Shown here piece after piece: positions 1-64,000 of a stretch of 64,000 nucleotides of DNA. A program made the translations under genes and the position numbers. The DNA is from Ascidia mentula (Eukaryota > Chordata > Ascidiacea > Phlebobranchia > Ascidiidae). Where the stretch lies: positions 2,361,001 through 2,425,000 of the forward strand of contig OX387197.1 in NCBI GenBank assembly GCA_947561715.1, given 5' to 3'. The stretch's first letter is position 1. Each line of letters begins with the position of its first letter. The notes under the pieces were generated by a model that had not been told where the DNA came from, ran no database searches, and saw only the letters and a list, made by a program, of their open reading frames with translations.

Positions 1-96
1 AATATAAACCCAAGAAAATAAAAAGATTTTAATTGATGAAAGTTTTAAACTTCACCACCACAAATATTTTTACAATTATGTTTTTTTTTATTTTAG

Positions 97-1593
97 AAAA
101 TGAACAAAGGTAAGGGTCATATTATGCTGAGCTACTCCTGGGCCAATCAAGAAATGGTGTTGAAGGTAGTCCTTACCTTAAGGTGTAAACTCTCACTAAC
201 AGAAACTAAACACATATTTTTTTGAAAGATCAAGGAACGCCTAAAAGAAAATGGTTATGAAGTATGGATCGACGTTGAAAAAATGAAAGGCGATACATAT
301 GAAGTGATGGCAAATGCAGTTCAACAGTCAGCCATTGTGCTTGTTTGTTTGTCACACAAATACAAGATCAGTTCCAACTGCCGGTAAACATTAACTTTAC
401 AATAGATTATGTAGAAGTAAAAAATAATGCAAGCAAAAAACACAATTTTTGCGAGTTTGTTTTGTGGATCTGATGTATACGTGAATGAATAGATATGAGA
501 TAGGCCTGAATAATATTACTAAAAATCCCAATTTTAATAATGGTCAAGTAAAAAACATTCACACAATTTTGCACATTCATTTCTTTCCTCAGACTTGAGG
601 GAGAATATGCACAAAAGTTAGAGAAGAAAATAATTCCTTTGTTGCTTGAAAATCAATATCAGCCAGATGGTTGGCTCGGTAAGGAAATTTAAAACACTAA
701 TCATCAGCAGTTCATGCAATTTTATATTTTAGGAATCATAGTTGGAAATAACTTGTACTATGACTTCTCAAGGTCACAGTGTTTGGATTCTGGCATCTCC
801 CAGCTTTTGAGTGCTTTGCGTTCAGAAAAAATGGTAAAATTGATGAAAACCTAATGTGTGGCAAGTAGGCTACAAAAGCCAGTCCACTATCCAACTGCAA
901 AATTACAGAATAAAAAGAAAAAATGCCGCATATAAATTTATAATTACAAAATTGTTGTATTTTTTTGTGTTATAGTTTTTAAATTCCCTATTTTTAAGTC
1001 AATTTCAAACTGCCACAATTCTTAGTTCTTTTACATTTGTTAAAATATCATGGATACAACTTTTTTAGTAAATTACAAAAGTTGATGTATGATAAAACAA
1101 TTGCATGATTGAAAGCAATAACCATTTTTCTTGTGCCAATATTTGTGATGTTCATTGACTTAGTTTCCTTATCACAGACGCTTGGAACGATGATTAAATG
1201 CACAACTATATTTTCTGAAGATGTGCCTAAATGGGATGATGACACTGTAAAAAAATGGGTTGAAAAGCAAAAGAATCAACAGTAAGTAAAATTTTGCATT
1301 TGTAACATTTTAAGATGTTTTAACATTTACAAATACCTTTCCAAACCTTATTTAAAATCATTCTGTTATCCAAAGCCAAATTTTCTTTTCACAGATTACA
1401 TCTTGATGGGAAAGGAAACCAAGAAATTGATGGGAAAGAAAACCAAGAAATTGATGAGAAAACGTTAATCTTTCTTAAAAATTTGAAAAAAGAAGCACCA
1501 GAATCATTTTATCGTTTTATGGACAAACACTTCCAAATCAGCAACCCAAGCACCCTGATCATTTTTATTGAGGCACTGTCCACTATTGAATAA
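97..1593 (+). CDS. TIR-domain protein with C-terminal SAM-like domain (3' part of gene)
   Basis: Six exons can be spliced with consistent phase: 97-165, 229-383, 593-678, 733-833, 1178-1281 and 1395-1593, all with GT-AG borders. The first exon reads MLSYSWANQEMVLK. The second reads GYEVWIDVEKMKGDTYE, which is the TIR BB-loop region. Its final Glu falls where TIR NADases such as SARM1 carry their catalytic glutamate (family knowledge plus my alignment by eye). Exons 3 and 4 continue with EGEYAQKLEKKIIPLLL and PDGWLG, typical of invertebrate TIR proteins. The last two exons carry WDDDTVKKWVEKQ and a helical tail that resembles a SAM domain. Inside it a ten-residue unit is repeated (GKGNQEIDGK / GKENQEIDEK). 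The domain order TIR then SAM is the reverse of SARM1. The first visible exon is open at its 5' end, so the start codon and any further N-terminal domains probably lie outside the window. A role in NAD cleavage or innate immune signalling is inference. Confidence 0.75.
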
Positions 1594-1594
1594 A
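1589..1594 (+). promoter_or_regulatory. Poly(A) signal overlapping the TIR gene stop codon
   Basis: AATAAA is formed by the last sense codon and the TAA stop at 1591-1593, which would give an extremely short 3' UTR. A second AATAAA lies at about 2032, so this may not be the main site. Confidence 0.45.
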
Positions 1595-3296
1595 ATATTG
1601 TTTTGTTTATTAGTTCATAATGCTTTTTGTGTTTTTCAATAATGTTTTATATTTGATATAAATTTAATGTATTGTTTTCAGTTACGATTGTAGAATGAGT
1701 TTTAGTATTTTTTGTCTGTTTGGAAAAACCACAAGATTTTTTTGTATCTAACAACCACATAAGTTTATAGAAGTAAAGAAACCAGACTCGTGTATTGTAT
1801 TGCAAATGTTAACCTTACCTATTTCTTTGCATGTGTTTATTTGACTTTTCTTCAGAGATATATTTACTTTCCTTGTATTTAATTTATTGCATGAGTGATT
1901 TTGTGTATGTGGCAACATGCATGAGTGATCAGTTGGTTTATGTACTTGTTTTTTGTGTTGGAGTTGAGTTTTTTTTATTTGTTGGTATGTGCTTGTTACA
2001 TGTTTATGTAAATTTATGTTTTGATTCTATTTGAATAAAGTCCATTATAATGCTAGAAACTGTGCACATGTGTGCATTAAGTTGGATCCATTGACTTCAA
2101 GATTAAGATAAATTTACAGCAAATATATGCAAATAGTCAAATCATTTCTTCCCAAACACTCCGCGGTGACAATTAAGTCCCCCCAAAAAGTTTTGAAAGG
2201 TTTCCGGAAAACTTAATGCACGTTAAGATGCAAGTATGGACTTTGCCCCAAAGTTAAGTGAAAGGAACCCCCATAAGTTGACATTTGCTTGCGCCAAATC
2301 CAGACTTGAAAAATTTGCATTATTTCACATATTCAGAATTGGACTCGCACATGTGCTGCCCTTACTTGAAATTGTGGACGAAGCAAATATTTAGGTAATA
2401 TCCGCAGACGACTCAGTGATAAAGTGGATGATACATGTAAATAAACGAAATGTACGAGGTGACCAACTTGCATTGACTGATGCAAAATAGCATTGTCGTT
2501 ACTTTTTGTTTTCAATAGTAAGGTTCTGACTAGTTAAGGATTTAAACAAACACAAGTTAAAATACAGATATCCCTGTGCCTGTACACATCTTTTTGAACT
2601 AGAAAGCATTTTCTTATTGGTTTAATGAAAGTTACAAAAAAACATTAGAAACAAGATGATAGTAAAATATGTGTTGGGCCTATTACTTTGGGTATTTGCA
2701 AAAGGTTAATAGCGAATATTTCTAAAAACAACAAATTGTGCGTTTGTACAAAAACACATATGTCACAGTTTTATGACATCAATGCCCCACAAAAAGATGC
2801 AAAATATTAGCAGGTTTAAAATAAATATTTCCCATATGTGCAGGTGATGAACACCAACAACAGTTTGCAACAAAAGGTTTGTGCTGGGCATGTGCTTTGT
2901 TGAACAACACAAAGCAAAGTTCAGAAAAATTAAAATAAACTCCATGCTTTTCTTGCTAAGTTTGCAAAGCAGTGTATCTGTGATAATAATTACAAAGATA
3001 CAAGGCATAAGCAGTGCATCTGACACAAAAAAATCCTAATGAAATACTGCAAATTTGCACAACAGGATCTAATAATACTCAAAGTCAAGCAATGTAACAC
3101 CTAGCAAAGCTAAATTCACAATAGCAGCTGTTTCAATAGTTCGATCATTCAACACGTAATGTGACTATTTTGTCACTGCCATGTAGAAAAAGCTTGGCAG
3201 TTATTACTCATTCATATAGTATATGAAATACCTTTTCCAGTCCGGCTATCAAAAACTAAACCTGGACAGTTTAAAACACCATAAATACCAACTCAA
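1595..3296. other. Intergenic stretch without a supported gene
   Basis: AT-rich sequence. Only short open frames without splice-consistent continuation or recognisable motifs are present. I see no RNA gene here. Confidence 0.6.
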
Positions 3297-3454
3297 AATA
3301 AGCTATTTACCGCTATTTTTGTTGCCAGGCATACTAATTAATCAGAATTGCTCTTCAGGCACTCAGTTTCTAAAGTGTTTATTGGAAACCAACGTTTCGT
3401 CTGCTATCCGGCGAGAAGTCCAGAAGAGCAATTCTGATTAATAAGCTATTTACC
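3297..3454. mobile_element. Small foldback insertion with 15-bp target duplication
   Basis: A 15-bp direct repeat, AATAAGCTATTTACC, occurs at 3297-3311 and 3440-3454. Between the copies the 128-bp insert has near-terminal inverted repeats: ATTAATCAGAATTGCTCTTC near 3337 and its reverse complement near 3422-3441. The interior contains ACGTTTCGTCTGC and GGCGAGAAGTCC, a CGAAAC-type motif also seen in other insertions of this window. There is no coding capacity. The element is best read as a non-autonomous insertion. Its family is unknown. Confidence 0.7.
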
Positions 3455-3884
3455 TTTTATCAACAAACAAACAAACACTTACCTATCATCACTAAATCAT
3501 CTTTTCAAGAAATATTAAGACTGCAGCTGTGAATGTGCTATGAATTTTGAAGTAAGGCACCAATCCTCTGTACACCATCACAGAAGAAATCAAGCAACTG
3601 ATATCTTTTACAGAACCTGAAAATATGTGGCATGCTTTAAAAATACTTATTGTTATTGCACAAAAAACACATTTGTTTAGCTATCCATGGACCTGTCAAG
3701 ACAAAGTCAAATTGGTAAAAACTAAGAGTGCATATTTTGGGATCAAATTGCCTTGGATTACATTCACCCTATACTGTAGTTAGACAAATGTCCTGACTAG
3801 TATTGACTCTATAGCTAAACATTATATACATAAATACCACAATTCATATTTAAGATAAAAGACAAGTTAGTAAATCATGGTCAC

Positions 3885-4000
3885 AAGGTATGAATAGACT
3901 TCGAAAAAATGAATGGCAGCATAATGAAAGTAATGGAGAAGGCGGTTGAGGAGGCATCTATTGTACTTGTATGTTTTGCACAGCCACAAGGAAAGCAGTA
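3885..4000 (+). pseudogene. Decayed TIR-domain exon
   Basis: The reading frame gives V-stop-I-D-F-E-K-M-N-G, then MKVMEKAVEEASIVLVCFAQ. It aligns with the EVWIDVEKMKG and VMANAVQQSAIVLVCLS parts of the intact TIR gene 3.6 kb upstream. The tryptophan codon TGG of the intact copy is TGA here (3891-3893), and no proper donor follows. Neighbouring TIR exons were not found around it. The likely origin is a tandem duplicate of the TIR gene that has largely decayed. Confidence 0.65.
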
Positions 4001-4179
4001 ATTGGCGGTATTAAAATAATGTATATTCATATATTGTAAGTCTCTATGAGCTGCCACTAGTACAGAGTTGCTGCAGATTCTTGACACATCAAATGCGACT
4101 GATTTCAGGAATGTTTTAAACAGCATTGCCGCAATAAGCATATGAATAAATTTAACTATATGGTGCTAATGTGCAATGT

Positions 4180-4223
4180 CTTACAATATTTAAAAATATT
4201 GGTACAATATTTAAAAATATTGG
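4180..4223. repeat. Two-copy 21-bp palindromic tandem repeat
   Basis: TACAATATTTAAAAATATTGG occurs twice in tandem, and each copy is itself a near-palindrome (CAATATTT...AAATATTG). The rest of 4001-5270 is AT-rich and shows no gene. Confidence 0.6.
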
Positions 4224-5270
4224 TGATTTTGTTTTAGTTTCCTTTTAATATTAGTCTAATAGTTTCTCTATATATTTTCAGATGTAAAAAATTAGCAACT
4301 AAAAATTTCATACCGAGTCTTTGCTGTTGCAAGATTAGGGAGCCACCACCAATCTGCAGGCTTGAATTTCATAAAACTGAGTTTAAAGCTCAATTTACAC
4401 CTAGCGTCCTGCATTGTTTTAAACTAAAAAATGTTTTCAAATTTTAAAACTTTTCCAAAGGCTTGCGTAGCAGCAAAACAACAGAAAACATTATTCCCGC
4501 CAAAATTCTACCGGACCCGTAAATTTGTTACCGATCAGCAATGCAGTAAGATTTTTATTGGAACCCAGAAGAGGACAAAAATTCCTCTTTGATATTTAAA
4601 ATCTTTTTTTTTCATTTTTTCGGTGCTGCATTTGCGGTGGCAAAAACATTTGGCCATTTTGACTTTTTTACTAAAATATTTTTATCGGACTACCACTTTT
4701 TTTGCCTGCAATGGTGAAAAGTACGGTGGTTGTTATAACGTCGCCAGTATTCGAATGCGAGTAGTTTTGTAGCAACATTCCTTCCAATGTGATACCTAAG
4801 TCGTGGCCGTAATTTCAACAGTTGTGGTATTTTAACGACTTCGACACCACAACCTTGAAACAGTGACGGTCATAGAATGTTACTGAAACGCGCCGAATAA
4901 ATAACCAACAAATTGTGCAAACAATAGTTTAATGTTTTTACCAAACGTACTGCACTAAAGAAACAGCTGCATCGCTAGCTAGCAGAAAACAACACAAGAA
5001 AAAAACTGAAACAAAACAAGAAAAGAACAAACTACAAAAAATGCTTTGTCGTTGGGATGGCATCATGATTGTGACGCAATAAACACAAAGGAATAAACCA
5101 AAAAATGATATTAATAAGTGACTTTATAAATGTTGTGATAAATATGATCATAATGAACGCAGTAGAAATGTTGGAACTTTCACTCATATTATCAAGCAGC
5201 CTTATGATGAACTTAAAACAGAACACAGGATAAATATAATTGTCAAAAACCCCGACAACGAACTGTGACG

Positions 5271-8200
5271 TCACCACCCTGGTTGCTTGTGGGGGGTTTG
5301 GTCATAGCGGACCTTCATAGCTTGTGTTTCGACGCGACGACAAACAGCGTCTATGACGTCACTGGTTTGGTAGTCGCCCCCCAAATCAGGCGTGTGAATC
5401 TGTAAGCGTCAATATATCGTTTGTTACACAATAGAAATGCTTGGTTTGGTAGCAAGAAGGAAAACGGAAAGCCAGAGGAGCCAAAGGAATGTACCTCCCT
5501 AAAAATCTATAGTTGAATTTGAAGATTGAAAAGTTTATTTTTGTGAAGTTTCCACTTTTTCACCTAATTTTTACTCAAACAAATTTTAATATAGCATGTC
5601 TGTGTCCGAGTGATTTCTTATGCTTTAGTTTTGTTGGTAAAAATTGAAAAATGTTTAATCAACCTATAAAATAATACCCATAAGTATTGGGCTGGCTGCA
5701 ACACTGACAAGAGAGATACCCAATGCATTCACAGGGAATATAGTTTTATTTTTTTGGATGATGCAAGTTTAAATTTACCTTGTCTGTTTCAAGGGTGCTG
5801 ACCAGTGCCTGGTTGATCAGGGAAGCATATTTGTGCAATCTGTAAAGTATTGTCGGATTAAATTTCAAGTAAACTTTACCATAAAATCCTTTTCAAAAAA
5901 TAATATTAACTATCACAATATTTGTTCTGTGACCCACCCGATATACTTGAGCATGAGGGCACTTGAAAAAATCATCGCCGTTGGGTTTGCAATGTTAAGT
6001 CCAGCAATACTTTTGCCTGTGTTTCTTGTTGCCTAATAAAAAATCAAGATGTAACCAGATTGGAATTAAATCACAAAATAATTTGAGGGAGTCACACAAA
6101 ATTTTTTTTTAATTTATTTTCTATGAACACATAATTTTATATATTAATTATATGTCCTGTGGTTATGGTGAAAACTGTCACTTTGAATTGGTGAAAATTG
6201 CACAATAATCAAAAAAGTCCTTAGAGTGCATGATAGCACATTAGAGATATAAATACTTACTGTTTCAAACACTCTGTATTTGGATCCAATATTGGCTCCA
6301 GCAACAATACCAGGCCCCCCTACGAGCCCACAACAGATATTCCCTGAACAAAAAAAGGTAAAATATGTCAAACATGCAAAAAATGCCACAACTATGTATT
6401 TCAACAATGACAAATATTGTGCTACTTTTGCTGCTAGGCATACTACTTTAAACATTTTGTTTTTCTGCATGGCAAACTCAACATAGGAAAAATAAAGTAA
6501 GTTAATTTTTTTTTTAAATAAAGTAAGAGTCCTATTTAAATCAATAACGACATTTAGATCTGAATCAAACAACAAACAAACATACATAATTTTTTTAATT
6601 AAAAAAAATCACAAAGCACAACAAAAACGTAAGGTAAAATAAGTACAAAATTCATTTTAGATTGTATTACTTAATAGAGTTTTGGTAAATGGTTCTCACT
6701 GTTGTAAATAACATTTGCTTTTATAAAAATATAAGTTTCTTACATTGATCTAACTTTTAATACCATTAATATCAGTATTTGTTAACTAACACAAAATTAT
6801 CACAGAAAAAAATTAACAATCGTCATAGAAAAAAAGTTTTATATTATACATTTATATTTACTTAAACTAACCGATAATATTTCCATACAAGTTTGGCATC
6901 ACCATCACATCAAATTGCCATGGGTTCGAAACCATTTGCATTGTAGCGTTGTCGATGATAACATCATTAAATTCAATATTAGGAAAATCCTTCGCTGTTT
7001 CGCGGCAACACTCCAGAAACAAGCCATCACCCATTTTCCTGACAGAAAGAACGAAGTATATGCGAATAAAAAATACAAACCAAACATGTGTATGTTCCAG
7101 ATTGAAGGTTAAATACACAAAACTTACATGATATTAGCTTTATGCACAGCAGTAACTTTTTTTCTTCCATTTCTTTCTGCATAATTGAATGCGAATCTTG
7201 CAATTCTCAAGGAATTCTCAGCTGTGATTATCTTTAAACTTTCAACAACACCAGGGATACTCTGGAAAAAAATAATCTTAAAAATTAATTGATAGAATAA
7301 CGAGATAAATTCTCACAACAAGATAACTTCTCGAACCAGAATTGTTTATGTGAGAAACTTCTAACATTACTTCCAAATCTAGAAGAGCGCAAAAGCGAGA
7401 AAATTTTTGTTAATGTTGTTATGTTTCTTGAACTCATTGTTTTTCTATGGAGTTCAAGAAATTAAATTCTTATCCAACAATATCAAGGCAAATCAATAGA
7501 AATAATCAATGACCAATGAAATCAATGAAAAAAACAAGTGTTACTCCATCCTGACCAAGTATTCCTCTGGGACAATATTACAAGTGGCCAATGGAGAAAT
7601 GGTGTTAATGACTGTTGGATGGTTTTTAACTCAAAATGAAATTAAAAGCACATTTATATGCAATTCTGCTATGCAATGTTGGAATTAAAATGATACGAAA
7701 ACTCTAAGCTAAAGTATGTGAATTATTGTTACATCATGAGCACTATTTTTTACAATGAAAAAATTAATAGTACCTCATATTCAAGGTTAGAATATTCCCC
7801 TTCAGTATTTTCTCTGATAATTCGAATGTCTACATTATCGTGTCTCGTCTTTACTCCTGGCACACTTTTGACCTTGATAACATTTGCGAACAGACCCAGA
7901 CAAGTCCTAAAGATGTAATGGTTTCAGGCATAACAAGACAACTCCATATTTCACATTAAGTATGATTGCTATTTAGTCCAAAAAGTAACCACAAAAATCA
8001 CAACATACATTTTGCCGCTGTTTTTCCTAGACATTACATAGTTAAAGGCAATATAATAGCTTTTCTAAAGTGCTCAAAAAAAGTGACAGAATGGCAGATA
8101 TAAATTACCTCAGAGCTACATTTGCAGATTTTTGGTCAAAGTCCAACTTGTCCACATTGGTTTCCACATTACCTAAAGCATTAATATCAAATTAGCATGT

Positions 8201-9175
8201 GCAGTACATATGCACACAACAGTGCATGTACCAAATATCTGTGAACCAACCTTTGATTGCAACCTCATTTCTCATGATTGAAGTGATCGCATCGTCACAT
8301 GACCCTGATGTGAGGTTGTCCGATGTCACACAAACTTCTTCAAAATCAACCGGAACACCTTGAGTTTAAATATATCATAAATAATTATACATAAAAGGTT
8401 TGTGACCAATGTAGAGATGCATTGCTACTGACATTAACATTGATAAAAAGGTTTGCAACACAGACGTAACAGTTTTATTCTCTACTTGGTTTTTGCATAA
8501 TAGGACAAAAACTATTGGGAATTTTCTGCGTAGACATTATCACATTTGCCAATTACCGCAAATCGAGTAAAAAAACAAACCTGCACAAAGAAATATTTCC
8601 TTTACTCCACGCATCACTTCAGGCCCAATCCCATCTCCAGGGATCATCGTTACAGTTTGCCGACCTCCATACAAAGCAAAATTTCTTGCCGGAGTGGTGT
8701 TTTTTGCTTCATTGTTGTTTGTTAAGGAGGAGGTGGTCCTTGTTGACACCTTAGGTACAGAGATTCAAGATTCTTATATTTTTTTCTTCATCATATGTTA
8801 CACACTCTTTAACTGGAACATAGGCCTATATGCGAAGAAAAAGTTCCAGCTAAGAACCAAAAACGGCTATCGAGTAGCGGAGAAGTATCATCATTATATG
8901 ACTGAAAACAAATTAGGAAAACAGCCATTTGAGTTAAACACATTTCAAGACATGGCAACATGGTGTTCAATTAATGACTTTAAAACTTATAAACCAACAC
9001 AGAGAATTTTTAGCACCTTCTGAAATTTTGGCATCTTAAACATGAAAATGGTTTAATCCACTTTTGGTTGAATTTAGCCTTACACATGAATGAGAACACT
9101 TACGTTAACCAGGCGATTTGCAGCAGCAAAGTACCTCACACAAGTTCCAGAAGGTTTAAGAAAAATTTGAGCCAT
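5271..9175 (-). CDS. IDH3G: Isocitrate dehydrogenase [NAD+] subunit gamma, mitochondrial
   Basis: Regulatory subunit of the mitochondrial NAD-dependent isocitrate dehydrogenase of the TCA cycle. Eleven exons join in phase on the minus strand: 9175-9104, 8749-8581, 8358-8251, 8172-8109, 7906-7774, 7261-7128, 7038-6872, 6343-6261, 6032-5938, 5839-5779 and 5399-5271. They give 404 residues (vertebrate IDH3G has about 393). The first exon starts [12 protein letters not shown] and looks like a mitochondrial presequence. Landmarks follow in family order: [53 protein letters not shown] and [13 protein letters not shown]. The last motif and CCRETA favour gamma over beta. [16 protein letters not shown] and HTPDLGGDY follow. 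An upstream in-frame ATG at 9256 would extend the N-terminus, but a splice-acceptor-like TTTTTAG lies between it and my chosen start. In ascidians that may be a spliced-leader site (inference). The gene is head-to-head with PEX2. Confidence 0.95.
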
Positions 9176-9517
9176 CACAAAATTATACCAACCAATTCCG
9201 CAAAACTCTAAAAACACAACAAACACATTTGTCTCGACACTAAGACGAGCCATTTTCATGCACTGCACAAGTCACACGAGGTGCAATTTCAGTAGAATTG
9301 TTATTTGGATCACCCGCTTTACGCTTGTCAACAATTAAAAGCGTCACCTTCCTTGTTTGTTGAAAGACATAGAATACAGAGATATGACGTCACTTTAAAT
9401 TAGTAAGTTGTTATGCATGACTGATTTTCACGTGGTTTTGCAAATGGCCCAGTTTTGTTTTTGCAAAACAATCTATTTTTTGTTGGGTTTTCATTGTAAT
9501 GACGTTTAAATTTAAAG
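9176..9517. promoter_or_regulatory. Shared upstream region of IDH3G and PEX2
   Basis: These 342 bp separate the two divergent start codons, so they must hold both 5' UTRs and probably a bidirectional promoter. A CRE-like TGACGTCA occurs near 9385. I see no clear TATA box. The promoter role is inferred from gene geometry. Confidence 0.5.
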
Positions 9518-10351
9518 ATGAGTTCGGAGAAGGACATCGCGCTTCGTGTCGTGCAACTGGATGCTGAAGAACTGGATGAAAATTTTGATGAAATTCTTGC
9601 TACACAACTTGCAAAATGTCTGAAGTATTCTTTTCCCGGCAAAGGTTTTCTTGAAACTTTCCTAGATCCACTTATCCGCGGCATAACTTTATACTACACA
9701 TTGTGGACGGCGAAAGAATCAGTTGGACAAGCTCTACTTGGAGTAAAATATGTGGATGCAACTAGTTTGCAAGTTTCAGTGAGAAAAATAAGAATATTAA
9801 GTGCTTTACGTTTTTTGCAGTATATTTTGAACAAATATTCAAGCAAATTGCAACATTCCAGTCTGAGAAAGCTTGAAAAATTATCACAGTTTATGTTTCT
9901 ATGCAACTGGCTTCTTTTTATTTACCGTGGAGTTTTTCCCACTATGGCATTGAGGGTGCTTGGGTTAAAAAGTGTGTATGCTGAGAAAAACTACCAGAGA
10001 GAAATAACATTTCAAACCCTTGGTCGTGAAATTTTGCTTTTCGCCTCAGCCAATTCACTTGTACATTTTGTTTCCTATCTGAACATCAGAAAAGTTGCAA
10101 CATTTTTTAAGAACAAATTCTTTCCACAATCGGAAGATGACGTTTGCAAGAATTTAAAGGAATGTTTCATATGTAAAAAACTGCCCATTTATCCATCTTG
10201 TTCATATTGCAAATGTTTAGTTTATTGTTATTATTGTGTGCAAGTTAAACTGCTCAGCGAGGGGAACTTTAAATGTCCCAAATGTAACGAAGTTGTTTCT
10301 GAGGTTGGACATCTCTCAGTACAAAGCAAAGAAATGCTTTCTCATAATTGA
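9518..10351 (+). CDS. PEX2: Peroxisome biogenesis factor 2 (RING E3 subunit)
   Basis: Intronless 277-residue open frame (human PEX2 has 305). PEX2 is one of three RING peroxins in the peroxisomal membrane that ubiquitinate the import receptor PEX5. The N-terminal half carries the Pex2/Pex12 family signature (VVQLDAEELDENFDEIL, then LLGVKY), followed by hydrophobic segments near residues 120-140 and 170-190. The C-terminal RING spans about residues 214-258: CFIC, then CSYCKC, CYYC and finally CPKC. At the position of the usual RING histidine I read a cysteine (YCKCLVYCYYC), so the zinc ligands differ from the standard C3HC4. The gene lacks introns although its neighbours have 5-18 each. This could be ancestral, or it could mark a retrocopy that replaced the original. 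Confidence 0.93.
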   Translation: MSSEKDIALRVVQLDAEELDENFDEILATQLAKCLKYSFPGKGFLETFLDPLIRGITLYYTLWTAKESVGQALLGVKYVDATSLQVSVRKIRILSALRFLQYILNKYSSKLQHSSLRKLEKLSQFMFLCNWLLFIYRGVFPTMALRVLGLKSVYAEKNYQREITFQTLGREILLFASANSLVHFVSYLNIRKVATFFKNKFFPQSEDDVCKNLKECFICKKLPIYPSCSYCKCLVYCYYCVQVKLLSEGNFKCPKCNEVVSEVGHLSVQSKEMLSHN

Positions 10352-10410
10352 GCAATGAAAATCATTCATAATTTTACATGATTATACCCCTAATAACTTT
10401 GTGCAATTTC

Positions 10411-10416
10411 AATAAA
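10411..10416 (+). promoter_or_regulatory. PEX2 poly(A) signal
   Basis: AATAAA about 60 bp after the PEX2 stop and before the next gene at 10629. Confidence 0.6.
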
Positions 10417-10628
10417 GCTGTATATGTGTATGCTTCGGAGTTTGACTTTTTTCTATAAATGCCTGAAGTTTTGTCAAATGAACTGCCGCTTTGTGCTGTT
10501 TTGTCTCTTTATTTTGTGCCTAACTTAATTGAACAGGGAATTTAATCCAGTGTGAAACTACGATTTATTTTTGCACAAACAGATTTTTGTATAATTTCTT
10601 CACCAGGTTTAGCTGTTAAATAGGTAAT

Positions 10629-13600
10629 ATGCCTTCAAAAAGAAAGAAAGCAAAAAAATCTCTTCGCAAAGATAAGGAATCTTTACTGACAAACAAGGCA
10701 ACATATAAGCAGTCATCTTTGGTCGAAGAAAGGGACGTAGGTGTTGCAAATATCATTGATTTTACATATGTAATATATCTTACTGTGCAAGAAAATGCTT
10801 ATGCCTAATTGTTTCTGGCATGATCATACTGTGCTTTTTTCCAAAATTGAAGGTCGGTGAAAGTATCATTGAAAGTGGATCTGACTGGTTTGAGGACTTA
10901 CAAAACAGCACCAAAACGACACCAACAAAAGATAATATATTGCAGGTATTGTAGTAATGGCTGGGCTTCAAACCTAATATTGCAGGTATTGTCGAAAAAT
11001 GTTTTTGGAAATTCGGAAACATTTAAATGAATAATTTTGGGAATCCCCATTCTTTCCCCACAGCCACAAAAAGCATATTTTGTTTGATCTTGGGAAAATA
11101 CATACATATGTTTTTCAAACATATGTAGTTTTTGAGTAGAATTCACAGCCAGAAAAATGTGCAAAACAAACAGTAAGCCCATGTAACTGCTAAGAAATTC
11201 ATTTTTCAGACAATTCGATTGTAAATACAATCATTCTCAATGTGAAATGCAGAAAAATCTGTGATGTGAATGTATTTGTTACTTTTACAGAATTCTGATT
11301 CAGAAACTAATGATGACTTTCCCGAGCTTAGAAAGTTAAAACAGAAACAGGTGGATTGGTAGAACATAAAGTTTTTGGTTTTGCGATCTGGTTTTTGCAA
11401 CCTGGCATGTTTTTATCTTTACCTTTAGAATAAAAAAGCACGATCAAATCTGATGAAACAGCATGACAATAATCAGAAGAAAAGAAGAAAAGCTGAGGTA
11501 TTTTTATAGTTTGTTGGGTTTCATAGACTTTTTTATATCCCTGTTGATTGCATGTGGTTCTTTTTACCAATTTTGTTGCACAATAATGCAAGTATTTGAC
11601 AGTTTGGATGTAACTTTGGTTATACAAAGAATGTTTTTGTTAAACATGGTTGACTGAAAAAAAACAATGGCTTTCTTTCAAACTTTAATATGAGATTATA
11701 TTTTTGCAGGACTCTGATGATGACAAACTTTTTCAGCCAAAAAGATCCAGACCAAGTGAAGACGTGCACAGTATTGATGCTTGGCAATCGGTGGGTTTTT
11801 AGCTAAAGAAGCATTTTATGAAATATTGAGTGGCACACATTTACTTTTAGGCATTAGTAACTGTAACATATTTTTTGGTAAAAAGACTAGTATATAAGCA
11901 ATGTGGAGCCAATAATATGAATTATTGGCTCCACATTGCTTATCATATGATTATTGTGACACGGGGCCTGACGGCACTATTGGTTGAGCTTGCTTGGCCG
12001 TAGTGTTTCCACCTTGTTTTCTCCGTTTTGGTTGCACCTAGTTTGGTGCCCAACAGATGACGGTGATTGTATAGTCACCACAAAGTGGAAGTCTTTGCTT
12101 GGCCGTTTGGTCAGCAAAGTCGTCTTATAGTCACACCAGCTGCACTGATGAGACCTTTTAGGTCGAAACAGTGGCCATCTGTCTGCAGCTTATACACAAG
12201 ACTAGTATATGTTACTTTTGATTTTATACAATTTTAGCATCAACAAAACAGCACATTATTGCAACAGTGAAGTTTCTACATTACTATTATTTTTAAAGGT
12301 TGTAAATTATACTTTTGTCAGGAATTTCCACAGAACAATTCTGATGAAACAAGTGATGACGATAACTTGACCCTTACCCAAAGAAACACGGAGTTAAACC
12401 GACAAGCTTCACGGGTGAACAAACCTTTTCATAACATCAATGTGTCGTACAAAAGTAATTTATCTGTTCCGAGGAAATGAGATAAAAATTATTGATATCA
12501 GTCTGCCACTTGGTGGCAACTGGTAGATCTGTCCTTACTTGTCAGTGCTTGAAAAAGTACTGTTCATTCATTGTGTGGGCAATACAATCCATAATCTATT
12601 GATATTCTTAGATATATCTTTAGGCCAAAAGTTTTCTTTGTACTCAAGTTTACAACAATTAATTTTTCTGCTTTTTTTTTTTATTAGGCTTCAGAAATAT
12701 CTTTTGATTTGGAAGAAAGTTGTGAGACTCCCAGAACCACTTCAAAATCGCTGGAGGTAATTATATCTTGTTTACTGTATATACTATATATTTAAATGAT
12801 TCTTGTATATATGTATGTTTCATATTGTTTTTATGTGTTTGATGCAGAATGAAGCACCGATTGATGAGGTTTTGGATTGTTCCGACCCTCACCCAACTGT
12901 TTCTGAAATGGTAATTTTTGTCGAAAAATAACTTTAAGGTAGAACTTCTAGTAAAAAGTAATTTTCTCAAAAATGATTCTTGCAGGAATTGATTAAGTTA
13001 AAACCGTCGTATTGGACAAAACTCCACACAAGACATGCCATAGCTTACAACATGGCATCGTACAACATTGACTGCCAACCTCACCATGACAAAAGGTACA
13101 AAAATAATCATGAAATTTAGTGTTAATATTTCTATTTGGATTCTTTTGTTTCGGGGTAAAAGTTTTAACAGACAAAGTTTAAGTTTACATTATTTTTCTA
13201 TATTTAAAGTTTTTTATTATCCATCTGTTTCCATGTTGTTTTTTGTGTTATTTAATTTTTAGGGTAAACTTTTACGGTCCAAGACCCAAAGTTATGGATA
13301 CTCCAGTATCGTTACTGATGACAAAAGAAAACAAAGTAAATGACAATGACATTTTCTTATCTGACGATGGTAAGTATTATTTACTTTTATATTTGTTCTA
13401 ATATTTTCTCTTTCTTGTTTGATGTTTAAATAAGGGCTTCTCGAACTATGGCTTGTGAGCCACATTTGGCGGTCACCAAATGTAACTTTGGGTCAACAAC
13501 AATTTTGCAATGAGATATAAATGACCTGTAGGCTATCCAGTTGTGTGGAAAACTTTGTACCTGCTAATGCTTGAACACATATTCGTCAACACTTTTGAGT

Positions 13601-13770
13601 TAAAAGATACAATATATACTTTAAAGCAAATCAACCCTATAACACGGTTTTCTGCAGAAATTCCTTTTTATTTTTTAGATATTTCAGGGGAGTTAGTGGA
13701 TTACTCCTCTGACCAAGTTAAACTTGTTTCTCCCGAAGAAATTGTATTGGAACGAGGAATTATTCCCTAA
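10629..13770 (+). CDS. Unrecognised protein with a basic N-terminus and acidic, Ser-rich segments
   Basis: Eleven exons splice in phase: 10629-10736, 10853-10945, 11291-11350, 11429-11497, 11710-11790, 12322-12414, 12688-12756, 12848-12910, 12986-13095, 13263-13369 and 13679-13770. They give 314 residues. The first nine exons begin in phase 0 and are mostly 60-110 bp. The start MPSKRKKAKKSLRKDKE is strongly basic and nuclear-signal-like. Several exons then open with acidic Ser/Asp runs (NSDSETNDD, DSDDDKLF, NNSDETSDDD) beside basic patches such as NQKKRRKAE and QPKRSRP. The last third is less biased: LKPSYWTKLHTRHAIAYNM, VNFYGPRPKVMDT and LVSPEEIVLE. I do not recognise the family. A nuclear, chromatin or nucleolar role is only suggested by composition. 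The stop lies 45 bp before HEMK1, so the two may form a dicistronic operon. Confidence 0.75.
11883..12210. mobile_element. Non-autonomous element with 13-bp target duplication
   Basis: AAGACTAGTATAT is repeated exactly at 11883-11895 and 12198-12210 and encloses about 302 bp inside an intron of the preceding gene. The 5' end is a perfect 23-bp-arm hairpin (11894-11916 and 11921-11943; its outer bases overlap the duplication). The 3' part contains ACTGATGAGACC, then a GACCTTTTAGGTC mini-hairpin, then CGAAAC. No coding sequence. The long target duplication suggests a SINE-like retroposon. Confidence 0.75.
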
Positions 13771-13815
13771 ATATTTTTGTCATTCCAGCATTCTAGTGTA
13801 GATTTTTTTTATTAA
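13771..13815 (+). promoter_or_regulatory. 45-bp intercistronic gap, possible spliced-leader acceptor
   Basis: Only 45 bp lie between the stop of the upstream gene and the HEMK1 start. There is no AATAAA, and several AG dinucleotides occur (TTCCAG, TTCTAG). Ascidian operons are known to be resolved by spliced-leader trans-splicing at such AGs. This application is inference. Confidence 0.45.
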
Positions 13816-16264
13816 ATGTTTTTGTCCCGGTCATGTCGACATTTAAGCCGGGTTGCGCCAAACACGTCCACAGCTTCTTCTAAGTACAGACTCTGGGTTG
13901 AAAAGTTTGCTAAAAGCAATGTCTCTGAACCCAAATCATCTGCTGGACTTATTGTTGCATTCGCCTTAAACAGAAAAATGGTAAACTTAATAATATTTGC
14001 TGATTTTTAAATGCTGAACTTTTTTAAATATACATTAGTTTTGATGCATGCTTCGTAATTTTAGTTTTTTTACCTATTAGTTTTTTAATGTCCTTAACGT
14101 CTTTTGTTTCTAACGCTTTATTTCAAGTCTGTTGTTGCAAGTGATAATTTACTAAATACCACACTAAAAGATAACAATAAAATCAAAGCTTGAATTTGAA
14201 TAAACAAAACCATCACAATATTTTTTTAGTTTAACGACCTGACACATTTGGAAAAAGTGCAACCTCTCACGTCCAAACAGACTCAGTTAATCGATGAATT
14301 GGGAAGGAAGAGGCTGAAGAACATTCCGATTCAGTACGTCATTGAGGAGTGGGATTTCTGTGGAATGACCTTGAAAATGAAACCCCCTGTGTTTATTCCA
14401 CGCCCAGAAACTGAAGTAATTTATTTCTGATAATGTTTTTATTACTTTGAAAACGTACAGATTTTGCATCAAATGTTATTTAACAAAACTAACAATATTA
14501 GTAACCTTTGCAAATACTTATTATAATTATGTGATTACTGCACTCTCATGAAAGTGAGAGTATTGTTTTTTATATGTATATAAAATAGTGAAGTTTGTTG
14601 ACATGTTCTTTTTTAGGATCTGGTCAGCTTCGCCAGAGAGGAAATTCTAATGTGTAAAAGTAAACAACAAAACATTCTTGAAGTTGGTTGTGGTTCCGGC
14701 GCAATCACACTTGCACTGACGCAAAGTGACAAATTAAATTTGCAACTTGTAAATTTCACTGCCATTGACAAAAATATTGATGCTGTAAACCTCACCCAGG
14801 AAAATATGGAGCTTCTGGGTGTTCAAGGTTCAAAGGTAAGGTTTGGAGCCTGCTTCATTTGAAGTGTCACAAAAAAAGTCTGGTTTCCATTGCACCTGTT
14901 ATGTGCTTTTGATTGACTGGCTGAAACATTTGTTGTCAAAAACAAGCAGATCCTGTGGTAGTGCTAGTGCAAATAGAGGGCTGATAAATGAGTGGATATC
15001 TGTGCTACTGTTTCAACTATAAATGGACACATATTTTTATTTTTTTAGATGAAAGTTGTACACTCTGACATTTTATCATTTGCTTCTGATGTTTTATTTG
15101 ATGGAATCGTGACCAATCCCCCATATATTCCAACACAAGAAATGACTGAATTACAACCTGAAATTTTAGAGTACGTTTTTTCCACATACACCTATCATAG
15201 GTGACCTATGTAAAGGTTTGATAATTTTGTTATATTTAAAGATGCCTTATAGTAATTGAATAACATTTCACCTTAAAGTTGCCAAACCATAAGCATATGT
15301 AAAGGTGTTAGAAATTGTTTTTACAGGTATGAGAGTGAATTAGCCTTGCATGGTGGTGGTGATGGTTTGGCTGTTGTTCGTTCAATTTTAGACGCTGCCA
15401 TCAACCTTCTGAAACCTGGAGGGTAAAAAACAACATACTTCCTTTTCTTGATGCTGAAATCCTTTTAATTAAATCTGACCATATAAAAAAAAGGCTGTTG
15501 TTAGAAAACTAATATTTCAACCCAGATTAATAAATAACTTTATTCCAGTGTAGAACTTCATTACCTCGATTGCAAAATTCTTGTGTAAACTGCCTACATG
15601 ATTGTTGGTATTGCAGCGTACAAGTAGGATTCCCAGTCGCTGCTTTGCTGAAGCTAAAGTCTGTTTGCGTGTTCTTGCTGATATAGACTACTGAATCAAA
15701 AGCTCCGTGAACAGACTTCTTTATTAATGGAAACACACGATTGCAATTACCAGGTGGCTTAAGTTTAACTTGTTTCAAGCGCGTTTAACACGTGACTGAA
15801 TTGCAGCGAATTTAATTATTAAAAGAACATGCGAACGTTTACAGCGGGATGGCAAGAATAACGACAGGGCCGAGAGAATACGAGCGACTGAGCGATCGAA
15901 CAATTACTACGAGGGCGTTTTATAACAAACATTCAGGAAAAACGTGGTTGTCCAGCAGGGTATCAGCAGCTTGGTTTGAACTCTGCAGGAAGGCTTAGCT
16001 CCGCCTGCATCCTTTCCGTCTAGTGTTCCAGTATTGAATTTCAGGAAACATGCGGCGTGGTCAGAACTAGGCCAGGGAAAACATGCGTGTTGCCACAGTA
16101 TGCATATATTTATATTTTGTATGTTAAACAGGTGGATCTGGATGGAAGTTGATGATTCTCATCCTGGTAAAATTTCATCAATCATCACTGAACCTTTTGC
16201 TTTTGTTGAAACTCGCAATGATTTTTTTGATAAACCAAGATTTGTGAAAATAGTCAAGAAATAA
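13816..16264 (+). CDS. HEMK1: HemK-family N5-glutamine methyltransferase, mitochondrial
   Basis: Six exons in phase: 13816-13980, 14230-14415, 14617-14835, 15049-15170, 15327-15422 and 16132-16264, giving 306 residues, as expected for the PrmC/HemK family. The family methylates the glutamine of the GGQ motif in release factors. HEMK1 does this in mitochondria. The start MFLSRSCRHLSRVAPNTS is Arg/Ser-rich and suits a presequence. FIPRPETE closes the N-terminal substrate-binding domain. The SAM-binding motif EVGCGSGAI starts at about residue 139, and the catalytic NPPYIP starts at about residue 213. LALHGGGDGLAVV and a terminal FVETRNDFFDKPRFV match the conserved end of the family. The last intron (15423-16131) is the longest. 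Confidence 0.93.
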
Positions 16265-16330
16265 CCTCTTGTGGTACCCATGTTAAGAGTTGCCTTTGTG
16301 TTACATCTTTTAAGTGGTCGTGATTACAAA

Positions 16331-16336
16331 AATAAA
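16331..16336 (+). promoter_or_regulatory. HEMK1 poly(A) signal
   Basis: AATAAA 67 bp after the HEMK1 stop. The following 450 bp up to ILVBL carry no gene and presumably hold its promoter. Confidence 0.55.
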
Positions 16337-16786
16337 ACGTACAAAAACAAAGAAAAATCTTTATAAAAGTGATTGTGTTGTACCAAAGTGTTAAAAACGG
16401 TCTGTTATTGTTTTTCCGTGTATTGCGAAAAGACCAAAGTTTTAATGGGTTATGATGCAAGTCGGTTCAGAGAATTGTTGATGGTCGTAACTGTTAGAAG
16501 AGTAATTAGGGTGTGATGTGGCCGAAACCTAAAAAATGTTAATGCAATAGACTCTTTGGTCTCATTTGAAAGGAAATTACTATAGTTGAACGTGTTTAGG
16601 AAATAACACGAATTTCGATGTGACTTTTCATGCGTGGTAAACGGTTATGCATGACTGATCTCATGACAACACAGTGTTCTCTGGACAAAGTCCACTTGGA
16701 TTTCACGAGGAAATTGTCTTGTTTTTTCACATTTTGAGAAGTTTCGCGTGTCATTGTATTTCGGTTAGATCAGTTTGTTGTTCGAG

Positions 16787-19700
16787 ATGGCCGACCTACC
16801 AGATGGTGTAGTTCATGAACCTTTATACCAAAATATCGTTTTGTTCGTCATTGGAGCCCTGCTTTTCCTGGCCACCTGGTTTTTGAGAAAGTTTGGAATT
16901 ATATACCAGTACTTTCATAAGGTATTGTGATATTGTCGCATATTGTGGTTGTATAAATTTTCTTTTATCTAAACTAAGATATTATTGTTGTTCTGTTTTG
17001 AGCAATGTCAGGTTTGTATTGGCATAAATTATGTGCAAAACGATATGTTACACATAATACTGCATTAAAGACCAAAATTGCTTCAATAACACCTTACATG
17101 AAGTTGCGTTTTTCCTCAGGTTGATGTAAACTCCCGAAGCCATGGCGGTGAATTGGTAGCAGACACTTTGAAAGCTCATGGAGTCGAATTCCTATTCACA
17201 CTTACAGGGGGTCACATATCCCCCATACTTGTGGCCTCAGAGAAACTTGGAATCAGAATTGTCGACACACGTCATGAAGTTACTGCAGTATTTGCAGCTG
17301 ATGCAGTTGCTCGTTTATCTGGTATACTGACATTCTATCTTTACGCCTATTGTGCATTTTCCAGATTGTTGCAACTTTTTTGTATTGTTTATTTTAAACT
17401 TTCACTTTTAGCACTAAGCAATCAGTAAATCGTGATACTTTCTGAGTGAGTAAGATTCATAATTACATTTAAAAAAGTTGCTGAGTATAAGCAGAAAAAA
17501 TTAATCTTACAGACAGCTTTTACGATGTTTAAAAACAGAAAAATATATTTCGCCCTGAAAAGGGCATCATCAGTTTCTTATCTAAATAGAATCAAACATT
17601 TAAAAAAGTGAATTTATTTTTATTTGTAGCTTACTATTTATACAGAAAACCATGTTCCTTTGGTTATTGACAATGACAATTCTTACTTTTTTATTCAGGC
17701 AAAATTGGAGTTGCAGCTGTAACAGCTGGACCTGGTTTAACTAACACTGTGACTGCGGTGAAAAATGCTCAGATGGCTGAGTCCCCCATCCTTCTTATGG
17801 GTGGGGCAGCAGCATCAATACTGAAAGGTAATCTTTGGGTACCACAGACTACTAGTATCCATGGCATTTTGTTACAGTACAGTTTACAATACGAAAAACT
17901 CTTTTTAAAAATAACTTGTTATTAGGAAGAGGAGCATTGCAAGACATCGACCAAATGTCTCTGTTCAAACCTCTGTGTAAATTTACTGCCACAGTCACAA
18001 GAGTGAGGGATATTGTGCCAACTTTGCAGCAAGCCATTGCACAAGCCCAGTCTGGAACACCAGGTTAATTAACTATTTCTTAAAGATGGAATACCATTAA
18101 AATGAAAATTTCCGTCATATAAAATGTGCTAATGACAGTATTAAAAGTTTGACATTAATTGTGGTATTTCGTAATTATGTGTTTTCTGTGTTCAACAACT
18201 CAAAGAAAGAATCCCATGCTTTCATGACAGTTGAGATTTTTGATTGACATAACTCTGTTATAATAAAGTATATATGTGTTTTTACCTTAATTTAGGTCCT
18301 GTATTTGTGGAGTTTCCTATTGACACACTTTACCCATACAATCTTGTACAGAAGGAGATTGGAGCTTCTGGGGGCGCAGGTTGGGTTCTACATTTTAAAA
18401 ACTTTTTAGCAGTGTTTCACAATATTTATAAAAATTGTTGTTTTTGTAGAAATCATCTGCTATTTATTTGTATTTAATGGTTTGCAGGCAAAACACTTCG
18501 CCATCATATTGTAAACTGGTATCTCAACAATTATCTATGCAATTTATTTGCCGGAGCTTTTGAAGAAAGAGATATGACCCCTTTGCCTGTAAGAGTTCCA
18601 CAAGCTACTGCAGACCAGGTGATGTGTTCAAGTTTTCCATAAACCAATCTTTTATAGTAAAAACAATTTTTTCTTTGCAAAAATGTTATTTCCACCAAAA
18701 AATATCATTTTATTTATAAGTTGTCGGGTCACTAATTACTGACTAATTGATTGAATTTACTAAAACCGCAGATCCAAAGTTGCGTAGAACTGGTAACAAG
18801 AGCAAAAAAACCTTTGTTTGTGTTCGGGAGTCAAGCACTGCTGCCTCCAGTGGCAGCAGACGATCTTCGAGCTGCTGTGGAAAAAATAGGAATTCCATGT
18901 TTTCTTGGTAAAACTGACAAAGATGAAGTTAAAAATGTCATAATTAAGCAAATACTTCTTTATTCAGGTGGAATGTCACGAGGATTGCTAGGAAGAAATT
19001 CTCCCCTCCACATACGACAGAACAGAAGAGCAGCTTTAAAAGTAGGAGAATTGCCAACTAAAAAAATCATTTTCTGTATGACAAAACATTTTAAAACAGT
19101 ATATATATATAAAAAAATCATATGGAATGCTAGCTTCTGTTTTGATAGAAAACAACCAGATAGTTTTACCTTGTGTTAGTTTTATTATTCGGTTAAATGG
19201 AACTGTTGTTTATATTTTTTTTGCTTAAGTTTTGTTTATTATGTTTTGCTTAACCAATTAACAATATTTTGTAGCTTCAGTTTGTTGACATTCACCTTTG
19301 GCACCATTTTGTACATATGTTATTTGCTTGCAGGAGGCAGATTTGGTCATTCTAGCTGGAAACGTCTGCGATTTTAGACTTGGTTATGGTAAAGTACTCC
19401 CCAAGAAAGCGAAGATCATTGCAATAAACAGAAACAAGGTAAAAAAACAGAACAGTTGTTTTGTGAACGACATCGGTGTTGCTTATTAATTAGACTGTGC
19501 TCCTCAATTTTGTGTTTTGTCGCAGGAACAATTGTACAAAAACACAGACATGTTCTGGCGCCCAACGGTGGCCATTCAAGCAGATGTAGGAAGCCTTGTG
19601 GTGGCGCTAGCGGGGCAACTGGGGAAAGGATTCTCGTGTTCACAAGACTGGATTGAACAACTCGGACAAAGTAAGAATAATAAGTTAATTGTTAAAAAAA

Positions 19701-21349
19701 CTTTTATTGAGTTAACCTAAAAAACCCACGAAATACATTTTTTGTTGCTAGGTGACATAAAGAAAGAGAAGCTGAATAAGGAGCTCGCCCAACAACCAAC
19801 CAAAATACACCTAAACCCCATTAAGGTGTAATTCAAGTGCTCGAGTGTTTTTGTTGTCTGTTTGCTCCATGTAGCAGCAATCTTATCAAAGGAAACTTAG
19901 TATTTGTGATTCATTTGCATAAAAAAATGTGAACAAAAAAGGAAAAGACACATTAAACAATTTAACGTGTTTGAAAACTATCTATAATGGAAAGAATGTT
20001 GTCTAATGCATTCACAACGACCCAGGTACTGCAACAACTTGAGGAACTGTTGCCAGACAACAGCATTCTTGTGGCTGATGGTGGGGATTTTGTTGGAACT
20101 GCTGCTTACACTGTAAGGCCCCGTGGACCTCTTAGGTAGGACAACCTAGTTAAGCCTGAAAGTTTAAACAATAAGTTTTTGATTTGTGCCTGTAATTGTG
20201 ATTGTTGTGAGGTTGACATTGACTGTAGTTTGAATAATTTAACTGTGTTGTTTATGAGTCATTTTATCTCAGCACCGTGTCGAAAAATTTAAACAAGCAG
20301 TGATGCCCCAGTATTGCAAAGGGTGCGACTGAATAATATTAACTTTCACCATGATTTAAACAGGTGGTTGGACCCGGGTGCATTCGGAACACTTGGTGTC
20401 GGTGGTGGTTTTGCTTTAGGAGCCAAACTAGTGTGCCCAGACTCTGAAGTTTGGGTGATTTACGGTGACGGAAGTCTAGGTTACAGCGTAGCAGAATTTG
20501 ACACTTTTACCAGACACAAGGTGGGTCACTTTCTGTAGCTTACTTTTACATAAGTTTTATATGCTGGAAATTTACATATTGGACTTCGTAAACGACTTAT
20601 TTTTCGAATTGTGTGATGTTGTCATTTTGCTGCATGGCAACCACAAGCACAAAATTAATTCAAAATTTTGTTCGCTTTTTACTTCACAGCTCCCAGTATT
20701 AGCTTTGGTTGGAAACGACGCTGGTTGGACCCAGATTGAAAGAGAACAAGTCCCCATGTTTGGGAGTAGTGTTGCCTGCACTCTCTCATTTACAGGTATC
20801 ATAACATTGTGGACTACTTTTTCCTCTCTCAGACGTGATTGGCCTCGGCCACATTCAAAATGCTTCGAAATGGTGATAGTTGTAACTACTGCATGGCAGT
20901 TAATTGTTGGGGATAGTTTTTTTTTGTTCCAGTATGTCATCAGATTTTAATACACCTTAATTGAGGGTTTATCTGCTTTGCACTGAAGACGTTTGGTGCA
21001 CTTGTGGTGGACTTAACCTTGTACAATATTGTTGTAACTTAGTATAAAACCATATATTTCTTGTACACTGGCAAACATTAAACTAAAAATGCTGATCTAC
21101 AGAACAAGTACATATACCGGCATCACCTCAAATGTTTTTTGTGGCATTGATCGCGATCACCTTGTACTCTCAGATTACCACACGGTTGGTGAAGGTTACG
21201 GAGGTCGAGGTTTGTTGCTGGGACGTGATGACGATATCGGCGAGACTCTCAAGAAGGCTCAGAAAATAGCTGGGGAAGAAGGGAAGCCTGTGTTAGTGAA
21301 CGTCCTCATCGGTAAAACCACCTTCCGGGATGGATCGATCTCCGTATAA
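16787..21349 (+). CDS. ILVBL: 2-hydroxyacyl-CoA lyase 2 / acetolactate synthase-like protein
   Basis: Fifteen exons join in phase to 633 residues, almost the human length (632): 16787-16921, 17120-17321, 17699-17827, 17926-18063, 18296-18379, 18488-18618, 18772-18907, 18968-19041, 19334-19438, 19526-19670, 19752-19825, 20026-20135, 20364-20520, 20690-20795 and 21174-21349. The family enzyme is a thiamine-diphosphate lyase of the ER that cleaves 2-hydroxyacyl-CoA in fatty-acid alpha-oxidation. A membrane anchor lies at about residues 17-34 ([16 protein letters not shown]). The PYR domain follows, with [10 protein letters not shown] and the TPP-activating glutamate in DTRHE (about residue 98). 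The TPP-binding motif begins [15 protein letters not shown] (about 522) and ends with LALVGND (Asn about 549). [11 protein letters not shown] and [10 protein letters not shown] close the C-terminal domain. All motifs are intact, so the enzyme is probably active. Confidence 0.96.
17480..17600. repeat. Intronic insertion fragment with CGAAA/hairpin end
   Basis: ATTTCGCCCTGAAAAGGG followed by CATCATCAGT is, on the reverse strand, ACTGATGATG plus a GCCCTTTTCAGGGC hairpin plus GAAAT. This is the same design as the 3' part of the element at 11883-12210. Its boundaries are not resolved. Confidence 0.4.
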
Positions 21350-22696
21350 GACAAAAAGTACTTTAAACGTAGTGACGTATTACAAAATAGGTGACGTCAC
21401 CAACTGGCGTAATCGCATGGAAAAGTATGAAATATCTGGACTTGTTTAAACGTGTGCAGTGGCGGTATTTTATTGTTGTTTTGTTCTGGTTTTGAAATGC
21501 GACGTCAGAGTAAAAACGACGTATTGCAATCAATCGTATGAAAGTGCCACCTTGTTAATTTGCGAAGTGTCCTTTATAAAACTATTAGGGACTTGAAGCT
21601 TTTGTTTCATAAAAAAATTCTTTTTTGTTCTCTTAATTTAAAAAGCAATTATTGTTTCTATGGTTCATTCTCTCGCGATTCCTTCACTTTCGTGCAACCG
21701 AATTGTTCACAATTGAAAATTACCATGAAGCAAATTTATCAGAACCCATTTTATTTATTTTTCTTGGATCCTTATCACTAGCTGTGAAAAATGGCCTCTG
21801 CAACTTCTCTTTAAATCATCTTAAATGCCATATTTTGAAGTACTTGTGTATTGTATTCACGATGTTGTAGGCACCCAAATTTTATGCTTTAATTTTTTGC
21901 TTGTTGCAAAATTTATCAAATGATATTTACTGATTTTTCCGTTTCTCTGATCATCAACGCGCCATGATACGCTTTACAATAACCGTGCCGAAAAGTTTCT
22001 AGTCAGAATATTCACCTTTTGTTTTTCAATAAAGCCTATTGTTACGCTGATTCAATAACGTTTGTTTGCTGGATTAATTGTAGATGCACACTTCGCCACT
22101 TAAAACATGGGCAAGTGTTCAAATGGAAATAAAATATGTGGAGTGTTTATTTTTGTACCTTTTTTGTTATATTTTTACATTCGGCTCTCAACTCAACACA
22201 AAATTTGCTTGGAAAAGTGTTTTACACAATTTACAACAAAAAAAATACACAAAAATGTAGGCAGAAGAAAAAAGTAACAGCAAAACTGATAGCACACACT
22301 TTGTCATACAAGTGTAACAAATTAACACAAGGTAATTTTATCTCTGGTCTTTCAAATGTAATAAGTTTTGTACATAACAAAATGGCAAAAACTTGACATT
22401 TGTTTCAATAAATTAGTGACAAACACTAAATTCATTATTATGTCTCATAAAAATTACAATTCCAACACGTGGACTTGTTCTACTAACAAAGAGCACATTT
22501 AACATTGGAACATACAGAACTACGTCACAATGGCAAACGTCATAATAGCAATAAACAGCATGAAGCGAGAAAAAGATGAAACACAACAAGACATTTCCAC
22601 ACGTGAGGGCGGTGTTGCGCTGTACAAAGAGCTGAGTTTTGGCGCGCGTGCTCGATCACGTGATGTTAAGGGCGACCAATCAAGTTTCTGATGTTC
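21350..22696. other. Convergent intergenic region of ILVBL and the EF-hand gene
   Basis: AATAAA at 22028-22033 is the likely ILVBL poly(A) signal (further candidates at about 22125 and 22407). A reverse-strand AATAAA near 22146 could serve the minus-strand EF-hand gene, in which case the 3' UTRs overlap. No coding gene is supported here. Confidence 0.5.
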
Positions 22697-25600
22697 TCAG
22701 TGCACGTTCGGTTCCATATTGAAGACCCAAGGAGCGTTGTGTAATTCTTCCTCAGTAAGTAGACCGTCCCCTACATACATATATGGTTGTTTAAATGGGT
22801 TCTTGAATTGGGAGTGATTGTATGACACTAAATACAGTGTTTTCAAAACTGTGTCGCGTGAACAGGGGTAAGGTGCCCCCCGAAGAATAAGTGAAATAAT
22901 ACACAAGCACTTGTATGTCACCACTGATAACTTTAAAGTCGCTATTCCTTGTTTCAATATTGCTTAATCTGTTAAACCAACAAAAAAAACTTTCGCGCGG
23001 CGCCAACAACTCTATAGGATCCAAGTTTGTCATCACCCTATAAACTTTGTGAACCACTGGTTTGATAAACCCAAGGGCGAAACTATAGCAAAAGGAATGA
23101 CATAAATCGTCTTCAATCGTGCTTTGGCAGACATGGTATCTTTATTTTAATTAAATATTCATCGTTTTGAGGTTATTGTACCCATATCACTTGTATGTCG
23201 TCACAATGTGATTTTTATGACGACATAGTAAAGCAGTGCCCCACTATAATAGAGCCTGTACGTTTTGATGTTTACGGAAGCACGGGAAAATTGCCCAAAT
23301 CTTGCCAGGGGGGTTACAGTCAATTGAGTTTCAAAGCTCATCCGATGTCGTCAATGGTTTACATTCAAACCGTTCGACGAAACACGGAGAGTCAACATGT
23401 TCAGTGGTTGTAGCAGTGCTTGTACCAAACGTGAAAAACATTTCGCGAACAAGATTTTCCCCCCCATGAATCGCGACATAACTCGTGTTTGTGACGTAGT
23501 TCAACGTCGTTGGCTTGTGGGTCCAATAAACATGAGACCGAAATGACGTCATTCTTGTCGCAACCAACCAACACAATTGCGTCAAACTTTAAGACAAACG
23601 CTATAAAAAAAAACAACTCAATCAAACAGGCTTGTTTGCAATAAAAACAAAAACTAACGAATTCAAAAACTCAGAGTTACACAAATGCGTTCAAATCGAT
23701 TTTACTTTTTGTTATGTTCCACGAAAAGAAACTAGTCAAATTGTTTTGACATCTGGTGAACAGCAAACGTATATAGTTTGCCAAATTTCGTCACGTACGA
23801 GAGGCTCGGTTGCACAAACAAGCTGTGAATCACGTGATAACCCCATGTTATGAGAGGTTTCAACACTTCCCGTGCAGTACACAAACTTCCATGGAGAAAG
23901 TGAACCTGAAGGTTGAAAATAATTACTCAGCTTCTCTGGTTACTCAAGGCAAACCCATACGTCGGTTGGTAAACAAGAGTACGTACATAACCCAAGAGCA
24001 GAAAGCCCTGCCAAATCCTGATCGAAGTGAACACAAATGGGAGAAAGAGAGTTTTGGAAGCCGATTTAACCGAGAGTTTAAACTTTAACTTGGAACAAGG
24101 GCGATTTTTGACAAACAAGTTTGGTTTATACTGCAGGAAACTTGTTTTATGACCGGTTGTAACCCATGGCGTGCCCAAGTTAAGATGCAAAATGTGTCGG
24201 TAAATAAATAAAATACAACCAGCATGAAGACTGAAATTGCTAGTGTATTAACTGATAGAGGGACTCTTTACATACTAATAGCTTGGCATAGAAATTTAAA
24301 CACTACCTTAGACCATTTTACACACCGGTTTGCATATTACAGGAATGAATACGCTGATCGCTATCATCAGTACGTGCCATTATATGCCACGAGGGTTTGG
24401 GTTACCATGATGACATATGTGAGATATGAACATTAACACGCACAAAAGACCGCTCTGTCATCACAAATTACCTAGGGAGGAGCTTACTGAATTCAATGTA
24501 GTACTTATTGGAAACTAAAAATAGGTTTTGACCACCAGGTAACATTATAAAGAACTAAACGGTTTCGTTCTTCCAGTGATAATCTTTTCAGTGCATATTT
24601 GTTGTTTTTTTCACCGAGAGAATGAAAGAATGTAGTAATTGTTCAAATATTTATTTTCGTGGGAAATAAACGCGAACTCCAATAATTTTTACGGAGCTTT
24701 ACTTAAACTGCTCCAAAATTAAAAGCATAACTCAGTAGAGTATGGAACTGTCCTATTTCGTTTAAACTTGTTGAGAAAACAAATTTTCTTGCCCATGTAC
24801 TACCAGGTTTCCTCACTTCACGGAAAATTAATGCCATAAATATTGACAAAGCCGTTGACCATCGAACTTTGACCTTTGCTAAGCCGATTTCCGAGGAACT
24901 CGAACGTCTTTTGACTAGTTAAGGTTTGTGGACATGACAAACGGCCAGCAAACCTCCACTGCTCATGATAAAGTGGTTCAATTTAGCTCATAATTAACTT
25001 AATTTAAAGGCATTTTGAAACGTTAAGTTTGCCGAGCGACAAAACTTTTGAGTGAAATTACTTGACAGAAATGCAAATGAACTTAACAAACCCGTTTTTT
25101 AAATGACGACCAATTACCCCCAAAACCTTGGAGCCAGAAGCACCAAAACACAGGCAAAATCTGAAATTGCAGACGGACGTTTTTTTGCAGACTCAAGTCA
25201 GTATGGAAACCAGTACAAAATAACCAGAATATCAAGAGCATACAAAGCGGTACAAGATTTGAAATGCAATACTTGGTCATCCTCCCCATACAAACATGCC
25301 AATAGGGTTGTACATGGTTTCCGCTGCTGTCTTGGCTTCATTCACCAAATGCTTCCTGTTGTGCGCGCTGCTGCCGAGCACCTTTCCCAGGATTGAAGTT
25401 TAACGACACAGAACAGCTTCCGCTTAAAGTTATTACTTGCAAAGATCTTCGTCAACATTTTGTTGATATCCTTATCTTAATTCTTTAGCATAAAATAAAT
25501 GCAACTTTCGCAACAGTTCGGCCTTATGTTTGTAATTTCATTAAATACTGAAAAGTGTCCATAGCGCTTGATACATTTTTTGTGGCGGAAAACATTCAAC

Positions 25601-28600
25601 TATTTTCCGGTAAATCATTGTTGAATTATTCATTTCTCGGTGTCAAAACGTATAAAAGGCGTGTACCAGTTTGGCAGTTGCATGGCTAAAGCAACACATT
25701 GCACCTAACTCACAAATAGCAAAGATGAGGAAAGAAGCCGAATCCAGGAAGCGAGACACGAAGCCAAAGAATCGGAAATGTCAGATTGAATTGCTCCGTG
25801 CCTATTTATAAAATGTCTGCCTTTGAGACGACGAAAATTGATGCAATATACAAACTACTTTGAGCCCAAGAATAATGAAACGCCCAAGAAAGGTTCAAAC
25901 AACCTTCCAAACTCAAAGCAAACGCTCAATTGGGGTCAAAATTAGCCTCAAAATCTGTAGGAAGAGATATCACTCAATTCAACATAAATATAGATGACTT
26001 TTTAGCCTTCGGCTATATCCCATTTATCCACAGCTAACAACAAAAGCATGGAATAAAGTTCAAAACAGGTCATTATTGCGTCACTGAACTCACTAAATTT
26101 ACGTCAGAAAAAGAAACAATCGGTCAATTGTTACCACACAGGGGTCGTAAAATGCTACTTTTAATGATGTAAACAGGAAAGAACGGTTGTATTGTTTGCA
26201 CTTGTTTCGACACAATAGGTCTTTGTTCTAAGATAATAAACATCCAAAATTTAGAGCAAAGCGACAGAAGAACTTGATAAACAATGACAAGAAAACTGGA
26301 AATAATGTGAAATGTTTAGAATACAAGCAATGACCACAATATTGCAAGTGGTTTGATGTTTACCAAAACAACAGAACGGCAAAAAGGTAGCTCCGACTAC
26401 GTTGTCGTTTTTTCAGCAAGGATTTTAAGCATGATAACTGCTGACCGCCAAAATTTAGAAACTGACGTAACCATTGGCCTTGTTTCGTCACGAACGACCG
26501 TAACGTGCGTCACAATGGTCGATTGTTGCGCCTCTGTGACGGGCGGTGATCGGTTATCGGTTGCATCAACAACATGCGTTAACTTGTTGCAAGTGAATCA
26601 CTCGATAATTTCGTGTTCGGAAGTATTTAAAACTTGTTGTTGACGAGTTTTGTTGTTGGAAAATCGGAAAAAAATGCCTAGGTTGTTGGCACGAATTATT
26701 GGAGGAAAAGACAAAATCGAACAAAACGGAAAATCTCGCGGCTAATTGGAATCAAATGTCTTCTGTTTTGATAAGTTTCCCAGACTCGGGAACAAACGAA
26801 ATTCACAATTTGTGAAAATAAAATGCGCTTGCATTTGTACGTCAGAATGCCTGGACTAAATAGCAATTTCTATCAAAAATATAACATTGCTTCCAATTAA
26901 AGCAATGTGCAAAAATTCACGCAATTTGAAGTTAAAATGCAAGCGATCAAGAAAAATAGCGACAAGAAAACCCCGCGGCTATTGTTAAAGATACAACGCT
27001 CGACATTCTGACGCTTATCTAACTTCGAAACTTAAATGTCATCAAGGGCAGATCAGATGCCTGGGATCCATGCGAAACGAGTATGCAATTCATGTATGGG
27101 TCGCTTTATCAATGTGGCAGAGATGCTATGATTAAGTATTCAATGGTGCTGTGTGGAAAATTACCAGTGACCAAAGGTTTAAACTCAATAACATTTTAAA
27201 GTCAGTGCGCTTTTGAAATAATAAAAGTTTGAGGAAACATGGCTTGCAATATATGTATGTACCGCATTCATTTTAAGCAAAATATACAAATGTTATCCAA
27301 ATTTAAGTTACTTATAAAATCCGATACTCTATAGGGTAGTGATTTTATGCGAAAACAATCGCATACACGCTAACTACATTTTGGCAAGCTGTTGAAGCAT
27401 GAATACGAGGCCGAGCAGCGTTAAACGAGCCTTTTTCGGTTGTACGTATGGGATCAATCCTGCCTACCGCGAAATCGTCGCCGCGAGACCGTATAAGCGC
27501 ACACACGGCTGCTTTTGAGGTTGCGTGGCCGTGCGGCTGCACTTGGTCTGTATATGGATTCCTTGAACCTTAACCGCAGGTTCAACGTTAATCCTGTTGA
27601 TCCTGTGGTTAATGGGTCGCTCGACATGCTTGACCAGCCATGCGTGCGGTGCCGCATGGGCGATCATGCATGTCAAGTTTGTTTGTTTGTTTTGTGTCAG
27701 GGCATAAACACAATTCTGGAGAAAAACAAACCTTGTCTACTACCTAAAAAACCTTAGAAAAAGGGGAATTGCCAATTGGAGGCAAAATTCATAATGTAAT
27801 TTGCTGATTGAACAAACAAGTATTATTACGTCACAAAGTGAAATTGTTCGGTAAACAAACGGAGCGAGGCGCCGGGTAAATTACCCACGAGTATCTGATG
27901 TGTTCTTTGTTGCACAAATAAGCAACACACTCCAAGTGAGCTTGTGCAAACATACACGAATGTTTTGCCTCAGGCAAGTTCAACAACGCCAGACAACTTT
28001 CCACCATGACAAAAAACCATCCACAAACATCGTACAACAGTTTATCAACTTTCATCCACTTTTGAAGCGAGAAAGTGATGATCCAAGTCATTTCAACGCA
28101 CAAAAATCGTTTAGATGTGAAATTACTTGCAGCGGTGTGAATATATGGGGGTAATGACCGCTTTGACCTTTAGTGGTGCAGGTGCGCTATGACAATTACC
28201 CTTGACCATGCAGGCTATTGTGGGTCTCCACGCTTAGGCAATCAAGCGAGATAATATTTGCATGTTAGTTAACGAGAATCTTCAAACAAATTGTCATCTT
28301 CCTTCTGTCGTGGGACTCCAATAAATTCGTAGAAACGTCACGAGAATATGAACACATTTGTCACAAACCCACTGCAATGCCTGATGGCATATGGGGTACC
28401 ACAAACCCCATGCTCAATTCAATTCAGAAAACAATGCATTCCATTACAAAGCTTTGAACAAAAATGATTATTTTTTCGATACAACATCCAAAAATCCATA
28501 ACTGATGACCATCTAGGACAGTGGTTCCCAACAAGGAAATTTTCAAGGGAATTCCCCACTAGGGGGGAATGTTTATAATTTGTAGGGGGGAATTCGTGTC

Positions 28601-29818
28601 ACAATATAAATCCCTTAGTTTAATTTCTGTCCTAAGAATTACATTAAAATGTTAATGTAAACGATATTTTATGAAACTAAATTTGAAGGGGGGAATTAGA
28701 TTTGAATATCGACTAAAAGGTGCACAGGACAAAAAAGGTTGAGAACCACTGATCTAGGAGATGGTGTTTAATACCAGTGGGTATCATTCTCCCTGGGGTA
28801 CCTTTAATGTGTCAGGTTGGAGGAGACAAAACGAAGAATTTTGACTCTCTGTTACGGATGGTTAAGCAAGAAAAACATAAAAATCAAACCAACCGTTGAC
28901 GTCAGCCATCGTAAAAGGTTCCTCGCAATCAGACAACATCGTCCCTGTAGCTTCGGATAATTCCAGGGTGGTAACGAAGCCGTCTTTATTTATGTCGTAG
29001 TTACGGAATTTGTACGGAAGCGCAACGACGCTGTGGAAGAAAACCGATTGGCTTTACTGAAGAAAATGGGGGATTTCGAAACGTGCACCGCGTCCTATTA
29101 TGACAAACGTCGTCTTTTTTTAGTTCGATTTAAATTGTCGCGATTGACATTGAAGTGTTCAAAACCACAAGGGAAAATCACTTACGTCGTATTATCTTCA
29201 ATGAATGTGAAAATATATCATTTTAACGTCCACGAAACGCAGAATGCGTCGAAAAACCGAAACACGACAGTGAAAAACGTCGAACGGGTTTGGGGAAAAC
29301 CCGGATAAATTGTTTGTTGATATTTTTAGCAATGACAGAGAAAGATAATAAAGAATTTCGAACCTGAACTTTTCTAAGGAAGGGTCGTCGAGGGCGGTGA
29401 CGCTGGATAATTCTAGAAGGTCGCTTGAATTCTCCGGGACGTCTATTGAAACCCTGGACATTGCAGCCTCCTCAACTTTTCCGATAATCGCATCCAATCT
29501 TCTCAATTTCGCGATCTCTGCTTCCAAGTTGTTATCTACTACTTCCACCCGGTTGCCGTGGTGACGGTGGTGGTGGTGGTGATGCCGTCTTTCGAGCTGT
29601 TTCGCACAAAAACACGTAAACCATAAGCTATAATCCAATTCCTCAACACAGCATGAACATGTGGTTTTGTCATTATTGTAAACTACTGTCGTCTTGCATA
29701 CGTTGACGGCTTAACCTACCTCGGCGGTTTCTTCGTGGTCTTGCGGGCTTTCGATGGGCGAGGTCAGGCAGAAACTAACGAGCAAAGTCGATATTAACGA
29801 AAGTAAATAAAACTTCAT
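22697..29818 (-). CDS. Secreted two-EF-hand protein with His-rich segment
   Basis: Four exons in phase: 29818-29720, 29596-29364, 29030-28894 and 22770-22697, giving 180 residues. The start MKFYLLSLISTLLVSFCLTS is a clear signal peptide. Exon 2 opens with LERR and a run of histidines, then a helical stretch (EAEIAKLRRLDAIIGKVEEA). Exon 3 carries a canonical EF-hand loop, DINKDGFVTTLE. The second loop, DVNGDGLLTEEE, is split between exons 3 and 4. This explains why the tiny last exon (24 codons including stop) can be trusted although it lies 6.1 kb away. The C-terminus is NAPWVFNMEPNVH. The layout recalls small secretory-pathway calcium proteins such as MCFD2 or CGREF1, but I cannot assign an orthologue. 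The histidine run could bind metal (inference). Confidence 0.8.
22771..28893 (-). other. 6.1-kb last intron of the EF-hand gene
   Basis: It lies between matching splice sites and splits an EF-hand codon in phase 1. Apart from the hAT-like MITE at 28511-28759 I find no gene inside. Local GC rises around 27400-27700. The length is far above that of other introns in the window and could hold regulatory DNA (inference). Confidence 0.6.
28511..28759. mobile_element. hAT-type MITE with 8-bp target duplication
   Basis: ATCTAGGA is duplicated at 28511-28518 and 28752-28759. The 233-bp element starts CAGTGGTTCCCAACA and ends TTGAGAACCACTG, inverted ends typical of hAT transposons, which make 8-bp duplications. 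There are internal runs of G and GGGGGGAATT, and no transposase. Confidence 0.9.
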
Positions 29819-31912
29819 GGCGTAGTTTCTTCTTAAAAGTTGTGTTTCCTACTAACCTGTTTCGAAAGAGAAGAAATAAATATAAATCCAATATTAAACA
29901 TTAAGCCAGTTATTTTTAAGTTAATGCCGGCTTCTACCAACATTGATATCCTACACAGCGTACAACGTAGGGAAATTATTTCTCAAATATTTTAAATTGT
30001 TTTACAAAATGCACAACATTCTGTACAAGGTCTTTCTCCATGCAATCCAACGTTGTCGTGAAGTAGTAAAAAGCAATAATTATCTTGTACTTCAAACGTT
30101 CCAGTGTTTAAATCGCACATAGCAGTTCAATACAATATCCAAATGCACTCGCACAAACGAACAATACAAAATACAAACTCCGTTCGGCTTTAATTGATGA
30201 CGGATCAATCGACAATGGCAAGTCTCACAAACCTTTTTCATTGCCCGTCAACTGCCTCGTTTTTCCGACTACTACACCTCCCGGTTCATGCAAACAGAAC
30301 GACCTCCTCGCTCGCAAACAACTTCAGTCTCCACCGGCGGGTTTTGATAGCAAACCGAGCGTGACGGGGTTACTCGAGGACAAACGTGAATCATTACAGC
30401 TGCGGGTTTTAGCGAAGCAGTCAAATTTCCTTCTTGGTTTGCTGTTGTTTTTGCTGCTGCCGCAGATGAAGTCAAATTCGTGTATGTCGGATTTCGTACT
30501 TACAAGTTCACCATAATACTTGCAAAAAATATTCCCCAGTGTTAAACGTTATGCAAGTTAGCACTACCACGTAGTAATACATGGCTTATTTTTGGCACAC
30601 AAATCGATGAATTTCTACAATGCACTTTAAAAAATACGTGATTTGTTTTAATTCCCACACGCAAGTTAAGGAAAACAACCTGGTGCCCTTGGATTATTCG
30701 ATCGTTATTGGAATATATGCAGATTTTTCTGGGGAAATATTTTTATAAATTTTCCGGAGAATAGTCTTGTAGATTAGTCTTGCCTTTTTTGCCGGGATTC
30801 GAACCCTTGGTATCTTGGTCACGAATCCAAATCAGGTTTTCTACGTGATATGTGGGTAGGAGGCCTTCAATTGTTTACATAGGAAGATACAATTACACTG
30901 GCTCACAAACTTTGCGCAAAACTTGGTCCGCACCTAAGCCTATGTGACGTAGAAATCCGTGCGAATATTAAGGCAATAATTTCGTGTAGTATTTCAATTT
31001 AAATATATAGGCTTTAAAAAAATAACAGGTGGTTGCTCTGTTCACAGCTAACATACGACATGTCATGCCCTTTACTCCCACTAGTGAAAAAGAAAAACAT
31101 AAAGATGCATACGGGCATTTCAATGCTTGCCCTTTTTCAGATAAACTCAAACCATTTAACTTAAATATAATTTATTTTTCAAAATTAGCGTTACTTTTGT
31201 AGACTGCATATAGTACCCAAAATACAGATGCTGTATTCCCAAAAGAGCCAACCTTTGTACCCCTTTGCTTCTGAACACACAGACTTAAATTGAGATGAAA
31301 CTATAAAAATTTTTGTTTTTTCTACAAAAAAAATAACTTTAAAAAACAGACCTATTCGGAAAAGAAACAACTGTCCAAAAACTTTCGGATGGTTTATTAT
31401 GTTCTTTTTGACAATTACAATTTAAATAAGTCAAAAAGTTAAGGATAAAAACGTGCCTTGTTCGCGAAAAAGCGGCCGTCAAAACTGGCTAGTTCTTTTT
31501 TGTGATTTATGTGACTTTTTGTAACGCTTTGGATTAAATTTGGTTTGCAGATACAATGCACTGGATCAGTACGTTTTGCACGTGCGCAATGCCGAAAGCA
31601 ATTGGTCAGCTCAGCGGAATCGACCGGAACAAAAGTTTAAAACAGTTTTGTGCAATATAGGAAGTAGTTGTAAGTTTGTAGCGTCTGTAACAGAGCTTTT
31701 GTGTTTTATGCCTAATTGTATGGAACATTTCAAGTACTGTTATCGATTTTAAACTGCGACCTAGTTTCCACATGAATTTGGAATAAGCTACAGGTTAAGA
31801 TGTTGAAATGCCGTACTTGGCGTTGATAATTTGTTGTGATGTCATTTCATTACATTTTTTAAACTTAAGTTTTTTTTATAACAGCAAAATTGTGTTGTTT
31901 AAGTAGCTGAAA
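29819..31912. other. Intergenic region upstream of EF-hand gene and C11orf54
   Basis: The flanking genes point away from each other. A tRNA-like fragment lies at 30791-30833. Otherwise this is AT-rich sequence without a supported gene. The promoters of both neighbours should lie here. Confidence 0.5.
30791..30833 (-). other. tRNA 3'-half-like remnant
   Basis: The reverse strand reads GGGTTCGAATCCCGGC, a perfect T-arm/B-box, preceded by a TTGG...CCAA anticodon-like hairpin. No A-box or D-arm is found upstream. This is a degenerate tRNA or the end of a tRNA-derived SINE. Confidence 0.4.
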
Positions 31913-34386
31913 ATGAGTATTGCAAAAGGTGATCCTTTGCGACCAATGGCTGTGGAGCATCAGGCTCTGCATGTTCCACCGTTGGAAGAATTAGCGGGAG
32001 TCATTGCGACTGGACTAAAAGAAAACTACAAGGAATCGTCATGTCATGTGGTGGATTGCCCCGATCTTAGCAAAGCTCCCTATGGTTTAGCTGCGCCTGG
32101 AATTTGTGGAAAAAGCAGACTGGCTGATGTTGGGGGAGTTCCAAATCTAATTCCTCTGTCGAAGTACAAGGAGAAAGTGTATGATCTACAGGTAAACCAT
32201 TGGAATATGGTATTTTCTAAATTGTTTGCGTTATGTAGGGTACTCACACATATTGCGATATGACTTATTGTTGCTTGTTTTGCAAAGAAATAGTGCAATT
32301 AGATTTTACAGCTTTTATATAGAAATCCAGGAATTTGCAATTTTTTGTCTGACTTGAAAGTTTGATCTCTGTGTGTTTGTTGTGATTTAAGTCTGTTTTT
32401 TGCAGGACATCTCTCAGAGGGTTGATCTGCCTGGTTCTTTCATCCTTGGTGCGGGTGCAGGTTCCAAACACGTTGTTGGTGCAAACTGTGAATTGATGCC
32501 CAACGTTGTCTGTTCAGGTTAATATGTTTTGTCAAGTATTAAAATATTTTTTTATTTTAGGACCATATAACCTAACTTCTTTTTTCATAGAGAGAAAGAT
32601 TAATACAGAAAGACTATTTTATAACTTGCGAATGCTAAATGAACAGATTTGTGATTATTATGTTTAATGGCATAAGTTTCTGACGTTTTCAGTAATCATA
32701 TTAATATTGACTGTATTTATGGCGACCCTCTCGTTTTCTGAAACATTTGATGAATGTTTTGACAAATTGCGTATGTTACATGAAGTGTTTGTATTGTATG
32801 AAGATACATGTGGACACCAAACTTTCCTTTTTGTATTTTTAGGTGGTGGAAATGAAAAAAACAATCTTACGCATATCTCAAAGGTGATCCCAGAGAATGG
32901 TAACCATTTGCTTCAGAGTTACCAGAAAGATTATAACTCAAGCACTGAGCATTGCTTGCTGGCAAACTTGTATTGTTCTGAGGGAAAACAGGGAAAAGTT
33001 GTTGAAGTTCATGCAAAAACCAGAAGGGGTAAATTGATTTATTTAAATTGATGACAGGTTCCTATCTCGTTATGTCCATGTATAACCTTGGTAAGTATAT
33101 ATACACCAGTGGTTCTTAACCTTTTTTCTATCACGCCTCCTTCTATTAACGGACTTGTGCCGTACGCCCCCCCAAACTGTAAATAGGTTTCATACCAAAA
33201 GCAAATTGTGTTTTTGTCGATGTACCTAAATAAGCTAGCTATAGCTAAACACTGCAACACGATAAAAACATAATATGTAACCATTTAAGCTTGCTTATTT
33301 AACTAAAAAAATACGGGACCAATAAACGGTTTGTGACGAAACAGATGAATCATTACAAAAGGTATTTTGTGACGCAATGGTTGCTTTGTGACGTAACAGT
33401 AACTTAACTGCACAGGCAGATTTTTCATTTAAAGTACAAGATTTTTGTTCCGAAACTGTAAGAAAAAAATGACAGACAGCATAGGATATTAAGGTCACTA
33501 CAAAAAATAAAGTTTTGTTATAAAGCTTGCGCCCCCCATGAAAAGTGGTTGATGCCCCCCCGGTTAAGAACCACTGATATACACCACTTGCCTAAACACT
33601 TACGATTCAAGCAATGATGAATTAAATTGTTACGTAAGCCCAGAAATGTAACCAATGTACTGTCTGCTTTTTAAAAGCAAATAAAAAACATGTGTGTGTT
33701 TACTGCACCTTTTTCTTCTCAAAAGCACTTTTACTAAATACTATTGTTTTCAGGCAAAGACAATCTGGTAAGTTGTATGCGCAATGCTCTGAAAGCTCAT
33801 TATGGTGAGAATAAAGCTGTTGGAATGGGTGGAACTTTCCTTGTGAAAGAGGGAAAGATCAAAATCCACGTAATGCCAGATTTCAGTAAAACTCCACTTA
33901 ATACGGATGAGGAGGTGAACAATTGGCTTGCTTTTTACCAAGTGGAGTAAGTATTTAACGAATCCCTCACCAGATTGTTTATGTATGGCAGAAGCCTCTC
34001 TTGTATGGTATCATCTATTTTAACTGCATCATTTTGCAGATACTTTATTAGCTTTTTTGTGTTGAAATAAGATAAAAATATTCAAGGCAAAAATAAAATA
34101 TATTTCAGTTTTTTTCGGAAGGACTTATATTGTTATTATTTTTACACTGTTCTATTTTGCTTGCAGAGCCCCTTTCATGTGCTTGTCCACATTTATAACA
34201 GTTGACCAGGGTTTGGATTTAAGGGTTGAACACACCCACGGATACAGTCTGGCCAATAAAACAGGGGGTCATTATCACACAGATGTGACACCAGAAGAAG
34301 TTGAGTACGTTGGGTATTTTTACCCGGCTGAGTTTATCTACAGAGTAGATCGCCCTTCAGAGACTCACAATGTCGGCAGGGATTAA
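31913..34386 (+). CDS. C11orf54: C11orf54 homologue (DUF1907 ester hydrolase)
   Basis: Five exons in phase: 31913-32191, 32406-32517, 32843-33028, 33754-33946 and 34167-34386, giving 329 residues (human 315). Strong family landmarks: PPLEELAGV, VVDCPDLSKAP, GICGKSRLADVGGVP, FILGAGAG, GMGGTF, NTDEEVNNWL, VEHTHGYS, GGHYHTDVTP, YPAEFIYRVD and a terminal ETHNVGRD. In the human protein (PTD012) a zinc ion is held by histidines, and weak esterase activity is reported. The HTH and HYH motifs here supply these ligands. An N-terminal extension, MSIAKGDPLRPMAVEH, precedes the conserved part, and a second ATG at codon 13 (MAVEH) is an alternative start. The third intron carries a hAT-like insertion. Confidence 0.95.
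33099..33584. mobile_element. hAT-type non-autonomous element in C11orf54 intron 3
   Basis: ATATACAC is duplicated at 33099-33106 and 33577-33584. The 470-bp element begins CAGTGGTTCTTAACC and ends with its exact inverse, GGTTAAGAACCACTG. Subterminal runs of C and G (GCCCCCCC, CGCCCCCC) are typical of hAT MITEs. No transposase frame. Confidence 0.92.
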
Positions 34387-35637
34387 ACAAATTACTCAGC
34401 AATGCAAATGTAAAGTAATTGAATGTGACAATATGGTGTTCAATCTGTGATATACTGTGTTGCCAATGGAACTTTCTTATTGGGCAGTATTTGTTTTATT
34501 TTCGTCTGTTAATGGATAAAATATGGCAGCTCTTAATTTACTGGAATGGTTTAACTTTTGACCAAAATGATTTACAAAAGATACTGCTTTGTACTCCCTG
34601 TGTTATGTGAACAACTTTTATATCTTTACCCTTCATCAATATCATTTTGTATCCATTATCGTGTGCAATGTTGTTTCAAAACATGAAGTTCATTATATGT
34701 AGCATCAAAGTTTTGTTCATTTTATATTTAGCCATTTTATGACTGATTCAACACCTAGAACTCTGCCTCAAACATTCAGGAAAATGTACTTTTATTTCAT
34801 TAAAACTTGCTTCTATGCATGAAACTCAAATCAGAAGTATGCATTGTCAACTGATATGGTGTTGCTTTAAAGTTATAATTTTTGAAATCTCTTCAGACAT
34901 AACCTTGCTGTCTTTTAATTTATTTTTTCAAGAGTTTCTCTACTGTGCAATCGGTGCTTGGTCAGCAGACAATAATATCATGATTAATACAATTTTACCA
35001 TCATCATGCTTCGAATTCCTTTAGAATCCTGTGTAGTTGTATAACGCATTGTAGTATCGTATACTGCTAGATATTTATTCAATACTTGCGGCAATGAAAA
35101 GCAGATGGAACTGTGACGTCACAATGCATTTGTGCAATCAAGAACTCGATTCATTTACAAAAAAACAAAGGCGCGTAATAAAACGAAAAGCTTAACTCGA
35201 AAATTTAGTTGGTTGACGTCATCAGATGGAACGGTGTTCGGACAAATGTTAATGGAAAAATTGGACAGACTGAATTCTCGCTTAACACAGGATAAATGCA
35301 GGGTACATGACTATAAGTCTGACTTAAAATATTACCCTGTATTCAGCGTATATTCTGTTACCCCATAGTTGGATTGTGAATATCTGATTAAATTCGACGT
35401 ATCAGATGTCGGCAGTTAACATCATAAAGAAATTGTTACATAAATATAAAACTCTTGTGTGCAAATAATGAACACTTCATCTCTACAAAAGTTTGTTTGT
35501 TGCAAAGACGCAGATTACCCGCTTCGCAGGCGAAAGGCAGGAAAATACTTTGTTTATATATTTGATGATTTTTGCCAGATGTGGCGTTGGTGATGTCGAG
35601 TCATGTACGTTTTAAGTTGCAACTTAAGAACGCTTTA
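34387..35637. other. Convergent 3' intergenic region
   Basis: AT-rich tail between C11orf54 and the next minus-strand gene. Candidate poly(A) hexamer ATTAAA near 34799. TGACGTCA-type sites lie near 35113 and 35216. No gene supported. Confidence 0.5.
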
Positions 35638-35639
35638 TT
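35634..35639 (-). promoter_or_regulatory. Poly(A) signal overlapping stop codon
   Basis: On the minus strand AATAAA overlaps the TAA stop of the following gene, the same arrangement as in the TIR and KIF20 genes. Confidence 0.45.
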
Positions 35640-37663
35640 ATGACATCAGTAAATGGGGGAGGAATACTTTTTCTGGGTTTTGCAGCCTTTCCCTAGCAAC
35701 ATCCTCCAACCACTGAATGCACTTCCGGTCGAGTTCATCCCTCTCATCCGAATCGTCGTCTCCTGGCTCAGGAGCGCCATCATCTGGATGTACACGAGTA
35801 CTCTCGGCCGTGACGGTGGTTAAATCGGATGAGTCGCTCGATGAGTCCCGCCCAGGTTTGTGCGCAGAGGATAAATTGTAAACAACTTGTGGCTGCGCGG
35901 GACTCTGGGATATTGTGAGTTCCGTTAGCGTTTCCATGACGACCCGCGGCGAAGAGATGACGTCGGCATTTGTCGTGGCTTTGTGATTCTAAAAAACATG
36001 AACAATTTGTTAGTTTCTAAGAAGCCAATAATCTTCCGTACAATAGCATTGTGACGTCATACTCGATGACTTTGGAATGTTTATTTTTCTGCTGCGATTC
36101 ATTCCCCGCACGACGGAATCTGATGCTGGTATTTGACGCGTGCCCGCCTATGTGCTCAGGCTAAATTTGGGCGAAATTTAACTTCTAATACACAAGCGAG
36201 AGGCGATTCTGTTGGGAAGTACGCGTTTCTTGTTTGTGTGTTTAAACCACATACAAAATGCATTGCAGTAAACATCTGAAAACAACAGCAATTGGTGCAC
36301 GAAAATGTACGCAGGTAATACACAAGCCTTTGAACCACTGAAGACCTACATTTTATGAAAAAAAAGAATCATGCCACTGAGCAGCATGGATGTGTAAACA
36401 AGTATAAGAAAAGTTGCTGAAATACCTCAGTCTCGTGCGAAGTTTTGAATCTCCTCATCCGAAAATTTCTTCCCTGATTGAATTTGCTCAGCCCGCCGGC
36501 CAAGTCATTCTGCTTCCCGGTGATTGGCCGATGTTCGTTCAATTTTCTCTCATTTCCACCAATCAGAGGTAACCGTGATGTACTTCTACCGCCAACATGT
36601 GGCGCAAGTGGCCATGATTTGGCAAAATCGCTTTCTTGTTCTCGAATTTTGTCGTTAAGTCGTCGCGGAAAGTTCTTTGATGTCGCGTTAGATTGTTTGC
36701 GACACGACTCGGGCGCCGAAGCGACGCTCGCCTGGAAGGAGGGCCGGGGCAAAAGGCATCTTCGGTGCCCTGCGGAGCCGTCGGAGCTTTGGCCCGCTGC
36801 GGAACAAAGCACATTTGAAGATTAGAATCGTTGTTATCATAAGCGGTTTGTCGCTTTGCTGGATTTAAGTCGACGCGGAAGGGATTTGAGGTATTTGGAT
36901 CAAGTTAAAAGCGTTTTGCGGTTAAGGAATGCTCGGTTGGATTTCTGCTTTGAAAGATTTTATCAACTCCTCGTGCCATTAAGAAGATTCTTTGACTTAG
37001 CGGTGGCATAAACCTTGCTTGTGTATCTCTCACAACCACTGCATACGCATCACATAAAACCAATGTTAATCCCAAATCAATCGGCATATATGTTTACAAA
37101 AATTATAAGTTAATTTATTATAATTCATTCTTAAACCCAATAACGTTTGTCGTACTTTGCTTGATGCATTTCATGAGGTCAAAATCCGACAAAGCACATT
37201 TTGCCATGCAGCATCCTCTGTAAACAGCATTATTTTGCTGTTTACAAAGCAAGGCGCAAACCACTTCTCAAGACAATACCCAGCAACAGAATATACCTGA
37301 TCTTGTTCCGCAGTTTGCTCTTCTTTTTCCCTCTTTGCTGTTCCGTTCCGGTACGCGGGAACATCCGTTGGCAAGCTGAAGAAGATCAACCGCAAAACAG
37401 TTCTTACTCTGCGGGTTGTGGTTCCTCCCAACATCAACAGGAGGAAGATTGATGCTCTTGCCTCCGGGAAGATCACAATGTTTCGTTGCCATGCCTACTG
37501 CCGCCCGCTTCTGTGCATGCTGCTGGTTGCCATTAGTTACATTGAGACTCTTCGAGTGATCTTGTTTGAGAGGAGATACGCGAGTGCAGAATCGCAGGTT
37601 GTTCACTGAATGCGAAAAGCGCGTGTGGTTTGAGGTCATCGTGACCTTGAAGTGACCTACCAC
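35638..37663 (-). CDS. Unrecognised three-exon protein with acidic C-terminus
   Basis: Exons 37663-37297, 36796-36426 and 35988-35638 join in phase and give up to 362 residues. Splice sites are good (TTTTTTAG before the last exon). The exact start is uncertain: ATGs at 37663, 37639 and 37492 share one frame. The N-terminal exon includes CDLPGGKSINLPPVDVGRNH. The middle exon is rich in Arg, Ser and Pro. The last exon has SSSDSSDLTTVTAES, an acidic run (EPGDDDSDERDELDRK) and a short conserved-looking helix (CIQWLEDVARERLQNPEKVF). The GC content is higher than in neighbouring DNA. I do not recognise a family. The low complexity suggests a largely disordered protein. Confidence 0.55.
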
Positions 37664-38985
37664 CGTTTATATGACTGTCCAAAAATCTTATGACGTTGTG
37701 TCTACAGTACTTTTATCTTTTTAGTTCAACCATCTGCAAAATACGACAAATTACTAATTTTTGCGATAGGCGTCTACAACAGGTAATACAGCATTAAAAT
37801 CTACAAACCATGTAAGAACTTTGTGCGATATTTACGCACCAACACTGGTAAAAATTAGATTTTGGCGAAATAAACTCTGTATCTATAGCTTAATAGACTT
37901 TCCTTTAGTTACACACAAATGTGTGCAGTTTGTTTACAGCAATAAAGAGACTATGTTGCTCAAATAACAAACGAACTATTTAATAAGTTGACAGAATAGC
38001 TGTGACTTGGGATATTATTCAGCTTGTATCGTGTGTACATTGCACAATGCTAATATGTATCAAAGAGATACGTGAAAGACTGTCAAGGTGGCCAAATTGT
38101 CCTTGCAACATACAAAATGCATTGCGCAATGATTACATTTGCCGTTGACTCGTTTTAATCCTGTGTATTCCGTCAACCATTAATCCAATTACAAAGCAAG
38201 CAAACAAATAATCAAACCTCTCGATCAAATCCAGATTGTATGCGACTACCACAAGCAATTTTATGGACATAACAGAATGCCAACAGCATTATGCGGCTTT
38301 GCAGTCGATGTTTTAATTTATTAGGCCATGATTGATGGTCGAAAAGTTTTGGTAAGTCCTTTCGGAACCATACCATAAGTGTGCATGTAAGTTGCTGTAA
38401 AAGCAAATAAGACCATGCTTCACTGAAACAACTTTTTGTATCTGCATCTCTGTACGAATATGCACTGTCGGAATGAATGCGAATATCCTGAAAGCAATCA
38501 TTCAGCGAAGTACCTGATCCTTTTAAGTTTCGGATGGCGAAGCCATCTAATATGACGCACATATACGGAGGCGTCCCGCACATTTAATCCTTACTACGTT
38601 AAACCAGTTGACTTTATAACAATACCAACAAAGCTCGCTATTCCCACAACCTAATCGCAAACCAAACAACACAAATTGTACAGAAACCAACTGATGACAA
38701 CCATTCTTTCCCCGGTAGCCCCGCACCAACTTCCTCTTCACAAATCACAAGTGGTCTCACAAGCGCCGATGAGATGGAACTTCAACAAATTCCCAAACTT
38801 TCGCCACTTCGCGTTCCCGCATCGCGCCAAAGTCGAGAGTGACTCAATCGATTCGCGACCATTGTTACGTCACTGAAGTGTTGCAGGAGAAGCGGTCGAT
38901 GAAAAAACGTTAAACATACGCCAGAAAAGGGACAAATTTGTGCCATGCCTGCATGGGGGCAATAATTATATGAATAAAGTTAAAC
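37664..38985. other. Region without a supported gene
   Basis: Short open frames exist on both strands, for example near 38212-38583 (minus), but none shows a domain, a splice-consistent partner or compositional signs of coding. Confidence 0.5.
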
Positions 38986-39081
38986 CTGAGAATAAATAGA
39001 CTGGCCCATACTGTTGAAAACATTGACATATTTTATTTATTCAATGTTATCAACAGTATGGGCCGGTCTCTTTATTTTCAG
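38986..39081. repeat. 41-bp-arm inverted repeat (MITE-like hairpin)
   Basis: The arms are 38986-39026 and 39041-39081, sharing GGCCCATACTGTTGA and an AATAAA/AGA-rich outer end with a few mismatches. The loop is 14 bp. This could be a solo MITE or a small hairpin RNA source. Confidence 0.75.
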
Positions 39082-41883
39082 AATTATGAGTAAATCCGTT
39101 GATAGTTTTCCAAAGCTAAACATGATTTTGGAAACTTTCATTGCATTGTGAATGGTTCAAGATACAATCGGAAAAAAATCTTGAATCTGAATTTCGTGTA
39201 CACTTTCTTTATTGGTCATGTTGGTTGTTGCAATCACCCAGAACGGACTTTGCATATTATTTGTGATAAATACCTCCAGCTACTGTTAGTTGTTCGGCGT
39301 CAATGTCATTTGTAAAGACCGACATTTGTCATTTGTAAAGCCCTATTTCGACTTCTCAACATGCCACTCATACAAAACTGCTGCATTTTAACATTTACAT
39401 ACCAAAAAGACCACTTTACCTAAACGTACCGGGACAGGATTTAAACATTTTGAAAACGTAGGAAATAAAACTAAACTCTACGTTTAATTGTGCCAGAAAA
39501 ACAGATTATTTAAAAAAGCATTATGCCTGTCAGCAACAGCCAAACAACAGTTGAAAATGTCATTTGTTTGTTCAAACACAAGAAACTTTTGTACATCCTT
39601 TCCTATCAGCTCTGCTGGGAACTACGAATTGACATTGGATAACATTTCAACCCATTGATAATGCACACTGTTCTACTCACAGCCTGACAACAAAAATCGC
39701 GTGTGTGACGTGACAATACACGCTTTAATCAGTTTAGAATCAGCCCCGCGGGGCCAAAGTTAAAGCCTGTGGAAGCCTCCCGGACAAACCAGTTCCAAAC
39801 GTTTTTCCCGATCTTGCCACAAGATTGTCGAGCACATTGCTTGTTCTAGCTTTGTTACAAAACAATTCTACAGCATTGTTTGTTTGTTATATTGATTGTC
39901 TGCGATTGTGTAAGTTGAAGATGTCATCTCCTTATTAGCGAAGGTGAGAGCGCAAGCGCAGCAACTAGACTTAGCTGTTATCAATCACCCATCTAGCCTC
40001 GGCATTTTATTTTTACTGAAATAAATGTCTGGGAAACCCATTCAAAACGACATTTTAAACAATTCTTCATCATAAAAGTCCACGCATAAAGCTTGGCCCG
40101 CTCAACATGTACACAGCTTATCTAACATCAGATTAATCGCTAAATCTAACCGCATGCTTTCTTCTGGTGCCTCTCGGCCTAACTGCGCCAGCCCAGGTTA
40201 GTCATCAATAAAAATACCTTACAATAACAACAGCAGTTACTTTTTCAATAGATACGCAAATGCAAATGGCATTTAGAAAAAAGATTAGCTGATTGGAAAC
40301 ATCCAAATCCATCTCATGTGTAATACAACATCATATCCGAGATTTTCAAAGCAATATCTGTCGAATATGCTCTAATACTACCAGTCGACTATATTATCAT
40401 TATGAAGCTGCTCCTGAGTCACTTGTAAAACTTAAGTGTATGGTTTTGCAAAGAAAGTTCACCCAAAAAACAGAACAACTTATACCATTGAGCAGTCATA
40501 ACTTTGATTTCCGACAAGTAGTGATTGTTTAAAAAACCTCTGTTCGCGACACATTATCATGCTGAGGTTACAAAAGCAACTGCGCTTATTTTGGTTAAAT
40601 TTTTTTAAATCGAACCATAGCCTATATTGCTTTTCAGAAGGTACAGCACATAAACCACAATGTCTCCAATTTCCACAAGGCCGCATACGATTTACCGAAA
40701 GATCAAAATTGTTATTTTAAGGACAGGGTAAGACCTTTATCAGATCAATGCACAAAAATCAACACACGCGGTGACTAAGAGATTCACCATTGTCACGTCA
40801 CCACACATACTATTATTATTATCATCGAGTGTGACGTCACACTGGTTTCTTTCTTGATGTGCGAGCTTACTTTTGTGTGATTTTAGGGATTATAATGAAG
40901 GAAATGATTTCCTGTGGTGTTGTGGGCGATGTCGTATGAATCAACAGCTGGTGCTTGTATTGGATGTTTGATGAATGTTTTGAAAGCCCAGGGTAGAAAA
41001 AAACTCGTATCTCATGGCACTTTATCTGTACTCAAAATAAAGCTTCTGTCTTATTCTGTGAAAATACGTCCTGTGCTGTGAATCCCCTGTTATCTTTTTT
41101 CAAATAGACTTTTTTCTATGGTAGATCACGGCGTGGTCGGGGGGTTTTAAAAGACAACTTTGTGCCAGGAAACTTGTTCTTACACCTTATAAGAAACAGC
41201 CAGTCTGGCCAGAGAATTATACGCCGCTACAACTATACGCGGTCCTTGGGATGCGAGATCAGAGAATGCAGCGTAACAGACAGATGTTTAAAAACAAAGT
41301 CTCGGAAAGCCGTGTAACATATAGGGATACAACCAAACCCTATTTATGTAATTTATGTGATCCACTAATTACTAATAATCGTTGGTACAGACTTGGTTTG
41401 GTTATGGAACATGAAAAAGATTAGCGGTCAGAACATGTTTAGGCTCCGCGTCACATAATAAATATATAGCGCCATCCTGTGGAACAGACATCTTCCATTA
41501 CGCAGTGAGTAGTAACAAGCAAAAGTATTAAAACCAAAATATAATTTACACAATCCACGTTTTCTTCTCTCACTCACACATTTAAAACTTATTGACATAA
41601 AAACCAAACATTCATACTTTGTTCGATCCTCAGTCAAACAATTAAATGCACGATTAACAGCAAATAATCCACCTCAATAAATACACACTTTAGTGCAAGT
41701 GGTTTAAATTTATTCCGAAAAGTGAAAAAAAGTTGGAACAACATATTGTGAAAACAACCCACGACCACATGACCTACATTACAACCCGCATGTTAAAAAT
41801 CACCGAGTTTAAAACCGAACATTGACGTCGGTTTGTCGACTGCAGAACAAACAAACACATCTCAAACAGCAACAACAGTCGCT
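39082..41883. other. Gene-poor stretch
   Basis: No exon with supporting splice sites and recognisable protein was found on either strand. A palindromic TGACGTCAC site lies near 40829-40837. Confidence 0.5.
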
Positions 41884-41980
41884 TCATAAACTGCATGGTT
41901 TGTCAAGATCAAAAGCATGTGTCCAGACATCTGAGGTTGGATCGTAAACTTCAACTGATGTCGGTCGATCGCTGAAATTC
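41884..41980 (-). pseudogene. Kelch-protein terminal exon copy, frameshifted
   Basis: On the minus strand a splice acceptor is followed by a Kelch-motif segment, TSVEVYDPTSDVWTHAFDLDK. It matches the exon at 57363-57477 almost exactly, but a 4-bp difference after DLDK shifts the frame and brings an early stop. The surrounding 41726-42060 is also homologous to 57216-57560. No upstream Kelch exons are next to it; instead a KIF20 exon copy abuts. Confidence 0.65.
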
Positions 41981-42094
41981 CTAAATTCAACCAAAATTAA
42001 TGTGAGTTTTTTAAACACCCTACTCATTGAACTGACAACAACAACACATGTTGTACATATTTGTATTACTGGTATTAAGACGTAAGATTTATAG

Positions 42095-42475
42095 TTAACT
42101 GTTACAAGAATATTGATCTAGTTTGTAGCTCGAGTTCTATTAAAAAGCATTGTTTTTTCAACTAATCATACATAAATGGTTTAATATGTAGCAACGTGGT
42201 TGAATGTGAGACTATTTTGTTTGAATTCTTGTTAGATTCGCAGTCTTTGTGAACTTCATTGAAATATACAACGACTACATTTATGACTTGCTGAAGCCTC
42301 TGCCCAAAGGCAAAAATAAAAAGAGTCCCGCACTTCGGTTGGCTGAGGAAAAATCAATTCCATTTGTGAAAGATTTAAACCAAATACAGGTGTGTACTAA
42401 TTAGTAGGCGGCCAGTAATTAATAGTGTCCAAAATATTTGCAGGCCTAATTTTGGCTTTTACCGTAAAACATTGT
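42095..42475 (+). repeat. Duplicate of KIF20 intron 6-exon 7-intron 7
   Basis: This about 381-bp block is nearly identical to 48936-49317 and includes both intron flanks. Only a handful of substitutions are visible. It is therefore a genomic (not cDNA) duplication and recent. Confidence 0.9.
42236..42389 (+). pseudogene. Orphan copy of KIF20 motor exon 7
   Basis: A 154-bp exon copy with its splice sites intact, reading FAVFVNFIEIYNDYIYDLL. One coding change is seen (AGG to AGT, Arg to Ser, in KKRPAL/KKSPAL). No other kinesin exon is nearby, so it cannot encode a motor on its own. Confidence 0.85.
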
Positions 42476-42510
42476 AAGTTACCCAGCGAATAGTTAACAA
42501 AAAGGACATG

Positions 42511-42755
42511 TCAAACTCTGCTTTTTATGTAATGTATAAAACATTGAGTACAAATATGGCAAATCACAAACAGAAAAACAATAAACAAAAGAAATAGAAG
42601 CATGAAGACATCATCGTACACTGCACTATAACCATAACATTGGGCAGAGCAGCCCTTGTGTGTTGGTAAATTATTATCGAAACTTTCAATGCAAACATGA
42701 CAGCTCAAACCTCGGCGTGCCACGGTAAAGTTGGGCGGGGAGTAAAAGACCCAAC
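42511..42755 (-). CDS. Possible terminal exon of a Cys-rich single-pass membrane protein
   Basis: After an acceptor (TTTGTAG) at 42755 an 81-codon open frame runs to a stop. It has WVFYSPPNFTV, a Cys cluster (CHVCIESF, GCSAQC), then a strongly hydrophobic segment (MLLFLLFIVFLFVICHI) and a short tail. No convincing upstream exon was found. It may be a real last exon, or a chance frame. Confidence 0.3.
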
Positions 42756-44315
42756 CTACAAAGAAAAATAAAATAATAATAATTAGTACATTTGGGAGTC
42801 AGGCATATGGAAGGGTCTGCATGTTACGGAGTCAAGCGAATCCGGTATATCTCGGATTCGTCAATCTCGCGAATCGCACCAAACTGAGAGATATATCGTT
42901 GTAGTAAATCACAATTGGGGCTTGAATGCGAGCGTTTCAGTTTGGGAACGTTTAAGCGCGCAGTATAGGTTTTCGTCTTGCGTCTACAGAAATAGAGTTA
43001 TAGGCGGTTAAACTTGCTGACAACAATTAGCAGCATGTTTTTAATTACTATGCAAAATGGGCGCTTAAAGACTTAAAGAAAGGCACATACATACAAAGAC
43101 TTTTGTATATCCTTACGTCTCTCGCCAGAATCGGCGTTTCGGTTAGCCGTACGTTCTTACTGGTCTCGCTTAACCCTTGCTTGTACGATGGATTTTCAAT
43201 GTTAAGTGTATTCAGGGTCAAGGTCTTCGGCGACTCAGGTTGCGTGTGGATTGTTTTCGGGCATATAGAGAACTGTCGGTTAATTAGCTATCAGCATCAC
43301 ACGGCCGATAGGATACATCGCGGCAGGATGCTGTCTGAAAGGATTCATAATTTTAATGACATCACGCTGCTCATGTCCTGTTTAGGTTGTCTGGGCTGAT
43401 TTCCCATCAATCGCCATGTTTTGTAGGCCACTTGTTTCCTTTTTGCGACTTTCTGGCCATGTAACGATATGTACCAGGGATGGCCAACATGGCAGCAAAT
43501 ACGATCGTCAGGAAAACGTTCGATTTGTGTCGAGTTTCGCAAAGTAGTTTGCGGTTAGTCGCCTTACGATACTGAAATATATTCGCGAAAATCACAACAA
43601 AATCAGACGCGATCGTCCAGTTAAACGATCGGTTGATCAATCTTGATCAACGTATTGTCAAGCCGTGATATGTAACGTACATTCTTTTAATGATGAATCC
43701 AGTTCCAGGGTGACTAACCAGGCGGTTTGGCGTTGCTAAGACATTTGGTAGATGCCTGTTGCATTACTCTCAATTTACAAGACAATTTTCAGTTGGACCA
43801 AATGGAACGTGACAGCGCGTGACTTGGCAAAAGAAGGTTTAACCCTTTAGGCGGACATGTAAAAACGCGCATGGGGAGGTTTACATTCTCACAGGAATCA
43901 ACATCAGAACTCAGCATGGTCATGACCTCTACTGCAAGCAAAAATAACGACGAACGTGATGCAATTTCAATGACATGTTTCTATTCGTAGCAAATGAAAC
44001 TTGTGGTAAAGAGTAAATAGGTTATGTCATGAATCAAATACATAGGATATGTCATAAATGAAGATGAACAAGTACCACGATTAATCTCTTGTAGTGCCCG
44101 CGATTTGTCCCAACTTTGTATTTCGCCTATCTATGACATCTGCAAAACAAGCGAATTGCCTAGCATAGTTTAATCACATCGCGTTTCGTTGAACTTGCGT
44201 GCCGTTTCGTAGACCACCAGGTTTTTGTTCGATGTATTTTACCATTGTATGGAATATTGGTGTTCTGAAACGGAAGCGGACAAATACAAAACAGTAGGTG
44301 CGTTAAGCCGCAATT
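42756..44315. other. Gene-poor stretch
   Basis: Only unsupported short frames, such as minus 43407-43640 with a hydrophobic stretch. A segment around 43200-43265 shares GTATTCAGGGTCAAGGTCTT with 45827-45852, and CAATCCACACGCAA recurs in inverted orientation, so it is part of a dispersed repeat. Confidence 0.4.
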
Positions 44316-44470
44316 GCGCACTTTGATGTTCGTGACATGTAACATTTTGATGTTAGTGCTATACGGCATTTCGATGTTAGTGACATGTAGCATTTCGATG
44401 TTAGTGACATGTAGCATTTTGATGTTAGTGGCATGAGGCGTTTTGATGTTAGTGACATGTAGCATTTCCT
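44316..44470. repeat. 24-bp minisatellite, about six copies
   Basis: Units of the type GATGTTAGTGACATGTAGCA plus TTTC or TTTT follow one another with few changes. Because 24 is a multiple of three, the minus-strand frame shows an eight-residue repeat (MLHVTNIK/E). There is no other sign of coding. Confidence 0.85.
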
Positions 44471-44603
44471 TGAAATGGCACAACAATTGAAAAAAACACG
44501 CAAGTCGTGACAATCTATTACAAGCGAATAATACATAGGATAAATATTTTGCGGCAGTACATCCAACGACAAAAGCACCATACGAATGCATTGCATATCT
44601 TTG

Positions 44604-46100
44604 ACAGGTCAAGCGAGGGACAATAAGAACGCACGATGTACCCAAATTCTTTGTATGTATGTATGTACCTTTCAACCAACGATCAAAACGAGGCATGCAA
44701 AATTTTCGCCGCGGATACAAATAACAACTGATCGAAACACAATTGTTGTTGATCTCGTCGCCTCTCCCGTGATGTCACCGTGAAGGCATTAGGAAACAAT
44801 TCACCAGATAGACGCACAACGACATTACACGAACATGACATTAAATTAATGGTGAACCGCGTGTGCGATTAGTCTCAGCTATCAAAGCTTGAAAATATGT
44901 AAATTTTTGAGTATCCCAGGCACTTGCCCAACACAGAGATAAGGTTAAAGTTGTGACATCACACACAAAATTACGTCACGTAATGTCACTGAGCAAAGAA
45001 ACGCACCATCTCCGTCTTATCGAAGTACGGATTAGTGTCGTTGCTGCTATACCCTTTCGTCTTCCCATAATTAGGGGCAGATAAGCAATGAATTTGAGAC
45101 GTCACAGGGACATATTTTTGTATGATGCAAAACCTTGTCCCGACCTTTGAGGTAACATAATTTGTGGATTCTCCTATGTTTGAAACTATTTGATATCTGC
45201 AATATAAGGTGCCTTCTCCTATGTAAACAATGCATTTTTTTGACACTAGCGTCTTACGTGGCGTCAATTTCGCTACAGCGCAAAAGGTTTACAATTTTTG
45301 GTCGCCGCAGGTTTACGATTTTTGGTCGTAGAACCGAAATACTTTGGAAATATGTTTATTGCGGATGAACCATTAGTTTTACGCAAAGTTGCCATGACCG
45401 TTTTACTTGCACTTTAAGCGCATTCCTGAACATTTACGACCAAGAAACGCAACATAGGTGGAATATCAATTGTCACAGACACAGCTTTAATAATGACACA
45501 TAAAACTCCACGCATTGTTTCAATCCTCTCGTTTTGCTGATGTCATGGGTAAGGTTACAAGATACATAATTAGGACCAATAGCAGGCAATGTAAACGATG
45601 ATTCGTGTACTTTGCAATGCCAAACCGCGTGGCCAACACGTCGTTTTACTATAACTGATCGATGGCGTCTGATTTTGTTTTGTCTTTAACAAGTGAACCG
45701 ATGAATCCATGTTGAGGGCAGCCCGCCGCGATAGACACATCGGTCTTGTGATAGAGATAGCTACTACCTACACGAACATGTCAGTGCCCCATGCCCAAAA
45801 ACAATCCACACGCAATCTGGTCAATGTTGGGGTATTCAGGGTCAAGGTCTTTGATTGCAAATCCAACTTATGGGCAAGGGTCAAGCGAGGGGCAATACGA
45901 ACGCACGATGTACCAAGCCTTTGTACGTTTATGCTTTTCAAGAGCTCTGAAAACGAGGCACTCTGAATTTTCGCTAGCGGATACAATCAACAGCTGATCG
46001 ACAAACAATTGTTTGTTGCTCTCGTCGCATCTCGCGTGATATCATTGTGAAGGCATTGGGAACCGGTTGCATTCAGGAAACAATTCACCAGATAGTTTCA
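44604..46100. repeat. Pair of diverged repeats, possibly tRNA-derived SINE
   Basis: 44604-44813 and 45879-46100 are homologous in direct orientation: both start with TCAAGCGAGGG plus ACGAACGCACGATGTAC and end GGAAACAATTCACCAGATAG. The reverse complement of the start resembles a tRNA T-arm. Divergence is considerable. The interval between the copies shows no supported gene, only a two-copy GGTTTACRATTTTTGGTCG tandem at about 45287-45329. Confidence 0.5.
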
Positions 46101-46346
46101 CAAACGCCACACGACCACACAGTGAACTGCGTGTGAACCCGAATTCCTTGGCGCGGACATCTCAAAAAAAGTTCACACAAACAATAGGAGTAATTTATTT
46201 TACTCCCAATCAAGACCGGAAGGCTCATGAGTAACTGTGAGTATCTCCCTGACACAAGTCCCCTTTGAAATGCATACGAAAGAGAACGGAAAGAGTACTC
46301 TTTCCTGTATTATCTTTGAAACAGGCGCTAAACAGAATTTCAATCA

Positions 46347-46616
46347 GTGCCCTGGGCTACATTTACGGCAATTAAAAAAAAAATTCGTTAGTTCGGAACA
46401 TTTTCAAAATTTTGATCAAACCTGTCGACTTGAATGTGCACCTTACATCCTAGGCTGTAAGCTGCGGACGTAAAGTCGTTTCGTTGGAATATGAGCTGTG
46501 AGTGCCCAAAATACGCATTAGCATCTTGTTCTACGTGCCCTGAGCTATATTTAAGGCAATTTAAAAAAAAAATTGTTAGTTCGGAACATTTCCAAATTTG
46601 TAATCAAACATGTCGC
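46347..46616. repeat. 83-bp direct repeat pair
   Basis: 46347-46429 and 46534-46616 share GTGCCCTGRGCTA, an A-rich run and GTTAGTTCGGAACATTT. Spacing is about 187 bp. Nature unknown. The following 46617-47221 shows no gene and should contain the KIF20 promoter. Confidence 0.7.
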
Positions 46617-47221
46617 TGCTTCTTTAAGCTAGTCACCATGCTGAAACTGTACAGTAGATCATTCAGCACTATTGTATTGTTGCGTCATAAACACACATTG
46701 GTTTGTTCAAAACATTTCGCTGGAATCAGCCAGCAATCTAGTTTACAGAAACTCTTTGCTTGTGTCAGGAGGTTTAAGGAAGTGTTGTATCTTATAGCAT
46801 GGAAATAGTTCGTTGTTGAGTTTAGACAGTAACGGCCATGCTTTCGTCAAGGGAAAACTTACAAGTAGACAATTAGAGTAACTGTGCGTGCAGTCACCAC
46901 GTTGAAATATGTTATTTCAACCAAAAACAAGATAGGAGAAAAAGTTATATTTGGAACAAAATTGAAGTGAAAAAGATGAAAATGTTGTTGACGAACGTGG
47001 GCCACCATACACATGGATTATGATTTCTATTTTTTTTATTTTCCGTTATGCATGAACGGTCCCAAGGTTGCGCGCCATTTCTTAAATGTCAGCTACTTTT
47101 GTTGCAAAGAACTTCGTTTTTTGCATTTTAATTGATGAATAAGGTCGAATAACTTTGCTGTACTGTATTTAGTGCTCTACCATAACTTCGCATATGCGTG
47201 TCTTATCAAGGACAAATTGTC

Positions 47222-50200
47222 ATGACAGCTGTAGTAAGCAGTCAAGCTTGTGTAGCTGCCTCCACTTCCATGAAAGTTTATTTGAGAGTGAAACCATTCA
47301 CAGAAGAGGATTTGCGCAACAAAGAAAATCAGGTTTGTTCAATTGTGCTTGATTGGTAAACAATGGTGTATGGAAATCTTATGTTAAATTTTCAACAATT
47401 GTACAATTTAAGAGAAAATCAAACTTTACATATCATACACAAAAAATATTTTTTTTTGGCCCATGTGATGCTGGTCAACATCGCCAAAAACATAATACAC
47501 AATTTCCTGTAAAATGTTATTAGGGAGGTTTTTTTCTTTTATAAATTAATGCAAAATTGTTTTTTGCAGTCCATGATCAAAGTTTTACACATTTTTGGCA
47601 GCTGGTCTTAATTTAATCGCTACTAACTAACTTTTGTTATAGAGTAACATTGTTAGAAATGTCAGAACATCATACCCTACCCCCATAACTAAACACTTGC
47701 CTTATTTAGAAATGCTTAGAAATATCAGATGATAAGCATGATGTCATTCTGCGAGCTCCAAAATGCTCCAACATGTTTAAGAACAGCACCCACGGTGTTG
47801 GAAAAACTTGCCACTCGTTTTCATTCACAAACGTCTTCAATCAGACTATAGGGTAAGTTAAGGTTTGTTTCTTTATACTTTCATGGCTTAAATGTAAAAT
47901 ATTTTGGGTTGCACTGGGCCATTTAGAGTGGTTAAGTTTGAATGAAGCAGCTAGTGTCTGGTTTTCAGTTGCACAACACAAATAATAAGCCAGATTTTCT
48001 TCAAAGGTTTATTTTGCACTTAAGACAAACAATTTGTAATGATAAGACCCACAGTGTCAACATCAAAAGCCAATTAATAGTTATGTACTACTTGATCATT
48101 GTAAGTGTTTTATTTATACCCAGACAAAAGGATTTTTTTGATGCAACTGCTTTACCTGTCGTCCAAGACTTCATTGGTGGCCAAAACTCTCTTATTTTTG
48201 CTCATGGTGTCACAAGCTCTGGTATTTATATGTAATATTTATTATTGTTTACATCAATTTGATCTAAACTATGTCATTTTATTGTACATTGTTGCTTAAA
48301 TTTTATGCAAATTTTTTGTTATTTGCTTGTCTCAAACTCCTTTAAATATGTTCTTGCAAAACTTTTGCCAGCTGCAGTAAATAGCCACATGCTTGTATGT
48401 GTTATGGTAGTTCCAAAACATTGTGTCCTTTCAGGCAAAACTTACACTATGCAAGGCAGTCCTGGATATAAGGGCATTATGCTTAGATCTGTTGATGTCA
48501 TTTTCAACAGTATTGGAAACCAAATGGTGCAGGTAATAATATGTTCATCTGTAATTTGTTTTACCAACATGCTGTGTTTCGTGGAAATATTACGATTGTT
48601 TTATTCAACTCTGTTAGAATTCTGATCTACACCTCGAAGCAAACAACAAAGTCGTGATGGTGAGTGACGACCAAAAGCAAAAGTTGCTGGAGGAGAAGAA
48701 AACCTTGATTTAACATTCTGATTACTTAAAACTAAAACTTAAAACTAATCTTCACCGACAGAAGGAAGGCATAGCAAAGAATAGTCTTGAACCACAAACT
48801 GATGCTTCAGTGGATTGTCCGAGTTCAGCTGAAACCTCAGCCAACTTAAGTAAATCATCGAGGTATTGTGCTCTTTGGCTATTTACAAATGAGAAATTTT
48901 TTTTGTGTGTAAGTGCTTTGCAATCCCGTTTTAGAATTAACTATTACAAGAATATTGATCTAGTTTGTAGCTCGAGTTCTATTAAAAAGCATTGTTTTTT
49001 CAACTAATCATACATAAATGATTTAATATGTAGCAACGTGGTTGAATGTGAGACTATTTTGTTTGAATTCTTGTTAGATTCGCAGTCTTTGTGAACTTCA
49101 TTGAAATATACAACGACTACATTTATGACTTGCTGAAGCCTCTGCCCAAAGGCAAAAATAAAAAGAGGCCCGCACTTCGGTTGGCTGAGGAAAAATCAAT
49201 TCCATTTGTGAAAGATTTAAACCAAATACAGGTGTGTACTAATTAGTAGGCGGCCAGTAATTAATACTGTCCAATAAATTTGCAGGCTTAGTTTTGGCTT
49301 TTACCGTAAAACATTTGGTTTTAATATTACATGCAATGGCATGATAGGCAGGATCGCCCCACTGCGCAGGTCCTTGCTTGGCGATCACAGCTATCGTATC
49401 GCGATCATGAGGTTTTTAGGCTTGGCAGCCCAGGCAATGCAGCCTAGCTGGATCAGACACTTTTTCCTGACAAGTCGGAGCGAGATTTGAAAAATCAAGC
49501 TCCCAGTGAGGTTTGAACTCACGACCCTGGGCTAACCAGGCCCAACGCTCTACCAACTGAGCTACAGGAGCTCAGTGGTTTCACGGGGTATACTGTGGCC
49601 AAGGTACACTGGTGCGCAAGCGCACAACTTGCCAGGCAAACTTCACATATACGTAGGGGATCTCTACCACCGTATCCGATAACGCAGTAATATTACATGC
49701 AATGGCATAATAGGCAGGATCGCCCCACATTTTGTTTTATTGTGTTTTGTAAAGGTGACATCACGCGAAGAGGTTTTTAAACTGCTCGCAGTGGCACGAA
49801 ACCACCTGCACATGGCTGAGACCAAATTAAATCACAACTCAAGCCGAAGGTAAGATTAAAACCACTCAACTATGAAGATCTAATCGCTTAACTACGTTTC
49901 TTTCATCTAAAAATATTCAAATTGTATCACAAAATCAATTTTATGTTTATCCCCTAGAAAACAGCTCACTTTAACATTATTTTCTTGCAGCCACAGCATT
50001 TTCACCATAAAAATTGTACGCATAACGGATGTCAACAGGCTTCTATCAGCAAGGGTATCACAGTAAGTTTCCAAGTTACGAACAATTATCCACAGGCTGT
50101 TGAAACTCCCTGTGTATAGAATATCATTCTGTGACCTCGCCGGTTCCGAGCGCTGCGGTAAAACGAACAGCTTTGGTGAAAGATTGAAGGAAGCCAGAAA

Positions 50201-53200
50201 AATTAACAACTCCCTGATGACTTTGGGAAAATGCATTGAAACACTCAGACACAATCAACAGCATGGAAAAGGTATCTTTCTAGTGTTTCTTACATTTTTA
50301 ATAGTCACATATGTCCAACCACTCTCAGCGCAAAAACATAGTTGTTCAAATTGAAATTCCACCCAAAAATTAGGAACCTTGAGATGTTAAGCTTTTATGT
50401 ATGCCTGGGGAACTTGATTTTTCACATTTTTTGTAACTATTGATGTCGTTGTGTTTTTTCTTGGTTATTTAATTGTTAGCGGCTTTCTAAGTTTCGGAGC
50501 ACCTAATCAACACATTTCCCATCATCGTGACCTTAAGTTAATGCGTATAGTATAGATTGTAGGTGTAAATAAGGCGTACAGTTAATTCAGAAGTTTGTTT
50601 GTGTCCACACAAAATACCTGATATAACATCGATACGTTTCCAGCTCAACAGCGACTTGTTCCGTTCCGCGAATCCCGGCTCACACGCCTATTCCAGTGTA
50701 TTCTTATGGGTCACGGTAGAGCGTGTATGATAGTGAACGCCAACCAGTGTGCATCCATGTTTGACGAAAACTTTCATGTTTTGAAGTTTTCGGCCGTTGC
50801 TTCTAAGGTATGTACAGTATCTCGGTGTCCGCGAGTTTGTTGCAACAAAATAAAGGGAAATGAACGTACAAGGCTTTTCCTTCGGACGATATGACCACAC
50901 AAAACACCCAAACTGATTTCACTTATTTAGCTGTGTACTCTCTTGGATATTTTGCACAATGAGTTGCAAAATGTTTGTCCACATTGTATAGTCACGAAAA
51001 CAAAGTTGCCCAAAGTTAATTAACAGGAATAAATGATATCGAAAAATCCGTCTTCAGATAAAGATGGACAAGAACGCGATAAGAAAATCGAAACGAATTT
51101 CCCGGAGAAGTTGTTGGCAACCCCAGGAAACCACTATCAGAGGTGAGAAAACATTCAGACGTTTTGATTTCGATTCAGAAAGCTTCCATAAAAGAGTATT
51201 GTCGTTTTTCTTTTTTTATGACGATTTTTGCCAAGAGGCCAGATTTGTCATTTTAACACAATTCTACTATAAGACCTGTAATTTGTAACCTTTTATTCGC
51301 TAGGTCGGAGTTAAAGTAGAACCATTTTAATAACAGCAATTACAGTGGAAAACCACAATATCCCTTGGGTCGATATATACAAATAATATTCGGGTTAGAT
51401 CATAGACTAGTGTTGATCTATTTATTTCGAGCTACCATCCTTTCTCTGGTGGTTAATAATCACATTTTTAGAGGAGGGAGCGGATTCGCAGAAGGAAGTA
51501 GAGGAGAGTGAGGATGAGTCGGACGATGAAGTGACCCCTTTCAAGAGGGAGAGAGAGGTTAGACTTTGAATTAAACCCGATATGACTTGACTGTTCCAGG
51601 CATTCTATACTACCTCACCATCACCAAACTTTTTAGAACGAACACGAAGAACAGTTACAAAATTTTGAAGACAGAGAACGAAACGCGAAAGATAAAGAGA
51701 AGGAATTTGAAAATCGTCTGAAACGAGTAAGGGATGAAATACATTTAACCACTTATTTCATGGAGTTTTATATTCTTTCACGAACGAGAAGAAGGAACTT
51801 CTGCAAAGCAGAAAGTTGAAGAAGGAGTTGGAGGAGACCAAAGCAAAACTGCACGACGTGCAAGTATAAAAAAAACTTTTTAACTACTGAATTTATGCAA
51901 ACTCCGGCCACTTTCTGAAGCCGTAAAATATGTTTTGAAGGAAAGTCGCGCCGCTTTTATCGTTTTTTAAATTGTATTTTTTCACAGCGTTGTGTTTTTT
52001 TGGTAACTTAAGTGAATTTTACAATAAACAGCGGGAACTCCTGGTGGCAAAAAGCACTCAACAGGACAAGATTATTGATTTGCAAAGTCGCCTGCAGAAA
52101 GTGAGAAGTGTTTTTCGAATCACAAACATTATCTGGTTTACACTTTTATTAAAATTCAAGGATTCGTTAATATGAACAGAATAGCCAATACAGTGCTCGA
52201 AAACTTCATGTAAACGTTTCGATTGTTTCTACAACCATTATCAATACAAATGAAGGCGGATCGGCAAAAATGGTACGGTGAAGTTGGGAGGTTATAGAAA
52301 AAGGCGGGGAATTAAAACTTCACCGTACCATTTTTGCCGATCCGCCTTCATTTGTATTGATAATGGTTGTAGAAACAATCGAAACGTTTACATGAAGTTT
52401 TCGAGCACTGTATTGGCTATTCTGTTCATATTAAAGATCTACAAAACCGTTAGTTATGTTCTCAAGGATTCGTGTTCTTGTTAATGTTGTTGTTGTCAGA
52501 GTCACAGAGAAAAAACACTCATAAAGTTACTAATGATTTCAACATTTTGTGGTAAATTTATAGCGCTTGCACCTAAAAATGGACAATCAGCATCTCTTTG
52601 GTTAACAAGCAGTAAAGAGCTTGCTGTTATTTTTGGTGCAAGCGCAGTAAATTTATCATAAAATATATCAATAAAATTATTTTTCACATTTGAAATTTAC
52701 CGTATTTCGTGCTGTGGCTGGAAGACCGGTGAACATAATGGTTCCACGGCTTTAACATATTTTATTTTACGCAATCATTAAAGAGCTTTGAAATGTTTAT
52801 TCGTATGTTGCGCAACAACACCTTAATTTTTTTGGGATGAAATATATTTAAACACTTGTTTTATGAAGTTTTAATCCGATTTTATGGAAGCATATGAGCC
52901 ACAATAATAAGTGAACTACAGACAGTGCACGCTGTTTTCTGTTTTTGTACCAAATTGCTAAAAATAACTGCGTTTCGTCGAATGGTTGCGATTTTGCGTA
53001 TGTGTAACGATTAGGAAGCACTGCTCTATTTGGTTGCACAATTTTATTTGTTTCTGTTGTCTGTTGGGCAATGCACTAACACTAGTGTATTAATTGCTAG
53101 AACGTTACGTATTTACATGTGGTTCTTTACAGCGCAAATTTCAAATATTTTATTTGTGTCCCTCGAATGTAGCCGAAAGTTTGTTTATGATTTTGCGACA

Positions 53201-54506
53201 CGAAGCAGTGTTTCCCTCGCGGTTTCATTAAGTGATTGAGAAAATTTAATTCCCCTGCAACACCACAAATTTGTACTTCTTGGAAAACACACTTTGCTGG
53301 GGTTCCATATGTTTCTGCGGTGTTGTGCTGAACAAATTGTTAATGTCTGTATACCAAATCTTTTGACAGTTTGAATAATTTGGCCTCCTAAGTATTGTAA
53401 GTTTGTTGTGATTTTCAGGAAAAAATCGCGGTGTCTCCAATAACTGGATTCCTGGAAAGACTGGAAAAAGTCACTGCCGCTCTAGAGGCTGTGAGTACGA
53501 ATATGGAAGGAACTCCTCTCAAAAACGTCACGTCGGTGTTGAAGAAGTCCGCAAGGGGGCGCAAAAGAACGAAGGCGAGCAAGGAAGAGCCAATAAATAC
53601 GTTATTATTTTTATTATTATAACAGTTCAAATAATGATATTAGATAACAGTTTATTTTTATATTTTGTTGATGGATTTTTGCGTTAACAGCTGTTTTTTA
53701 TTTCTGTGTTTATATTTACGTTTTGCATGTTTTGTTTATATTTGCTTGTTTTGTTTGTGTTTGCATGTTTTGTTTATGTTTGCTTGTTTTGTTTGTGTTT
53801 GCATGTTTTGTTTATGTTTGCATGTTTTGTTTATGTTTGCATGTTTTGTTTGTTTTTAGATTTGAGTTTCTTCACAAGGATATTTTGGCACGGAGTCCTG
53901 CCCAGCTCCGGTCACACTTGAGTAAACGCTTCAAGATAATAGATCGATTGTTTGACAACAATGTACGATGACGTAGTGCATGTGGTAGCGGAATTAGTGC
54001 ATGTGGTAGCGTAGTGCATGTGGTAGCGGAACAACGCACAGGGCTAGTTTGTGTTTAGCTTGCATAGCTAGTGCAACTTGCTTATCTTGTCAATCACCGC
54101 AATTGAATATTTTAGAACAAAATATTGCGCTAGTTTTAACGAGAGTGGTCAATTCACACAAAAATGAGTATTATTATTATAGTATTTTCTTTTGTAAAAA
54201 TATCAACTTACACCAGTTAAAATCCACCAATTTAACTTTCACAAGGACACGGAGAGTATTGCGGACGAGAATGGAGTCGGCCGTAAATCTCGCAAAAGAA
54301 AGGGGAAAAATGCTCCAGAGAATAGTCATGGAGGAGATACGACATCACTGAACAAGTTGACGAATATTAATAAGATGGGAGATATGCTCAGGAACTCGGC
54401 AGTGGGCACCTCCAACGAAAACGACGCAATTGGTGCTGCAGGAAGAGGGGTATTAATGCTTGCTCCACCGCAAAATTGGGCGGGACGTCTTCGGCGCAAA
54501 AAATAA
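47222..54506 (+). CDS. KIF20A: Kinesin-6 family motor, KIF20 type
   Basis: Nineteen exons join in phase to 726 residues: 47222-47332, 47710-47852, 48124-48221, 48435-48532, 48618-48659, 48762-48862, 49078-49231, 49755-49849, 49991-50062, 50120-50271, 50644-50807, 51058-51142, 51472-51557, 51637-51726, 51789-51863, 52032-52100, 53419-53600, 53860-53962 and 54246-54506. KIF20 motors act at the central spindle in cytokinesis. The motor has VYLRVKPF, the P-loop GVTSSGKT at about residues 113-120, the long kinesin-6 insert (DASVDCPSSAETSANLSKSS), switch I NSSRSHS, switch II DLAGSERCG and LVPFRESRLTRLFQ. A charged coiled-coil stalk follows (exons 13-16), then a basic tail. It is shorter than human KIF20A (890). 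The paralogue (A or B) rests on size only. The acceptor of exon 15 is weak, and exon 12 has a rival frame. The start is the first in-frame ATG. Confidence 0.88.
49322..49728. repeat. 41-bp direct repeats bracketing a 325-bp tRNA-containing insert
   Basis: 49322-49362 and 49688-49728 are the same 41-bp sequence (starting TAATATTACATGCAATGG) with one difference. They lie in KIF20 intron 7, exactly beyond the point where homology to the duplicate at 42 kb ends. Confidence 0.85.
49498..49571 (-). tRNA. tRNA-like gene or tRNA-derived SINE head
   Basis: The minus strand folds as a cloverleaf of 74 nt: a 7-bp acceptor stem (GCTCCTG with TGGGAGC), D-arm GCTCAGTTGGTAGAGC, anticodon stem TGGGC/GCCCA with loop CTGGTTA, and T-arm GTGAGTTCAAACCTCAC. 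Both internal pol III boxes are good. The anticodon would be GGT (Thr), but position 37 is T and there is one extra base after the D-arm. The body otherwise resembles tRNA-Lys. It is therefore more likely a pseudogene or SINE than a working tRNA. Confidence 0.6.
52167..52434. repeat. Long perfect foldback: 119-bp arms, 30-bp loop
   Basis: 52167-52285 and 52316-52434 are reverse complements over their whole length with no mismatch that I could find. The foldback lies in KIF20 intron 16 and would form a long RNA hairpin in the pre-mRNA. No coding frame or obvious target duplication is seen. Confidence 0.92.
52552..52656. repeat. Imperfect inverted repeat
   Basis: Arms of about 23 bp share GCGCTTGCACC and TAAATTTA (52552-52574 and 52633-52656). 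It lies in the same intron as the 119-bp foldback and is probably a MITE remnant. Confidence 0.55.
53715..53858. repeat. 19-bp minisatellite in KIF20 intron 17
   Basis: Units of the form TGCATGTTTTGTTTATGTT, about seven to eight copies, alternate with a TGCTTG variant. The array ends at the branch/acceptor region of exon 18, so it supplies that acceptor's T-rich tract. Confidence 0.85.
53973..54031. repeat. Three-copy tandem GTGCATGTGGTAGCG repeat
   Basis: TAGTGCATGTGGTAGCG recurs three times with short spacers just after KIF20 exon 18, within intron 18. Confidence 0.75.
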
Positions 54507-54507
54507 A
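54502..54507 (+). promoter_or_regulatory. Poly(A) signal overlapping KIF20 stop
   Basis: AATAAA overlaps the TAA stop at 54504-54506. No other strong signal follows closely. The stretch 54508-54929 shows no gene. Confidence 0.5.
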
Positions 54508-54929
54508 TGTATCGTATTGTTCTTTCTCTTATTGTTCTTTTCAATTCGTCTCCTTACTGCCGTTCTTTGATTTCACCGCTGTATATTTGTAGACACGTAA
54601 GGGACTTTCTTTGAAACATGTAACAAAACTGCACCTATTTGCCAGTTCTGACTTTTTGATAGCAAATTCGGTATGGTTTGGGTTTGGGTTTGAGAATCAC
54701 AGTTCAGATTCCAACATTTTAGAAATGTGAAGGAAAAGAAATGAACACGCTACGTTATGATATAAATCATCTATATACAAGCATTGGAATGGCCACATTA
54801 CAATCTAAGCCATGAACCTCATGGAAATGTCAAACAACTGGAGGGAATGCTTGACAAGAACTTCGTAGCACCACTTGTTGTCTGTGTTCTCATTCCTTCC
54901 GTCCACATATTCGTACAAGGCATCGGCGA

Positions 54930-55219
54930 TGCTTTAGTGCAGTGGTTCCCAAAGTGGGCGCCAGCGCCCCCCTAGGGATGTTTGCAATCGTACGGGGGGC
55001 GCTGGAGACCAAATGGGCGATTGGGGGGCGCTAGGAAATAAATGACCGATTGGTGGGCGCTTTGGTGACAAGGCAATTTTTCTTTTATAGCCTAAGTCAG
55101 TGTTTCCCAACCTGTGGTACACGACCGCATTCCAGGTGGTACGCGAGCACCTTTCTGTAAGACTAATGTATGTGGTGGGCGGGCGGCACAGAAAAAAAGT
55201 TTGAGAAACACTGCTTTAG
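54930..55219. mobile_element. Composite of hAT-like elements
   Basis: TGCTTTAG flanks the block at 54930-54937 and 55212-55219. It starts CAGTGGTTCCCAAAG (54940). A second hAT-like start, CAGTGTTTCCCAACCTG, lies near 55098, and the block ends TTTGAGAAACACTG. The interior has GGGGGGCGC runs. This looks like two related elements nested or fused. No transposase. Confidence 0.65.
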
Positions 55220-55451
55220 ATTCATCGATGAATGGCTGAATTGGCCTCATTTGCTACCAGATGGACATTGGTCCTGTTGCACCGCAATCTCTGCACCCCC
55301 TTTTCGTTGGGTTTGTGTCCACTACCCACCTAATAATTTGGTGCGGAATCTTGGTCGGTTACATAACAGATTGAATTTTTCTCTACACATGTTTGGACAA
55401 CAATATTTTGTCGGGGACCACAGGAGTTATTTAATCCAGCGGGCAAGTGTT

Positions 55452-56757
55452 AGTAACCCCGTTTACATGACGGTTTAAGACGGCTTCGAAGCTTACTCGC
55501 CGATCCGACTCTCTCGTTTTCGGCGAAGAGAAAAAGGCAAGCGTCTTAAGCCGTCTCGGCCTTCGATCTAACGCGGAGAGTGGTTTACGGGACAGCTTAA
55601 GCGATTAAGTCAGCTTAAACCCAGTTGCGACAAGTGCCGCGAAGAAGTTAGGATTAGGTGATTTGTTTATGAGGTTGTGCGTTGAGGGTTTGCTGTTTAC
55701 AATAAACCTTAAAAGTAATAAACTAGTTCTAGTACAACTACGTGAGTATGCTGTATGCTGCAGGGGCGAGAAGGATGTGCTTACTGGAGTTAATTTTGAT
55801 AAATACTGCGCAAGTGTTAAATGAATTGTACAAGCATCAAGATACAAAAAAGCAACATTCGTTTTGAGGACCAAAGTTGCATTTTGGAGACCTGAAGGAA
55901 ACAAATGCATTGCAGGAATGCTGACACTTGCTGGAAAGAAGAATGCACTTGTGTAAACTGTTTTCATTTGCTGCTGGATGTGCTATAATATAACAAGTCA
56001 ATGCAAACTGGTTGTTTATTCATATTTAGGCTACTGCATCTTATTTATGCAAGGATTATGTGAACAACAATCAACCATAAAACACAAAAGCAGGCTTATG
56101 TAAACCTTTTCTGTTCGTCAAAAAAAAAAGAAAATATGACAAGAATGCCATGACACAAGTTTATGTTATGTAACTATCACATCTTCTGTATATTTGTTTC
56201 AAATTAATTAACATTGGGCTGGTATGAAACATTCCATTCAGTCTTTTCTGACACTCAATTGTACATGGGATCACGGGATTAGACAGCTTCTGGAAAGGAT
56301 CCTGTGAAGAAGGACAGAGATAATTAATACTACTAAACATGAAATTTTCACTTGAATACTCTTACCATGGTGTTGTTGTGAACACATTCCAGGAAAATGC
56401 AGCCTTTTAGTTTAATCAGAAATTAAAAAATATGGGTTGCAGCAGGCTTTCTAGTTAAATCATCTATTATATCTGGCAAAGTAAACTCACATTATAATCA
56501 AGGACCAATTTACAGCAAGCATTTGCGTAAACTAACTGCCAATAACTTTTCTCTGCATGCTTAGATTAGAAATATTGATAATTTATTTAGTACAGAGTCT
56601 GAATTTACAGCCTGTCAGCCCGAGACAGCTTAACTTAAGCTGACTTAAAAGCCCCATGTAAATTCGTCGTTTTCGCGCGTCGAATTTGAAAATCACGTGA
56701 CCCGGTCACGAGTCGACTTGATGCTCAAGTCGACTTGGCCATGTAAACAGGGTTACT
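55452..56757. mobile_element. 1.3-kb DNA element with 18-bp terminal inverted repeats
   Basis: The left end AGTAACCCCGTTTACATG and the right end CATGTAAACAGGGTTACT match as inverted repeats (17 of 18). Subterminal GTCGACTT and TTAAGCTGACTTAA palindromes occur. The longest interior frame (minus, 55605-55967) has no recognisable transposase. I could not find a clear target duplication, so the family is open. Confidence 0.5.
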
Positions 56758-57362
56758 GTGAAAAATCTTGATTTCACATATATACGGATTTGTTAAGATG
56801 GACAACCAAAAAATGGGTTTAATAGTGAATTGAGGGGACCTCATTGTTCGTTTGTGCATCGAAGCGTGCATTGCCTTTTTCTTATGCCGCGTGGTATCCG
56901 CTTTATTAAACGTGTGTTTTGTGTTGCTCGCTCTTCCTATACCGCACAGCTGGCTGAATAAAACATCAACCGCTTTAAAATAGTCCTTTGTAATAAAAAA
57001 CAATGCCTCTACATACAGAACAGAAATATATTTACAAACTTCTGTATCGCTGTCCGAAATACAATTGGCGGCCAACGAAAATTAAATCGCGGGTTAATTT
57101 TGTAGCAAGTTGTCACAACGGAACAATTACATTAACGTTGTTCAAAGGCAAGACAATTAATTTTTCAAAAAAATATCCCACTCACTCAACATATATTTCC
57201 GTGGTTGCATGTTTATGCAAAAAAGTAAATAGAGTTGCAACAATATATTACGAAAACCACCCATGACCACATGACCTACATTACAACCCACATGTCAAAA
57301 TCACTGAGTTTAAAACCAAACATGGACGTCGGTTTGTCGACTGCAGAACAAACAAACACATA

Positions 57363-57477
57363 TTAAACAGCAACAACAGTCGCATCATAAACTCGTTTGT
57401 CAAGATCAAAAGCATGTGTCCAGACATCTGAGGTTGGATCGTAAACTTCAACTGATGTCAGGGGATTGCCCAAATCC
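57363..57477 (-). CDS. Terminal exon of a Kelch-repeat protein (stranded)
   Basis: An acceptor at 57477 is followed by DLGNPLTSVEVYDPTSDVWT, HAFDLDKRVYDATVVAV and a stop: a last Kelch blade (VEVYDP...W). It is in the same phase as the copy at 41884-41980 and without its frameshift. Upstream exons on the minus strand would have to lie at higher coordinates, where satellite DNA begins within 500 bp. It is therefore a fragment, or the gene continues beyond the satellites. The flanks 56758-57362 and 57478-57952 show no other gene. The latter has scattered CGAAAC oligomers that grade into the satellite. Confidence 0.55.
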
Positions 57478-57952
57478 CTAAATACACCCAAAATTAATGT
57501 GAGTTTAGTTAAACATCAGCCAAATTTTCCTCACTTAACTGACAACAACACTCATGTTCTGCATATTTTTATCAGTGATATTGCGATGGATATGGTGGCC
57601 TATACATTTTTCCATAAGAAAAAAAATTTCGTTTCGAATTTCGTTTTCCCGAAACAAATTTTGTTTTGAAATAATCAATTTTGTTTCCAAAAGCAAAATT
57701 CGAAACAGAGTTCAAAACGAATTTCAGAAAAGGTGGTTATGGTCAAAAACGAAATTCGAAACAAATTTCTTGGAAAAACTTTTTTTTGAAGTGAATATCG
57801 CTTGATGGAAACAAAGAGCTGATATATAATATAATGACGTCAGTATTCAAAAACATATTTTTGTAAAAAATTTTGTTAACAAATCAAAGACCGTTTTGAA
57901 ATGCCCAAATTTTGAACTATCAAAAATGAAACTGTGAAAACAAAATTTGTTT

Positions 57953-60874
57953 TCGAAACAAAATTCGTTTACAAATGCCTTTAGTACGTTACTCACTATG
58001 TTGTAAACAGTGGGAAACAAATTATGTTTTCGAAACAAAATTCGTTTACAAATGCCTTTGGATCGTTAGTATCTATGTTGCCCATGGCGGAAAACAAAAT
58101 TCGTTTCCGAAACAAAATGCGTTTACAAATGCCTTTGGATCGTTACTATCTATGTTGCCCATAGCGGAAACAAAATTTGTTTTCGAAACAAAATTCGTTT
58201 ACAAATGCCTTTGGATCGTTACTATCTATGTTGCCCATTGCAGAAAACAAAATTTGTTTTCGAAACAAAATTCGTTAACAAATGCCTTTGGATAGTTACT
58301 ATCTATGTTGCGCATAGCGGGAAACAAAATTCGTTTTCGGAACAAAATTCGTTTACAAATGCCTTTGGTTCGTTACTCACCATGATGTCTATACCGGGAA
58401 ACAAAAATTCGTTTTCGAAACAAAATTCGTTTACAAACGCCTTTGGATCGTTACTATCTATGTATGCCCATAGCGGGAAACAAAATTTGTTTTCGAAACA
58501 AAATTCGTTTACAAATGCCTTTGGATCGTTACTATCTATGTTGCCCATAGCGGGAAACAAAATTCGTTTTCGAAACAAAATTCGTTTACAAATGCCTTTG
58601 GATAGTTACTATCTATGTTGCCCATAGCGGGAAACAAAATTCGTTTTCGAAACAAAATTCGTTTACAAATGCCTTTGGATCGTTACTATCTATGTTGCCC
58701 ATATCGGGAAACAAAATTCGTTTTCGAAACAAAATTCGTTTACAAATGCCTTTGTATCGTTACTATCTATGTTGCCCATAGCGGGAAACAAAATTTGTTT
58801 TCGAAACAAAATTCGTTTACAAATGCCTTTGGATCGTTACTATCTATGTTGCCCATAACGGGAAACAAAATTCGTTTTCGAAACAAAATTCGTTTACAAA
58901 TGCCTTTGTATCGTTACTATCTATGTTGCCCATAGCGGGAAACAAAATTCGTTTACAAATGCCTTTGGATCGTTACTATCTATGTTGCCCATAGCAGGAA
59001 ACAAAATTTGTTTTCGAAACAAAATTCGTTTACAAATGCCTTTGGATCGTTACTATCTATGTTGCTCATAGCGGGAAACAAAGTTCGTTTTCGAAACAAA
59101 ATTCGTTTACAAATGCCTTTGGATCGTTACTATCTATGTTGCCCATAGCAGGAAACATCATTTGTTTTCGAAACAAAATTCGTTTACAAATGCTTTTGGA
59201 TCGTTTCTATCTATGTTGTCCATAGCGGGAAACAAAATTCGTTTTCGAAACAAAAATCGTTTACAAATGCCTTTGGATCGTTTCTATCTATGTTGCCCAT
59301 AGCGGGAAACAAAATTTGTTTTCGAAACAAAATTCGTTTACAAATGCCTTTGGATCGTTACTATCTATGTTGCCCATAGCGGGAAACAAAATTCGTTTTC
59401 GAAACAAAATTCGTTTACAAATGCCTTTGGATCGTTACTATCTATGTTGCCCATAACGGGAAACAAAATTCGTTTACAAATGCCTTTGGATCGTTACTAT
59501 CTTTGTTGGCCATAGCAGGAAACAAAATTTGTTTTCGAAACAAAATTCGTTTACAAATGCCTTTGGATCGTTACTATCTATGTTGCCCATAGCGGAAACA
59601 AAATTCGTTTTCGAAACAAAATTCGTTTACAAATGCCTTTGGATCGTTACTATCTATGTTGCCCATAGCGGGAAACAAAATTCGTTTTCGAAACAAAATT
59701 CGTTCACAAATGCCTTTGGATCGTTACTATCTATGTTGCCCATAGCGGAAACAAAATTCGTTTTCGAAACAAAATTCGTTTACAAATGCCTTTGGATCGT
59801 TACTATCTATGTTGCCCATAGCGGGAAACAAAATTCGTTTTCGAAACAAAATTCGTTTACAAATGCCTTTGGATCGTTACTATCTATGTTGCCCATAGCG
59901 GAAACAAAATTCGTTTTCGAAACAAAATTCGTTTACAAATGCCTTTGGATCGTTACTATCTATGTTGCCCATAGCGGAAACAAAATTCGTTTTCGAAACA
60001 AAATTCGTTTACAAATGCCTTTGGATCGTTACTATCTATGTTGCCCATAGCAGGAACGATAATTTGTTTTCGAAACAAAATTCGTTTACAAATGCCTTTG
60101 GTTCGTTACTCACCATGATGTCTATACCGGGAAACAAAAATTCGTTTTCGAAATTAATTTCGTTTTCAAATGCTTTGGTTCGTTACTTACCATGTTGTAC
60201 ATAGTGGGAAACATAATTTGTTTTCGAAACAAAATTCGTTTACTAATGCCTTTGGATCGTTACTATCTATGTTGCCCATAGCGGGAAACAAAATTCGTTT
60301 ACGAAACAAAATGCGTTTACAAATGCCTTTGGATCGTTACTCTCTCTGTTGCCCATAGCGGAAACAAAATTTGTTTTCGAAACAAAATTCGTTTACAAAT
60401 GCCTTTGGATCGTTACTATCTATGTTGCCCATAGCAGGAAACAAAATTTGTTTTCGAAACAAAATTCGTTTACAAATGCCTTTGGATCGTTACTATCTAT
60501 GTTGCCCATAGAGGGAAACAAAATTTGTTTTCGAAACAAAATTCGTTTACAAATGCCTTTGTATCGTTACTATCTATGTTGCCCATAGCGGGAAACAAAA
60601 TTCGTTTTCGAAACAAAATTCGTTTACAAATGCCTTTGGATCGTTACTATCTATGTTGCCCATAGCGGGAAACAAAATTCGTTTTCGAAACAAAATTCGT
60701 TTACAAGTGCCTTTGGATCGTTGCTATCTATGTTGCCCATAGCGGGAAACAAAATTCGTTTTCGAAACAAAATTCGTTTACAAATGCCTTTGGATCGCTT
60801 CTATCTATGTTGCCCATAGCGGGAAACAAAATTCGTTTTCGAAACAAAATTCGTTTACAAATGCCTTTGGATCG
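57953..60874. repeat. 77-bp satellite array, about 38 copies
   Basis: The consensus carries TTCGTTTTCGAAACAAAA, then TTCGTTTACAAATGCCTTTG, then GATCGTTACTATCTATGTTG and CCCATAGCGGGAAACAAAA. Each unit has a TTTTCGAAA palindrome. Some units lack about 20 bp through recombination between the two AAACAAAATTCG blocks, and a few carry an extra or missing base. Long open frames across it reflect unit periodicity only. Confidence 0.95.
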
Positions 60875-63800
60875 AAATTTTGCACACAAATACTAGATGC
60901 CAGTACAAAACGAGCAGTGAAAACCAAATTTGCCTTTGTCCTTTAGTTTTTTATTCGCGACCGAAAACGCATATTTGACTCTATGGTGGCTAAGGTTCGT
61001 CGAAATTAACACAAATTGACAGTTGCCTGCCTGCAATTTGAACATTTTTATATCAAGCGACTTGAAATTTTGAACACAAATACTAGATGCCAGTGCAAAA
61101 CGAGCAGTGAAAACCAAATTGGCCTATGTCCTTTAGTTTTTTATTCGCGACCGAAAACGCATGTTTGACTCTATGGTGGCTAAGGTTCGTCGAAATTAAC
61201 TCAAATTGACAGTTGCCCGCTTGCAATTTGAACATTTTTATATCAAGCGACTTGAAATTATGCACACAAATACTACATGCCAGTACAAAACGAGCAGTGA
61301 AAACCAAATTGGCCTATGTCCTTTAGTTTTTTATTCGCGACCGAAAACGCATGTTTGACACTATGGTGGCTAAGGATCGGCGAAATTAACACAAATTGAC
61401 AGTTGCCCGCTTGTAATTTGAACATTTTTATATCAAGCGACTTGAAATTTTGCACACAAATACTAGATGCCAGTGCAAAACGAACAAGAAAAACCAAATT
61501 GGCCTATGTCTTTTAGTTTTTTATTCGCTACCGAAAACGCATGTTTGACACTATGGTGGCTAAGGTTCGTCGAAATTTACTCAAATTGAAAGTTGCCCGC
61601 CTGTAATTTGAACATTTTTATATCAAGCGACTTGAAATTTTGCACAGAAATACTAGATGCCAGTACAAAACGAACAGTGAAAACCAAATTAGCCTATGTC
61701 ATTTAGTTTTTTATTATCGACCGAAAACGCATGTTTGGCGCTATGGTGGCTATACGGTTCGGCGAAATTAACTCAAATTGACAGTTGCCCGCCTGCAATT
61801 TGAACATTTTTATATCAAGCGACTTGAAATTTTGCACACAAATACTAGATGCCAGTGCAAAACGAACAAGAAAAACCAAATTGGCCTATGTCTTTTAGTT
61901 TTATATTCGTGACCGAAAACGCATGTTTGACACTATGGTGGCTAAGGTTCGGCGAAATTTACTCAAATTGACAGTTGCCCGCTTGCAATTTGAACATTTT
62001 TATATCAAGCGACTTGAAATTTTGCACACAAATACTAGATGCCAGTACAAAACGAGCAGAGCAAACCAAATTGGCCTATATCCTTTAGTTTTTTATTCGC
62101 GACCGAAAACGCATGTTTGGCACTATGGTTGCCAAGGATCGGCGAAATTAACTCAAATTGAGAGTTGCCCGCCTGCAATTTGAACATTTTTATATCAAGC
62201 GACTTGAAATTTTGCACATAAATGCTAGATGCCAGTGCAAAACGAGCAGTGAAAACCAAATTGGCCTATGTCCTTTAGCTTTTTATTCGCGACCGAAAAC
62301 GCATGTTTGACTCTATGGTGGCAAAGGTTCGTCGAATTTAACTCAAATTGACAGTTGCCCGCTTGTAATTTGAACATTTTTATATCAAGCGACTTGAAAT
62401 TTTGCACACAAATACTAGATGCCAGTACAAAACGAGCAGTGAAAACCAAATTGGCCTATGTCCTTTAGTTTTTTATTCGTGACCGAAAACGCATGTTTGG
62501 CACTATGGTTGCCAAGGATCGGCGAAATTAACACAAATTGACAGTTGCCCGCCTGCAATTTGAACATTTCTATATCAAGCGACTTGAAATTTTGCACACA
62601 AATACTAGATGCCAGTACAAAACGAGCAGTGAAAACCAAATTGGCCTATGTCCTTTAGCTTTTTATTCGCGACCGAAAACGCATGTTTGACTCTATGGTG
62701 GCAAAGGTTCGTCGAATTTAACTCAAATTGACAGTTGCCCGCTTGTAATTTGAACATTTTTATATCAAGCGACTTGAAATTTTGCACACAAATACTAGAT
62801 GCCAGTAAAAAACAAGCAGTGAAAACCAAATTGGCCTATGTCCTTTAGCTTTTTATTCGCGACCGAAAACGCATGTTTGACTCTATGGTGGCTAAGGTTC
62901 GTCGAATTTAACTCAAATTGACAGTTGCCCGCTTGTAATTTGAACATTTTTATATCAAGCGACTTGAAATTTTGCACATAAATACTAGATGCCAGTACAA
63001 AACGAGCAGTGAAAACCAAATTGGCCTATGTCCTTTAGTTTTTTATTCGCGACCGAAAACGCATGTTTGACACTATGGTGGCTAAGGTTCGTCGAAATTA
63101 ACTCAAATTGACAGTTGCCCGCTTGCAATTTGAACATTTTTATATCAAGCGACTTGAAATTTTGCACACAAATACTAGATGCCAGTACAAAACGAGCAGA
63201 GCAAACCAAATTGGCCTATGTCCTTTAGTTTTTTATTCGCGACCGAAAACGCATGTTTGGCACTATGGTTGCCAAGGATCGGCGAAATTAACTCAAATTG
63301 AGAGTTGCCCGCCTGCAATTGGAACATTTTTATATCAAGCGACTTGAAATTTTGCACATAAATACTAGATGCCAGTGCAAAACGAGCAGTGAAAACCAAA
63401 TTGGCCTATGTCCTTTAGCTTTTTATTCGCGACCGAAAACCCATGTTTGACTCTATGGTGGCTAAGGTTCGTCGAATTTAACTCAAATTGACAGTTGCCT
63501 GCTTGTAATTTGAACATTTTTATATCAAGCGACTTGAAATTTTGCACACAAATACTAGATGCCAGTGCAAAACGAACAAGAAAAACCAAATTGGCCTATG
63601 TCTTTTAGTTTTTTATTCGCGACCGAAAACGCATGTTTGACACTATGGTGGCTAAGGTTCGTCGAAATGAACACAAATTGAGAGTTGCCCGCTTGTAATT
63701 TGAACATTTTTATATCAAGCGACTTGAAATTTTGCACACGAATACTAGATGCCAGTACAAAACGAACAAGAAAAACCAAATTGGCCTATGTCTTTTAGTT

Positions 63801-64000
63801 TTATATTCGTGACCGAAAACGCATGTTTGACACTATGGTGGCTAAGGTTCGGCGAAATTTACTCAAATTGACAGTTGCCCGCTTGCAATTTGAACATTTT
63901 TATATCAAGCGACTTGAAATTTTGCACACAAATACTAGATGCCAGTACAAAACGAGCAGTGAAAACCAAATTGGCCTATATCCTTTAGTTTTTTATTCGC
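60875..64000. repeat. 190-bp satellite array, more than 16 copies, runs off window
   Basis: Units of 190 bp start near TTTTGCACACAAATACTAGA and include ACCAAATTGGCCTATGTC, TTTTTTATTCGCGACCGAA and ATTTTTATATCAAGCGACTT. Spacing is constant. Variants such as AACAAGAAAAACC, or GGCACTATGGTTGCCAAGG, recur at multiples of 190 bp, which indicates higher-order structure. Short minus-strand frames of 74 codons recur with the unit and are not taken as genes. Confidence 0.96.

Follow-up and report, generated by a model that had tools for sequence, protein, structure and literature searches.

A copied KIF20 exon beside a Kelch gene remnant in Ascidia mentula, most likely placed there by an ordinary repair patch

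Introduction

How did an exon of a kinesin motor gene come to lie within the remains of a Kelch-repeat gene? The question is raised by a 64,000-nucleotide stretch of the Ascidia mentula genome (hereafter the window, C1:2361001-2425000), which is part of a 27.9-Mb contig in a 196-Mb assembly of 79 contigs. An initial annotation described the fusion of a Kelch terminal exon with a KIF20 motor exon, each traced to another place in the window, and proposed template switching, capture by a transposon or reinsertion of circular DNA as its cause. Our analysis indicates a real chimera that is most likely an ordinary repair patch.

Results

Composition of the chimera

Comparison of the window with itself (BLASTN and local alignment) matches 42088-42473 with 48930-49315 over 386 gapless bp at 97.4% identity (E = 0), and 41709-42076 with 57212-57582 at 84.4% identity with 17 gap positions (E = 4e-113). 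A chance origin is excluded for both. The two matches first reported, introns included, are thus borne out, and the borders given for them are good to about 20 bp. The halves are indeed fused, but the spacing of about 35 bp described between them is too large, as the real gap is smaller and carries no filler. The description of two sources was also incomplete, because it overlooked a third fused piece at 42474-42710 and a dispersed repeat that starts at about 42710-42714.

A genome search that scored the best 40 of 153 candidates returned the window locus once, two KIF matches and 37 Kelch-half matches, all 37 of which are on C1. With the best 40 candidates scored in each search, the KIF segment is found in three places and adjoins Kelch sequence only in this one; the other two belong to copies of the KIF20 gene whose alignment spans about 4.6 kb. 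Each half therefore has further copies (at least 37 other places for Kelch and two for KIF), and no further copy of the composite was seen in the host genome among these candidates.

The copied KIF20 segment and its joins

The copied segment (42088..42473, plus strand) comprises an exon at 42237-42389 and flanking intron, and corresponds to the donor segment at 48930..49315 on the same strand, where the exon spans 49079-49231. The AG and GT splice borders of the copied exon are intact. Introns lie within the 97.4% match, and therefore the template was either DNA or unspliced RNA. Both exon copies pass the Pfam cut-off for the kinesin motor domain (PF00225), scoring 30.5 and 30.7 bits against 29.3. 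The copied exon sits upstream of the recognised KIF20 motor exons and beside a frameshifted Kelch exon, and because of this placement it is probably an orphan without function. We rejected the possibility that it is a tandem exon of one long gene, since among the listed open stretches of at least 40-45 residues no other recognised motor exon begins before about 47.2 kb.

Kelch homology extends to 42092 in four copies at 7.74-7.80 Mb (L011, L012, L015 and L020) and KIF homology begins at 42088-42093, so the first junction has no filler. The sequence TTTA fits both sides of this junction, an overlap short enough to arise by chance. The second junction, between the KIF segment and the third piece, likewise has no filler and about 0-3 bp of shared sequence. 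There is also a stretch at this junction where the KIF and Kelch sequences look alike. When both ends of the KIF insert were read by eye, neither an abutting target-site duplication nor poly(A) was seen. GTAAG is present on both sides, and was rejected as a target-site duplication because Kelch homology continues beyond it on the left.

The left Kelch piece and its relatives

The left half of the chimera, piece A (41636..42092, minus strand by alignments and genome search), is a degenerate remnant of the 3′ end of a Kelch-repeat gene, including the end of the last intron, the terminal exon and part of the downstream region. Its frame is shifted just past DLDK and soon reaches a stop (DLDKPCSL), where the same stretch reads DLDKSVYNATVVAV to its stop in the relative L029 and DLDKRVYDATVVAV to its stop in the copy at 57.2 kb. 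The terminal exon of piece A scores 15.9 bits, below the Pfam Kelch_1 cut-off of 20.1, and so it is mainly the DNA similarity to the family that justifies the name Kelch for this piece. In L029, three of five open stretches pass this cut-off, and the terminal exon, at 15.3 bits, falls below it. The 940 bases left of piece A gave one 54-bp match elsewhere and nothing more in a genome search that skipped very common words.

Of 19 copies compared with piece A over aligned columns, five are closer than the 57.2-kb copy (87.6%): L004 at 90.0%, L014 at 89.2%, L005 at 88.2%, and L006 and L019 at 87.9%. The margins are small and no copy is close. Beyond the window locus itself, at least 37 places match this half; the 57.2-kb copy, named initially as the Kelch source, is one of them and ranks sixth, which does not favor it. 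It is probably not the source of this half. At most of ten compared Kelch loci, alignments between units extend for several kilobases.

The 57.2-kb copy belongs to a second isolated Kelch fragment in the window (55161..57590, minus strand, interrupted at 55453-56747), which alignments and the tree show to be related to piece A, though other copies are closer. The two isolated fragments (57590 and 42076-42092) end at nearly the same point of the Kelch unit, about 15 bp apart at most, and in unit L035 an inversion starts near this point. A breakage hot spot there is possible.

The inverted piece and the adjoining repeat

Piece B (42474..42710, plus strand) is a fragment of an upstream intron of a Kelch gene, and alignments place it in inverted orientation relative to piece A. 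It matches an upstream intron of the Kelch units at at least 14 places among the best 40 candidates scored. At 42664/42666 it lacks 107 bp relative to L028, and 106-187 bp relative to L030, L035, L036 and L038. The inversion is evident from the nearest A and B pieces of the fetched Kelch units that hold both, which in 11 of 11 distinct units are oriented to each other in the way opposite to the window's pieces; L034 carries an additional partial A, further off and in the other orientation. As judged from these alignments, the KIF segment sits between two opposed Kelch fragments. No fetched locus has piece A joined to inverted B minus the KIF segment. With no such empty site among these loci, insertion into a pre-existing A/inverted-B junction is a putative step.

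Piece B is adjoined by a dispersed multi-copy repeat (42711..44700, right end approximate) identified in the genome search. Some copies of it elsewhere form inverted pairs that resemble foldback structures, such as C52:3662716-3664550 (minus) with 3664978-3666409 (plus). Element termini on both sides of the composite were not found in a search that skips very common words, and the dispersed repeat is confined to the right side. This search could have missed a short terminus beside the composite if it were very abundant.

Other repetitive features of the window include two tandem arrays, with units of 77 bp (57938-60874) and 190 bp (60874-64000), that meet at 60874 without a spacer. Self-BLASTN also reveals self-complementary stretches at 52164-52437 (274 bp, 89%) and 38986-39081 (96 bp, 85%).

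Relative ages of the pieces

A paralog of the donor gene on contig C2 permits a three-way comparison of the KIF sequences over 381 aligned bases. Four changes are private to the 42-kb copy, three are private to the donor, and two positions differ in all three. Because private changes against C2 are so few, the 42-kb copy must have diverged from the donor lineage recently. Private change in the KIF piece is 4-6 of 381, and the terminal branches are 0.067 for piece A and 0.096 for piece B in a tree with low branch supports around the window pieces. Compared with 4/381 by Fisher test, the Kelch values give p = 4e-5 (A) and 2e-6 (B). If the 42-kb copy is charged with every KIF difference (9/381), the values become p = 0.004 (A) and 3e-4 (B). 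Kelch counts in these tests are branch length times length, and the comparison assumes a neutral clock and a search that reached the nearest Kelch copies.

Thus, the Kelch remnant probably predates the KIF patch, since the Kelch pieces carry more private change. A Kelch donor that was lost from the genome, or was among the unscored candidates, could mimic this age difference. The earlier view that the two halves came from two named places and were joined as a single unit fits poorly with Kelch parts that carry several-fold more private change than the KIF part.

The donor gene and its scars

The donor is a resident KIF20A-like gene recognised by alignment, Pfam and structural relatives (47186..51616, plus strand). 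The left limit is set by the first motor exon recognised and the right one by where the C2 alignment ends, and the gene may extend beyond them. The C2 paralog aligns across 47.0 to 51.6 kb, and the three best relatives of solved structure for its exons are all KIF20A.

Compared with C2, the donor carries a deletion junction at 48930..48938 (plus strand), where BLAST borders leave 7 bp in place of 172 bp. About 170 bp are therefore absent immediately to the left of the copied segment. They include an exon, 75 or 78 bp long depending on the choice of acceptor; the frame is kept either way. The residues before FAVFVNF align weakly with KIF20A, which is compatible with the missing exon being ancestral, as it may be, and is not proof of it.

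The second scar, immediately to the right of the copied segment, is a 407-bp repeat (49322..49728, minus strand) that is absent from the C2 paralog, carries a tRNA-Thr(GGT) at 49497-49572, and is flanked by a near-exact duplication of 9-11 bp as read by eye. The ancestral state of both scars rests on this single paralog. A 366-bp unit with a tRNA-Thr(GGT) gene is present at many places in the genome (at least 131 matching pieces in the best 40 of 3,054 candidates), often in tandem at 366-bp spacing and often in both orientations side by side. Two of three closely read copies (L048 and L050; the third is L049) are flanked, as read by eye, by direct repeats about 12-13 bp long. This arrangement suggests a mobile element built of tRNA-bearing units. 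We dropped the idea that the 407-bp repeat is an element with two fixed ends, because the borders common to its copies are the borders of the query itself. A literature search returned no title that matches tRNA-bearing tandem or foldback elements.

Discussion

Origin of the chimera

The reading that we prefer, to which we assign a probability of roughly 0.6, is a templated insertion of KIF20 sequence into an old Kelch remnant as a patch that repaired a break. The target would have been a degenerate Kelch remnant, kin of the large Kelch cluster on the same chromosome, located upstream of the KIF20 gene at a distance of about 5 kb. This remnant may have suffered a double-strand break or a stalled fork and been repaired with a patch of about 380 bp, taken in the same orientation from the KIF20 gene about 6.8 kb away. 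The patch might have been added by end joining with a templated insert or by template switching during replication, using nearby KIF20 DNA or unspliced RNA as template. The joins would have needed 0-4 bp of matching sequence, and the KIF20 segment would have come to lie between opposed Kelch fragments. Inversion of the Kelch sequence could have accompanied the patch or preceded it. A break patch fits because the donor is retained, microhomology is short, no target duplication is visible and the composite occurs once among the candidates scored. The initial proposal is therefore upheld in that KIF20 sequence was copied with its introns, and in its general class of template switching or patch repair; its other two proposed origins fare poorly, as discussed below.

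A less likely explanation is a single replication event with several template switches (MMBIR or FoSTeS) that passed from Kelch A to the KIF20 segment and on to inverted Kelch B, with Kelch donors that have since been lost or have diverged. Three pieces that differ in origin and orientation lie within 1.1 kb and are joined without filler, as such an event would produce. Moreover, the Kelch locus closest to piece B (L028) is the one that, as L006, is fourth by identity to piece A, which fits one Kelch source. However, the Kelch pieces carry several-fold more private change than the KIF piece, and so this explanation requires Kelch donors that are absent either from the assembly or from among the candidates scored.

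More doubtful still is a capture linked to a transposon, in which the donor was cut when the tRNA repeat inserted and the Kelch remnant took up a KIF20 fragment that had been freed or had arisen by run-off. As read by eye, the right end of the patch lies within a few bases of the flanking duplication of the repeat, and the left end is similarly close to the deletion junction, which has no counterpart in C2. A random patch would not predict ends at donor scars. With fragments of 150-1500 bp placed uniformly in the KIF20 gene, both ends fall near lesions with frequencies of 8e-5, 2e-4 and 6e-4 at tolerances of 4, 8 and 12 bp, respectively. However, the six lesions were listed, and the test drawn up, after the coincidence had been seen, which makes it a lead and not a test. 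The ancestral state of the scars is judged from one paralog, and no result shows that insertion of the tRNA repeat releases a fragment. Transposon capture as first proposed is further weakened because the composite was found once among the best 40 candidates scored per search, no transposon end was seen between the pieces and no abutting target-site duplication was seen. It is similarly doubtful that the copied segment is exactly the KIF20 piece between the two break scars, namely the exon-removing deletion and the tRNA-repeat insertion. If it were, the donor would have been broken at both ends, and a mobile insertion would have led to capture of a freed exon at a nearby break. This would represent a route to exon shuffling that leaves lasting scars in the donor.

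An assembly artefact, in which an alternative haplotype of the KIF20 exon has been misplaced, is very unlikely. The divergence of about 2.4% could fall within the polymorphism of a highly heterozygous animal, but Kelch pieces are fused to the segment on both sides within a few bases, inside a 27.9-Mb contig. Least probable of all is the proposed reinsertion of an extrachromosomal circle, which no result specifically favors and which accords poorly with at least two source loci in two orientations and with searches (best 40 candidates scored in each) that met no permuted order of a single contiguous source.

Significance

The locus shows clearly how an exon can come to lie beside an unrelated gene fragment with its splice borders intact, probably through repair. 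Such transfers are raw material for exon shuffling. If other haplotypes show the same coincidence between patch ends and donor scars, it would connect the insertion of mobile elements with transfers of this kind. So far as the sequence reveals, this appears to be one event with no sign of function.

Comparison with known systems

Gene capture by transposons such as Pack-MULEs and Helitrons places intron-holding gene fragments from different loci side by side. The window likewise has adjacent gene fragments with introns from different loci, but the composite was found once and lacks element ends or target duplications abutting both sides.

FoSTeS involves replication template switching at short shared sequence, and yields multi-piece junctions with inversion. 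Two sources on MMBIR and on templated insertion by polymerase theta describe switches and junctions of the same type (PMC8421209, PMC12426944). The junctions in the window are similarly multi-piece, with short shared sequence and an inversion, although the pieces appear unequal in age.

Class 2 templated sequence insertion polymorphisms in humans, as described in a review, consist of short copied sequence with microhomology and no target-site duplication, and are read as patches of double-strand breaks for which an RNA-derived origin is favored (PMC5110952). The patch in the window could be templated by DNA or by RNA, and is known from one genome. It also differs in that its donor is on the same chromosome, 6.8 kb away, and in that it lies between two opposed fragments of another gene family. 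The joins have the TTTA overlap, which could be chance, at the first junction and about 0-3 bp at the second. Like the human insertions, the insert is a copy of distant sequence whose donor is still in place, and its ends, as read by eye, are free of target-site duplication and poly(A).
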